Shown here: positions 1-37,408 of the stretch, one piece after another
Layout: every line of letters starts with the position of its first letter
How positions within the stretch are numbered: the stretch's first letter is position 1
Virus record (IMG/VR): IMGVR_UViG_3300020205_004331
Coordinates: 1-37,408 of that record
Strand: one strand, 5' to 3'
Length of the DNA stretch: 37,408 nt
Source of the DNA: a virus
Notes under the pieces: generated by a model
What the model was told of the DNA's origin: nothing
The model's input: the letters and a program-made list of their open reading frames with translations, nothing else
Database searches by the model: none
Program-made: the position numbers and the translations under genes

Positions 1-36
1 CCAATAGCTTACAAGCAAGCATATAGAGAATTAGAC

Positions 37-1092
37 CTAGCTTCTTATACGCTTCTTGGAAGATATCAACTCAGATAATTTAATGATCTCAGTAATGCTG
101 ATCTTTTTAATATTCTTTTCGAACATGCTTCTGATCTGAGATTTGGTGTGACCATACTTCTCGTAAAGCTCATTCCAATCTGTCTTATCGGCTTCGTTTG
201 TTGGAGGAATCGAATAAAAAATCGGAAAATTCAAGCTCGCCAATAGATGATAATTCTGGATAATGCTTTTTATGCCAGCCGCATCGCTGTCTGGGGCTAG
301 GATAATACCTTTCTTGGGATTTAATATTCTTATCTTGATTAGCTGGTCTGGCGTTAACGCAGCCCCTCCGGACGCCAAAGTCTGTTCTCCCAGAGTGTGC
401 TTGTCGAAAATAGCCTCAGTGATGATTACATAGCCGTTCATTTCTATATCATCAAAACCATATAAGAACTGGCCTTTGGATGCTGAAACCTTTCCAATCG
501 TCTCGCCTTTACTATTCACAATATTCGGATTAGGGAAAGAAAATCTTTTATTCAGGTACGATCGGCTTTGCCAGTACACTACAGTCTCAAACTCGTAATA
601 TGGCCATATCACTTCGGTTCCTAAAAATCGTAGATCGTTTTTATCGATATCATCTATAGTGTAGGATCTTCGGCCTAGCCATTTTATTAGCATCTGGGCA
701 AGTTCTTCATCTTGATAATCGACGAGCTTTTTATTTTCTGGTAGTGTCAGCTCATATTCTGTGAATTCTTTCTTATTATCCGTGTATTCTGCTTCTGCCC
801 CGTCTAGAAGAATTTTTATGGCTTCAGCAGTGGAGCATTTTTCATATAGGCTAACGAATCTTATAATATTGCAGGATCTCTTACCTGTTTTTGGGTTCGG
901 TTTACCAGCCCAACTGTCGTCTCGCCAGTCGTGGCATACGCCTTTTTCGGGGTTTATGTTAAAATGGTAGCCTGTATCGCCATTTAGCGGGTTGCATATT
1001 ATGAATTCTTCACCTTGGCGACGTTCTCTATATTCGAATTTTTTCTTTATATAAGCAACTATTTTCTTTGGTGGTATTGTTATCTTAGACAT
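37..1092 (-). CDS. DNA primase, DnaG/TOPRIM type
   Basis: Predicted to make RNA primers for lagging-strand synthesis. In the 351-residue product, a Cys/His region (C33, H43, C53, H54) resembles a degenerate primase zinc-binding domain. The TOPRIM core follows: VIITEAIFD with catalytic Glu about 226, then LAPDSDAAG with D268 and D270 as the metal-binding acidic pair. The helicase partner would be the DnaB-type protein at 28029-29363, about 27 kb away, so the replication genes are split. I chose the ATG at 1092; an in-frame TTG at 1101 adds three residues and lies just after the upstream gene's stop. The SD is weak (GAAAG). The gene follows the structural gene by 13 bases. Primase identity is likely; the zinc domain is uncertain. 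Confidence 0.82.
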   Translation of the reverse strand: MSKITIPPKKIVAYIKKKFEYRERRQGEEFIICNPLNGDTGYHFNINPEKGVCHDWRDDSWAGKPNPKTGKRSCNIIRFVSLYEKCSTAEAIKILLDGAEAEYTDNKKEFTEYELTLPENKKLVDYQDEELAQMLIKWLGRRSYTIDDIDKNDLRFLGTEVIWPYYEFETVVYWQSRSYLNKRFSFPNPNIVNSKGETIGKVSASKGQFLYGFDDIEMNGYVIITEAIFDKHTLGEQTLASGGAALTPDQLIKIRILNPKKGIILAPDSDAAGIKSIIQNYHLLASLNFPIFYSIPPTNEADKTDWNELYEKYGHTKSQIRSMFEKNIKKISITEIIKLSELISSKKRIRS

Positions 1093-1105
1093 AGCTTTCA
1101 AATAC

Positions 1106-1930
1106 TTAGGAGACGGTAAAGGTGAATTTCCTGCTCACTCTCGAAGACCCGTCTGGAAGATTCAATTTAATGTTGTACAGATATGTCCCCTTTAGGAGAG
1201 TCGAAGTGTCCAAATCGTACACTACAACATAAGGGTTAGACCTGTATGCACCTTGTCGTAAACCAATTCTACAGGGCTCGTCTACTACCAGCTGTTCACA
1301 GAATCTTGTGGATATGCTTATCGTTGGTTTGAGATAAGGTATCATCGGATTTACAAGGTTAAAGTTATAATCATAAAGCGGCAAAGGCATGAGACCGACT
1401 TCCAATGGTCTTTGCTCTGGAACGTAAAATCTCTGGTCAAGAGGTTCGAACCCGAACCTAATCGTCTGTAACTTATCTGCAGAGAACCAGTCATCTGGGT
1501 ATACCCAAAACCGGTGGCATTCTGTGAGTATCTGTGGTGTGAGGGCAGGGTCATTTAGATCGCAAGCCGACGTTACCGTACCGTCTGTACAAGGTATAAT
1601 TGGATAATAAGACCATACATCATAATATATTTCTGGTGCTACAAAGTCAGTTGGGATACTGAATGGTAGGTGATATCTGCCAGCAACAACTGTCGTGCCT
1701 AGCGTTTCTTGGCACAATGGTGCTGGATATTGGTTTTCTTCTGGGTCTACTATTGGTATAGTTGCCACTAAGTTGTGTGGCGCGACTTGGCCTTGATATA
1801 TTTCTACTTTTCTTACTGCGTATGGGTCTGTTAATACGCCATTATTGATGAAGTCTATATTTAAGTCTACGACCTTGCCTTTCCTTGCGGAAATGCGTGG
1901 GTTGGCGTTAGTTAAATCGTTACAGCTCAT
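1106..1930 (-). CDS. Probable virion protein with Ig-like beta domains
   Basis: A 274-residue protein, rich in beta-strand patterns, Pro, Tyr and Asp. Its N-terminus (about residues 15-60) and C-terminus (about 225-274, ending GSSRVSRKFTFTVS) look like Ig- or fibronectin-like beta sandwiches. It contains about seven cysteines. No enzyme motif is visible. It lies directly downstream of the baseplate-type gene and its overlapping small ORF, with a good SD (GGAGGATATT) before the ATG, so a tail or baseplate role is inferred from context. I do not recognise a specific family. Confidence 0.6.
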   Translation of the reverse strand: MSCNDLTNANPRISARKGKVVDLNIDFINNGVLTDPYAVRKVEIYQGQVAPHNLVATIPIVDPEENQYPAPLCQETLGTTVVAGRYHLPFSIPTDFVAPEIYYDVWSYYPIIPCTDGTVTSACDLNDPALTPQILTECHRFWVYPDDWFSADKLQTIRFGFEPLDQRFYVPEQRPLEVGLMPLPLYDYNFNLVNPMIPYLKPTISISTRFCEQLVVDEPCRIGLRQGAYRSNPYVVVYDLDTSTLLKGTYLYNIKLNLPDGSSRVSRKFTFTVS

Positions 1931-1954
1931 AATATCCTCCGTGATATATTTGTC

Positions 1955-2104
1955 TTATCGCATCTGCTTCTTCTCAGCTTCAGCTTTGTCTTTCAGCTCT
2001 TTATGGATACGATTGAGCATCCATGCTCTATCTTCAGAAATCATCTGATCTTGTTCAAATAGCGACAGATGTCCATAATACTTGAGCTGGAACTGTTGTT
2101 CCAT
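1955..2104 (-). CDS. Small charged ORF overlapping the baseplate gene region; possible frameshift extension
   Basis: A 49-residue ORF from the ATG at 2104, rich in Gln, Glu and Lys, and predicted helical or coiled-coil (begins MEQQFQLKYYG, ends EAEKKQMR). The same frame stays open upstream without an ATG through the 3' end of the gene at 2133-3092, back to a TAG near 2215. It is +1 (equivalently -2) relative to that gene. A slip at the T-run at 2150-2156 would add 64 residues to the 314 already made. The ATG has only a poor SD, which favours a frameshift or translational coupling over independent initiation. It fills the otherwise empty gap before the 1930 start. Function unknown; a tail-assembly chaperone extension is an inference by analogy. 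Confidence 0.55.
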   Translation of the reverse strand: MEQQFQLKYYGHLSLFEQDQMISEDRAWMLNRIHKELKDKAEAEKKQMR

Positions 2105-2132
2105 CAGGTGCTCGTATTGCCTGTCATATTGC

Positions 2133-3092
2133 TCAGGACTTTGATGGGCGAAAAAATGTGTCTGTAATCGGAAGTTCGATTGAGAACTCCTGATTACAGC
2201 TCGGGCATTCTATCTGGATACTGCTGTCAATGCCAGGTGTATTGTCTTTCATCCATTCACGAATCGCAGACGTATCCTGGGCATGCAGACGTTGTACGAA
2301 AGCCTTGATTTTGAAAGTGTCGGTGCTCCCCAGAACACTAACAATAACCTTTTCTAGATTCTCTGTGACTGCCTCATCAAGTTCTTCGACCTTATTCTTT
2401 CGATCGAATGGATTTCGTTTGGTCGACTTAGCGATGGACTTAGTATTCTTTCGCTTACTGAGAATCGCGTTAGCATCACCAGCTCGCAGATATCGTATTT
2501 CGACCCATACATCGGCACCAGTCATGTTAGACATATAGGGCAGATGAATCTTGAACGGTTCTGGACCTAGGTCTGGATCTGCTGGGATGACTGTCGAGTT
2601 GAGTTCATTAAGGTCATACGTGTGCATGCTCATCACTGCACAATTAGCATCTGGGCAAGTCACAGAAAATTCGTAAAGATTTCCGTAAGTGATACCTCGC
2701 AGGAAGTATAGCAGGTAAACTCTATCACCAAGCAGTAGGTCAACTGGGTCGAAGCCATCTGGGAATCTGCAGCATTCTTTAAATAGGTAGTCGATAGATT
2801 GTCCTGTCGCGGCGAGCCTTTGTGTGGCTAGGACTTTTTCTGCTGTCTGTCCCATTGCTTTCACTTGGACTACACCGTCAGGCCAACCGTAGTACAGTCC
2901 TTTGCTGGGAAGGGAGCATTCTTCCCATGGGATCAATTGCTCTTGAGGCGCATTTAAAATGGCATCTAAGATCGAGGCGTTATTTGTTATATCACTTGGT
3001 ACTACTTTACCATAGTGCGCACTGAAATCGTTGTCAACTTGATTGACTTGTGGTTGATCTTCACTACCGTCCAACGAGATGTTTTCTGACAT
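2133..3092 (-). CDS. T4_baseplate-family protein (baseplate assembly)
   Basis: A 319-residue protein matching the pattern I associate with the T4_baseplate family (gp26/gp51-type baseplate assembly proteins). The features are a SLPSKGLYYG motif near residue 62, the segment DPVDLLLGDRVYLLYFLRG near 115-135, then a TCPDANC pair near 145, and a C-terminal CPSCNQEF pair near 297 that may form a zinc site. A Lys/Arg-rich stretch lies near 215-235. The SD AGGAGCATTAT precedes the ATG at 3092. It lies downstream of the tail tubes and upstream of an overlapping ORF in the +1 frame, as is common for tail-assembly chaperone genes. The precise T4 counterpart is uncertain. Confidence 0.7.
   Translation of the reverse strand: MSENISLDGSEDQPQVNQVDNDFSAHYGKVVPSDITNNASILDAILNAPQEQLIPWEECSLPSKGLYYGWPDGVVQVKAMGQTAEKVLATQRLAATGQSIDYLFKECCRFPDGFDPVDLLLGDRVYLLYFLRGITYGNLYEFSVTCPDANCAVMSMHTYDLNELNSTVIPADPDLGPEPFKIHLPYMSNMTGADVWVEIRYLRAGDANAILSKRKNTKSIAKSTKRNPFDRKNKVEELDEAVTENLEKVIVSVLGSTDTFKIKAFVQRLHAQDTSAIREWMKDNTPGIDSSIQIECPSCNQEFSIELPITDTFFRPSKS
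2150..2156 (-). other. Candidate programmed frameshift site (T6-C run)
   Basis: Read on the minus strand in the frame of the 2133-3092 gene, the codons are ACA TTT TTT CGC, seven codons before its TGA stop. A +1 slip of Phe-tRNA from TTT to TTC, or a -2 slip on the T-run, enters an open frame of 64 further codons ending at 1955. It is not a canonical -1 heptamer because the base before the T-run is A. No stimulatory structure was identified by eye. Confidence 0.35.
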
Positions 3093-3152
3093 ATAATGCT
3101 CCTAAAAGGCTGCCTTATCTACGTATAGTGAGTCTGCGTTTATACTTTAGTC

Positions 3153-3686
3153 TTATAGAGGATTTGGGTCAATTTCTTCGGCCCAATCATATGTTATAGT
3201 GAGATCTACAAATTTTAAATCAGAACTGGTATACGTTAGATCTCCGTGCTTAATAACTGAAAGCCAACTCCCTATCAATTTAAAGGTCTGCTGAATCTGG
3301 CCAGTCTGATCGTAAACCTTTATCACTGATTCTTTTTTATAATTGCTCGCCGTCTTTAGACCAGTTTCCTCCCAGACGGATTTACGCCATCTTATTAGAT
3401 ATGGTAATAAATAATCAGTGTCGTAAAAAGTTAATCTAATATCATCGTAGACAGCGCCACTTGCGAATTTATATTTTAAACTGGCACCAGTATATTCTTC
3501 TTTTTCAAATGTAATACTCGGCAGCGAAACATCCTTTGCATAGACTAAAGCTGTGCCTTTCGCCGCGTTTGATCCAAACAACGTTGCCACCTCCCAAGTG
3601 AAGGTTGGCATAAACGTGGCAAGTGACAGGGCTTCGTTATCACCAAATCCATTAAATTTGGTTCCTACAACATTAAATCCTGCCAT
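3153..3686 (-). CDS. Tail tube protein paralog 3 (gp19-like)
   Basis: Third of three tandem tube-type genes. The 177-residue product starts MAGFNVVG, like its neighbours' M-P-G-F-N-V start, and ends with the same layout: a GSWLSVIKHGDLTYTSSDL segment followed by a final beta strand (LTITYDW). In tube-fold proteins that last strand completes the inner barrel. It is the most divergent of the three and lacks the EVxRKHR motif near residue 20, having a TFMPTFTWEV segment instead. The ATG has a clear AGGAAAAG SD, and only one base separates it from the upstream gene. It may be a tube terminator, initiator or minor tube protein. Confidence 0.72.
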   Translation of the reverse strand: MAGFNVVGTKFNGFGDNEALSLATFMPTFTWEVATLFGSNAAKGTALVYAKDVSLPSITFEKEEYTGASLKYKFASGAVYDDIRLTFYDTDYLLPYLIRWRKSVWEETGLKTASNYKKESVIKVYDQTGQIQQTFKLIGSWLSVIKHGDLTYTSSDLKFVDLTITYDWAEEIDPNPL

Positions 3687-3687
3687 T

Positions 3688-4212
3688 TTACTTTTCCTGT
3701 GTGAATCTGTTATATCTTACGGACATTTTGACTTCTGATAATTCATTATCAGCATATGATAAGTCACCAGGATCGTATGATGCGATCGAACATTCAAATA
3801 ATGTGTACTTCAAATATGGCAAACCAGCACCATCTTCCCGCTCTATAATAGTGATAAATCCGTAACCAGAGTTGCCATTATCCTTGAATTTGCTGCCAAT
3901 CTTTCCGCCAAAAACATTTGGTAATTTTCCAAATATCAGTCTGTTAACCAGGCTGTCATTAGAAGCAGAGAGTACCTCGTAAAATACCACATCAATAGGC
4001 TTATACTTATGTTTACCAGGTAGAGATATATAGTCAGCACCATTGTGGGCAATCATCTCGTCATATTCAATGGACGGTAAAGTAATGCTCTTGATATTAA
4101 GATTCATGTCAGTGTCTGCAAATGACATAGATACACTAAATCTATGCTTTCTACCGACTTCAATCGTATTACTAGGCCCGGTGCCGCTGCCGTTAACATT
4201 GAATCCTGGCAT
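3688..4212 (-). CDS. Tail tube protein paralog 2 (gp19-like)
   Basis: A 174-residue tube-type protein starting MPGFNVNGSGTGPSNTIEV, followed by GRKHRFSVSM. This is close to the N-terminus of paralog 1 at 4265-4798 (MPGFNVTG then TNTLEVRRKHRW). Its C-terminal region, DPGDLSYADNELSEVKMSVRYNRF, parallels QELDYSANELMTCQATMKYDRA of paralog 1. This fits the T4 gp19 family, whose hexameric rings stack into the tube inside the sheath. Middle regions differ strongly from paralog 1, so the copies are old and probably not interchangeable. It has a GAGAGAAG SD. A hairpin lies just upstream between the two genes. Confidence 0.8.
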   Translation of the reverse strand: MPGFNVNGSGTGPSNTIEVGRKHRFSVSMSFADTDMNLNIKSITLPSIEYDEMIAHNGADYISLPGKHKYKPIDVVFYEVLSASNDSLVNRLIFGKLPNVFGGKIGSKFKDNGNSGYGFITIIEREDGAGLPYLKYTLFECSIASYDPGDLSYADNELSEVKMSVRYNRFTQEK

Positions 4213-4233
4213 GATCTTCTCTCATATAGAAAT

Positions 4234-4253
4234 GGGGAGCATCTCTGCTCCCC
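4234..4253 (-). terminator. Intergenic hairpin between tube paralogs
   Basis: A GGGGAGC / GCTCCCC stem of 7 bp with a 6-base loop lies in the gap between the stop of the 4265-4798 gene and the start of the 3688-4212 gene. On the minus strand it is followed by ATTTCTATATG, a poor U-tract. It could be a leaky terminator or an mRNA-stabilising or processing hairpin that sets different levels of the tube paralogs. Confidence 0.5.
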
Positions 4254-4264
4254 TCACTTCATTA

Positions 4265-4798
4265 TTAGCTAGCTGTACGCAGTGCTCTATCGTACTTCAT
4301 CGTCGCTTGGCATGTCATCAATTCATTGGCGCTATAATCTAGCTCCTGCCAGTTAATCGTTTCTGGCCATGTACCATACATTGTCCATGCTTCAGAAACG
4401 CCACCCTGGCCGTTTAACATAGTCAATTTGCCTTCTCTCTTATATTGAGAAGGAACTGCGACATTAATCGATCCTAAATCGCAGACTGTGTTAAGCCATT
4501 GGTAAAGACCGGCTGAGATGTCTGGTGCTTGTTCGGCGTCATACCATGTCAGCGTGACAGGTTCCCATTCTTGCTTACCAGCGTAGTAGACGACTTCTTG
4601 GTTGTGGTGCTTATCAGCGGAAGTAAACTTGAATGAGGGCCTTGCGGCTGATTGCAAGTTCAAAAGCTCTTCTGGCCTCCAAGCTCCACTACCACGACCG
4701 AGAGTAGCAAACACCCAGCGGTGTTTCCTTCTGACCTCAAGCGTGTTAGTTGGACCACGCCCATCTCCACCAGCACCGGTTACGTTAAAACCTGGCAT
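4265..4798 (-). CDS. Tail tube protein paralog 1 (gp19-like), probably major
   Basis: A 177-residue tube protein directly downstream of the sheath, the classic T4 gp18-gp19 order. It starts MPGFNVTGAGG, then TNTLEVRRKHRW; the centre has EVVYYAGKQEWEPVTLTWYD, the conserved strand pair of tube proteins; the end has ELDYSANELMTCQATMKYDRA. It is the first of three tandem paralogs and has the strongest SD (AGGAGTACTAAC before ATG). A strong hairpin at 4848-4880 separates it from the sheath, so it may be transcribed from its own start or by read-through. It is likely the major tube subunit by position and leader strength (inference). Confidence 0.85.
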   Translation of the reverse strand: MPGFNVTGAGGDGRGPTNTLEVRRKHRWVFATLGRGSGAWRPEELLNLQSAARPSFKFTSADKHHNQEVVYYAGKQEWEPVTLTWYDAEQAPDISAGLYQWLNTVCDLGSINVAVPSQYKREGKLTMLNGQGGVSEAWTMYGTWPETINWQELDYSANELMTCQATMKYDRALRTAS

Positions 4799-4847
4799 GT
4801 TAGTACTCCTAGAAAGGTTTACTTGATATTTGACTTGTTATACTAAA

Positions 4848-4880
4848 ATGCCCCTTAGAACAAGAGGTCCTAAGGGGCAT
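4848..4880 (-). terminator. Intrinsic terminator downstream of the sheath gene
   Basis: A perfect 11-bp stem (ATGCCCCTTAG / CTAAGGGGCAT) with an 11-base loop. On the minus strand the stem is followed by TTTAGTATAAC, so the T-tract is short. It sits 13 bases past the sheath stop and upstream of the first tube gene, and could limit read-through from sheath to tube. TTGTTC and TATAAC, 15 bases apart across the hairpin, could act as a sigma70-like promoter for the tube genes; this is weak. Confidence 0.75.
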
Positions 4881-4893
4881 CCGGAAGATTTTT

Positions 4894-7785
4894 TTAGGCA
4901 CCAGCTGCGGTAGCAACGCCACCAGCGGCGAGAACAGCTTCTGATGAGAAGTTAGCACCAGTGTTAATCACAGCTATGTTTAACACTATGAATTCAACAG
5001 CACGAGTGGGCTTGATGAAGACCGACACCCAAAGCTCGTTCCTATCAATTCTTTCAGGAGTATTATTCGAAGCATCGCAAACAACCTTAAAGGCTGTTAA
5101 ACCACGGCGGCTCTGAATATCACCAAGGAAAGGATTAACAGTCGTGACGACCTGATCCCAAAGAGCCTTGTCATTCGGTTCAAAAATGAACGATCGCAGA
5201 GTCTGAGTAAGGACCTTCTTGATATAAATCAGAAGCATCCTGACATTGACACGCGATAAAGATGTGTCAACTCTCTGCAACGTTCTCTGACCCCAAACCA
5301 CAATACCATCCTGAGGGAACTTGATAAGCGGATTAACCGAATTACCAGAACCATACAGCAGTTCATTTTCGCCCTGGGTTGGTGTGTACTCGACTTCAAG
5401 AGCCGTCAGAACACGACCACGAGTTAGGCCAGCTGGAGCAAACCACTGTTCAGTAGTACGAGATGTACGGCTGAAAACAGCTGCAACGTGACCGCTAGGT
5501 GGAATGTACACTTCATTAACATTAAACTGATCATAGTACTTGACCCAACCCCAGTAAAGAGCTCCATAGCTGCTATTAATGGCGCTAGCAAGATCCGAGA
5601 AAAGCATGCCGTTATGCCAATCAACCACTTGCTGTGGTCTCAGACCGAACGGTGGATCAATGATGTAAAGAACATCACCTCTAGCTTCGCAGATCGAAAG
5701 ACCAGTCGCGATCACAGCACCGGATGAAAACCCAGGGGTAAGCAACAGGTTAATGTCGTAGGTTTCCTTATTTTGGAGACCATACAAACCACTTGCCTGT
5801 GCAGCGTTTCCGATCACAGCGGCATCAACAGCACCAGAATAAGCTGGGTCAATTGGAATACCGTTCTGCTGACCCGCGAAAGGAGCTTTATTCAACGTGC
5901 TAGGATTACGAACTTCATAATCCGTCATCGTTGGATCATTGCGGATATAAGCAGGGCGCTCTTCCCAATTGATTGTCTTTGCACCCTGAGTTCCGCCGTA
6001 CTTGGTACCTGGGTTCAGGTAGTTGCCCACGTAATTGTCAGCGGTCTTATCAAACACCACATCCCTAAAAACCTCTACCGCAATACCGTTTTTGTCTATT
6101 ACGGACACAACGTAACGGTTAGCAGAATCACCAACAGCACTAGTGAAGAGACTAACGTCCAACTTATACTGGTCGACCCATGTTCCCGGGCTAGTCGCTA
6201 CAAAGTACCCAACAATGTTGGCATAGTAATCAGCATCTGCATTATCAGCAGGCACACCTGCATCTGTCGAGCTGCCGGGAGGCAAACTCGTTCTTACATC
6301 GATGAAGCCACGGAAATGGCCTTCATAAGGGTATGCTATACCAAGAGTCTGCGCGAATTTCAGGGTCTTTACATTGCTGTAATTAGCAAGCATCACCAAC
6401 GCGTCTTGATCATTATCAACAGTGGTTAGGATGAGAGTGTACTCACGTCCACCAGGTGCTGTCAATTTAAGAGCATTGAAAACCGTGCCGCCCGGCACAA
6501 CACCAGCAGCGTTTATAGCAGCAACAAGGCTATCAGTAGGAACAGCGTTAACGCCTGATCCCAAGGGAACGTTAAAAGTGACCGATGTGGTAGCGATTTT
6601 GCCTACAACATTGATCTTAACGCGATTGTTAGCATTGGTGATATTATAAGGACCGTTATCGGTCGCCAGAAGGTGAGCTCTTGGGATGTCATAGGCATAT
6701 TGTTGAGTGCCTACTTCAAGAGCAAAGCCAGCCGTACCAACGACTTGAATCCATTGCCCACCCTGATCAGTGACCAAGGAAGGTATTTCGGTCAACACGT
6801 CGCCGATCAATATCTGATTTACAACGAAGTCGAAATCTGCGACAAATGAATTGTCTTTTACCAAAGCACTCAACACAGTCACAAAACCAGCTACTGTCTC
6901 GAATTTGGCTGTGCTGGGTGTGGTCGCAGTAGCGGCTATTGGCGTTGGGATGGTGTATTCGTGTGAATTCACACCCTCGACCGATATTGTAAACCGCCTG
7001 TTATTAGGATATGCATAAAACGTAAACGTGTCATTTACGTCCAGCACACCTGAATTAAGAGTGACAACACCAGTTAGACCCGCACCAATCGTGAATTGGC
7101 CAGAAATACCGCTTGCAGTCAATTCTGTGAACGTGCCTTCAGTGACGAGACCAGCTTTGTTATAGATGGAATATGTGGCACCTTCAATTTGGAGTCCTGG
7201 CGTGACACTGGTAGGTGCACCTGTTATCACAAGCAGGTAAGAGTCTTCTTCAGCTCCTGTGAACGTACCGCTGATGTTTAATTCAGCGTCAGTCGCACCA
7301 TCTGTGAGGCTGAATACAGCGTCTTTGTAATCGGCTTGGTTTAAGCCGGTTTCGCTGGTGACGTAAGCGTTGTGAAAAACCAGTGGGTTTTCGGCTGTCA
7401 CCGGTCGTAGGTTAATTCTTCCGTAGTCAATGCCTGTGAATAATCCGAGTCTGCCCCAGCCGAACTCTTTAGAGCCGTCTGCGGAGATAGCGACGGAGCT
7501 TAAAGCTTCGTCGAGACCTTCCTCGTATTCAACACCGACGCGAACCACGTAGCATTGATTACCTTCTTCAAGGTAAGCAAGCACTGCATACATCAGATAG
7601 CTTTCAACAAAAGGCTCACCGAACGTGTCGAGAGCCTGTTGCGCTGTTGTGATGTATGTTGGTGTATTAAGAGGACCGCGTTGAGCGGTGCCAACAAAAG
7701 CTGGGCGTAGGGGGCCTACAGCAGCTGGCAAGACACTAAGGTCTATCTCTCTCGGAAAAACACCCGGACTTAAATATACTGCCAT
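4894..7785 (-). CDS. Contractile tail sheath protein (gp18-like)
   Basis: A 963-residue sheath subunit. The N-terminus MAVYLSPGVFPREIDLS is the typical sheath arm, followed by AFVGTAQRGPLNTPTYIT. The conserved C-terminal region runs from about residue 700: DVLYIIDPPFG, then the GWVKYYDQF and PPSGHVAAVFSRT segments, then the QDGIVVWGQRTL strand, and finally RSFIFEPNDKALWDQV with a long closing helix and strand (about 870-945). It is considerably longer than T4 gp18 (659 residues). The extra length lies in the middle (about residues 130-560), which is Thr/Ser/Gly/Val-rich and probably carries surface-exposed inserted beta domains. It is followed by a terminator. The leader has TGGAG 9 bases before ATG. 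Confidence 0.95.
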   Translation of the reverse strand: MAVYLSPGVFPREIDLSVLPAAVGPLRPAFVGTAQRGPLNTPTYITTAQQALDTFGEPFVESYLMYAVLAYLEEGNQCYVVRVGVEYEEGLDEALSSVAISADGSKEFGWGRLGLFTGIDYGRINLRPVTAENPLVFHNAYVTSETGLNQADYKDAVFSLTDGATDAELNISGTFTGAEEDSYLLVITGAPTSVTPGLQIEGATYSIYNKAGLVTEGTFTELTASGISGQFTIGAGLTGVVTLNSGVLDVNDTFTFYAYPNNRRFTISVEGVNSHEYTIPTPIAATATTPSTAKFETVAGFVTVLSALVKDNSFVADFDFVVNQILIGDVLTEIPSLVTDQGGQWIQVVGTAGFALEVGTQQYAYDIPRAHLLATDNGPYNITNANNRVKINVVGKIATTSVTFNVPLGSGVNAVPTDSLVAAINAAGVVPGGTVFNALKLTAPGGREYTLILTTVDNDQDALVMLANYSNVKTLKFAQTLGIAYPYEGHFRGFIDVRTSLPPGSSTDAGVPADNADADYYANIVGYFVATSPGTWVDQYKLDVSLFTSAVGDSANRYVVSVIDKNGIAVEVFRDVVFDKTADNYVGNYLNPGTKYGGTQGAKTINWEERPAYIRNDPTMTDYEVRNPSTLNKAPFAGQQNGIPIDPAYSGAVDAAVIGNAAQASGLYGLQNKETYDINLLLTPGFSSGAVIATGLSICEARGDVLYIIDPPFGLRPQQVVDWHNGMLFSDLASAINSSYGALYWGWVKYYDQFNVNEVYIPPSGHVAAVFSRTSRTTEQWFAPAGLTRGRVLTALEVEYTPTQGENELLYGSGNSVNPLIKFPQDGIVVWGQRTLQRVDTSLSRVNVRMLLIYIKKVLTQTLRSFIFEPNDKALWDQVVTTVNPFLGDIQSRRGLTAFKVVCDASNNTPERIDRNELWVSVFIKPTRAVEFIVLNIAVINTGANFSSEAVLAAGGVATAAGA

Positions 7786-7856
7786 TGTGCGTACTCCATC
7801 AGTCTCATAGGCGATCTGATGTATCTTTGCGTAGCCTTCGGCAGCACCTTAAATCA

Positions 7857-8081
7857 TCATGCCTGCGAATTGCTATCAAAGACCACCTTAAGAAATCCAC
7901 GCTTACACAAGTTCTCGATCTGATCCATCATGAGATGGTCTTTAGGTAACAAAGCATCTTTGCCTGGCGCTAACCTCACCTGGTTCTCATTAGTATAGAA
8001 CTCAGTACCTGGAGGTCTAACTTGCAGAGAAATCATCTGGCGGCTACAATTGTAAACTCTAATCTCTTCGGAAATAGCCAT
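7857..8081 (-). CDS. Small conserved-looking protein upstream of sheath
   Basis: A 74-residue protein with a beta-rich pattern (EIRVYNCSRQMISLQVRPPG) ending in a helix and a RGFLKVVF strand. It has an SD (GAGG) before the ATG at 8081. It is seven bases downstream of the tail-completion gene and about 70 bases upstream of the sheath gene. Its position in the T4-like neck-sheath order suggests a small virion component. I do not recognise the family. The 7786-7856 gap shows no hairpin or clear promoter. Confidence 0.6.
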   Translation of the reverse strand: MAISEEIRVYNCSRQMISLQVRPPGTEFYTNENQVRLAPGKDALLPKDHLMMDQIENLCKRGFLKVVFDSNSQA

Positions 8082-8088
8082 ACGTGCC

Positions 8089-8928
8089 TCAGTTCAAAGG
8101 TTCTGACCAAATAGTAGCATTGTACTGTGATGACGGAGCAAGAGTATCACCAGATCTCTCACCTATAACACCAACAGTTCCCAATACTGTAGGTACCAAC
8201 TTCGGTGGTAGAGGCAACCAAGCTTCAGCGGTAAAAGAAAACTCATACCTTACATTAGCCTGCTGATCAAACCCAGTCTCCTTATCACTAGCATCAGAGC
8301 CACCCTCAAACCGCAACTGCACATTACCAGCTAAATGAGCATCAAACATCCTGAATTCAGCAATAGGATTGAACCTAGTAGCAATCTGATAACTCACATA
8401 CTCAGCATCACGCTTAAACTCAGTCCAAACTATCATAGAATATTTCACTAGAAAAGGTACAGGTCGGTAATACTTAGCAGCAAGAGTACCAGCCTTATTC
8501 ATATACCTAAAACTCATAGAATGATAAGCAGGACTGAACTTGTCTTGATTAAACTCAAAGCTCTCACGAGTAATAGCAGCCAAAGGCAATCTGACCCGAC
8601 CCTCGTTTAAATCATCAGCCCAGATCAAAATGCTTTTATCGCCACCCGATATCTTTACACGCATAAACCTGTAACTGTCTTTAGTCGGAACCCTAATACC
8701 AGAAAAATATTGTTTAATAGCATCATCTAAAGATCTGAACCCAGGCATCAAGAACTCTTCGAGATGATAAGGATATGTCTCTAAATCCTTTCCACCAATG
8801 CCTGTTCTACCACCCTCAGAATGACTTGATTGTCTTACAGAAGGAATCTCAGACAACCCCAACGGCAAATCTCTAGTCGCTTCTGGCGACTTGATCGTAA
8901 AGTCAGAATTGAAATTATATGTCCCCAT
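8089..8928 (-). CDS. Tail completion / sheath stabiliser-like protein (gp15-like)
   Basis: A 279-residue protein from the ATG at 8928 (a TTG at 8946 would add six residues). The central segment YRPVPFLVKYSMIVWTEF followed by YQIATRFNPIAEF is like the core of T4 gp15-type sheath-stabiliser proteins: a Pro-Val-Pro turn, a long strand, then a helix that monitors 'I...FNP'. It lies between neck-like proteins and the sheath, the place gp15 occupies in T4. Codons are strongly T/G-ending. Expected role: caps the tail tube and sheath and joins the tail to the neck. Identity rests on pattern and context. Confidence 0.62.
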   Translation of the reverse strand: MGTYNFNSDFTIKSPEATRDLPLGLSEIPSVRQSSHSEGGRTGIGGKDLETYPYHLEEFLMPGFRSLDDAIKQYFSGIRVPTKDSYRFMRVKISGGDKSILIWADDLNEGRVRLPLAAITRESFEFNQDKFSPAYHSMSFRYMNKAGTLAAKYYRPVPFLVKYSMIVWTEFKRDAEYVSYQIATRFNPIAEFRMFDAHLAGNVQLRFEGGSDASDKETGFDQQANVRYEFSFTAEAWLPLPPKLVPTVLGTVGVIGERSGDTLAPSSQYNATIWSEPLN

Positions 8929-8929
8929 G

Positions 8930-9229
8930 TTAAGACAGCTTTCCAATCACTACATTAGGGTCACGAAGAGTTTTTAGATAAGCCAAAGTAGATTCACTTA
9001 GCCTATCACGTTCTTCCTTAGTGAAAACCTGAGCATTACCAACCACCTTGGCTTCCAAATTCAGAACACTATCGCTCACACTGCTAGGAGACTTCTCGAA
9101 CTTCGGAGAGTAGCCCAAATCCTTAAAATCAGCAGAAATATTCGTCGCAAGCTTGTTAATTAGCCTGTGGCTGGCGATAGCCAATGCTTTCTTGATATTA
9201 GAATTAGATTGATTCACGATAAGCTCCAT
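8930..9229 (-). CDS. Unknown small protein in neck module
   Basis: A 99-residue helical protein (SNIKKALAIASHRLINKLATNI, then a Ser-rich stretch and VFTKEERDRLSESTLAYLKTL). I set the start at the ATG at 9229, which has AGG nine bases upstream; the ATG at 9235 is too close to that SD. The 5' end overlaps the 3' end of the 9204-9839 gene, and its stop nearly touches the next start at 8928, suggesting translational coupling. It is probably a head-tail connector or tail-terminator partner by location; there is no recognised family. Confidence 0.6.
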   Translation of the reverse strand: MELIVNQSNSNIKKALAIASHRLINKLATNISADFKDLGYSPKFEKSPSSVSDSVLNLEAKVVGNAQVFTKEERDRLSESTLAYLKTLRDPNVVIGKLS

Positions 9230-9839
9230 TAGCATGAACCTGAATCTCTTCAGCTATCGGGGGAAGTTCAGCGGGCCTCACAGCAATATCAGCATTCAAC
9301 GTCTCTACATTACAGGTAAAATAAATCCAAGTATAGCGGAAATTCCCTGAGGGAGAAGCGTTTATGACCCTATAATTGCTCGGTGATCTATCCTGCATAG
9401 CCGCATTAAATGGCAACTGTATCACATCACCGGTACGCAGCATCCTATCACCAAAGAGCCCATATATCTGTCGATGGCTAAATACGACTTCTGCTTTATT
9501 AACAGAATCAGCGCCCCATTTCTTCAGTTCTGTCTCGATAGGAGAGGGTTTAAAAAACGCTTTGAGCAGCTCAGAAGTCCAATAGGTGGGATCAGCGTCT
9601 TCATCCCACACCACATCATAATCAGTGTTATCAGTGCGGACGAATACCTTCACTTCTGCGCCACTGATGTTTATCATCTCATCGGCTAAGGTTCTAGCTG
9701 TCTTTATCTCAGGAGCTTCAGAATTAAAAATCGATAGAGACGAATTCTGTTTTTCTGTGTCCGATCTAAAGTCAGGAGCGGCCTCGTCAAACGAGCCCTG
9801 TGACCCAAGCATGTCAGATCCAAACTGATAAATAGACAT
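9204..9839 (-). CDS. Neck protein-like virion protein
   Basis: A 211-residue protein. Residues about 45-75 read LADEMINISGAEVKVFVRTD, and the later segments GDRMLRTGDVIQLPFNA and FRYTWIYFTCNVETL follow the pattern I know from neck proteins of marine T4-like phages (an N-terminal D-E-I-I-G-V-V-Y-P-R-T type motif, then a small beta barrel with G-D-x-I-x-x-P and a strand-rich end). T4 gp13/gp14-type neck proteins close the head after packaging. The SD (GGGAG) precedes the ATG at 9839. It overlaps the next gene by about 26 bases. Family call is moderate. Confidence 0.6.
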   Translation of the reverse strand: MSIYQFGSDMLGSQGSFDEAAPDFRSDTEKQNSSLSIFNSEAPEIKTARTLADEMINISGAEVKVFVRTDNTDYDVVWDEDADPTYWTSELLKAFFKPSPIETELKKWGADSVNKAEVVFSHRQIYGLFGDRMLRTGDVIQLPFNAAMQDRSPSNYRVINASPSGNFRYTWIYFTCNVETLNADIAVRPAELPPIAEEIQVHANGAYRESI

Positions 9840-9867
9840 GAGTTACTCCCTCTGGAGTATCTTTAAA

Positions 9868-10365
9868 TTACGATTTAATCTGCCAAGGAGGGATGGGGGG
9901 CAATATACCACCGAGAAGTAAACCAGCTTGTGCGTCAGTCACATATGGGCTTGGCTCTGGACTCGGTATGTCTTTAAAATCAGGAGAAGGGCAAAAACCT
10001 GTATCATTCATTTTACAATAATCAAAACTCTCAGTCACAGTCTGATCTTCTACAGCCAAACTTCGCAGAATCGCGTAATAATCAATAAGATTATTACAAG
10101 GACAATCTCTAGATTGCTCCGGGAACACAAAAAACCGAGTTCTCCAACCACCCCTGCCCCAGTCTACACCATACTTGACATAAGATCCAGGTATCCCTGC
10201 AAGAGCGTCCTTTAATACCACGTAACCGCTACCGCATTTTAATTCATTGGCATAAGCATACGATAATGTCCTGCTTGAGACATATGAAGTAGGCTCACAC
10301 CCTGGCACAATCAGACGATTGCCGGGCAATATTTCGATTTGGTGTGATTCAAAAACTCTAGACAT
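9868..10365 (-). CDS. Unknown Cys-containing protein in neck module
   Basis: A 165-residue product. It has several Cys (GCEPTSY near 22, KCGSGY near 43, DCPCNN near 87, then DYCKMNDTGFC) and a Pro-rich C-terminus (DIPSPEPSPY, ILPPIPPW). No catalytic motif was seen. The SD GGAGCC is five bases before the ATG. It lies between two neck-like genes, so a virion role is likely but unproven. The Cys pairs could bind zinc. Confidence 0.5.
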   Translation of the reverse strand: MSRVFESHQIEILPGNRLIVPGCEPTSYVSSRTLSYAYANELKCGSGYVVLKDALAGIPGSYVKYGVDWGRGGWRTRFFVFPEQSRDCPCNNLIDYYAILRSLAVEDQTVTESFDYCKMNDTGFCPSPDFKDIPSPEPSPYVTDAQAGLLLGGILPPIPPWQIKS

Positions 10366-10375
10366 CTCAGGCTCC

Positions 10376-11158
10376 TTACCACGTATGAACGCCTAGTGGT
10401 TCACCTAAGAGAATAGCTTCATTGATGATTTCTTTTTTCTTTTCTTCGCCTTCGGTAACCAACTCTCCACCGTCATAACTGATGCTCCCACCATCTGGTG
10501 TCGGCATGCCATTGATTTTACGGCGACCAGCCCCGAGAGCGATTCTGGCCTCTGCTGTCATCATTTCATAAGTGAGGTATCTTGCCTGCGGAGACCTAAA
10601 ATGAGTTACAACTGGAATATATTGAACAACAACCGGAAAAGCACCCTTTGGAGTCGGGTATAGCCTGATCTTTTGATCCTTTGAAGAAAGGCTATCGCCG
10701 GTCCCAGTGCCTGTCCCTTCATTAATCACCTCCCAGTGACCCTCAGTGCCAAGCACCTTTTGGGAAAACTTTCTATAAGCGGCAAGAAGATGGTAATCGA
10801 CAAGTATGTTTTGGATGCCAGATATATTTCCTATATTGAAAAGAAACGACTCCGCTCCGAATACGTCATCTATTCTAGTCGTGAGTGGGTCCCAATTACA
10901 AGACTGAATCCAATATGCATCTGCAGGCATTGGATACGTATTTTTCAAAGGCGTTGTATAAAACATAGCTAGCTTCTGCTCGCGTGGAAAGTATCCCGCG
11001 ATAAAGTCACCGGCCACTTTAAAGATAGTTTCCCATTGATCTTCTTGAATTTCAACGGCAACATTTGGGTAACCAAGTTTAGATAACACGTATTTCTTAC
11101 ACGGGTCGCTGTTTAATTTTAAGACAGAAGGTAAGTCTTGAGGCCCTATAATCGCCAT
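10376..11158 (-). CDS. Neck / head-tail connector protein candidate
   Basis: A 260-residue protein from the ATG at 11158, which has a strong AAGGAG SD seven bases upstream; the longer frame to 11191 lacks this. The N-terminal half has DQWETIFKVAGDFIAGYFPREQ. The C-terminal segment runs from YLTYEMMTAEARIALGAGRR through PDGGSISYDGGELV to a helix ending LLGEPLGVHTW. This layout, with 'W/LG.N..K..G...PGG...' and a final helix, follows the T4-like neck/connector proteins of marine phages. Position upstream of the other neck genes supports this. It begins the neck block after a roughly 110-base gap (11159-11270) that holds no ORF. Confidence 0.58.
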   Translation of the reverse strand: MAIIGPQDLPSVLKLNSDPCKKYVLSKLGYPNVAVEIQEDQWETIFKVAGDFIAGYFPREQKLAMFYTTPLKNTYPMPADAYWIQSCNWDPLTTRIDDVFGAESFLFNIGNISGIQNILVDYHLLAAYRKFSQKVLGTEGHWEVINEGTGTGTGDSLSSKDQKIRLYPTPKGAFPVVVQYIPVVTHFRSPQARYLTYEMMTAEARIALGAGRRKINGMPTPDGGSISYDGGELVTEGEEKKKEIINEAILLGEPLGVHTW

Positions 11159-11270
11159 GATTTTCTCCTTTTTTATTATTTGAGTACACATACCTAAGAT
11201 AATATAGAGATTGGCTGGCGTATTTTAGAGAACCATAGCCACACAAGAATTCATAAATCGATCTTAGCTA

Positions 11271-11687
11271 TCATGTTTTAACGTTCTTAGGAGCCTTACC
11301 TTTTCCCTGCCCACCACTTCTTTTCCTTTTAGTCGCACTTGCTTTTTCTTTATCAGTCATATCTGCGGCCTTTGCAGATGGCACGCATTTCGGATATTTC
11401 CTGTCTGGATTATCGGCATCTGACCTACCACATTCAGGGTGCTTGCCATCTTTCTTTGCACCAATGTCTACCCATTTCTCATTAAACCATGTGCTAAGAT
11501 CTTCATTCCAACTGGCCTGCTTCTTGCCTTTGGAATCGGGTTGTGTGCCCTTGCATACCTGAACTGCATAGCCATTAGCGTAGGCACTTGGGTATTTCTT
11601 GTATTTTCTTTTAGCGGCTTCTTTACCGCGTTTACACAGCTTCGTTTCTTCTATTAGTTCTTCATATTCTTGTGTGTAAGTTTTCAT
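11271..11687 (-). CDS. DUF5872-like basic protein
   Basis: A 138-residue highly basic protein. The segment WFNEKWVDIGAKKDGKHPEC followed by GRSDADNPDRKYPKCVPSAKA matches my memory of the DUF5872 pattern found in marine phages and giant viruses: W..EKW.D, CGR, YPKC.P. The N-terminal part KKYPSAYANGYAVQVCKG also fits. The C-terminus is Lys/Gly-rich and probably disordered (KRKRSGGQGKGK). Function is unknown; three conserved Cys and many basic residues suggest nucleic acid or metal binding. SD weak (AAAGAT). Confidence 0.72.
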   Translation of the reverse strand: MKTYTQEYEELIEETKLCKRGKEAAKRKYKKYPSAYANGYAVQVCKGTQPDSKGKKQASWNEDLSTWFNEKWVDIGAKKDGKHPECGRSDADNPDRKYPKCVPSAKAADMTDKEKASATKRKRSGGQGKGKAPKNVKT

Positions 11688-11706
11688 ATCTTTAGCCTTT
11701 TATTCT

Positions 11707-12234
11707 TTATATTGGGAAGTGAAAACCTCTGTTCCCAAAGATTATTCCACTATAATCCAGCCTGTGAACCTTCGCGTTGGCGTATAATGGAAGGTTTGGT
11801 GATGCTATAACACTGTCAAGTAGGGTCTTTAACGTCTTGACTTCTGCATTTATATAAGACTTTGGAACATTAACATGCGGTGCAAATAGCGAACCTAAGT
11901 TACCTTGGTTAGCGCTAAAGATGTTAATCTCGTCATTTGTTGTCAAGTTTTCAGATGATGAATGATAAAATCCTGTTATCATCAGTTGAGCCGGGTAATC
12001 ACCGAATTGTGGCTTTATAGCTGACCCAAATGCCATTTGGCTCATCGCAGAGTTATTAAAACCTGTAGTGCTATCGTATTGTCCACCGCCAGGAGCTGAT
12101 ATATTCAAATCATTTTCTTGGCTTAAAGCATCATAAAATTCGACGGCAAGTTTTTGCAGCGACCTTATGTGTACAAATCTCTTGCCTTGGATCGGTGTGA
12201 CGCTGATATGTGCAGTAAACGGAGTCCACTTCAT
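11707..12234 (-). CDS. Unknown, probable virion protein
   Basis: A 175-residue product with a beta-rich pattern, Gly/Asn/Ser-rich middle (NISAPGGGQYDSTTGFNNSA), and an SD GGAGG before the ATG at 12234. No membrane segment, signal peptide or catalytic motif was seen. Context (structural genes on both sides) suggests a virion component. I do not recognise the family. Confidence 0.5.
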   Translation of the reverse strand: MKWTPFTAHISVTPIQGKRFVHIRSLQKLAVEFYDALSQENDLNISAPGGGQYDSTTGFNNSAMSQMAFGSAIKPQFGDYPAQLMITGFYHSSSENLTTNDEINIFSANQGNLGSLFAPHVNVPKSYINAEVKTLKTLLDSVIASPNLPLYANAKVHRLDYSGIIFGNRGFHFPI

Positions 12235-12258
12235 CTTTCATTTCCTCCGTCTGTATAT

Positions 12259-12627
12259 TTAATCCCAGGTCACTTCTACTAATTCTTCTGGAATAACCTC
12301 TACGACATCTGAAGGCAGCTTAAAATCATCAAATTCTACGTGCCAGTCAGCTTCCTTCACATAAGCCACTATTCCAGAATCATGCGTCTTGAATTTATAA
12401 CCTATACAATGCACTATTTGAGGCTCAGCACCTAATTGCATTGCAACTCTGCGCCTATAGAAGACGATCTGCCCTGGTTTTAGCTTAATTGTTAGTATTT
12501 TTTTGGTGGATGAGGCTAACAATGATATCTCTGTTAGATTATGTCTGGACAGCTTCTCGAGCGGGGTACCGCCCATTTGTGTCATATATTGCCCGTCTGC
12601 GTATCTCGCAAGCCATACTAGTCGCAT
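12259..12627 (-). CDS. Unknown small protein
   Basis: A 122-residue basic-to-mixed protein with an SH3-like strand pattern: ILTIKLKPGQIVFYRRRV, then HCIGYKFKTHDSGIVAYVKE, and an acidic end (VEVIPEELVEVTWD). SD AGAGG precedes the ATG at 12627. It starts just after a terminator at 12649-12670 that ends the upstream gene, so it needs its own promoter or read-through. Function unknown. Confidence 0.5.
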   Translation of the reverse strand: MRLVWLARYADGQYMTQMGGTPLEKLSRHNLTEISLLASSTKKILTIKLKPGQIVFYRRRVAMQLGAEPQIVHCIGYKFKTHDSGIVAYVKEADWHVEFDDFKLPSDVVEVIPEELVEVTWD

Positions 12628-12648
12628 CTTTACCTCTTATAAAAAAAA

Positions 12649-12670
12649 GCTCCGCCATTTCTGGCGGAGC
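12649..12670 (-). terminator. Strong intrinsic terminator
   Basis: A 9-bp stem (GCTCCGCCA / TGGCGGAGC) with a 4-base loop, followed on the minus strand by eight T's. It lies seven bases after the stop of the 12677-12970 gene. This is a textbook intrinsic terminator. Confidence 0.88.
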
Positions 12671-12676
12671 CATTTG

Positions 12677-12970
12677 TCAGAACGTATATTCGTCGAGATA
12701 ATCGTGGCTGTTTATTGAGTCAAGAGCACTATCAGCCGCCACTTTAGAGGCATATTCTTCGTCTGTCATCACATCCCAAGAACAGACCCATAGACAATAA
12801 CCTTGTTTACCATGTCCATCGCAACTATGCACACCAACTGGCGTGTCAAATTCGATACCAACTTGTTTCGCAGCACTGCTAGTGAGAACTACGACCGTCG
12901 CCTGAACCGGCGTTGGTGTGCCTTGACCTACAAGCCACATCCTATCACCTTTGCGAATCGTACGTGCCAT
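12677..12970 (-). CDS. Unknown small protein, possible beta-barrel with Cys motif
   Basis: A 97-residue protein. N-terminal half is SH3/OB-like in pattern (RKGDRMWLVGQ, QATVVVLT, AKQVGIEFD). The middle has HSCDGHGKQGYCLWVCSW with three Cys and two His that could bind zinc. The C-terminus is acidic. The SD GAGGATTAGCA precedes the ATG, and a strong terminator follows. The gene is isolated between the 13 kb structural gene and the terminator, so it is probably well expressed. Unknown function. Confidence 0.55.
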   Translation of the reverse strand: MARTIRKGDRMWLVGQGTPTPVQATVVVLTSSAAKQVGIEFDTPVGVHSCDGHGKQGYCLWVCSWDVMTDEEYASKVAADSALDSINSHDYLDEYTF

Positions 12971-12987
12971 TGCTAATCCTCAGATTT

Positions 12988-13551
12988 TCAAGTTTCGTCG
13001 TAGAGCCATGTAAAAGTCGCAGATCCAGTTGCGCCAGGTTGAGCAGTCGTACCAACACTCAGCTGATAAACGACATAATTTCCAAACTGTGCTGGAGTAG
13101 CAGAGCCAAACGTGATTGATCCAGTCACTGGAAATGATGGCGCGCCAGCAACGCTGTATCCAAATGGGTCAACAGGAGCGGCCAGCAATGCAGTGTGATT
13201 GCCTATCGTCAATTGAGTACCGCTTGTTCCCACTGTACCACCGGCTTGGTGATATGTTGTAGCTTGATTCATGATAGCGGCCACACCAGTACCAAAGTTA
13301 TTGGCCCCGTTTGTGTACCATCGAATGTTATTGATAGTACCTGCGGGATTGGTGTAAGCTATAAGGCGAGTTGAAACCCAGTAGCTGTAATTAGTACCAG
13401 CTGCGGGAATACGAACCGGATTACTACTTGTGGTCGCCACAGAGTAATGGTTATCGTCAGCGTTAGCAACCGTATTGCCACCGCTAATCTCGGCTGTTAC
13501 TTGTGATGCGCCTGTATTCGTGATCCTGACTATACCAATATTCGCGGCCAT
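12988..13551 (-). CDS. Probable virion surface/fiber-type protein
   Basis: A 187-residue product with low-complexity composition rich in Gly, Ala, Thr, Asn and Ser. Beta-strand repeats (IVRITNTGASQVTAEISGG, LSVGTTAQPGATGSATF) suggest an extended or beta-sandwich virion surface protein. No Cys. Strong SD AAAGGAGG before the ATG at 13551. It sits just downstream of the terminator at 13583-13608. Family not recognised. Confidence 0.55.
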   Translation of the reverse strand: MAANIGIVRITNTGASQVTAEISGGNTVANADDNHYSVATTSSNPVRIPAAGTNYSYWVSTRLIAYTNPAGTINNIRWYTNGANNFGTGVAAIMNQATTYHQAGGTVGTSGTQLTIGNHTALLAAPVDPFGYSVAGAPSFPVTGSITFGSATPAQFGNYVVYQLSVGTTAQPGATGSATFTWLYDET

Positions 13552-13582
13552 TCAATCCTCCTTTAGGCATATCAAAAAAACA

Positions 13583-13608
13583 AGAAGGGGCACAAATGTG
13601 CCCCTTCT
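13583..13608 (-). terminator. Strong intrinsic terminator
   Basis: A 12-bp near-perfect inverted repeat (AGAAGGGGCACA / TGTGCCCCTTCT) with a two-base spacer, so the innermost pairs open as the loop. The minus strand continues TGTTTTTTTGA. It lies six bases past the stop of the 13615-14028 gene. Confidence 0.9.
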
Positions 13609-13614
13609 GTTTGA

Positions 13615-14028
13615 TTAGTCGACGTCAGCGTAGGCAGTCAGAGCTGTCTTGGCATCTTTGAACAGATCATTCGCCAGAACGGTGGCAGAAGTGTTCTTGA
13701 GGAATCTGTCGCTACCGATTTGGAAAGCGAAGTCTTCGCCCGTCATGTTTTCGATGCCAGCAGTCAAGCTCAGCTGCTTGAACGTACCGACCACGATTGG
13801 AAATCCACGGCTGCTACCAGCTGCAGCCTGACCCATGTATGGGCTAAAATCCATAGTAGCTGTGTCGCGCGTCAAGACACCTGCCGTAATTTCCGAGCCA
13901 GGAACCACAAGAACCAACGGACGCAGGTTCTTAATGATGGCCGCTACGGAGTCGTAACGAGAAATGTTACGGCGAGTTCTTAGCGTACGAAAGACCGAAA
14001 TGCTGGTGTTTAATGGTTGTGCGGACAT
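13615..14028 (-). CDS. Unknown, likely abundant virion protein
   Basis: A 137-residue product starting MSAQPLNTSISVFRTLRTRR. It lacks Cys and has a mixed strand/helix pattern (ITAGVLTRDTATMDFSPYMG, then GTFKQLSLTAGIENMTGEDF). It is bounded by terminators on both sides (14085-14114 and 13583-13608) and has a strong SD (CGGAGG), which suggests a separate, strongly expressed unit, as is common for capsid decoration or other abundant virion proteins. That role is an inference; I do not recognise the family. Confidence 0.55.
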   Translation of the reverse strand: MSAQPLNTSISVFRTLRTRRNISRYDSVAAIIKNLRPLVLVVPGSEITAGVLTRDTATMDFSPYMGQAAAGSSRGFPIVVGTFKQLSLTAGIENMTGEDFAFQIGSDRFLKNTSATVLANDLFKDAKTALTAYADVD

Positions 14029-14084
14029 GATAAGCCTCCGTTAGTTTGTACCCAACAGTCAATTTATTTTTGCATAATAAAAAT

Positions 14085-14114
14085 AAGGCCCAGGTTCCTA
14101 AAAACCTGAGCCTT
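14085..14114 (-). terminator. Intrinsic terminator
   Basis: A 12-bp stem with one C-A mismatch and a 6-base loop: AAGGCCCAGGTT / AACCTGAGCCTT. On the minus strand it is followed by ATTTTTATTATG. It lies about 28 bases past the stop of the secreted-protein gene 14143-14439. Confidence 0.85.
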
Positions 14115-14142
14115 GAACAATCAAAGTATCAGATATGTTTGC

Positions 14143-14439
14143 TCAATCGCAGGAAGCACAGCCAACGCGAACCTTCTTCTTGAACAACCCGTCAAGAAGA
14201 TTACGCTTAGCCTTATGAGGAACGGCCTCAACGACCTCTTCCTTATAACCAACTACAACAGTCTCCTTCACAGTGACCTGCTTCTCACGAACCTCAGTGA
14301 TAGGAACCCGCTTGATCAAAACAGGCTTCTTAACCACCACAGTCTCTTCGACATACGCAACGGAATACTGAGGACAGCATTCACCAGCGACAGCAGTCGA
14401 AGATCCAGCCAACAGCAACAATGCAGCGAAACTCTTCAT
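14143..14439 (-). CDS. Small exported Val/Lys-rich protein
   Basis: A 98-residue protein with an N-terminal signal peptide: MKSFAALLLLAGSSTAVAGE, with probable cleavage after the AVA. The mature part is a run of alternating Val/charged residues (EETVVVKKPVLIKRVPITEV, then REKQVTVKETVVVGYKEE), i.e. amphipathic beta or coiled. Pairs of Cys lie at each end (ECCP; VGCASCD). Codons are almost all G/T-ending. SD AGGAGAATCCC, own terminator downstream. Expected location: periplasm or cell surface of the infected cell. Similar Val-rich exported small proteins occur in planctomycetes (from memory), so acquisition from the host or a superinfection-exclusion role are both open. Confidence 0.7.
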   Translation of the reverse strand: MKSFAALLLLAGSSTAVAGECCPQYSVAYVEETVVVKKPVLIKRVPITEVREKQVTVKETVVVGYKEEVVEAVPHKAKRNLLDGLFKKKVRVGCASCD

Positions 14440-14511
14440 GGGATTCTCCTAAAATGTCGTGAAACATCAATCAAATGGTCTCACTGAAAATATAATACTA
14501 GGAAAAAACAC

Positions 14512-15057
14512 ATGAAACTAATACAAATATCTGAAGCTAAAGATGCCCATATAATCAAACACCAAAGCGAAGCCATAGGCAAATTAAAAACCTACATAAA
14601 GAAATATAAAAACCAAAAAGCAATAAAATCAATAGAGAAAATATTCAGTGATCCGGACGTCAGCACTTGGAAACAAAATTCATGGATAGTCACTGACACG
14701 ATCAATAACCTAGAAAAAGACAAGAAACTAGACCAGACAGAAAAACAAACCGCAATAAGCCAACTGAAAACCATACTGACAACACCACCAGCCATAATCA
14801 TATCATCACTATACAGCATACCTAAAGAGCAACTAAAAGACACAGCTTTAAAGAACTTGAATCTAAGCCCCTCAGAAAATAAAAGACTCAAAAAAGGTCT
14901 AGGTCCTCAAGGATACATTGCAGCGTTATCATCAGCAGATAACATGCGGAGCAGCACATTAAAAAAAACCTTACTGGACATTTCTAAAAGCAGCGATTCT
15001 ACCTCACAATCAATAAGGCAGTCAATACCAGGCGTCAATATCGTTAAAGACTTTTAA
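14512..15057 (+). CDS. Unknown plus-strand protein, helical, basic
   Basis: A 181-residue Lys/Ser/Ile-rich protein with helical pattern and no Cys (KLKTYIKKYKNQKAIKSIEK; NNLEKDKKLDQTEKQTAIS). It has an AGGAAA SD eight bases before the ATG. Codons are strikingly A/C-ending, opposite to neighbouring minus genes. It is divergent from the exported-protein gene and its 3' end overlaps the minus gene 15044-15595 by 14 bases. Function unknown; not recognised. Confidence 0.7.
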   Translation: MKLIQISEAKDAHIIKHQSEAIGKLKTYIKKYKNQKAIKSIEKIFSDPDVSTWKQNSWIVTDTINNLEKDKKLDQTEKQTAISQLKTILTTPPAIIISSLYSIPKEQLKDTALKNLNLSPSENKRLKKGLGPQGYIAALSSADNMRSSTLKKTLLDISKSSDSTSQSIRQSIPGVNIVKDF

Positions 15058-15595
15058 AAATGTCTCTGAGATCATCAATATTAATACCTTCGAAATCTAT
15101 ATAAGCATGGTTATTGCATTTCATAAACAGATAGAGCATATCTAACTCTTGTACCCTATCAGGCAACCCCACAATATCAAAACCGAGTACCTTACCAAAA
15201 TCAATTAATGATTTACGACGAGCATCGTCGAACACCTCGTAAATAAAAGACTCCTCTTCATTCATAAAACTACGATAAATCCGGTATAATTTATAAGTAC
15301 AAACTGGATCGGGCCTGTTAGTATTAAAGTTACCATGAAACTCATACCTAGATCTGAATATCTCAAGATTCTTGTATAAATCATAGTCCTCAAGACACAC
15401 TATTGGCTCACACTCATATACTATCGATAATTTAGATCTGAAATCAAATGTCCTACGCGCGATGAAAGATTCACAATCATCCGAAAATCGAAGTTTATCG
15501 CCAACAGCCAAAACATCTTCGTGTTTTAAAATGATGGAAAAGCTGACAAAATCTTTGGTCGTCTCGATCGTTAAACAAACGCAGCTCTCGTTCAT
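15044..15595 (-). CDS. Unknown 183-residue protein
   Basis: Acidic protein with beta-rich N-terminal half (DFVSFSIILKHEDVLAVGDK, then a Cys/Ser region) and helical acidic C-terminus (VQELDMLYLFMKCNNHAYID). A strong SD (GGAGGTTCAAG) precedes the ATG at 15595. It ends 3'-to-3' over the plus-strand gene. No family recognised and no signal peptide. Confidence 0.55.
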   Translation of the reverse strand: MNESCVCLTIETTKDFVSFSIILKHEDVLAVGDKLRFSDDCESFIARRTFDFRSKLSIVYECEPIVCLEDYDLYKNLEIFRSRYEFHGNFNTNRPDPVCTYKLYRIYRSFMNEEESFIYEVFDDARRKSLIDFGKVLGFDIVGLPDRVQELDMLYLFMKCNNHAYIDFEGINIDDLRDIFKSL

Positions 15596-15660
15596 ACTTG
15601 AACCTCCATTAAGTGTTACTACGACATGTAATTAAAATACATCACTTAAGGGCGAGAAAA

Positions 15661-15966
15661 ATGGAAGAAAGTCAAACAATCACACTAAAAAGACGAGTCT
15701 CGACAGACTTTTTAGAGTCAATATCGCAAGACATACTGGACATTAACGTCAAAATGTACCTAGTAGCCAGAAGAAAGCAATCTATAGACTGTGAATATGG
15801 TGGGGACGCTAGAATAGACCCATGCGAGCTGAACCTCAAAAATAAAACCATAAGTTTTACCATCAATAAGAAATACAATCCAGGCATAGAATCTTTCGAT
15901 GATCTAGAACCAACATTTTTCGAATCAGCACAAGCAGCATTCACAATTTTTTGCTATTCATTGTGA
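15661..15966 (+). CDS. Unknown small plus-strand protein
   Basis: A 101-residue product from the ATG at 15661; an earlier in-frame start at 15613 lacks an SD. The sequence TLKRRVSTDFLESISQDI and a later DDLEPTFFESAQAAFTIF segment indicate mixed helix/strand. It has AAGGGCGAG as a weak SD. Its 3' end overlaps the DUF4422-like gene by 26 bases on the opposite strand. Codons are A/C-ending. Function unknown. Confidence 0.6.
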   Translation: MEESQTITLKRRVSTDFLESISQDILDINVKMYLVARRKQSIDCEYGGDARIDPCELNLKNKTISFTINKKYNPGIESFDDLEPTFFESAQAAFTIFCYSL

Positions 15967-16702
15967 TCACCTTTGGCTTCACATTTAAAAACCTGCTTGG
16001 TTTCACTGCAAAATCATTAGAATCAGACCAAAAAGCAGTAGTGTAAACAGACACAGTCAGCTGGGCCAAATAAATTCCTAGTAACCTCTCTACAAATTTT
16101 TCCGTCCACATACCAGTGTCTCGCACCCTCATCTTCTCTACCACTAGCAGCAGCTTATATCCTAAAACATCTAAGACCTGCCTAGTGCACATAAATTGAC
16201 AATCAATAATCATCCTAGGCTTAGATTCAATAGCGAAATTGTATGCTTCGGCATCATATTTCCGAATCATGTCCCAAATATGGGTATTAACATCAAAAGC
16301 ATTATCGGAGTACACGTCAAAATAGCAAAAATCATCCGCCAGAATCAAGTCGTTATTAGAACCACTAAAGCATGATGCGATACCAAGTGACGTGTCCTCA
16401 TCTATAGCATTCAAAAGCGGACCCCATGTCTCGTTGGCACTCCTCTGCATCACTGACCGGCCATTCAAAAATGCCACATGATTATTTCCAATTAACTGAT
16501 CGGCGTGTTCCCAAACAGTAAGAATAACGCTTGCGTTGCCTATCACAGAGCTCCATGCTGAATATGTTGGGTAAAAATCTGACTTGGCTATGTAATCAGC
16601 ATTCATATTAAAGTCATTAGATATTTTTATATCTTCTACATCGTCGTGTTGCTCGATTTCTCGAAACCCTTCCGAATCTGAGAATCTTATGAGTTTTATC
16701 AT
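15941..16702 (-). CDS. DUF4422-like glycosyltransferase candidate
   Basis: A 253-residue protein and the last gene in the glycosylation cassette. The stretch IDCQFMCTRQVLDVLGYKLL then a Phe-Val-Glu-Arg-Leu-Leu helix (FVERLLGIYLAQ) resembles the C-terminal part of DUF4422 capsule-type glycosyltransferases (M-F-I-M-x-K...F-x-x-E-R-L-x-x-I-Y-L). The start overlaps the previous gene (ATGA). No transmembrane segment. It probably transfers a sugar to phage or host surface glycans, or to DNA; the acceptor is not visible. DUF4422 call is moderate. Confidence 0.55.
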   Translation of the reverse strand: MIKLIRFSDSEGFREIEQHDDVEDIKISNDFNMNADYIAKSDFYPTYSAWSSVIGNASVILTVWEHADQLIGNNHVAFLNGRSVMQRSANETWGPLLNAIDEDTSLGIASCFSGSNNDLILADDFCYFDVYSDNAFDVNTHIWDMIRKYDAEAYNFAIESKPRMIIDCQFMCTRQVLDVLGYKLLLVVEKMRVRDTGMWTEKFVERLLGIYLAQLTVSVYTTAFWSDSNDFAVKPSRFLNVKPKVITMNSKKL

Positions 16703-17523
16703 TTCGATATTAGCCCTGAATATTTCACACCTAAAACTTGCACTTCTATTCCATCGTTCGATTTTAGCCTGAACCCTATTTGACTAGATACCTCACCAAA
16801 TAGGTTCCAATTCATGTGCGTGGTAAGTAGCTCTGGAAATGCTGCGTTCCATTTTGTATACAAATATCTTAATAACTTCCAATAATTATTATTCTTTCCC
16901 ATGCTAGTTGAATACTTACCGTAATGTATAATTGGGATGTCTGCAGAATAAACCACATACCCAGCCTTTCTAGCCTGCAGACTATAGTCGATACCATAAA
17001 AATGAAATCCATTTAAAGACTCATCGAACTTCAATTTGATATCTTTTGATACAGCAAAAAAGCATTCGTCTATGCAGTGTACTGGCGTCGCCTCTTTAAC
17101 CCCATTCCAATATGGTGTCTTATCAGTAAACTCGTTATCATCATTATAAACAGTGCCGACAGCTAATTTCTGATTTATTTGTGTCTTGCCACCCCAGCTG
17201 CCTATATCAAGAGAACCATATTTTAGGTCAATCCCAGCAGCACCAATGATTTTAATGTCCTTTGTGAATAATTTGTCTAATTTATCTAAGCTTCCTGGCA
17301 GCAACGCAGTGTCTTGGTGGGCGTAAATGATGTATTCTCCTCTAGCCACCTCTCTACCAGCGTTTAGAGCCTGGCTGGCATTATAAATTCCATTATAATT
17401 GAATAATGGCACATATTCTATGTCTAGTCTTTTTAGCTTCTTTATTGACTTCAGAAGACAATCATTAAAAATCTCTCTGTCACTTATACAGCAGACCACC
17501 GAATACTTAATGCTCTTATTCAA
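16699..17523 (-). CDS. GT2-type glycosyltransferase (Glyco_tranf_2_5-like)
   Basis: A 274-residue GT-A protein. It opens with KYSVVCCISDREIFNDCLLK, then an Asn-rich pocket (YNGIYNASQALNAGREVARG) and the metal-site region IIYAHQDTALL (HQD where many have D-x-D). A later DECFFAVSKDI and GIDYSLQARKAGY follow the family. It resembles PF13712-like (StrF domain) glycosyltransferases. The start is TTG at 17523; the overlap with the upstream stop is TTGA. SD GGA about eight bases upstream. It belongs to the four-gene coupled cassette. Confidence 0.72.
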   Translation of the reverse strand: MNKSIKYSVVCCISDREIFNDCLLKSIKKLKRLDIEYVPLFNYNGIYNASQALNAGREVARGEYIIYAHQDTALLPGSLDKLDKLFTKDIKIIGAAGIDLKYGSLDIGSWGGKTQINQKLAVGTVYNDDNEFTDKTPYWNGVKEATPVHCIDECFFAVSKDIKLKFDESLNGFHFYGIDYSLQARKAGYVVYSADIPIIHYGKYSTSMGKNNNYWKLLRYLYTKWNAAFPELLTTHMNWNLFGEVSSQIGFRLKSNDGIEVQVLGVKYSGLISK

Positions 17524-18455
17524 TTGATCATTCCATCAGCTTCTTGATGATACCCAAGACCACGCAATAAAGTGGCACACCTGTGGTGATAAGTATGATT
17601 ATTCAACACTTCTTCTTTCTGCTTTCGGGCTACATCTTTTGCAAGATCTGGATTACTCAAATAACGCCCTACTAAGTTTTTATAATCTTGAGCGTCTCTA
17701 GCCACCACCATCGATGGGATCATGGCTTTAATACTTGGCACCGGATCATGTATTGCGAGCACTCCTGATAATGCTAATTTGAAGGCTCTCTCAGGGATGT
17801 CGAACCCATATTGGTGAGTGTGTGCTTCCGATATACAAGGACCAATCTTACCAGTGTTTAAAAAACTGTTTGGTTCATCTTCGGGAAGTCTTTCCACTTT
17901 GTACTTAGAAGGCCATTCTCCCCAACCTCTAATGGAGCATTGATACGAATCAAGGACCGGCATAAGGTACTCGTCTATCGTTTTAGCTTTATAAGGCCAT
18001 CTACCACCAAGGTAGACTATATCATTATGTCGCCATAGACCCAGGTCATGATACTGCAACCTATCACCAGCAACAGGCATCGGTACCCAAGGTATACGGA
18101 ATACCGATACCCAATACGACCAAATAATAGCATCATTTTTAGAACCATACCCAAACACTAAATCAGCTTTGTTATTGACCACCCATTCTTTGTCAGCATC
18201 ACTTTCATTGATATTTCCTATGTCAATAGGCCCGTATGGATTAACATGTATGGCTACTTTAGCCCTTCTAACATCTGGTATAGGTTCTTTATGCCCAGAA
18301 CATCCAATGTACACGTCTGGGTCAAAACTTGACCACTGTGCCAGGTCGCCAGTATATCTCTGTATCTCGTGCCCCTTATCGGCAAAGGCACTCATGAGAG
18401 AATCTGTTATGTAACCCCATGCACCGCCCACTCTTTTATTCATTAAGATCTTCAA
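17520..18455 (-). CDS. GT-B glycosyltransferase (CgeB / Glyco_trans_1_2-like)
   Basis: A 311-residue protein. N-terminal Rossmann-like start KILMNKRVGGAWGYI; C-terminal donor-binding region has CISEAHTHQYGFDIPERAFK, then an LALSGVLAIHDPVPSI patch and the repeated segment DYKNLVGRYLSNPDLAKDV, the typical CgeB-like layout. It lacks transmembrane segments. The best start is TTG at 18455, giving the first beta strand; an ATG at 18443 would truncate it. Overlaps the upstream stop (TTGA). It likely uses a nucleotide-sugar donor; the acceptor is unknown. Confidence 0.72.
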   Translation of the reverse strand: MKILMNKRVGGAWGYITDSLMSAFADKGHEIQRYTGDLAQWSSFDPDVYIGCSGHKEPIPDVRRAKVAIHVNPYGPIDIGNINESDADKEWVVNNKADLVFGYGSKNDAIIWSYWVSVFRIPWVPMPVAGDRLQYHDLGLWRHNDIVYLGGRWPYKAKTIDEYLMPVLDSYQCSIRGWGEWPSKYKVERLPEDEPNSFLNTGKIGPCISEAHTHQYGFDIPERAFKLALSGVLAIHDPVPSIKAMIPSMVVARDAQDYKNLVGRYLSNPDLAKDVARKQKEEVLNNHTYHHRCATLLRGLGYHQEADGMIN

Positions 18456-20374
18456 CAGTTCACCATTCCTGTTACTTGGGAGATCTGCAACTCAATTCTT
18501 TGACGTATTGTTAGCTCTTTTAGCTTGTCATGTATCGCTTTGTTGGTATCATGATGTTTAAACCACCCATCAGATCTACCGTGATAAAGATGCAAAAGAT
18601 TATATGTTCGATTATCTAGATATTTTGATCCTCCAGACATTCTTTCGTAAAAATCACAATCCTCACACCCGTAACCCCAAAAGTCCTCGTTAAATCCGCC
18701 TATTTTCCAATAAGTATCCCTTGTGCACGCTAAAGAACCTCCCTCATAATATCCAACAACACGCTCAAAAGCAGGATCTGTAACTACACCAGAATTGTTT
18801 ATACGATCAGTACTCGCCCTATCCGCGTACACAACCGTAGATCCCAAATGGCAAGACTCAAATTCGTCTAACACATCACTCACTTCTGATGTGTATCCAT
18901 TTATAGCAAGCATATCAGCATCATGTAAAATTATCTTATTGCTTGTTGCTTTAGAGACGCCAAGATTAAATGCTTTTGCTTTATTAAAAAAATGTTCCTC
19001 TGCGACACTGACCTTATAATATCTTAATGGTTCATACTGTGACACATCAATTTTTTGTATATGGTCTTCTTCTACCAATATTATCTCTATGTCGGGGTAC
19101 TTTTGTGCCCTTATATTGTTCAATACTGTGTTGAGAGAGCCTGTTCGTTCCTGCTCTCTAAAAGGAATTATAAATGTGACCTTTGGAATAGATGATTCTT
19201 GAGTAAATTCATGCTTTAATTTCTTCAGGCTATCATATCTGTCACGTGCAGATTTTAGACATTCATTCTTATCATCTATTGAAGTATTTTCTTTGTGCAG
19301 TCTGATATATGATTCGCTGCCATGGAGATCATAGTATCCTTCTTTCTGCATTTTATTGGCAAAAGCTCTTGAAGACCATTCAATATGTTCTAATCCATAG
19401 TATCCAAAATCCTCATTGAATGCTCCAACGGCACGAATATATTCATTTGTAAAAGCCAACAGTGCGCCGTGTGGCTTATCATTGACTACATTAAACTGCA
19501 CTCCATTTACAACGGTGCTCATGCCTTTATCTGCGCCATATATTCCGGCCTGTCTAAAGACGAGATGGTGCATCATCGATTTTTTCAAACCATCAGCATA
19601 AAAATATTCCCAACCAGGCTTCAAAATTTCTATATCATCATTTAATAAAATGCCGTATTTGAATCTGCTTAAAGCACGTAATAATCTGTTTGAGTTACCA
19701 GCCACTCCAAGTCTAGTTTTGTTTTTGATGACCACAATGTTTGATTGATCGCGTAATTCATCTAAGTACATGATCAATTCAGGGTCAGTACTACAATCAT
19801 CACTCACAAAAACAGTCGTAGCATTTAGGTTAGTGTTTTGGTTTATGCTGTTAATAAGACGTTCTAGCGATTCTTTTCGGTTGTATGATAATATACCTAC
19901 TCCTATATTGTTGCTGATAGGATATAAGCCCTTACTGTTTTTAATCAAGCCAACAGCCGTTCGTTGGATTTTAAGTCTTTCATCTTCCGAAACCTGCTTA
20001 CCTACTATCTTATTAACTAATATTTTTTCCTTCAATGGCTGTCTTGTATTCTGCCTGCTGCCAATAATTGTACGCCGCTGCGGTTGCGGTTGCGGCTGCG
20101 GCTGCGGCTGCCTGTGATGCTGCACCAATTGAGTTATAATTGGAGCTATAACTGGTTTGGCCGGAGTATTTCCTGTCTCAGCTTTCTGACTTATAATTGG
20201 CGCGGACGGCTTTAATGTTTCATTGCTATTCAGATTAACCAAAAACCCTCTCTGCCTATAAATCTCATAATATGCAGGCAGATTTACTACCTGCCTGCTC
20301 TTGATCTTGACGATTTGTCCTTCTGGTCCTGTTATGTGCACTGTATGATGGTGCGGGTTTTGATATTCTGGCAT
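18452..20374 (-). CDS. Bifunctional glycosyltransferase, two GT-A domains
   Basis: A 640-residue protein from the ATG at 20374 (AGGAGATAGC SD). Residues 1-50: small N-terminal domain (PHHHTVHITGPEGQIVKIKS). Residues about 50-115: Pro/Gln-rich linker with a QP repeat (about 89-100). First GT-A domain about 155-390, with IGVGILSYNRKESLERLI and LLNDDIEIL (D246, D247). Second GT-A domain about 400-620, with VTFIIPFREQERTGSLNTVL, the LHDADML acidic motif near 490, and GGFNEDFWGYGCEDCDFYERM, a typical galactosyltransferase-like acceptor loop. Two active sites suggest alternating sugar addition. First gene of the cassette. Confidence 0.85.
   Translation of the reverse strand: MPEYQNPHHHTVHITGPEGQIVKIKSRQVVNLPAYYEIYRQRGFLVNLNSNETLKPSAPIISQKAETGNTPAKPVIAPIITQLVQHHRQPQPQPQPQPQRRTIIGSRQNTRQPLKEKILVNKIVGKQVSEDERLKIQRTAVGLIKNSKGLYPISNNIGVGILSYNRKESLERLINSINQNTNLNATTVFVSDDCSTDPELIMYLDELRDQSNIVVIKNKTRLGVAGNSNRLLRALSRFKYGILLNDDIEILKPGWEYFYADGLKKSMMHHLVFRQAGIYGADKGMSTVVNGVQFNVVNDKPHGALLAFTNEYIRAVGAFNEDFGYYGLEHIEWSSRAFANKMQKEGYYDLHGSESYIRLHKENTSIDDKNECLKSARDRYDSLKKLKHEFTQESSIPKVTFIIPFREQERTGSLNTVLNNIRAQKYPDIEIILVEEDHIQKIDVSQYEPLRYYKVSVAEEHFFNKAKAFNLGVSKATSNKIILHDADMLAINGYTSEVSDVLDEFESCHLGSTVVYADRASTDRINNSGVVTDPAFERVVGYYEGGSLACTRDTYWKIGGFNEDFWGYGCEDCDFYERMSGGSKYLDNRTYNLLHLYHGRSDGWFKHHDTNKAIHDKLKELTIRQRIELQISQVTGMVNC
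20079..20108 (-). repeat. Hexanucleotide tandem repeat encoding Gln-Pro
   Basis: Five consecutive units of TGCGG(T/C) on the plus strand plus a partial one, encoding a run of alternating Gln-Pro inside the linker of the double glycosyltransferase. A perfect-period 6-mer that keeps frame would allow the linker to grow or shrink by slippage. The protein stays in frame at any unit number. Confidence 0.9.
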
Positions 20375-20375
20375 G

Positions 20376-21008
20376 CTATCTCCTAATCTCCACGTACAAC
20401 GGTGCAAAATTTATTGGGTCGTCGTCATTCAGTCTGAACCTGCTTGGTCTTATTAATAGATTCCCTTCATAAGACCCTTGCCCCTGAATGATGGCGTCAA
20501 TGACTGATGGGTTTAGTATCACTGTATTTTTTGTCTTTAAAGTATTCACAAGTTTACCGAAGACATCTTCTATAAGCCCTGGGCTCACACATTTATTTAA
20601 CGATGTCCTAACATCTACTAACGTCAGACTATCATCAACGATACTAAAGTGGTATTGTGCTTGTTCTATCTTTATGATATTCATAAGCCTAACGTAGTTA
20701 ACTAGCTCGTCCTTTACGAATTTCCTACTGGTATTGCCAAGCGGTGTTGCGTCAGATTCTAATTCTATCAAATTACCAGAAGCATCTGAAAAAACAGTGT
20801 AAACGTCGTCCTTTTGGGTGTCGCGGTATATCAAAACAGTCAGATCCACACTACCAGGGTGCTTTTGAACATAGCAATATATGTGCTCTAATCTTCTTAG
20901 CTCAGTATGGTCGTAGTACTTTGGGTAAGGCAGAACTTTTGGTACTTTAAATATACCAGATTGTGACGTTATGGACGTAGTCATGTTGGCTGATCGCAAA
21001 GACGCCAT
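20376..21008 (-). CDS. Unknown 210-residue protein
   Basis: Start ATG at 21008 with an AAGGAA SD; it overlaps the previous gene by 62 bases, an unusually long overlap (the alternative ATG at 20984 has no SD). The protein is mixed alpha/beta (PSVIDAIIQGQGSYEGNLLI), with no recognised motif or signal peptide. It ends one base before the glycosyltransferase start at 20374, so it is co-transcribed with the cassette. Function unknown. Confidence 0.55.
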   Translation of the reverse strand: MASLRSANMTTSITSQSGIFKVPKVLPYPKYYDHTELRRLEHIYCYVQKHPGSVDLTVLIYRDTQKDDVYTVFSDASGNLIELESDATPLGNTSRKFVKDELVNYVRLMNIIKIEQAQYHFSIVDDSLTLVDVRTSLNKCVSPGLIEDVFGKLVNTLKTKNTVILNPSVIDAIIQGQGSYEGNLLIRPSRFRLNDDDPINFAPLYVEIRR

Positions 21009-21303
21009 TGGCTGAATTCCTTATCTTATCCAAGTTCAATATCCGCGTGTTTTTTTTCTGCTCTTGTTCTGTCATTGTGAATAGCAAAAATGACATTGTC
21101 GAGAAAATTATTGATATTCTCTCCTCTTCAGGTAACTTAGCGATCAGAGTGTTACTATCCCCCATTCGCTCCCCAGGGGTATAATTAGAGACAACTCCGC
21201 ACCAAGTCACGAACCATCCTGTCCAAATCACGAAATCACCATACGCTGGGACGTATTCTGAGATGTTTTTGTATACTGCTAGTGAAAGCTCTGTCTTAGG
21301 CAT
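20947..21303 (-). CDS. Unknown 118-residue protein
   Basis: Mixed protein with a hydrophobic aromatic segment (GDFVIWTGWFVTWCGVVSNY, about residues 22-41) and a second one (FSTMSFLLFTMTEQEQ). Neither is clearly a transmembrane helix. It starts with GAGAGAAG SD inside the 3' end of the 21296-21724 gene and ends inside the next gene. Not recognised. Confidence 0.5.
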   Translation of the reverse strand: MPKTELSLAVYKNISEYVPAYGDFVIWTGWFVTWCGVVSNYTPGERMGDSNTLIAKLPEEERISIIFSTMSFLLFTMTEQEQKKNTRILNLDKIRNSANGVFAISQHDYVHNVTIWYI

Positions 21304-21724
21304 TATCTTCTCTCTTCAGCTGATGCTCGAAGATATTATAAACATATCTTCCAGATGGAAGCCTCCAAACGATATCAAGCCCTACACGCGTTGCTCCGAG
21401 AGCATTTTCTATATCATCATCGATTGAATATCTCAAGTTCTCTAAACCAGAAAGCCTAATGGGGGATATCACTTTGCCATTGATTCTGGTTGACTCAGGA
21501 ACTATACTCTCTGTCTTTAAAAGATCCCTAATGTGCTCCATGCCTGCTAGAATAATCTGTCTCTGGGACTTAGATTCAGTCCCAACAGACAGTGATACAT
21601 CCCCGAGCATAGCGTTTACAGTACTCTCTGGATTCTTCTTTAAATCATCTGGCGCAAAATTCTTTAATAAACCGACTATATCGTTTTTAGAATTGATTTT
21701 CGGTTTCTGAATTTGCTGTGTCAT
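21296..21724 (-). CDS. Unknown 142-residue protein
   Basis: A helical, charged N-terminal half (SKNDIVGLLKNFAPDDLKKN), then a middle with IILAGMEHIRDLLK and a C-terminal beta stretch (GLDIVWRLPSGRYVYNIFEH). No catalytic motif. Overlaps by 38 bases with the upstream gene and by eight with the next. Weak SD. Function unknown. Confidence 0.5.
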   Translation of the reverse strand: MTQQIQKPKINSKNDIVGLLKNFAPDDLKKNPESTVNAMLGDVSLSVGTESKSQRQIILAGMEHIRDLLKTESIVPESTRINGKVISPIRLSGLENLRYSIDDDIENALGATRVGLDIVWRLPSGRYVYNIFEHQLKREDNA

Positions 21725-22103
21725 AGGTATCTGCCATGTTGATTTTGCAGGATAAGTTCACGTCGTATGTATGTACTCTGCCTCTCCGACAAAATTCGTA
21801 AATTATATGGAAAAAATTACTAAAGCCATGCAAGGCTAGAATATTCAATACAATATTATCGAAATATCGAGCTTCCTCAAAAAAGCTGAAAAACATTGAT
21901 ATCCAAACACTGCAGCAATACCCACAAGATGTGACTTTATCGATGAATTTAAATATGCTTATGAACTTCTTACCGTGGCTGTCTTCTGCATACAAGTATG
22001 ATCTGAGTCTATCTCTGAAGATCATATCAGAAATAACAGATGTGGTTATAAGTTCTACAGCGCGTTCTATAGCAAATGCGGATATTAGAAAATTCAGTAT
22101 CAT
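21687..22103 (-). CDS. DUF1360-like membrane protein
   Basis: A 138-residue protein with an N-terminal hydrophobic helix (LNFLISAFAIERAVELITTS) and a later segment TSCGYCCSVWISMFFSFF, like the C-P-x-C-x-x-F-W motif of DUF1360 membrane proteins, followed by another hydrophobic helix and a charged tail. Likely in the host inner membrane. Start overlaps the upstream gene (ATGA). Role unknown; membrane proteins here may act in host takeover or lysis, but nothing in the sequence proves this. Confidence 0.55.
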   Translation of the reverse strand: MILNFLISAFAIERAVELITTSVISDMIFRDRLRSYLYAEDSHGKKFISIFKFIDKVTSCGYCCSVWISMFFSFFEEARYFDNIVLNILALHGFSNFFHIIYEFCRRGRVHTYDVNLSCKINMADTYDTANSETENQF

Positions 22104-22315
22104 TTTATTTTTCTACATTTATGATTTGTGCACTGTTGTCTTTCTCGCCCGGAAATTATAATTACCATCATTACGGACTCACATAAGCTGCAATAGGATA
22201 ACCTTTGCAGGTCGTCTTGAACAGCTTCTTTGTGAGTCCTAATAATCGGCTGTGGCTTATTCTCCCGATTAGAAGGAGAAGGACCTCTGCCGGCTGGTTT
22301 TCCACAACATGACAT
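22100..22315 (-). CDS. Small Cys-rich zinc-ribbon-like protein
   Basis: A 71-residue protein with an N-terminal SCCGKPAG start and a later YCSLCES ... CTNHKC motif (about residues 42-68), a plausible treble-clef or zinc ribbon. The ATG at 22315 shares its first base with the TAA of the preceding 53-residue ORF. It is followed at once by the DUF1360-like gene. Basic end (CRKIK). Function unknown. Confidence 0.65.
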   Translation of the reverse strand: MSCCGKPAGRGPSPSNRENKPQPIIRTHKEAVQDDLQRLSYCSLCESVMMVIIISGRERQQCTNHKCRKIK

Positions 22316-22476
22316 TATCTCTTGCCTGTTATGTTGTACCCATGGATAGGTCTAGTATCTAGAGCTTGCGTTCGAACAGGCTGTCGCAAGTCTTTGACAA
22401 TCACACGCTTCGGCGGTTGTTCCGGTCTATTAATTTTCTGCGCAGTGACTTTATTTCCATTACATCCACACGCCAT
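22315..22476 (-). CDS. 53-residue Cys-start protein
   Basis: Complete ORF from ATG at 22476 to TAA at 22315, with an excellent SD (GGAGGTGTAAC). It starts MACGCNGNKV, then a basic region (PKRVIVKDLRQPVR) and ends HGYNITGKR. The nuclease stop at 22478 lies one base before the ATG; its own stop overlaps the next ATG (TAATG). The CGC motif parallels the SCCG start of the next gene. Unknown. Confidence 0.65.
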   Translation of the reverse strand: MACGCNGNKVTAQKINRPEQPPKRVIVKDLRQPVRTQALDTRPIHGYNITGKR

Positions 22477-22477
22477 G

Positions 22478-23095
22478 TTACACCTCCAAGAATAATGATG
22501 CCGGTTCTACGAACTCAGCAAAGTCTTTCCATCTAATAAAGCTGACGTCAGGAAGTTCTAAGTCTACTTCGATGTAGTTTTTCTTTTTACTAGTATGACT
22601 AATATTCATCCTGACTGGATTCACAGTATATTTATATCTAAGCTGTGGTAATATGCCCTTTAGCCTTATAGACAATTCACCATCTATACTATCCGAAGGT
22701 ATAACTATCCAATCCTGTGTTGTTGAATATTTAAAAAACAACATCGGATGAATCTTGCGTTTCAATACTTTAGTAAGAATCTCAGCGTCATACGTAGCTT
22801 GATGCCACCAAGTAGAAAACAAATTCTTTGATGGATTCCCAAGCATAGCATCAAAGCTAAAACCCTTGCCAGACTTAGCCTCGATACTGAACTTTATATC
22901 ACCAGTAACAGGTATAACATCAGCTGTACTCTCGCGTTCTACAACACTGAGATCTCTACCCTCAACCCTACGCCGTCTAAACTGAACACCAGTAAAATCG
23001 CCCAATAAGGAAGCCACCCTGCGTTCGTAAGTCTTACCTTTACGAACATTAGACTTCCCTATTTTAGACCTATCTGGCTCTGCTTTGTCTACCAT
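22478..23095 (-). CDS. PD-(D/E)XK nuclease, resolvase-like
   Basis: A 205-residue nuclease candidate. Residues 19-30 (RKGKTYERRVASL, E24) form the helix with a catalytic Glu; the core follows with ADVIPV (D59) and FSIEAKSGKG (E72, K74), the D-x(n)-E-x-K signature. A basic RRRR patch lies near 40-43. The family includes Holliday-junction resolvases and archaeal Hjc-like enzymes; the exact activity is not resolved. ATG overlaps the stop of the upstream small gene by one base. Fits with recombination genes nearby. Confidence 0.68.
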   Translation of the reverse strand: MVDKAEPDRSKIGKSNVRKGKTYERRVASLLGDFTGVQFRRRRVEGRDLSVVERESTADVIPVTGDIKFSIEAKSGKGFSFDAMLGNPSKNLFSTWWHQATYDAEILTKVLKRKIHPMLFFKYSTTQDWIVIPSDSIDGELSIRLKGILPQLRYKYTVNPVRMNISHTSKKKNYIEVDLELPDVSFIRWKDFAEFVEPASLFLEV

Positions 23096-23355
23096 TATGT
23101 GATCTTATATGTAATGACTATGGATTGATCTAGATGATACAATACATACCCATCAGCAGCCTCTAGGCCCAAGTAAGTCTTCAAATTTGGGTAATTCGCT
23201 GAGCTAGCAATAGTACTATCAGGGATGATTAGATGTTCCATTCTGGTAGATCTCAAAACGTTCAACGAAGTCGTCGCATCAGTCTTGTCAATTCTAGCAC
23301 CAGTAGCATCCACAGTGAATGGGGCAACTGTCACATAATGCAATAATGTAGCCAT
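23095..23355 (-). CDS. Unknown small protein
   Basis: An 86-residue product (MATLLHYVTVAPFTVDATGA), beta-rich. I set the start at the ATG at 23355, because its SD (GAGGT, five bases upstream) is better than that of the ATG at 23367. Its stop overlaps the nuclease start. No motif. Confidence 0.5.
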   Translation of the reverse strand: MATLLHYVTVAPFTVDATGARIDKTDATTSLNVLRSTRMEHLIIPDSTIASSANYPNLKTYLGLEAADGYVLYHLDQSIVITYKIT

Positions 23356-23390
23356 ACTGTACCTCATGCAGATTGGAAAAACTCATAATA

Positions 23391-23398
23391 TATTTATG
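23391..23398 (-). promoter_or_regulatory. Candidate T4-late-like promoter box
   Basis: CATAAATA on the minus strand, one mismatch from the T4 late box TATAAATA, placed about 35 bases before the ATG at 23355 and at the very end of the 5' nuclease gene. Weak: eight bases and no sigma factor gene seen here. Confidence 0.22.
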
Positions 23399-24245
23399 CA
23401 AGATTCTTTAATGGGAAAACCAAATCATTGAACTCATTTAAAAACCCATTGATCTTCTGATCCTGAGCTAAAGACAAAATAACCTGCCTATCAAAAGTAA
23501 CTTGCTCAGCTAGCTTCCTCCTCACATATATTGTATTATTCAAAATCTTCGGACACATACTCAAATCAATCAGTAAAAGATTCCTGTTATAAACGCTCTT
23601 ATCATTTAAAGCTAAAAATTCAGCCAAAAGCTTATAATCATCTGCGAGCTTAATTGCCTTCTTTGGTCCAATACCACGATACCCAGGTATATTATCTGAT
23701 TTATCACCCTGCAAAGCCTTAACCAAGACAGGATTACTGACCGGAACAGCGACCTCTTTTTCCTTTCGTGGTTCGAACAATATGTTACTAGAATATCTAT
23801 AAGGTATTTGTATCATATCACTATCTGTCGAAATGACAATGGTTTTAGCTGGGTGCAATACAGACACAGCAGAATATATTAAATCATCAGCTTCCATATA
23901 CTTTCTCTGATATTGTCTTACCCCCATAACTTTAAACATCTCTTCACATATAGCGGTTAATTTTTTCAAATCATCAGATATGTCCATAACATAAGGATTC
24001 TTTTCCCTGTCTTTATAAGTCGTAAGAATCTTTCTGCGCCATACATCAGACCTTGGTGCATCCCAAAACATGTGTATGGAAGATGGGCTATAATTCCTTA
24101 CCCACAAATTAAGCAAACGCATAAAAATAACGAAGGGGTGGACTGGATGTCCACCCCTCGCTTCTTCTGCTCTATGGGCATAGACTGCTCTATAGAGCGC
24201 ATTTCTTACATCGACAAGCAAAGCTGGTCGAACCTGATCAATCAT
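23394..24245 (-). CDS. 5'-3' exonuclease / flap endonuclease (T4 RNase H / T5 D15-like)
   Basis: A 283-residue nuclease from the ATG at 24245 (24254 and a TTG at 24266 are alternatives). The acidic cluster is present: D12 (LLVDVRN), D62 (MFWDAPR), E118-D120-D121 (MEADDLIY), D141/D143 (STDSDMIQI), D181/D184 (QGDKSDN), then the helix-hairpin-helix GYRGIGPKKAIKL. Removes RNA primers and flaps; corresponds to the N-terminal domain of Pol I, here a separate gene. Overlaps the SSB gene end by eight bases. A strong hairpin inside (24134-24158) may attenuate it. Confidence 0.88.
   Translation of the reverse strand: MIDQVRPALLVDVRNALYRAVYAHRAEEARGGHPVHPFVIFMRLLNLWVRNYSPSSIHMFWDAPRSDVWRRKILTTYKDREKNPYVMDISDDLKKLTAICEEMFKVMGVRQYQRKYMEADDLIYSAVSVLHPAKTIVISTDSDMIQIPYRYSSNILFEPRKEKEVAVPVSNPVLVKALQGDKSDNIPGYRGIGPKKAIKLADDYKLLAEFLALNDKSVYNRNLLLIDLSMCPKILNNTIYVRRKLAEQVTFDRQVILSLAQDQKINGFLNEFNDLVFPLKNLA
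24134..24158 (-). promoter_or_regulatory. Terminator-like hairpin inside the 5' nuclease gene (attenuator candidate)
   Basis: A perfect 10-bp GC-rich stem (AGGGGTGGAC / GTCCACCCCT) with a 5-base loop, followed on the minus strand by TCGTTATTTTTATG. It overlaps codons 30-38 of the 5' nuclease, about 85 bases after its start. It is downstream of the SSB gene, whose own end carries no terminator, so it could reduce nuclease mRNA relative to SSB mRNA unless ribosomes follow closely. Confidence 0.5.
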
Positions 24246-25299
24246 CGTCGTCATCCAATTGGTCAAGGAGTGACTTCACTTCATCGTCATCATCGTCTTC
24301 TTCTTCGATGATTGGAGCTGGCTTTGGCTTAGCCTTTGTCTCTTCGACCTTAGCTGCTCTCTTAGGAGGAGGAGCCGGTGTGTCGTCCTCATCTTCCTCT
24401 ACAATAGGAGGCTTAGCTGCTTTAGCTGGCTTCCTAACTTGCTGATCTTCCTCTTCATCGCTATCAAAGCCAGAAGAATGAGCCATTTGAGGCTTGCTCT
24501 CCTCAGCGTCATCCCCGTAGATCAGAGTGTTGCTGAGCTTCTTGATCTTTTCGCGATCTGGAGGCTCAAGTCTATCCCAAATATTAATTCTCTGGGACAA
24601 TAGCTGAGTAATCATTTTAGTATTGGGAGTCCCATCTTCATTTTTAGCGATTGGGACCGGCTTTTTGTCATTACCGACACTGAACTTGCTGGTCTTATAA
24701 CCATTCGTTTTACCGTTCATTTGAACTTGTAATTCAAATAGCCATGCTGAGTTCTCATCGAAGAATACGCCGTACGGTTCCAGTTCTTCATCTGGATCAA
24801 TCACATCCGGAGCATCACGGTTGATGCAAGCAGTCCACATATCAAACAGCGTCTTAGGGGCCTTATAATACATAATGCGCCCACGAAGCTCTTCCGGATT
24901 CGCCTTAACGTTTGGGAAGAAGATATTAACTACATAGCTCGAGTTGGGGAGCCAGTCAGTTCTAATCTTCTGACGCTCAGCGTCTCCTAGGCTCTTGTCG
25001 CGGAGTAGTTTAAGACCGAAATCACACAGAGCACATTCCGAACCATCATAAACACGAGGGCAAGCGTGCGGATGGTTCTGAACCCAGTGTTGACCGTAGT
25101 TCACGAAGAACAGGTCCATCGATTTTTCTACGATACCAGCTTTGAGCTTATCACCTTCCAGAAGGCCAGGCAGGATATAGAACCTATATTTCAAGGTTTC
25201 TCCTGGCTTTGCTTTTGCTGGTCTGAATTCGTCAGGGTCAGACTTGCTGCCGCCGAATTCTTTTAGCTTCTTCTTAATCGCGTTCAGATCATATGACAT
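24238..25299 (-). CDS. Single-stranded DNA-binding protein, gp32-like
   Basis: A 353-residue protein. N-terminal basic cooperativity region (KKKLKEFGG). Zinc site: a His around 71-78 with C80, C89 and C92 (CPRVYDGSECALC), spaced like T4 gp32's H64-C77-C87-C90. Residues 100-250 form the OB-like core. The C-terminal 85 residues are a Pro/Ala/Lys-rich linker and a long acidic tail (EEEDDDDDEV ... DDDDD), the protein-interaction tail of gp32-type SSBs. Coats ssDNA at the fork and works with RecA and the mediator candidate. It has a potential attenuator downstream. Confidence 0.9.
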   Translation of the reverse strand: MSYDLNAIKKKLKEFGGSKSDPDEFRPAKAKPGETLKYRFYILPGLLEGDKLKAGIVEKSMDLFFVNYGQHWVQNHPHACPRVYDGSECALCDFGLKLLRDKSLGDAERQKIRTDWLPNSSYVVNIFFPNVKANPEELRGRIMYYKAPKTLFDMWTACINRDAPDVIDPDEELEPYGVFFDENSAWLFELQVQMNGKTNGYKTSKFSVGNDKKPVPIAKNEDGTPNTKMITQLLSQRINIWDRLEPPDREKIKKLSNTLIYGDDAEESKPQMAHSSGFDSDEEEDQQVRKPAKAAKPPIVEEDEDDTPAPPPKRAAKVEETKAKPKPAPIIEEEDDDDDEVKSLLDQLDDDDD

Positions 25300-25326
25300 T
25301 GCGTAGGTCCCTTTGGGAAAAGTGCA

Positions 25327-25869
25327 TTAGCTTCGTTCTTGTTCTTGCCTTTTGAAGCCCGCTAGACTGCGGGCTAATTCTGCTTTGATTCGGAGCGCCT
25401 CAATCGTGTGGTAAATCTTACCACATGTCATCTGCGCCTTCTCATACTTTAACTCCGCATCTCTTATTTCAGAGTCTGCTTCAGCTATGGCTTTGACCTG
25501 CTCAACGGTCAATCTGATCTTGGCGATGGAAGCCTCTGAAGTGATCCTCTCTATAACCCTCCCTTTTCTAGCCTTTAGCTTCCTCTCGGCAACAGCAACC
25601 GCAAGCTTCAATTCTGAGTATATCGCAGCCCAATAGGCGTATTGGGCAGGAAGCCTCATCATCTGGTCTTCAAGCATATCGTAATCAAGATCCAAATCTG
25701 GCAACATATCGACCTCAATAGTCTTATATGTCAACTTACCAGTTTCTTCACTTTTAGACTCCACTACTTGAAGCTGTACCATGAACTTAAACAAAGTAGA
25801 ATTAGCCAATTCTGCTGGCAAATTCTCTTCGATCCAGATCGGACGCTTTGATTTATTCTGCTTCGCCAT
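25327..25869 (-). CDS. Recombination mediator candidate (UvsY-like)
   Basis: A 180-residue product, helical. The ATG at 25869 has a GGAGAC SD; an upstream GTG (25881) adds four residues. The segment PAQYAYWAAIYSELKLAVAV followed by AERKLKARKGRV and then helical EIRDAELKYEKAQMTCGKIY is like UvsY (a basic helix after a Y-W-A tract, a second long helix ending in EALRIKAELARSL). UvsY loads recombinase on SSB-coated ssDNA. Gene order gp32-like then this fits, and RecA is 4 kb away. Homology is tentative because UvsY sequences are short and divergent. Confidence 0.5.
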   Translation of the reverse strand: MAKQNKSKRPIWIEENLPAELANSTLFKFMVQLQVVESKSEETGKLTYKTIEVDMLPDLDLDYDMLEDQMMRLPAQYAYWAAIYSELKLAVAVAERKLKARKGRVIERITSEASIAKIRLTVEQVKAIAEADSEIRDAELKYEKAQMTCGKIYHTIEALRIKAELARSLAGFKRQEQERS

Positions 25870-25911
25870 TATTGTCTCCACGTCTTAAATACACACTTAA
25901 TTGATATAACA

Positions 25912-27117
25912 TTATACGCTATAAAAATCTTTAAAGTGACGATAGGCACGCCATTTCTTACCGATTGAGACCTTCACTGGGAAAATATATTCCTCCTCCA
26001 GCACCCCATCAAACGGTCTTAACATGATATCGCAGACCTGCCTGATGGTACTATTCACTTCAGCCTTATCTGGGGGAGAAGCCACCACAATCGAGTCATG
26101 GATATCACATACGATCCTTGAGCCCATCTTCTCCCATATTTTCCTAATTGCTATATGCATCGCGTGAGCCACAGACCCCTGCATGACACCATTAAAAGAC
26201 GACAACCGATTCTTCTCATCTGTGACAATAAATTTTCGTCCAAGAACAGTGCTCATAGAATCCCTGGCAGAAAGACGCATGATCCAATCACCAAGATCAG
26301 GAAAAGCCTTATCGAAAACAATGCTATTGTAATCCAAAGAATTGATGCATCGCAAAAGTATTAGCTTACATTCATCCCGAGAGAACGTCTGATCCAATTC
26401 TTTCTGCCTACTAGCATCATTTAGAATAGATGCAAGCTTAGTGTATGGGTCAGAATCGACGAAGGCAGATATTAAAGCTTTGTCATTAGACAACATAGAA
26501 GCCACCCTAATATCAGCACAAATCCAATCGAAATGAATTAAAACATCATTCTCCGAGCCATATATAGTAGTCACATGATCCTTAGTAGAGAGACCCTGGA
26601 TATTAAACTCAAGGCTCTTACTCCTGCCAGTATGCGTCCTCTGACTCCAAATGGGAGAAACATGAGTGTAGTTATACAGCAGCCCGCTATTTTCTAGGTC
26701 TGCGTATACTATCGAAGAATTGGCCAGATATTTCTGGTAAACATTAATTTTATGCTTAGCCATTTCTTCGAATATCTCTTCAGTATATCTCTCATCAGAT
26801 CTTACGCAATCATCACTGTCTTTCCTGGCCATATGAAAATCGAAAACATTATATTCGCGATAATCAATCGGTAAATCCAGTATGGTGATTAAATCTCTAA
26901 AATCTTGGCAAACAATCTCGAAATTCTTATCATTTAATTTTAGGAAACACTCTCTTGCTTTGAGTGTTTCCTTCTTTATTTGCTTGATTGTTTTTATTGA
27001 GCCTTCTCTGTACAGATCGAATTTATATGTCTTGCCATCTACGAGGAATGATATAAATCTCGGCAGTTTCTTATTTTTATCTCTATTGAAGATAACTGCT
27101 ATATATGCTCTTCGCAC
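25912..27117 (-). CDS. Family A DNA polymerase (PolA-like), no proofreading, altered active site
   Basis: A 401-residue protein on a GTG start with strong SD (GAGGTACGATA). Residues 1-100: small domain, perhaps a degraded RNase H-like exonuclease (ending NVFDFHMARKD). Polymerase core: THTGR (161-165), motif A DWICADIR (D197; D202 where E. coli has Glu710), O-helix region R247-K251 kept but L255 and N259 at the positions of Phe762 and Tyr766, then LGRK near 293, N309/Q313, motif C IHDSIVV (H340 D341 S342, Ser where Glu883 is). The two catalytic Asp (D197, D341) remain, so it may be active. Companion to the DnaE-type enzyme. Confidence 0.8.
   Translation of the reverse strand: MRRAYIAVIFNRDKNKKLPRFISFLVDGKTYKFDLYREGSIKTIKQIKKETLKARECFLKLNDKNFEIVCQDFRDLITILDLPIDYREYNVFDFHMARKDSDDCVRSDERYTEEIFEEMAKHKINVYQKYLANSSIVYADLENSGLLYNYTHVSPIWSQRTHTGRSKSLEFNIQGLSTKDHVTTIYGSENDVLIHFDWICADIRVASMLSNDKALISAFVDSDPYTKLASILNDASRQKELDQTFSRDECKLILLRCINSLDYNSIVFDKAFPDLGDWIMRLSARDSMSTVLGRKFIVTDEKNRLSSFNGVMQGSVAHAMHIAIRKIWEKMGSRIVCDIHDSIVVASPPDKAEVNSTIRQVCDIMLRPFDGVLEEEYIFPVKVSIGKKWRAYRHFKDFYSV
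26943..26971 (+). terminator. Terminator-like hairpin, antisense within the polymerase gene
   Basis: A perfect 10-bp stem (GGAAACACTC / GAGTGTTTCC) with a 9-base loop, followed on the plus strand by TTCTTTATTTGCTTG. It lies within the family A polymerase coding region, so it would act only on antisense (plus-strand) transcripts. May be coincidence. Confidence 0.3.
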
Positions 27118-27154
27118 TATCGTACCTCATATTTCCTCTTTCTATAAAACATGT

Positions 27155-27610
27155 TCAGCTCGTCGTATTCTTATTCACAGCCTGCGCTACATCGGCCTGA
27201 GTCACTTTTGGGCCGAAATACTGTGTGCGAGGGTTTACTTTGCCTTTTTTAGCCAAAGTCTCTTTGATCTGGTGGACCTCTCCAGGCTGCCTGTGCTCCT
27301 TGAACGGATCATTATTCATCAAAGTATAAGTGTGCATATCTCTATGCACACCGTTCTTATCAAGCCAACCATATCCACGAACGTATGTTGTAAAATTATG
27401 ACCATATAGTGTCTTCTCGACATCTGTTGAATTGCATCGAGGGCATACGCATGCCGCATCTCTATCTCTCTGAGTCGGATTCATAGAATGCGATGTCTCA
27501 AATAGAACATATGACTCATAGTTTTCATCGGATGGTTCAAGATCACCAGATTCAACTTGATTCATATAAGACTGTGAGCACGGAAGACACTTATAGATAT
27601 AATTCGGCAT
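27155..27610 (-). CDS. Zinc-ribbon protein (FmdB-like start)
   Basis: A 151-residue protein. N-terminal YIYKCLPCSQSY and a later CVCPRCNSTDVEKTLYG form an FmdB-type zinc ribbon. The middle and C-terminal parts are basic and likely disordered (KETLAKKGKVNPRT). The ATG lies one base after the co-chaperonin gene's stop. Could act as a transcription or replication accessory; not determined. Confidence 0.65.
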   Translation of the reverse strand: MPNYIYKCLPCSQSYMNQVESGDLEPSDENYESYVLFETSHSMNPTQRDRDAACVCPRCNSTDVEKTLYGHNFTTYVRGYGWLDKNGVHRDMHTYTLMNNDPFKEHRQPGEVHQIKETLAKKGKVNPRTQYFGPKVTQADVAQAVNKNTTS

Positions 27611-27611
27611 T

Positions 27612-28010
27612 TCACACCAGTTCGATTTTGATAGATCTAAGCTTCATCAAGAAATTTCGTTCTGACATAAGAATGATACGCTCACCCTTATAAAAGCCAC
27701 CATCAGTATTAATAATGTGCATATTAGCCCTATCTGGGAATAACACCACATCACCAACAGAAATCTGTGTCACGTTAGGTCCAACACCAACGACCACACC
27801 TTCATTCTTATACTTATCACGGTCAGTCAACATTATAGATGATGCTTCCGCTTCCTGCCAAAGCGCTACCATCTCATTAAGAGGGTATAACTGTTTGATA
27901 GCCCTCTCATCGCCATGCACCGCAGGCATGTCTGCATTAATATACGCAGATGGTCCACTTACAGTAGCCACAGTAAATTCGGAAGCAAGCTTATCGGACT
28001 TAGGTATCAT
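27612..28010 (-). CDS. GroES-like co-chaperonin
   Basis: A 132-residue protein. The second half, NEGVVVGVGPNVTQISVGDV followed by VLFPDRAN ... GERIILMSERNFLMKL, matches the Cpn10 fold: G-x-V-x-x-V-G-P-G, V-G-D-x-V-L-F, E-x-x-I-L-x-E. The N-terminal half (about residues 1-60) lacks a canonical Cpn10 start and contains a longer loop, like T4 gp31, which replaces GroES when folding the capsid protein. SD AGGAGGATACT is very strong. The GroEL partner would be the host's. Confidence 0.72.
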   Translation of the reverse strand: MIPKSDKLASEFTVATVSGPSAYINADMPAVHGDERAIKQLYPLNEMVALWQEAEASSIMLTDRDKYKNEGVVVGVGPNVTQISVGDVVLFPDRANMHIINTDGGFYKGERIILMSERNFLMKLRSIKIELV

Positions 28011-28028
28011 AGTATCCTCCTAACCTAA

Positions 28029-29363
28029 TTACACTTCTCTAACGACCATGCAATCATACTGAATCTCACAATTAATCGAGACGAGCTTAGGACCATTTCT
28101 ATTCTTAGCAACATACATGGTAATTCGAGGTGGTTGCGCCTGCCTATCAGCCTCAGATTGATTTAAACTGACAACATAGTCAAGAGAGAACTGCTTTGCA
28201 AAACTCTCAGACGCCTTAGTAACATCAATCATGCTGTCACTGCCAGCACCACTACGATTAGTCTGAGTAGCAGTGAACACCAGGACATTCTCATTCTTAG
28301 CCAAACCACGAATCTCGTTAGCGACGTGCTTTTGCTGAGAATAGTCATCCTTGTTATAGTTAGCATTTCTACTAATCATAAGATCCATATAGTCAAGAAT
28401 CACTACATCAGGCTTCCATCCCTCTTGACGTTTTAAGCTATCCATCAGAGCATATACGTGTGCAACACTACATTCATCAGGCGGCATCTCATGGATTAAT
28501 AACCTCTTGTTATAAGTCTGTTTTGTGCTGGTCATCACTCTTCGAACAAGTTCTTGGTGATGGTGGATGTCATCCAATCTAACACCAGTAAGCGTTCCCA
28601 CAGCTCGCAGCGCAGTCTTTAAAACATCCATTTCGAAAGTAATGAAGAGAACATCCTGACCAGTTTTGCCGTTGGATGTGTGGCCTCTTAAGGAACTGAT
28701 TGCATTGTTGACTAGAAACACAGATTTTCCGACGTTTGTCGGAGCCAACCAGCACACGACTTCTTTAGGCGAAGGACCACCATTGTTCAAAATATGATCT
28801 AACCTTTGGAACCCAGTGGTCCTGTGCTCGATCGCATCAGGCTCGAATAGTAATTCGAAATTCTCTAAGAACCAGAATCCCTTGTCGCCGACATCAGCAA
28901 TCCTGTTGGCTTCGTTAACGATTTTCTCGATATATTCAAAGTTCTCACTATTATAGGCTTCAATCGCTTCCTCGCTGTAAAGCATGCCGAATGCTCTCAC
29001 CTTTGCCCATTTAAGGAGTGTGTCCTTAATTAAAGGTATATCTCGCGGATTGCTTTTCTTTTCTATGATCGGCAAAATAATATCAAAAGGATCGCTAGAC
29101 GTCAAAGTAGATTCAATGACATCTTTTAGTATAGCTCTGGTAGGGACAACATTATATTTCTCATATAAGTTTAAGATCGTGGCAATGACATAACGACACT
29201 CCATTCTCTTAAACATATCGGGTTTTAGAAATCTTATCACCCCGGTAATGAATTCGGGGTGATCTAGTGATAACGCTATTATTGCTTCTTCTTGATATGG
29301 ACCAAACGGCTTGCTAGCGTTATCTTCTTGATCTAGATTGCTCAGTATTTCCAGCGTGCTCAT
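28029..29363 (-). CDS. Replicative DNA helicase, DnaB/gp41-type
   Basis: A 444-residue helicase. N-terminal DnaB-like helical domain (about 1-150, with GPYQEEAIIALSLDHPEF), linker, then the RecA-like domain: TTGFQRLDHILNNGG (183-196), Walker A APTNVGKS (207-214), Walker B DVVILDYMDL (about 319-328), sensor TATQTNRSG (about 370), and a C-terminal arginine-type motif region (NRNGPKLVS). Unwinds the duplex ahead of the fork, recruiting primase. ATG at 29363 overlaps the upstream stop (ATGA); TTG at 29369 is an alternative. Located beside recA. Confidence 0.9.
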   Translation of the reverse strand: MSTLEILSNLDQEDNASKPFGPYQEEAIIALSLDHPEFITGVIRFLKPDMFKRMECRYVIATILNLYEKYNVVPTRAILKDVIESTLTSSDPFDIILPIIEKKSNPRDIPLIKDTLLKWAKVRAFGMLYSEEAIEAYNSENFEYIEKIVNEANRIADVGDKGFWFLENFELLFEPDAIEHRTTGFQRLDHILNNGGPSPKEVVCWLAPTNVGKSVFLVNNAISSLRGHTSNGKTGQDVLFITFEMDVLKTALRAVGTLTGVRLDDIHHHQELVRRVMTSTKQTYNKRLLIHEMPPDECSVAHVYALMDSLKRQEGWKPDVVILDYMDLMISRNANYNKDDYSQQKHVANEIRGLAKNENVLVFTATQTNRSGAGSDSMIDVTKASESFAKQFSLDYVVSLNQSEADRQAQPPRITMYVAKNRNGPKLVSINCEIQYDCMVVREV

Positions 29364-29674
29364 GTGCAATATTTCTGCTTCTTGGTCTGTATAGCAAGTA
29401 GAACCGCTTGTGCTCTCATCTCAGCGAGAGTCAACGCCGTGCATTGATCTATCATCTCATCTTCTGTGAAATACAACACAGCACCATTAATGAGAGATGT
29501 CCTGTCGCCATAAAGTGATGGAGCCAATGGCTGACTAGCAGACGCCTGAATCGTATAAACCCAAACATTATTGATAAACGACATAGACGATACTTTTACT
29601 GGCTCAAGGAAACCAAGAGCAGCAGATTCCCGAAGGTAAACGACGTCACCGGGATTGTATATTGGGCCTGTCAT
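29360..29674 (-). CDS. Unknown 104-residue protein
   Basis: Small protein with an SH3/KOW-like start (YNPGDVVYLRESAALGFLEP) then VKVSSMSFINNVWVYTIQAS, and a helical, acidic end. It overlaps both recA (ATGA) and the helicase start (ATGA), implying tight co-translation with them. Role unknown; possibly an accessory of recombinase or helicase. Confidence 0.6.
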   Translation of the reverse strand: MTGPIYNPGDVVYLRESAALGFLEPVKVSSMSFINNVWVYTIQASASQPLAPSLYGDRTSLINGAVLYFTEDEMIDQCTALTLAEMRAQAVLLAIQTKKQKYCT

Positions 29675-30804
29675 TCTGAACCTCCATCAAGGATTCCATC
29701 ATCTAAGCCATCTTCATCTAATGTTTCTTCGACATTAATAGCGAAGTTCTGACGTTTCTGTATATCGCCAAACATCGCTTTATACGTTCGGTCTTTAATC
29801 TCATTCATAATAGTCTCATTAGAACGGACATTTTGAATAGTATTATTGATACCATTACCAACGTGGGTTTCCCCAAAATAGTAGTTGCTTCCACGTTTAG
29901 TAAAGACTTTTGCTACCTTCTCTGATATTTCAATCAGGCTAGCTACTTCGTCGATACCAAATATAGGTCTCACATCTTTTCCTACGCATATATCATATTC
30001 AGCCTCCAGAAATGGTGCAGCTACTTTGTTCTTTACGACCTTTGATCTCGTCCTAAATGCGATAATATCGTCTTTTTCCTTAATAGGTGCGATCTTTTTG
30101 ATTTCCATGCGAATTGAAGCATAGAATTTAAGAGCACGACCACCAGGTGTATGCTCAGGATTACCAAACATTTGACCGACTTTTTCACGCAGCTGATTTA
30201 TGAAGATAATAGTAGTTTTGGTATTATTGCACTTGCCTCTGATCTTTCCGAGACCTTTGCCCATCAGTTGAGCTAAGGCTCCCATATTTGCGTCGCTTAT
30301 ATCACCCTCAAGAATAGACCTCGGTACTAAAGCAGCGACAGAATCGACAACCACTAGATCCACAAGCCCAGAATCAACGATTCGTTCTATGATCTGGAAC
30401 CCTTCTTCCCCACTATCTGGCTGCGATATTATAAGGTTATCGGTGTTGACGCCTATCTTTTTGGCCCATTGGATATCAAGGGCGTGCTCGGCATCAATGA
30501 AGGCCACAACTCCGTTTCTTTTTTTGTCTTTAAAATAATGGTTTTGGCAGGCTTTCGTTATTTGTAGACATGTGGTGGTTTTACCACCTGACTCTGGGCC
30601 GTATATCTCTATTATTCTACCTAGTGGTAATCCACCACATCCTAACGCATAATCTATCGATGCTACTTGCGTTGAGAACACTTGTACGTTGACTATTGAT
30701 CCATTTCCCTGTGCGATAGAACCACTTCCAAAATCTTTTTCAATTGACTGCAACAAATCATTTAGATTTGTGCTCTTTATTATCGTCTTCTTTTCCTTGG
30801 CCAT
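29671..30804 (-). CDS. recA: RecA recombinase
   Basis: A 377-residue RecA of bacterial type. Walker A GPESGGKTT (69-77; the usual SS is SG here), E106, Walker B LVVVDSVAAL (150-159), loop 1 after it, loop 2 NQLREKVGQMFGNPEHTPGG (203-222), and RALKFYASIR (223-232). Acidic C-terminal tail (ETLDEDGLDDGILDGGSE). It is not a UvsX-type protein. RecA pairs homologous DNA and protects forks. The start overlaps the previous gene by 47 bases. Works with the gp32-like SSB and mediator candidate. Confidence 0.95.
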   Translation of the reverse strand: MAKEKKTIIKSTNLNDLLQSIEKDFGSGSIAQGNGSIVNVQVFSTQVASIDYALGCGGLPLGRIIEIYGPESGGKTTTCLQITKACQNHYFKDKKRNGVVAFIDAEHALDIQWAKKIGVNTDNLIISQPDSGEEGFQIIERIVDSGLVDLVVVDSVAALVPRSILEGDISDANMGALAQLMGKGLGKIRGKCNNTKTTIIFINQLREKVGQMFGNPEHTPGGRALKFYASIRMEIKKIAPIKEKDDIIAFRTRSKVVKNKVAAPFLEAEYDICVGKDVRPIFGIDEVASLIEISEKVAKVFTKRGSNYYFGETHVGNGINNTIQNVRSNETIMNEIKDRTYKAMFGDIQKRQNFAINVEETLDEDGLDDGILDGGSE

Positions 30805-31063
30805 CTCTTAGGTTTCCTAGCATTGAATATATTTGTGACATCGTTTTGTCATAGTCCAAGACCTTTAACACATCTTTTGCTGGCAATCGTATTGTTATGG
30901 GACCTTTGGTTAATACAAGATCATTTTCTACGATTCCAGCTACTAGCCAATCACCATCTGTTGTGGGCTTGTCTATAGGGGATGAAATATAAGATAGGTT
31001 CTTAATAGTAAGTAACCTGACTCTATCAAGTCTTCCTATACGTTCTAGTGACTCTTGTGCCAT
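30758..31063 (-). CDS. Unknown protein overlapping recA
   Basis: A 101-residue protein from the ATG at 31063 (the longer TTG start at 31117 overlaps the divergent gene). It has a beta-rich middle (VAGIVENDLVLTKGPITIRL) and a Lys/Glu-rich end. No SD of note. Its 3' end overlaps the recA start by 47 bases. It starts 29 bases from the divergent plus-strand ATG at 31093, so the two share a promoter region if they have promoters at all. Not recognised. Confidence 0.5.
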   Translation of the reverse strand: MAQESLERIGRLDRVRLLTIKNLSYISSPIDKPTTDGDWLVAGIVENDLVLTKGPITIRLPAKDVLKVLDYDKTMSQIYSMLGNLRDGQGKEDDNKEHKSK

Positions 31064-31092
31064 GGCAAATTTATCTTTAGATGGAGGGTTCA

Positions 31093-31641
31093 ATGCCGAT
31101 GAGCAGTAAACTGACAAAGAATGAGAAAATGCTTGTTGAAGCTATCAACAGCATGTTTGATCTGGACGCGCAAGTAGGTCTCGCCTTCCATGACAAAAAA
31201 GATCTCGAACCGCATAATGAAGAACGCGGATACGAATACTTACATAACCAAATAGATGATATGTTCGCACTTAAAGCAGCAGAATTCATCCATGCCGATA
31301 GCGTGAATCAGGCATTCCACAAAGTACACAGTTACAAATACCTAGATGACCCCACATTTCCAACTGCAATGGAAAAAGAATTGGTTGCACAAGCCGTGCC
31401 AGCAGAAGAACGAGCCAAAGCAGTAGCAGCCATCACCAGCATCATCAAAGAGCTGAGGAAAGAGCAAAAAAACTGGGCTGAAAAAGACTACGGCTTTAAC
31501 CCACACATGGACGAAATCGAAAAAGTATCAAGACCAGAACAACCATTAGATTTCAAAATCCATGATAAAGATGGATATAACGAAGCCAATGTGGACTGGG
31601 ACAAAGAAGACTTCAAACCGGGTCGAACCCCAGACGCATGA
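31093..31641 (+). CDS. Unknown acidic plus-strand protein
   Basis: A 182-residue helical protein with a good SD (GGAGG, five bases before the ATG at 31093); the ATG at 31081 overlaps the SD itself and is rejected. It is helical, Ala/Glu/Lys-rich (AVPAEERAKAVAAITSIIKE) and the end is acidic (DKEDFKPGRTP). Codons A/C-ending. The next plus gene overlaps its stop (ATGA), so both form an operon. Function unknown. Confidence 0.7.
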   Translation: MPMSSKLTKNEKMLVEAINSMFDLDAQVGLAFHDKKDLEPHNEERGYEYLHNQIDDMFALKAAEFIHADSVNQAFHKVHSYKYLDDPTFPTAMEKELVAQAVPAEERAKAVAAITSIIKELRKEQKNWAEKDYGFNPHMDEIEKVSRPEQPLDFKIHDKDGYNEANVDWDKEDFKPGRTPDA

Positions 31642-31880
31642 AAATCAGGCAGATATATGAAAACCTCCTGAACCAAAAATTGCGCGAATTATCGCAAGAT
31701 ACCGGCCTTTTCCAAAGACCAGCCGTTAACAGTATACCATTATACGATGCCGAACGTGGCTTTGATTCCGACTCAAGAGCCACATCCAACACGACCGGCA
31801 AAAAAGGGATTCCTACATCTAAACGGCACAGAAAATTCTTCAATATAAGCATCGGGCCAGAAGAAATGTCTGTTCAGTAA
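31638..31880 (+). CDS. Unknown small plus-strand protein
   Basis: An 80-residue product coupled to the upstream gene by an ATGA overlap. N-terminus helical (IRQIYENLLNQKLRELSQD), the middle and C-terminal half basic and Ser-rich (GIPTSKRHRKFFNI). It ends seven bases inside the opposite-strand gene 31874-32635. Function unknown. Confidence 0.6.
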   Translation: MKIRQIYENLLNQKLRELSQDTGLFQRPAVNSIPLYDAERGFDSDSRATSNTTGKKGIPTSKRHRKFFNISIGPEEMSVQ

Positions 31881-32635
31881 ACAGAAATTATACCTGAACC
31901 CTGACACTTCGGACAAACAATATCCTGATTCATGTTCCTAATACTGCCAGCTTCATGGCAGAGAGGACATGATTTCATAGAATCCTTGTAACCAGATTTA
32001 AAATCTGGACTCTTACCGCTAATAGAATCCTCAGCCATACGCTTAAACCTATTCTGCAAATGCTGATCGTTTTCACGCTTCGAGATTTTAATTCTCGTAG
32101 TGCCGGTGCCATCTACCCTCCTCTCCGGAATCGCAATCGGAACGCCCTCTCGGCCCTCCATCATCGTGATCTTAGCCTGACCCCTAAGAAGATTAGGGTC
32201 AAGTTTATCCTTAGAAGAGCTAGCCTGAAAGCTAGTAAAAGATTCAACCCCACCACCGCCAACAGATTGCATCATCTTATTATCAATGAAATCAGTGGTA
32301 ACAATATCATCCCCTTCCATAGGCACAAAAGCCTGATTCAGAGGAGCATTATATTGCGGTGGAGGTTGCTGAACCACCGGTGCTGCTGGAGCATGAACTA
32401 CCGACAAATTATTGCCAGGATTCACTGAGATATTCAACCCCAATAACTTAGCTTGAGCCAGAAACTCATCGATCTGCTTTTGTCTATTGGTAAATGCGAT
32501 ACGAGCACTCTTGATAGTCGCATCTTCCGCATGCTCGTCACATATAACGACGGTTGTCCTCTCACCACCATCTAATGTGATTTGAAGCGTAGTATTTAAA
32601 TTTTCAGAAACGCCACAGTAAACACAAGTGCTCAT
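31874..32635 (-). CDS. Zinc-finger protein with N- and C-terminal Cys sites
   Basis: A 253-residue protein. N-terminal CVYC (4-7) with C32 and H35 forms a possible zinc site; the C-terminal CPLCHEAG and CPKCQGSG (about 222-248) form a DnaJ-like CxxCxGxG pair. In between lies a Gln/Pro-rich disordered stretch (PVVQQPPPQYNAPLNQ). SD GAGGATC before ATG. Divergent by 14 bases from the plus-strand gene 32650-33051. Role unknown; zinc fingers suggest DNA, RNA or protein binding. Confidence 0.65.
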   Translation of the reverse strand: MSTCVYCGVSENLNTTLQITLDGGERTTVVICDEHAEDATIKSARIAFTNRQKQIDEFLAQAKLLGLNISVNPGNNLSVVHAPAAPVVQQPPPQYNAPLNQAFVPMEGDDIVTTDFIDNKMMQSVGGGGVESFTSFQASSSKDKLDPNLLRGQAKITMMEGREGVPIAIPERRVDGTGTTRIKISKRENDQHLQNRFKRMAEDSISGKSPDFKSGYKDSMKSCPLCHEAGSIRNMNQDIVCPKCQGSGIISVY

Positions 32636-32649
32636 AGAAGATCCTCATC

Positions 32650-33051
32650 ATGAAAACGCGATTCATCGTTATACCCGTCAACCTAGGCATCAATATTGAT
32701 GATATTATAAGTACAGATCTAACTGATCTGACAACAGAATCAAGATCCGAATTAGATAAAGCACTTAACATAGCCAAAGCAGTACAAAGCGTCAAAATAG
32801 AAAAAACCAAGCAAAAAGAAGAAAAAACCACTAAGCTACAACAGAACATAATTGCCCTATATGAAGCAATTAAAAATGCCAACACAACAGGCGTATCATC
32901 AAAAGACGTAAAAACAATACTAAACGACGAATCAGTAAACCTAAGCACATTGACACCAAAATTACGAACATACCTGAAAGAGCAAGACCCCGAATTTGAA
33001 TTAGAAAAAGTCACAAGAGCAGGAACAGTATATTATCGCTTCTCTAAATAG
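32650..33051 (+). CDS. Unknown plus-strand protein, coiled coil + wHTH-like end
   Basis: A 133-residue protein with a Lys/Gln/Glu-rich coiled coil (about 55-80, VKIEKTKQKEEKTTKL). The C-terminal half (SSKDVKTILNDESVN then EKVTRAGTVYYRF) has the look of a winged helix, hence possibly DNA binding. SD weak. Its 3' end overlaps the minus gene 33044-33973 by eight bases. A/C-ending codons. Function unknown. Confidence 0.6.
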   Translation: MKTRFIVIPVNLGINIDDIISTDLTDLTTESRSELDKALNIAKAVQSVKIEKTKQKEEKTTKLQQNIIALYEAIKNANTTGVSSKDVKTILNDESVNLSTLTPKLRTYLKEQDPEFELEKVTRAGTVYYRFSK

Positions 33052-33973
33052 GCTTTTTCTCGACAAACCCCCTCTGAGCATATTTAATTAGCCTCAAAAC
33101 GCAGCTACTGATATCCATACAGTGATCCCACTGAGCATAACTTCCAACGCAATGAATGCCTAAATTCTCCACAATATCGAGAAGAGGCATTTCACCCAAC
33201 ACAACATAATCCTTAATGCTCGTACCATCCAAAATGTCAAAGTCCTTTAAAAAAGACATAAAATACTGACCTGGGTAAGGAATTTCCTCATTAAAGTAAA
33301 ACAAATACCTATTTTTCGCAATATTAGAAACCTTAAAAAATGAAAACATCTTGTCGACCACCATCACCTGATTACTACCCTCAAAATCAAGGTGCTCAGT
33401 ATAGACATGCATAAAATGAACAGGCTTAGCCTTAAGACCATGAGAAACACCACAAAGATCAAAAAGAACATTCAATGGGATAGTGCTAACAATCTTCTCA
33501 TAGTCGACCTTCTTGCCTCCTTCAAAGACTAAAGTCTTATCCTTGATAGCAGTAAGTCTCCCTAGCTCAGCGCCTTTTGAAATATCAGTGGTCTCTAGAT
33601 ACTTTGCATAAAGCTCATTTACTCTTAAATCGTAGACCTCTAGTTCCATATTGTGTTTCATATAAGCACTTATATGAGAAGGCGTATTAACTCCGAACAA
33701 ATTACTAGCCCAATCCATACATATCCCGTCATCATGTTTCTGGTACAACAATCCTCTGATGGAATATGCCCTGTTATACTGAAACTTCTGGACTTTACCG
33801 AATTTATCAGATATAAAGCAATCTACCTCTTTGTTTACCACCATAAAATTGTCATCGAGACTTGGATTAAATGAGAAAAACCTACTCTTATAAAACGGAA
33901 TAATTGTCCAATCTGGCCCTAAAATATCTCTCGCCAGCATCGCAACAACACCAGATCCTAATATGTATTTCAT
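33044..33973 (-). CDS. FAD-dependent oxidoreductase, UDP-galactopyranose mutase-like
   Basis: A 309-residue protein. N-terminal KYILGSGVVAMLA is a dinucleotide-binding loop (GxG then V-A-M-L-A in place of GxxG). The segment LGRLTAIKDKTLVFEGGKKV then DYEKIVSTIPLNVLFDLCG is the second Rossmann strand ending in 'S-T-I-P-L' as in UGM and amine oxidase families. The C-terminal FAD-contact region reads VGSYAQWDHCMDISS. Possible substrate: UDP-galactose to UDP-galactofuranose, feeding the glycosyltransferases (inference). ATG with GGAAGA SD; ATGA overlap with the next gene. Confidence 0.62.
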   Translation of the reverse strand: MKYILGSGVVAMLARDILGPDWTIIPFYKSRFFSFNPSLDDNFMVVNKEVDCFISDKFGKVQKFQYNRAYSIRGLLYQKHDDGICMDWASNLFGVNTPSHISAYMKHNMELEVYDLRVNELYAKYLETTDISKGAELGRLTAIKDKTLVFEGGKKVDYEKIVSTIPLNVLFDLCGVSHGLKAKPVHFMHVYTEHLDFEGSNQVMVVDKMFSFFKVSNIAKNRYLFYFNEEIPYPGQYFMSFLKDFDILDGTSIKDYVVLGEMPLLDIVENLGIHCVGSYAQWDHCMDISSCVLRLIKYAQRGFVEKKPI

Positions 33974-34422
33974 TCTTCCACCAAATCCTCATCGAAATTG
34001 ATACCAAGGTCACTCTTAGGAAGCTTTTTACCAGAACCATAATCTATGAAGTCACCACCAAACACAGCCTTCCTCCTATCAATATCAACCGGCTTATTAA
34101 AGCCAACATTAGGATTAAAAGCATGATCTATAAGATCAAACAAGTTAATAATATTGGCTTTAATAGGATCTATAAAAGGGAATACTGGTTTAGGTCTCAA
34201 ACTCTCACATTGTTCACAGACACACTCACCAGACAATTCATACACTATACCAGCCCCACACGCAGGACAAGTCAGTAAAACCTTAATCGGCCTCACAAGA
34301 TCACCAAACGCATCCAGAGACTTTCGATGATCAACTATATTACCACTAAACTCAAAAGGTCGAGCATAGACCTTCACACCATAGATATCGACTTCGACCA
34401 AATCGTACGGATTATAACTCAC
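33970..34422 (-). CDS. Zinc-ribbon protein
   Basis: A 150-residue protein with a CPACGAG (near 52) and CVCEQC (near 68) pair, a clear four-Cys zinc ribbon, a basic segment (VDIDRRKAVF) and an acidic end. Start overlaps the upstream gene (ATGA), as does its end with the FAD enzyme. Such phage ribbons often are late-transcription factors or replisome parts, but not demonstrable here. Confidence 0.62.
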   Translation of the reverse strand: MSYNPYDLVEVDIYGVKVYARPFEFSGNIVDHRKSLDAFGDLVRPIKVLLTCPACGAGIVYELSGECVCEQCESLRPKPVFPFIDPIKANIINLFDLIDHAFNPNVGFNKPVDIDRRKAVFGGDFIDYGSGKKLPKSDLGINFDEDLVEE

Positions 34423-34964
34423 GATGAACTAGACCAGGATGATTCAACAGGCACGTTTTGTTTAGAAACCCAGTAACTATATCTATCTTTACAAATACAA
34501 ATTTCAAGGTCCCTGGAGGATGTTTCTACTGAAGCATTCTTCCTAAAATCGACCCCACCACAGGAGCATACATTCTTAGAAATACCATTTTTCCCGCATT
34601 TTAAGCAGGCAAATAACTGCTTAGACATATTGACAGTTACTTTGCCAAAAACAGCATAATAAAAAACATCAGAAGACACAAGATCTATACCAGTTAAACC
34701 ACAAAAGTGCTTTACGATACCAGTCTTGTTGTTCATGCTAGAAGTATAAACACTAACGACTTCGTCTGAGATACTTTCATAACATACAGTACAAAAATCC
34801 AAAGATTTTTCCGGCTTTTGCTGTAGAATATCTGTTATAGGTGGCCTCCGACCACCATATTGCTTCACCTTCATACAATTCACACTATAATAATCAAAGT
34901 CTTCCTTATTTGTCGATTTGCACAAATCACATATGATTCCTGTTTGGTCTTGTGTTTGCATCAT
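34419..34964 (-). CDS. Multi-Cys zinc protein
   Basis: A 181-residue protein with four Cys pairs: CDLC (12-15), CTVC near 58, CLKCGKNG near 118, CSCGG near 131, and CICK near 156. The start overlaps the polymerase end by 38 bases. Likely binds two zinc ions and nucleic acid or protein. The C-terminus is Ser-rich. Family unknown. Confidence 0.62.
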   Translation of the reverse strand: MMQTQDQTGIICDLCKSTNKEDFDYYSVNCMKVKQYGGRRPPITDILQQKPEKSLDFCTVCYESISDEVVSVYTSSMNNKTGIVKHFCGLTGIDLVSSDVFYYAVFGKVTVNMSKQLFACLKCGKNGISKNVCSCGGVDFRKNASVETSSRDLEICICKDRYSYWVSKQNVPVESSWSSSS

Positions 34965-37408
34965 ATTTTCTCTTAAGTTTTGATATCTTCTGACGTCTAC
35001 TTACACAAAACATGCCACGAGCATCAAAATCAACAGGGATGTGAATACCGATGCCGGGCTCGAAACACGCTTCATCTTGCATCATCAATTCCTTCTCCCA
35101 CACAAACACCATACACTCAGTTAACCCATCAGTACCATAAATCTTGCCATAAGGCTTACCTGTCTTAGTCATGTCTCTCGTAAATTTACTAGTCACCAGA
35201 TGCAAGAAATTATTTCCTTCGTCCCTAAAAGCGCGATCCTTAGAAGCAGCTATGGTTCCATCACCAATTATCTTATAAGAACCAAGCGGAGAATCGAGGT
35301 AGTACCCAATGTAATCCTGCTGAAAAGCTAACCTCTCTTCTAAAGTAAAATCGTCTAATATGACTTTATTTATATTCTCTAAAGTGATGTCGATCTTAGG
35401 CATCCATTTCGTTATCGCTGTAGGAATTTTATTGCGTTTAGGATAGGCACGGCGGTACTCTTGTTCTTGGCGCTCACGCTCCTTAGCGATCGTCTTCTCA
35501 TCCCATCCTTCCAGGGCCATAATGTCCTTGTGAAGCTGCACCTTCATCTCTCTTATGTCCTTATTCACAGAGCAGTAAAAATACTGATAATATATCCATA
35601 AAGCACGGCTGTTCCCATGACCAGGTAGCTTTTGGAAAGCATTTAACTTGATAAACCTTTCCAAAACAGGCTTACTCCTCCGGCCAGAATCCTCACCACC
35701 AACAAAATCATCAAGGGACTTATAATCACCTTTTCCAGCAAAAACCAAAGCGGCTGAATCACCAATGCCTTTTATGCCAATCATACCCTGATTAATACTG
35801 TCACCAGATACCTTAAAACCACGTTGCAAGTTATTAATGTCAATTGTGCCGAAATGAACACCCTCGGCTGGAGTCTCTGGTTTATACTTTCCACTATACG
35901 TAATCTCAGAAGGTTTCCACTCCTCAGACCTAGCCATACCCATATATCTTGGTAACTTCTTTGCATGGCAGTCACTCATAATCGCTGCCCAGAATTCCGG
36001 AGCGAAGTGTGCCTTAAGCCACAAACACCTCATAGTCAGCAGACAGTAACTCACGCTGTGCGACTTATTAAATGCATACCTACCGAACGTCTCCATCTTT
36101 TCCCACCAGTACGCAGCAGCTTCTTCACCAATCGACTTGCCAGCCCCCTCAAGCCACTTATTCTTAATTGGTTTCAATTTATGTGTCCATTTCTTAGCTA
36201 CAGCCTTACGAGCGTCCTGAGATTCTGGACTGGTAAAATCGGCCAATCTCTGCCATAAAGCTTGCAACTGCTCCTGGTAAACAATCACGCCATAAGTGGA
36301 CTCAAGAACAGCTAGAAAATCAGGATGTAATTTCTCTTTCCACTTCATTAAACTATCATCACGATTGGCCATCGCTTCCGGAATAGACTGCATAGGTCCC
36401 GGGTGACCCATTGCGTTCAATAGCATTAAATCCTCAAAAGATTTCACACCATGTTCTAAAATTCCCTTTGCATTGTCAGTATCGAATTGGAAAATACCGT
36501 CAGTCTTCTTATCGTTAGCCAGCTTCAAAGCCGCAGGATCGTCCATACTCATGAAATGCTTCTCACCACTCTGATCAAAATAATAGCCAATCACACGCTG
36601 CTCAGGATCATTATAATCCATACCCTCTAAATTATCACCAAAAGAAATACCACGATTTTCCTCGATGAATTTACAAGCCTCGAACAGATATTTTACAGTC
36701 TTCAACCCAAGCAAATCCCACTTCACATAACCAAATTTACTCAACTGAGTCGTTCGCCCCTCAGTCCACATACTAACCCAAAACCCCTTCTTACCGCTTT
36801 TAGCAAGTGGAACATTGCCGAACAACGGCCTATCTGTAATAATAAGTGCACCGGCATGCATGCCTTGATTTCTAATCCGTCCAACCAGCTGTTTTGCGTA
36901 ATCGACCACATTAGGATGGATGCGATAGAGCTCAGCAAGTTCTTTCACTTCTGCTAAAAGCTTACCTATGGTTGGAGCTTCAGTATCTGTCTGATTACAA
37001 GATGGACATATTTTCGCATCATGTACCTTACCACAGTCTTGTTCAGCCCCTTCGATTATAATCCGGCTTTTGCAAACAGAAAATCCGCCTTCTCTTAGAT
37101 CATCGACTTCATCGGGCATCACAGTAGTGAAACGCTCTGCCTCGTATCGTGTCATTACCCCCAGAGCGGAAGACACATCTAAAATCGCGCTTCTTAATTT
37201 GTAAGTCTGCCAAGTCCCCACAGAGCAAACACTGCCATAGACATCATCAACGTGGCTCCCATAGCGTTGAATCGCGTATTCCTTCAAAGGATCTCTAGAT
37301 TCTGGTATGCAATCAATATCAATGTCAGGCATGTCAGTATCCTTAGTGATATCTTCGGGATAATGCCCATACTTGTTTTTATAGCTCATAACACTAGAAG
37401 CCGCGATC
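34927..37408 (-). CDS. DNA polymerase III alpha, C-family (DnaE-like), partial
   Basis: The frame is open to the window edge (in-frame codons upstream of the ATG at 37389 have no stop). At least 820 residues: MPDIDID with D22/D24 and KWDLLGLKT with D225 as the polymerase Asp triad, IRNQGMHAGALII (residues 172-184), an extra Cys site (C106, C119, C128, C131) in the palm region, fingers, HhH (GMIGIKGIGDSAALVF near 540) and OB fold (about 700-780). The PHP and N-terminal palm would lie beyond the edge or in another gene. Replicative enzyme of the phage. Confidence 0.9.
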   Translation of the reverse strand, partial: IAASSVMSYKNKYGHYPEDITKDTDMPDIDIDCIPESRDPLKEYAIQRYGSHVDDVYGSVCSVGTWQTYKLRSAILDVSSALGVMTRYEAERFTTVMPDEVDDLREGGFSVCKSRIIIEGAEQDCGKVHDAKICPSCNQTDTEAPTIGKLLAEVKELAELYRIHPNVVDYAKQLVGRIRNQGMHAGALIITDRPLFGNVPLAKSGKKGFWVSMWTEGRTTQLSKFGYVKWDLLGLKTVKYLFEACKFIEENRGISFGDNLEGMDYNDPEQRVIGYYFDQSGEKHFMSMDDPAALKLANDKKTDGIFQFDTDNAKGILEHGVKSFEDLMLLNAMGHPGPMQSIPEAMANRDDSLMKWKEKLHPDFLAVLESTYGVIVYQEQLQALWQRLADFTSPESQDARKAVAKKWTHKLKPIKNKWLEGAGKSIGEEAAAYWWEKMETFGRYAFNKSHSVSYCLLTMRCLWLKAHFAPEFWAAIMSDCHAKKLPRYMGMARSEEWKPSEITYSGKYKPETPAEGVHFGTIDINNLQRGFKVSGDSINQGMIGIKGIGDSAALVFAGKGDYKSLDDFVGGEDSGRRSKPVLERFIKLNAFQKLPGHGNSRALWIYYQYFYCSVNKDIREMKVQLHKDIMALEGWDEKTIAKERERQEQEYRRAYPKRNKIPTAITKWMPKIDITLENINKVILDDFTLEERLAFQQDYIGYYLDSPLGSYKIIGDGTIAASKDRAFRDEGNNFLHLVTSKFTRDMTKTGKPYGKIYGTDGLTECMVFVWEKELMMQDEACFEPGIGIHIPVDFDARGMFCVSRRQKISKLKRKYDANTRPNRNHM

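What the first reader, a model, noticed from the sequence alone, without database searches (positions are those of the whole stretch)
23394..27117. Pol I split into parts: PolA-like enzyme with altered nucleotide-binding residues
The 5' nuclease and polymerase domains of Pol I are separate genes with the SSB and mediator candidate between them. The polymerase has no proofreading domain and carries Asp for the steric-gate Glu, Leu and Asn for the O-helix Phe and Tyr, and Ser for the motif C Glu. It coexists with a DnaE-type replicase. It might be a gap-filling or lesion-bypass enzyme, or one tuned to modified nucleotides.
Basis: partly seen in the sequence, partly recalled or inferred. Interest (0 to 1): 0.65.

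Follow-up and report, generated by a model that had tools for sequence, protein, structure and literature searches.

The report
Phage accessory mini-Pol I
A large virus of bacteria carries a cut-down, altered copy of the DNA-repair polymerase Pol I next to its recombination genes and in addition to its main replication enzyme; hundreds of other aquatic phage sequences carry a similar side polymerase, and a sister virus also carries a gene for making an unusual DNA letter (2-aminoadenine).

Summary
25912-27117(-) encodes a 401-aa family A polymerase (Foldseek to KlenTaq, E 1e-14) in an operon-like row PolA, UvsY-like, gp32-like SSB, solo 5' nuclease. The altered residues (E710D, F762L, Y766N, E883S) are identical in a 52%-identical relative with the same gene row, and the gene is under strong purifying selection (dN/dS 0.03). 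D705, D882, R668, R754, K758, H881 and Q849 are kept, so it is probably active. Corrections: the proofreading domain looks like a shrunken, dead remnant; S883 is ordinary in phage PolAs; 'Pol I split into parts' overstates it, since solo 5' nucleases are common. A sequence-distinct, analogous mini-PolA family has hundreds of hits in viral contigs, in the order mini-PolA, SSB, UvsX, 5' nuclease, DnaB, nearly always beside a full replicase (PolB in 13 of 14 contigs checked). Best reading: an accessory polymerase for gap filling, primer replacement and D-loop extension. Unexpectedly, the ~90%-identical 231.7-kb sister contig encodes a PurZ-like enzyme (Ser at the diagnostic position), and this PolA is changed at three positions also changed in the 2-aminoadenine polymerase DpoZ. 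Z-DNA tuning is open, not shown. The DnaE replicase is itself split.

The parts
25912..27117 (-). accessory family A DNA polymerase, 401 aa (GTG start)
   Evidence: Pfam PF00476 49.2 bits; AlphaFold pTM 0.77 with Foldseek to KlenTaq E 1.4e-14; dN/dS 0.03
26833..27117 (-). N-terminal ~95 aa, exonuclease-like remnant lacking the DEDD residues
   Evidence: model 1 pLDDT mostly 70-91 over residues 1-80 and b-b-b-a-b-a-b order; weak Foldseek hits of ~95 columns to exonuclease domains; full-length apPOL match TMq 0.64; sequence search alone not significant
26623..26631 (-). motif 1 TGR (R668 kept)
26506..26529 (-). motif A DWICADIR: D705 kept, E710 to D
26341..26379 (-). O-helix RDECKLILLRCIN: R754 and K758 kept, F762L, Y766N
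26173..26196 (-). FNGVMQGS: N845 and Q849 kept
26092..26100 (-). motif C HDS: H881 and D882 kept, E883 to S
25327..25881 (-). UvsY-like recombination mediator
   Evidence: PF11056 20.8 bits (below the 22.8 cut-off), phrog_231 and phrog_1069
24238..25299 (-). gp32-like single-strand DNA-binding protein with zinc-type Cys/His cluster and acidic tail
   Evidence: phrog_224 2.8e-5; sequence
23394..24266 (-). solo 5' nuclease (FEN family); acidic active-site motifs conserved
   Evidence: PF02739, PF01367, phrog_107; alignment with the Pol I N-domain
28029..29369 (-). DnaB-type replicative helicase
   Evidence: PF03796, phrog_19
29671..30804 (-). UvsX/RecA recombinase
   Evidence: PF00154, phrog_97
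34927..37389 (-). C-terminal half of a split DnaE replicase (cut by the window edge)
   Evidence: PF17657, phrog_405 440-1024; sister contig has the N half as a separate ORF

Best explanation
The gene encodes a compact accessory family A polymerase, not the replicase. Together with the solo 5' nuclease it supplies what bacterial Pol I does in one chain: the nuclease removes RNA primers and flaps, the polymerase fills the gap, and the phage ligase seals. Being encoded next to UvsY and SSB, with UvsX and DnaB close by, it probably also extends invading 3' ends in recombination-dependent replication and repair. Chromosome copying is done by the split DnaE. Shown: family, fold, kept catalytic residues, conserved row, purifying selection, presence of another replicase. 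Inferred: activity, substrate, partners, and that the D710/N766 pair reshapes the nascent base-pair pocket.
For: Family A fold with D705, D882, R668, R754, K758, H881 and Q849 kept. dN/dS 0.03. The row PolA-UvsY-SSB-5' nuclease is kept in a 52%-identical relative and in the sister contig. A sequence-distinct mini-PolA family lies in the order mini-PolA, SSB, UvsX, FEN, DnaB in 37 of 55 loci of 12 kb or more; the other 18 show only the first part of the same order or no neighbour detected. Replicases beside mini-PolAs: PolB in 13 of 14 further contigs, PolB in G005, LR756508 and Mel-JY01, full exo+pol PolA in Flavobacterium phage immuto; DnaE beside the window-type PolA. ATP-dependent DNA ligase in the sister contig. 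Bacteria lacking Pol I nearly always keep a solo 5' nuclease (PMC12926913).
Against: No biochemistry. The window PolA and the immuto-type mini-PolAs are not close in sequence (4.5 bits; probability 3.8%), so the parallel in context may be convergence. The short fingers region and the D710/N766 pair could mean very low activity. The clade sampled is small: four near-identical copies plus one 52% relative.
Confidence: 0.62

Rival explanations
1. It is a polymerase adapted to 2-aminoadenine (Z) DNA: the phage makes dZTP with PurZ and the altered pocket handles Z:T pairs, as DpoZ does in known Z phages.
For: The sister contig encodes a PurZ-like protein: NF038379 235.9 bits, best of all models; phrog_1211; GQHGSTGKG with Ser at the PurA Asp13 position; 39.7% identity to a Bacillus phage homologue that also has Ser. 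A nucleoside-deoxyribosyltransferase-like ORF lies 1.1 kb upstream, a family that includes DmtZ of Z phages (PMC12884076). phiVC8 DpoZ departs at L455, F459 and S583, i.e. positions 762, 766 and 883, and the 766 change is the only one common to both DpoZ clades (PMC8599892); the window PolA is changed at the same three.
Against: PurZ is seen in the sister contig, not in the window fragment, and scores below the curated cut-off of 300. No DatZ homologue found. DpoZ selectivity is linked to its exonuclease, which is lost here. The same paper says L762 and S883 occur in non-Z phages. The 766 change is Tyr to Asn, not Phe. DnaE would copy most of the genome.
Confidence: 0.18
2. It is a lesion-bypass polymerase like Pol nu or Pol theta: no proofreading, widened pocket.
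For: E710 and Y766 form a hydrogen-bonded pair that controls the nascent base pair, and replacing them gives mutators (PMC4882331). Pol nu and theta are among the structural matches. Many bacterial Pol I proofreading domains are also inactive (PMC12926913).
Against: KlenTaq matches better than Pol theta or nu. The fingers are shortened rather than carrying the insertions seen in theta and nu (from general knowledge). No link to damage-response genes was looked for beyond this row.
Confidence: 0.12
3. It is a catalytically dead PolA relic kept as a structural or loading factor.
For: Unusual O-helix and shortened fingers; loss of exonuclease residues.
Against: Both metal Asp, R668, R754, K758, H881 and Q849 are kept and invariant in the 52% relative; dN/dS 0.03.
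Confidence: 0.06

Closest known systems
E. coli DNA polymerase I (PolA1)
   Same: family A palm with motifs 1, A, B, 6 and C; a 5' nuclease is supplied in the same operon-like row
   Different: nuclease is a separate protein; exonuclease reduced and dead; fingers shortened; D710, L762, N766, S883
immuto-type mini-PolA of aquatic phages (Flavobacterium phage immuto, Microcystis phage Mel-JY01, hundreds of IMG/VR hits)
   Same: ~400-450 aa polymerase-only PolA beside SSB, UvsX, solo 5' nuclease and DnaB, with another replicase elsewhere
   Different: those have H710, F762, Y766, Y881 and S/A883; the window protein does not match their profile
DpoZ of vibriophage phiVC8
   Same: changes at positions 762, 766 and 883; PurZ gene in the sister contig
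   Different: DpoZ has an active exonuclease and insertions, is the replicative polymerase, and has Phe at 766 and Glu at 710
Herelleviridae PolA (SPO1, Staphylococcus phages)
   Same: best local BLAST similarity at the C terminus (40% over 65 aa); HDS motif
   Different: long replicative enzymes with exonuclease domain; normal E710, F762, Y766
split minimal Pol III alpha of group 2.2 jumbo phages (PMC7824862)
   Same: DnaE in two genes in a large myovirus
   Different: there it accompanies PolB; here the N half has a PHP-type N-terminus and no PolB is found

Membership tests
family A DNA polymerase | palm fold with motif A Asp, motif C Asp, and R/K on the O-helix | tested here: met
canonical Pol I (PolA1) | 5' nuclease domain in the same chain | tested here: not met
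   separate gene 23394-24266
canonical Pol I (PolA1) | recognisable DEDDy 3'-5' exonuclease domain | tested here: not met
   no PF01612 in the protein or sister contig; only an exonuclease-like remnant in the models
immuto-type mini-PolA | matches the family profile; H710, Y881 | tested here: not met
   4.5 bits to the 56-sequence profile; D710, H881
immuto-type mini-PolA | row with SSB, UvsX, solo 5' nuclease, DnaB | tested here: met
   same genes nearby in the window in a different order; family order
DpoZ | active 3'-5' exonuclease and replicative role | tested here: not met
   exonuclease lost; DnaE present
DpoZ | replacement of the O-helix Tyr (766) | tested here: inconclusive
   replaced, but by Asn rather than Phe; hhalign leaves a gap there
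DpoZ | dZTP preference over dATP | not testable with these tools
   needs enzyme kinetics
PurZ (sister contig) | Ser in place of PurA Asp13 | tested here: met
   GSTGKG; PurA-like proteins of other phages have GDTGKG
PurZ (sister contig) | NF038379 curated score of 300 bits | tested here: not met
   235.9 bits, though best of all models
FEN-type 5' nuclease (23394-24266) | conserved acidic metal ligands (EADD, TDxD, GDxSDN) | tested here: met

The most novel reading that the evidence does not exclude
The window comes from a large T4-like myovirus whose DNA contains 2-aminoadenine, made by PurZ plus a deoxyribosyltransferase-like enzyme, copied by a split DnaE replicase and finished by a PolA without exonuclease activity whose O-helix pocket evolved for Z:T pairs independently of DpoZ.
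Probability: 0.15. Interest if true: 0.85.

Novelty: new variant of a known kind. Interest (0 to 1): 0.55.

Why it matters
Phage PolA is widely used as a marker of the replicative polymerase and of phage lifestyle (position 762). If small accessory PolAs are common beside PolB or DnaE replicases, PolA genes found in viromes cannot be assumed to be replicases. The conserved row also offers a ready-made minimal set for primer removal and recombination-coupled synthesis. A PurZ-like gene in a T4-like, DnaE-using phage would, if functional, extend Z-DNA beyond the siphovirus- and podovirus-type phages described so far.

Tried and rejected
Single-protein scans of IMG/VR with PolA, 5' nuclease, UvsX and DnaE returned mostly near-identical copies; a DNA pattern for FNGxMQG found the 52% relative. 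A final alignment scan of viral contigs chose poor patterns, and a scan of cellular genomes found no relative. Rhodothermus phage RM378 was considered as a split-PolA precedent and rejected: its split polymerase carries family B motifs and a PF00136 match, with no PF00476 match. Membership in the immuto-type mini-PolA family was tested and rejected on sequence. PurZ-like hits in six other mini-PolA contigs were rejected as ordinary PurA because they keep Asp. Sequence-only evidence for an exonuclease remnant was not significant. The first AlphaFold job with 5 sequences was poor for the polymerase domain.

Full report
What is there. The window is a 37.4-kb viral record with a T4-type tail sheath. 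Its replication genes all lie on the minus strand. In reading order they are the C half of a DnaE replicase, UvsX, DnaB, then PolA (25912-27117), UvsY-like (25327-25881), gp32-like SSB (24238-25299) and a solo 5' nuclease (23394-24266). Gaps of about 30 bp and an overlap of 29 bp between SSB and nuclease suggest one transcript.

The residues. Against E. coli Pol I the protein keeps R668, N675, Q677, D705, N845, Q849, H881 and D882 and has D at 710 and S at 883. Profile-profile alignment places R247 and K251 on R754 and K758 and L255 on F762. Position 766 falls beside a three-column gap in that alignment. The AlphaFold model made from 53 aligned sequences (pLDDT 73.6, pTM 0.77) has one helix from R247 to N259 at pLDDT about 88, exactly the O-helix span, which puts N259 at Tyr766. 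Plain MAFFT runs with distant sequences misplace the helix, including in the alignment used for this model, so the 766 call is likely rather than certain. The model matches KlenTaq at E 1.4e-14.

Constraint. Four near-identical copies (the window's and three in other IMG/VR records) are known, plus one 52%-identical relative (L168) whose genes run PolA, UvsY, SSB, 5' nuclease in the same order. All altered residues are identical there. Window against sister contig gives dN/dS 0.033. The changes are therefore maintained, not decay.

Proofreading domain. The second model matches the exonuclease-plus-polymerase enzyme apPOL along its whole length at TM 0.64, although its own confidence in the first 55 residues is low. 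Sequence search alone is not significant. I read this as a shrunken dead remnant, with moderate confidence. No PF01612 or PF00929 exonuclease was found in the sister contig.

Wider context. Looking at loci fetched with UvsX revealed a second, sequence-distinct group of small PolAs of about 400-450 aa in Flavobacterium phage immuto, Microcystis phage Mel-JY01, a 484-kb uncultured phage and a 146-kb contig. In 37 of 55 loci of 12 kb or more the order is mini-PolA, SSB, UvsX, 5' nuclease, DnaB on one strand; the other 18 show only the first part of that order or no neighbour detected, contig ends being one possible cause. PolB is present in 13 of 14 further contigs carrying a mini-PolA and in three of the first four genomes; the fourth, immuto, has a full exo+pol PolA. 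These proteins keep R668, D705, K758, Q849 and D882 but have His at 710 and Tyr at 881. The window protein does not fit their profile, so the likeness is one of architecture and context. Together this makes an accessory role much more likely than a replicative one. The clade that carries the window PolA uses DnaE instead.

Unexpected link. The sister contig G001 (231.7 kb, 89-92% nucleotide identity to the window) encodes a PurZ-like protein at 213650-214750: best model NF038379 at 235.9 bits (cut-off 300), phrog_1211, and Ser where PurA has Asp13. Published PurZ proteins of phages all have that Ser (PMC12884076). Six other mini-PolA contigs that hit the same model have Asp and are ordinary PurA. 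A deoxyribosyltransferase-like ORF lies nearby, slightly under the Pfam cut-off; no DatZ homologue was found by comparison with phiVC8 DatZ. The phiVC8 polymerase DpoZ departs from the PolA norm at the positions equivalent to 762, 766 and 883 (PMC8599892), the same three as here. That paper also notes that two of the three occur in phages without Z. I therefore rate a Z-DNA role as possible, about 0.18, and not as shown.

How it most likely works. DnaE and DnaB copy the genome. The 5' nuclease removes RNA primers and flaps, this PolA fills in, and the phage ATP-dependent ligase (G001 186755-188095) seals. Because the gene is next to UvsY and SSB it probably also extends recombination intermediates. 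The D710/N766 change affects the pair that in Bacillus and E. coli Pol I structures is hydrogen-bonded and controls nascent base-pair geometry (PMC4882331), so altered selectivity is expected but its direction cannot be told from sequence.

Novelty. Small exonuclease-poor PolAs, solo 5' nucleases and split DnaE in large phages each have precedents (PMC12926913, PMC7824862). The particular combination, the D710/N766 pocket and the pairing with a PurZ-bearing sister phage are, as far as the searches reach, not described. I rate it a new variant of a known kind.

Noticed in passing
G001 174087-176813 and 178345-179739; window 34927-37389: DnaE replicase is split into an N half (PHP-type N-terminus and start of the palm) and a C half with the DIDID catalytic motif, three ORFs apart; both halves carry a copy of the GSLVCYLLG-like stretch.
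   Followed up: partly
G001 85913-87592: Second C-family polymerase ORF, 559 aa, with catalytic DIDLDF, in addition to the split DnaE.
   Followed up: no
G001 213650-214750 (L022:13650-14750): PurZ-like protein with Ser at the PurA Asp13 position, with a nucleoside-deoxyribosyltransferase-like ORF 1.1 kb upstream (212163-212549).
   Followed up: partly
G001 9776-10702: Adenosine-deaminase-like protein, 308 aa; could lower deoxyadenosine in a Z-DNA scheme.
   Followed up: no
L041 3845-8073: DnaE in two ORFs whose ends look like intein halves, with an HNH endonuclease region, in a 90-kb contig.
   Followed up: no
window 18452-20407: Two-domain glycosyltransferase (GT2 plus GT7-like), 651 aa.
   Followed up: no
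G001 101118-102680 (L017:1118-2680): Protein with a match to the Mom DNA-modification family (PF25680, 55.8 bits) and a nuclease-like domain.
   Followed up: no
G001 216197-230017: Single ORF of 4606 aa.
   Followed up: no
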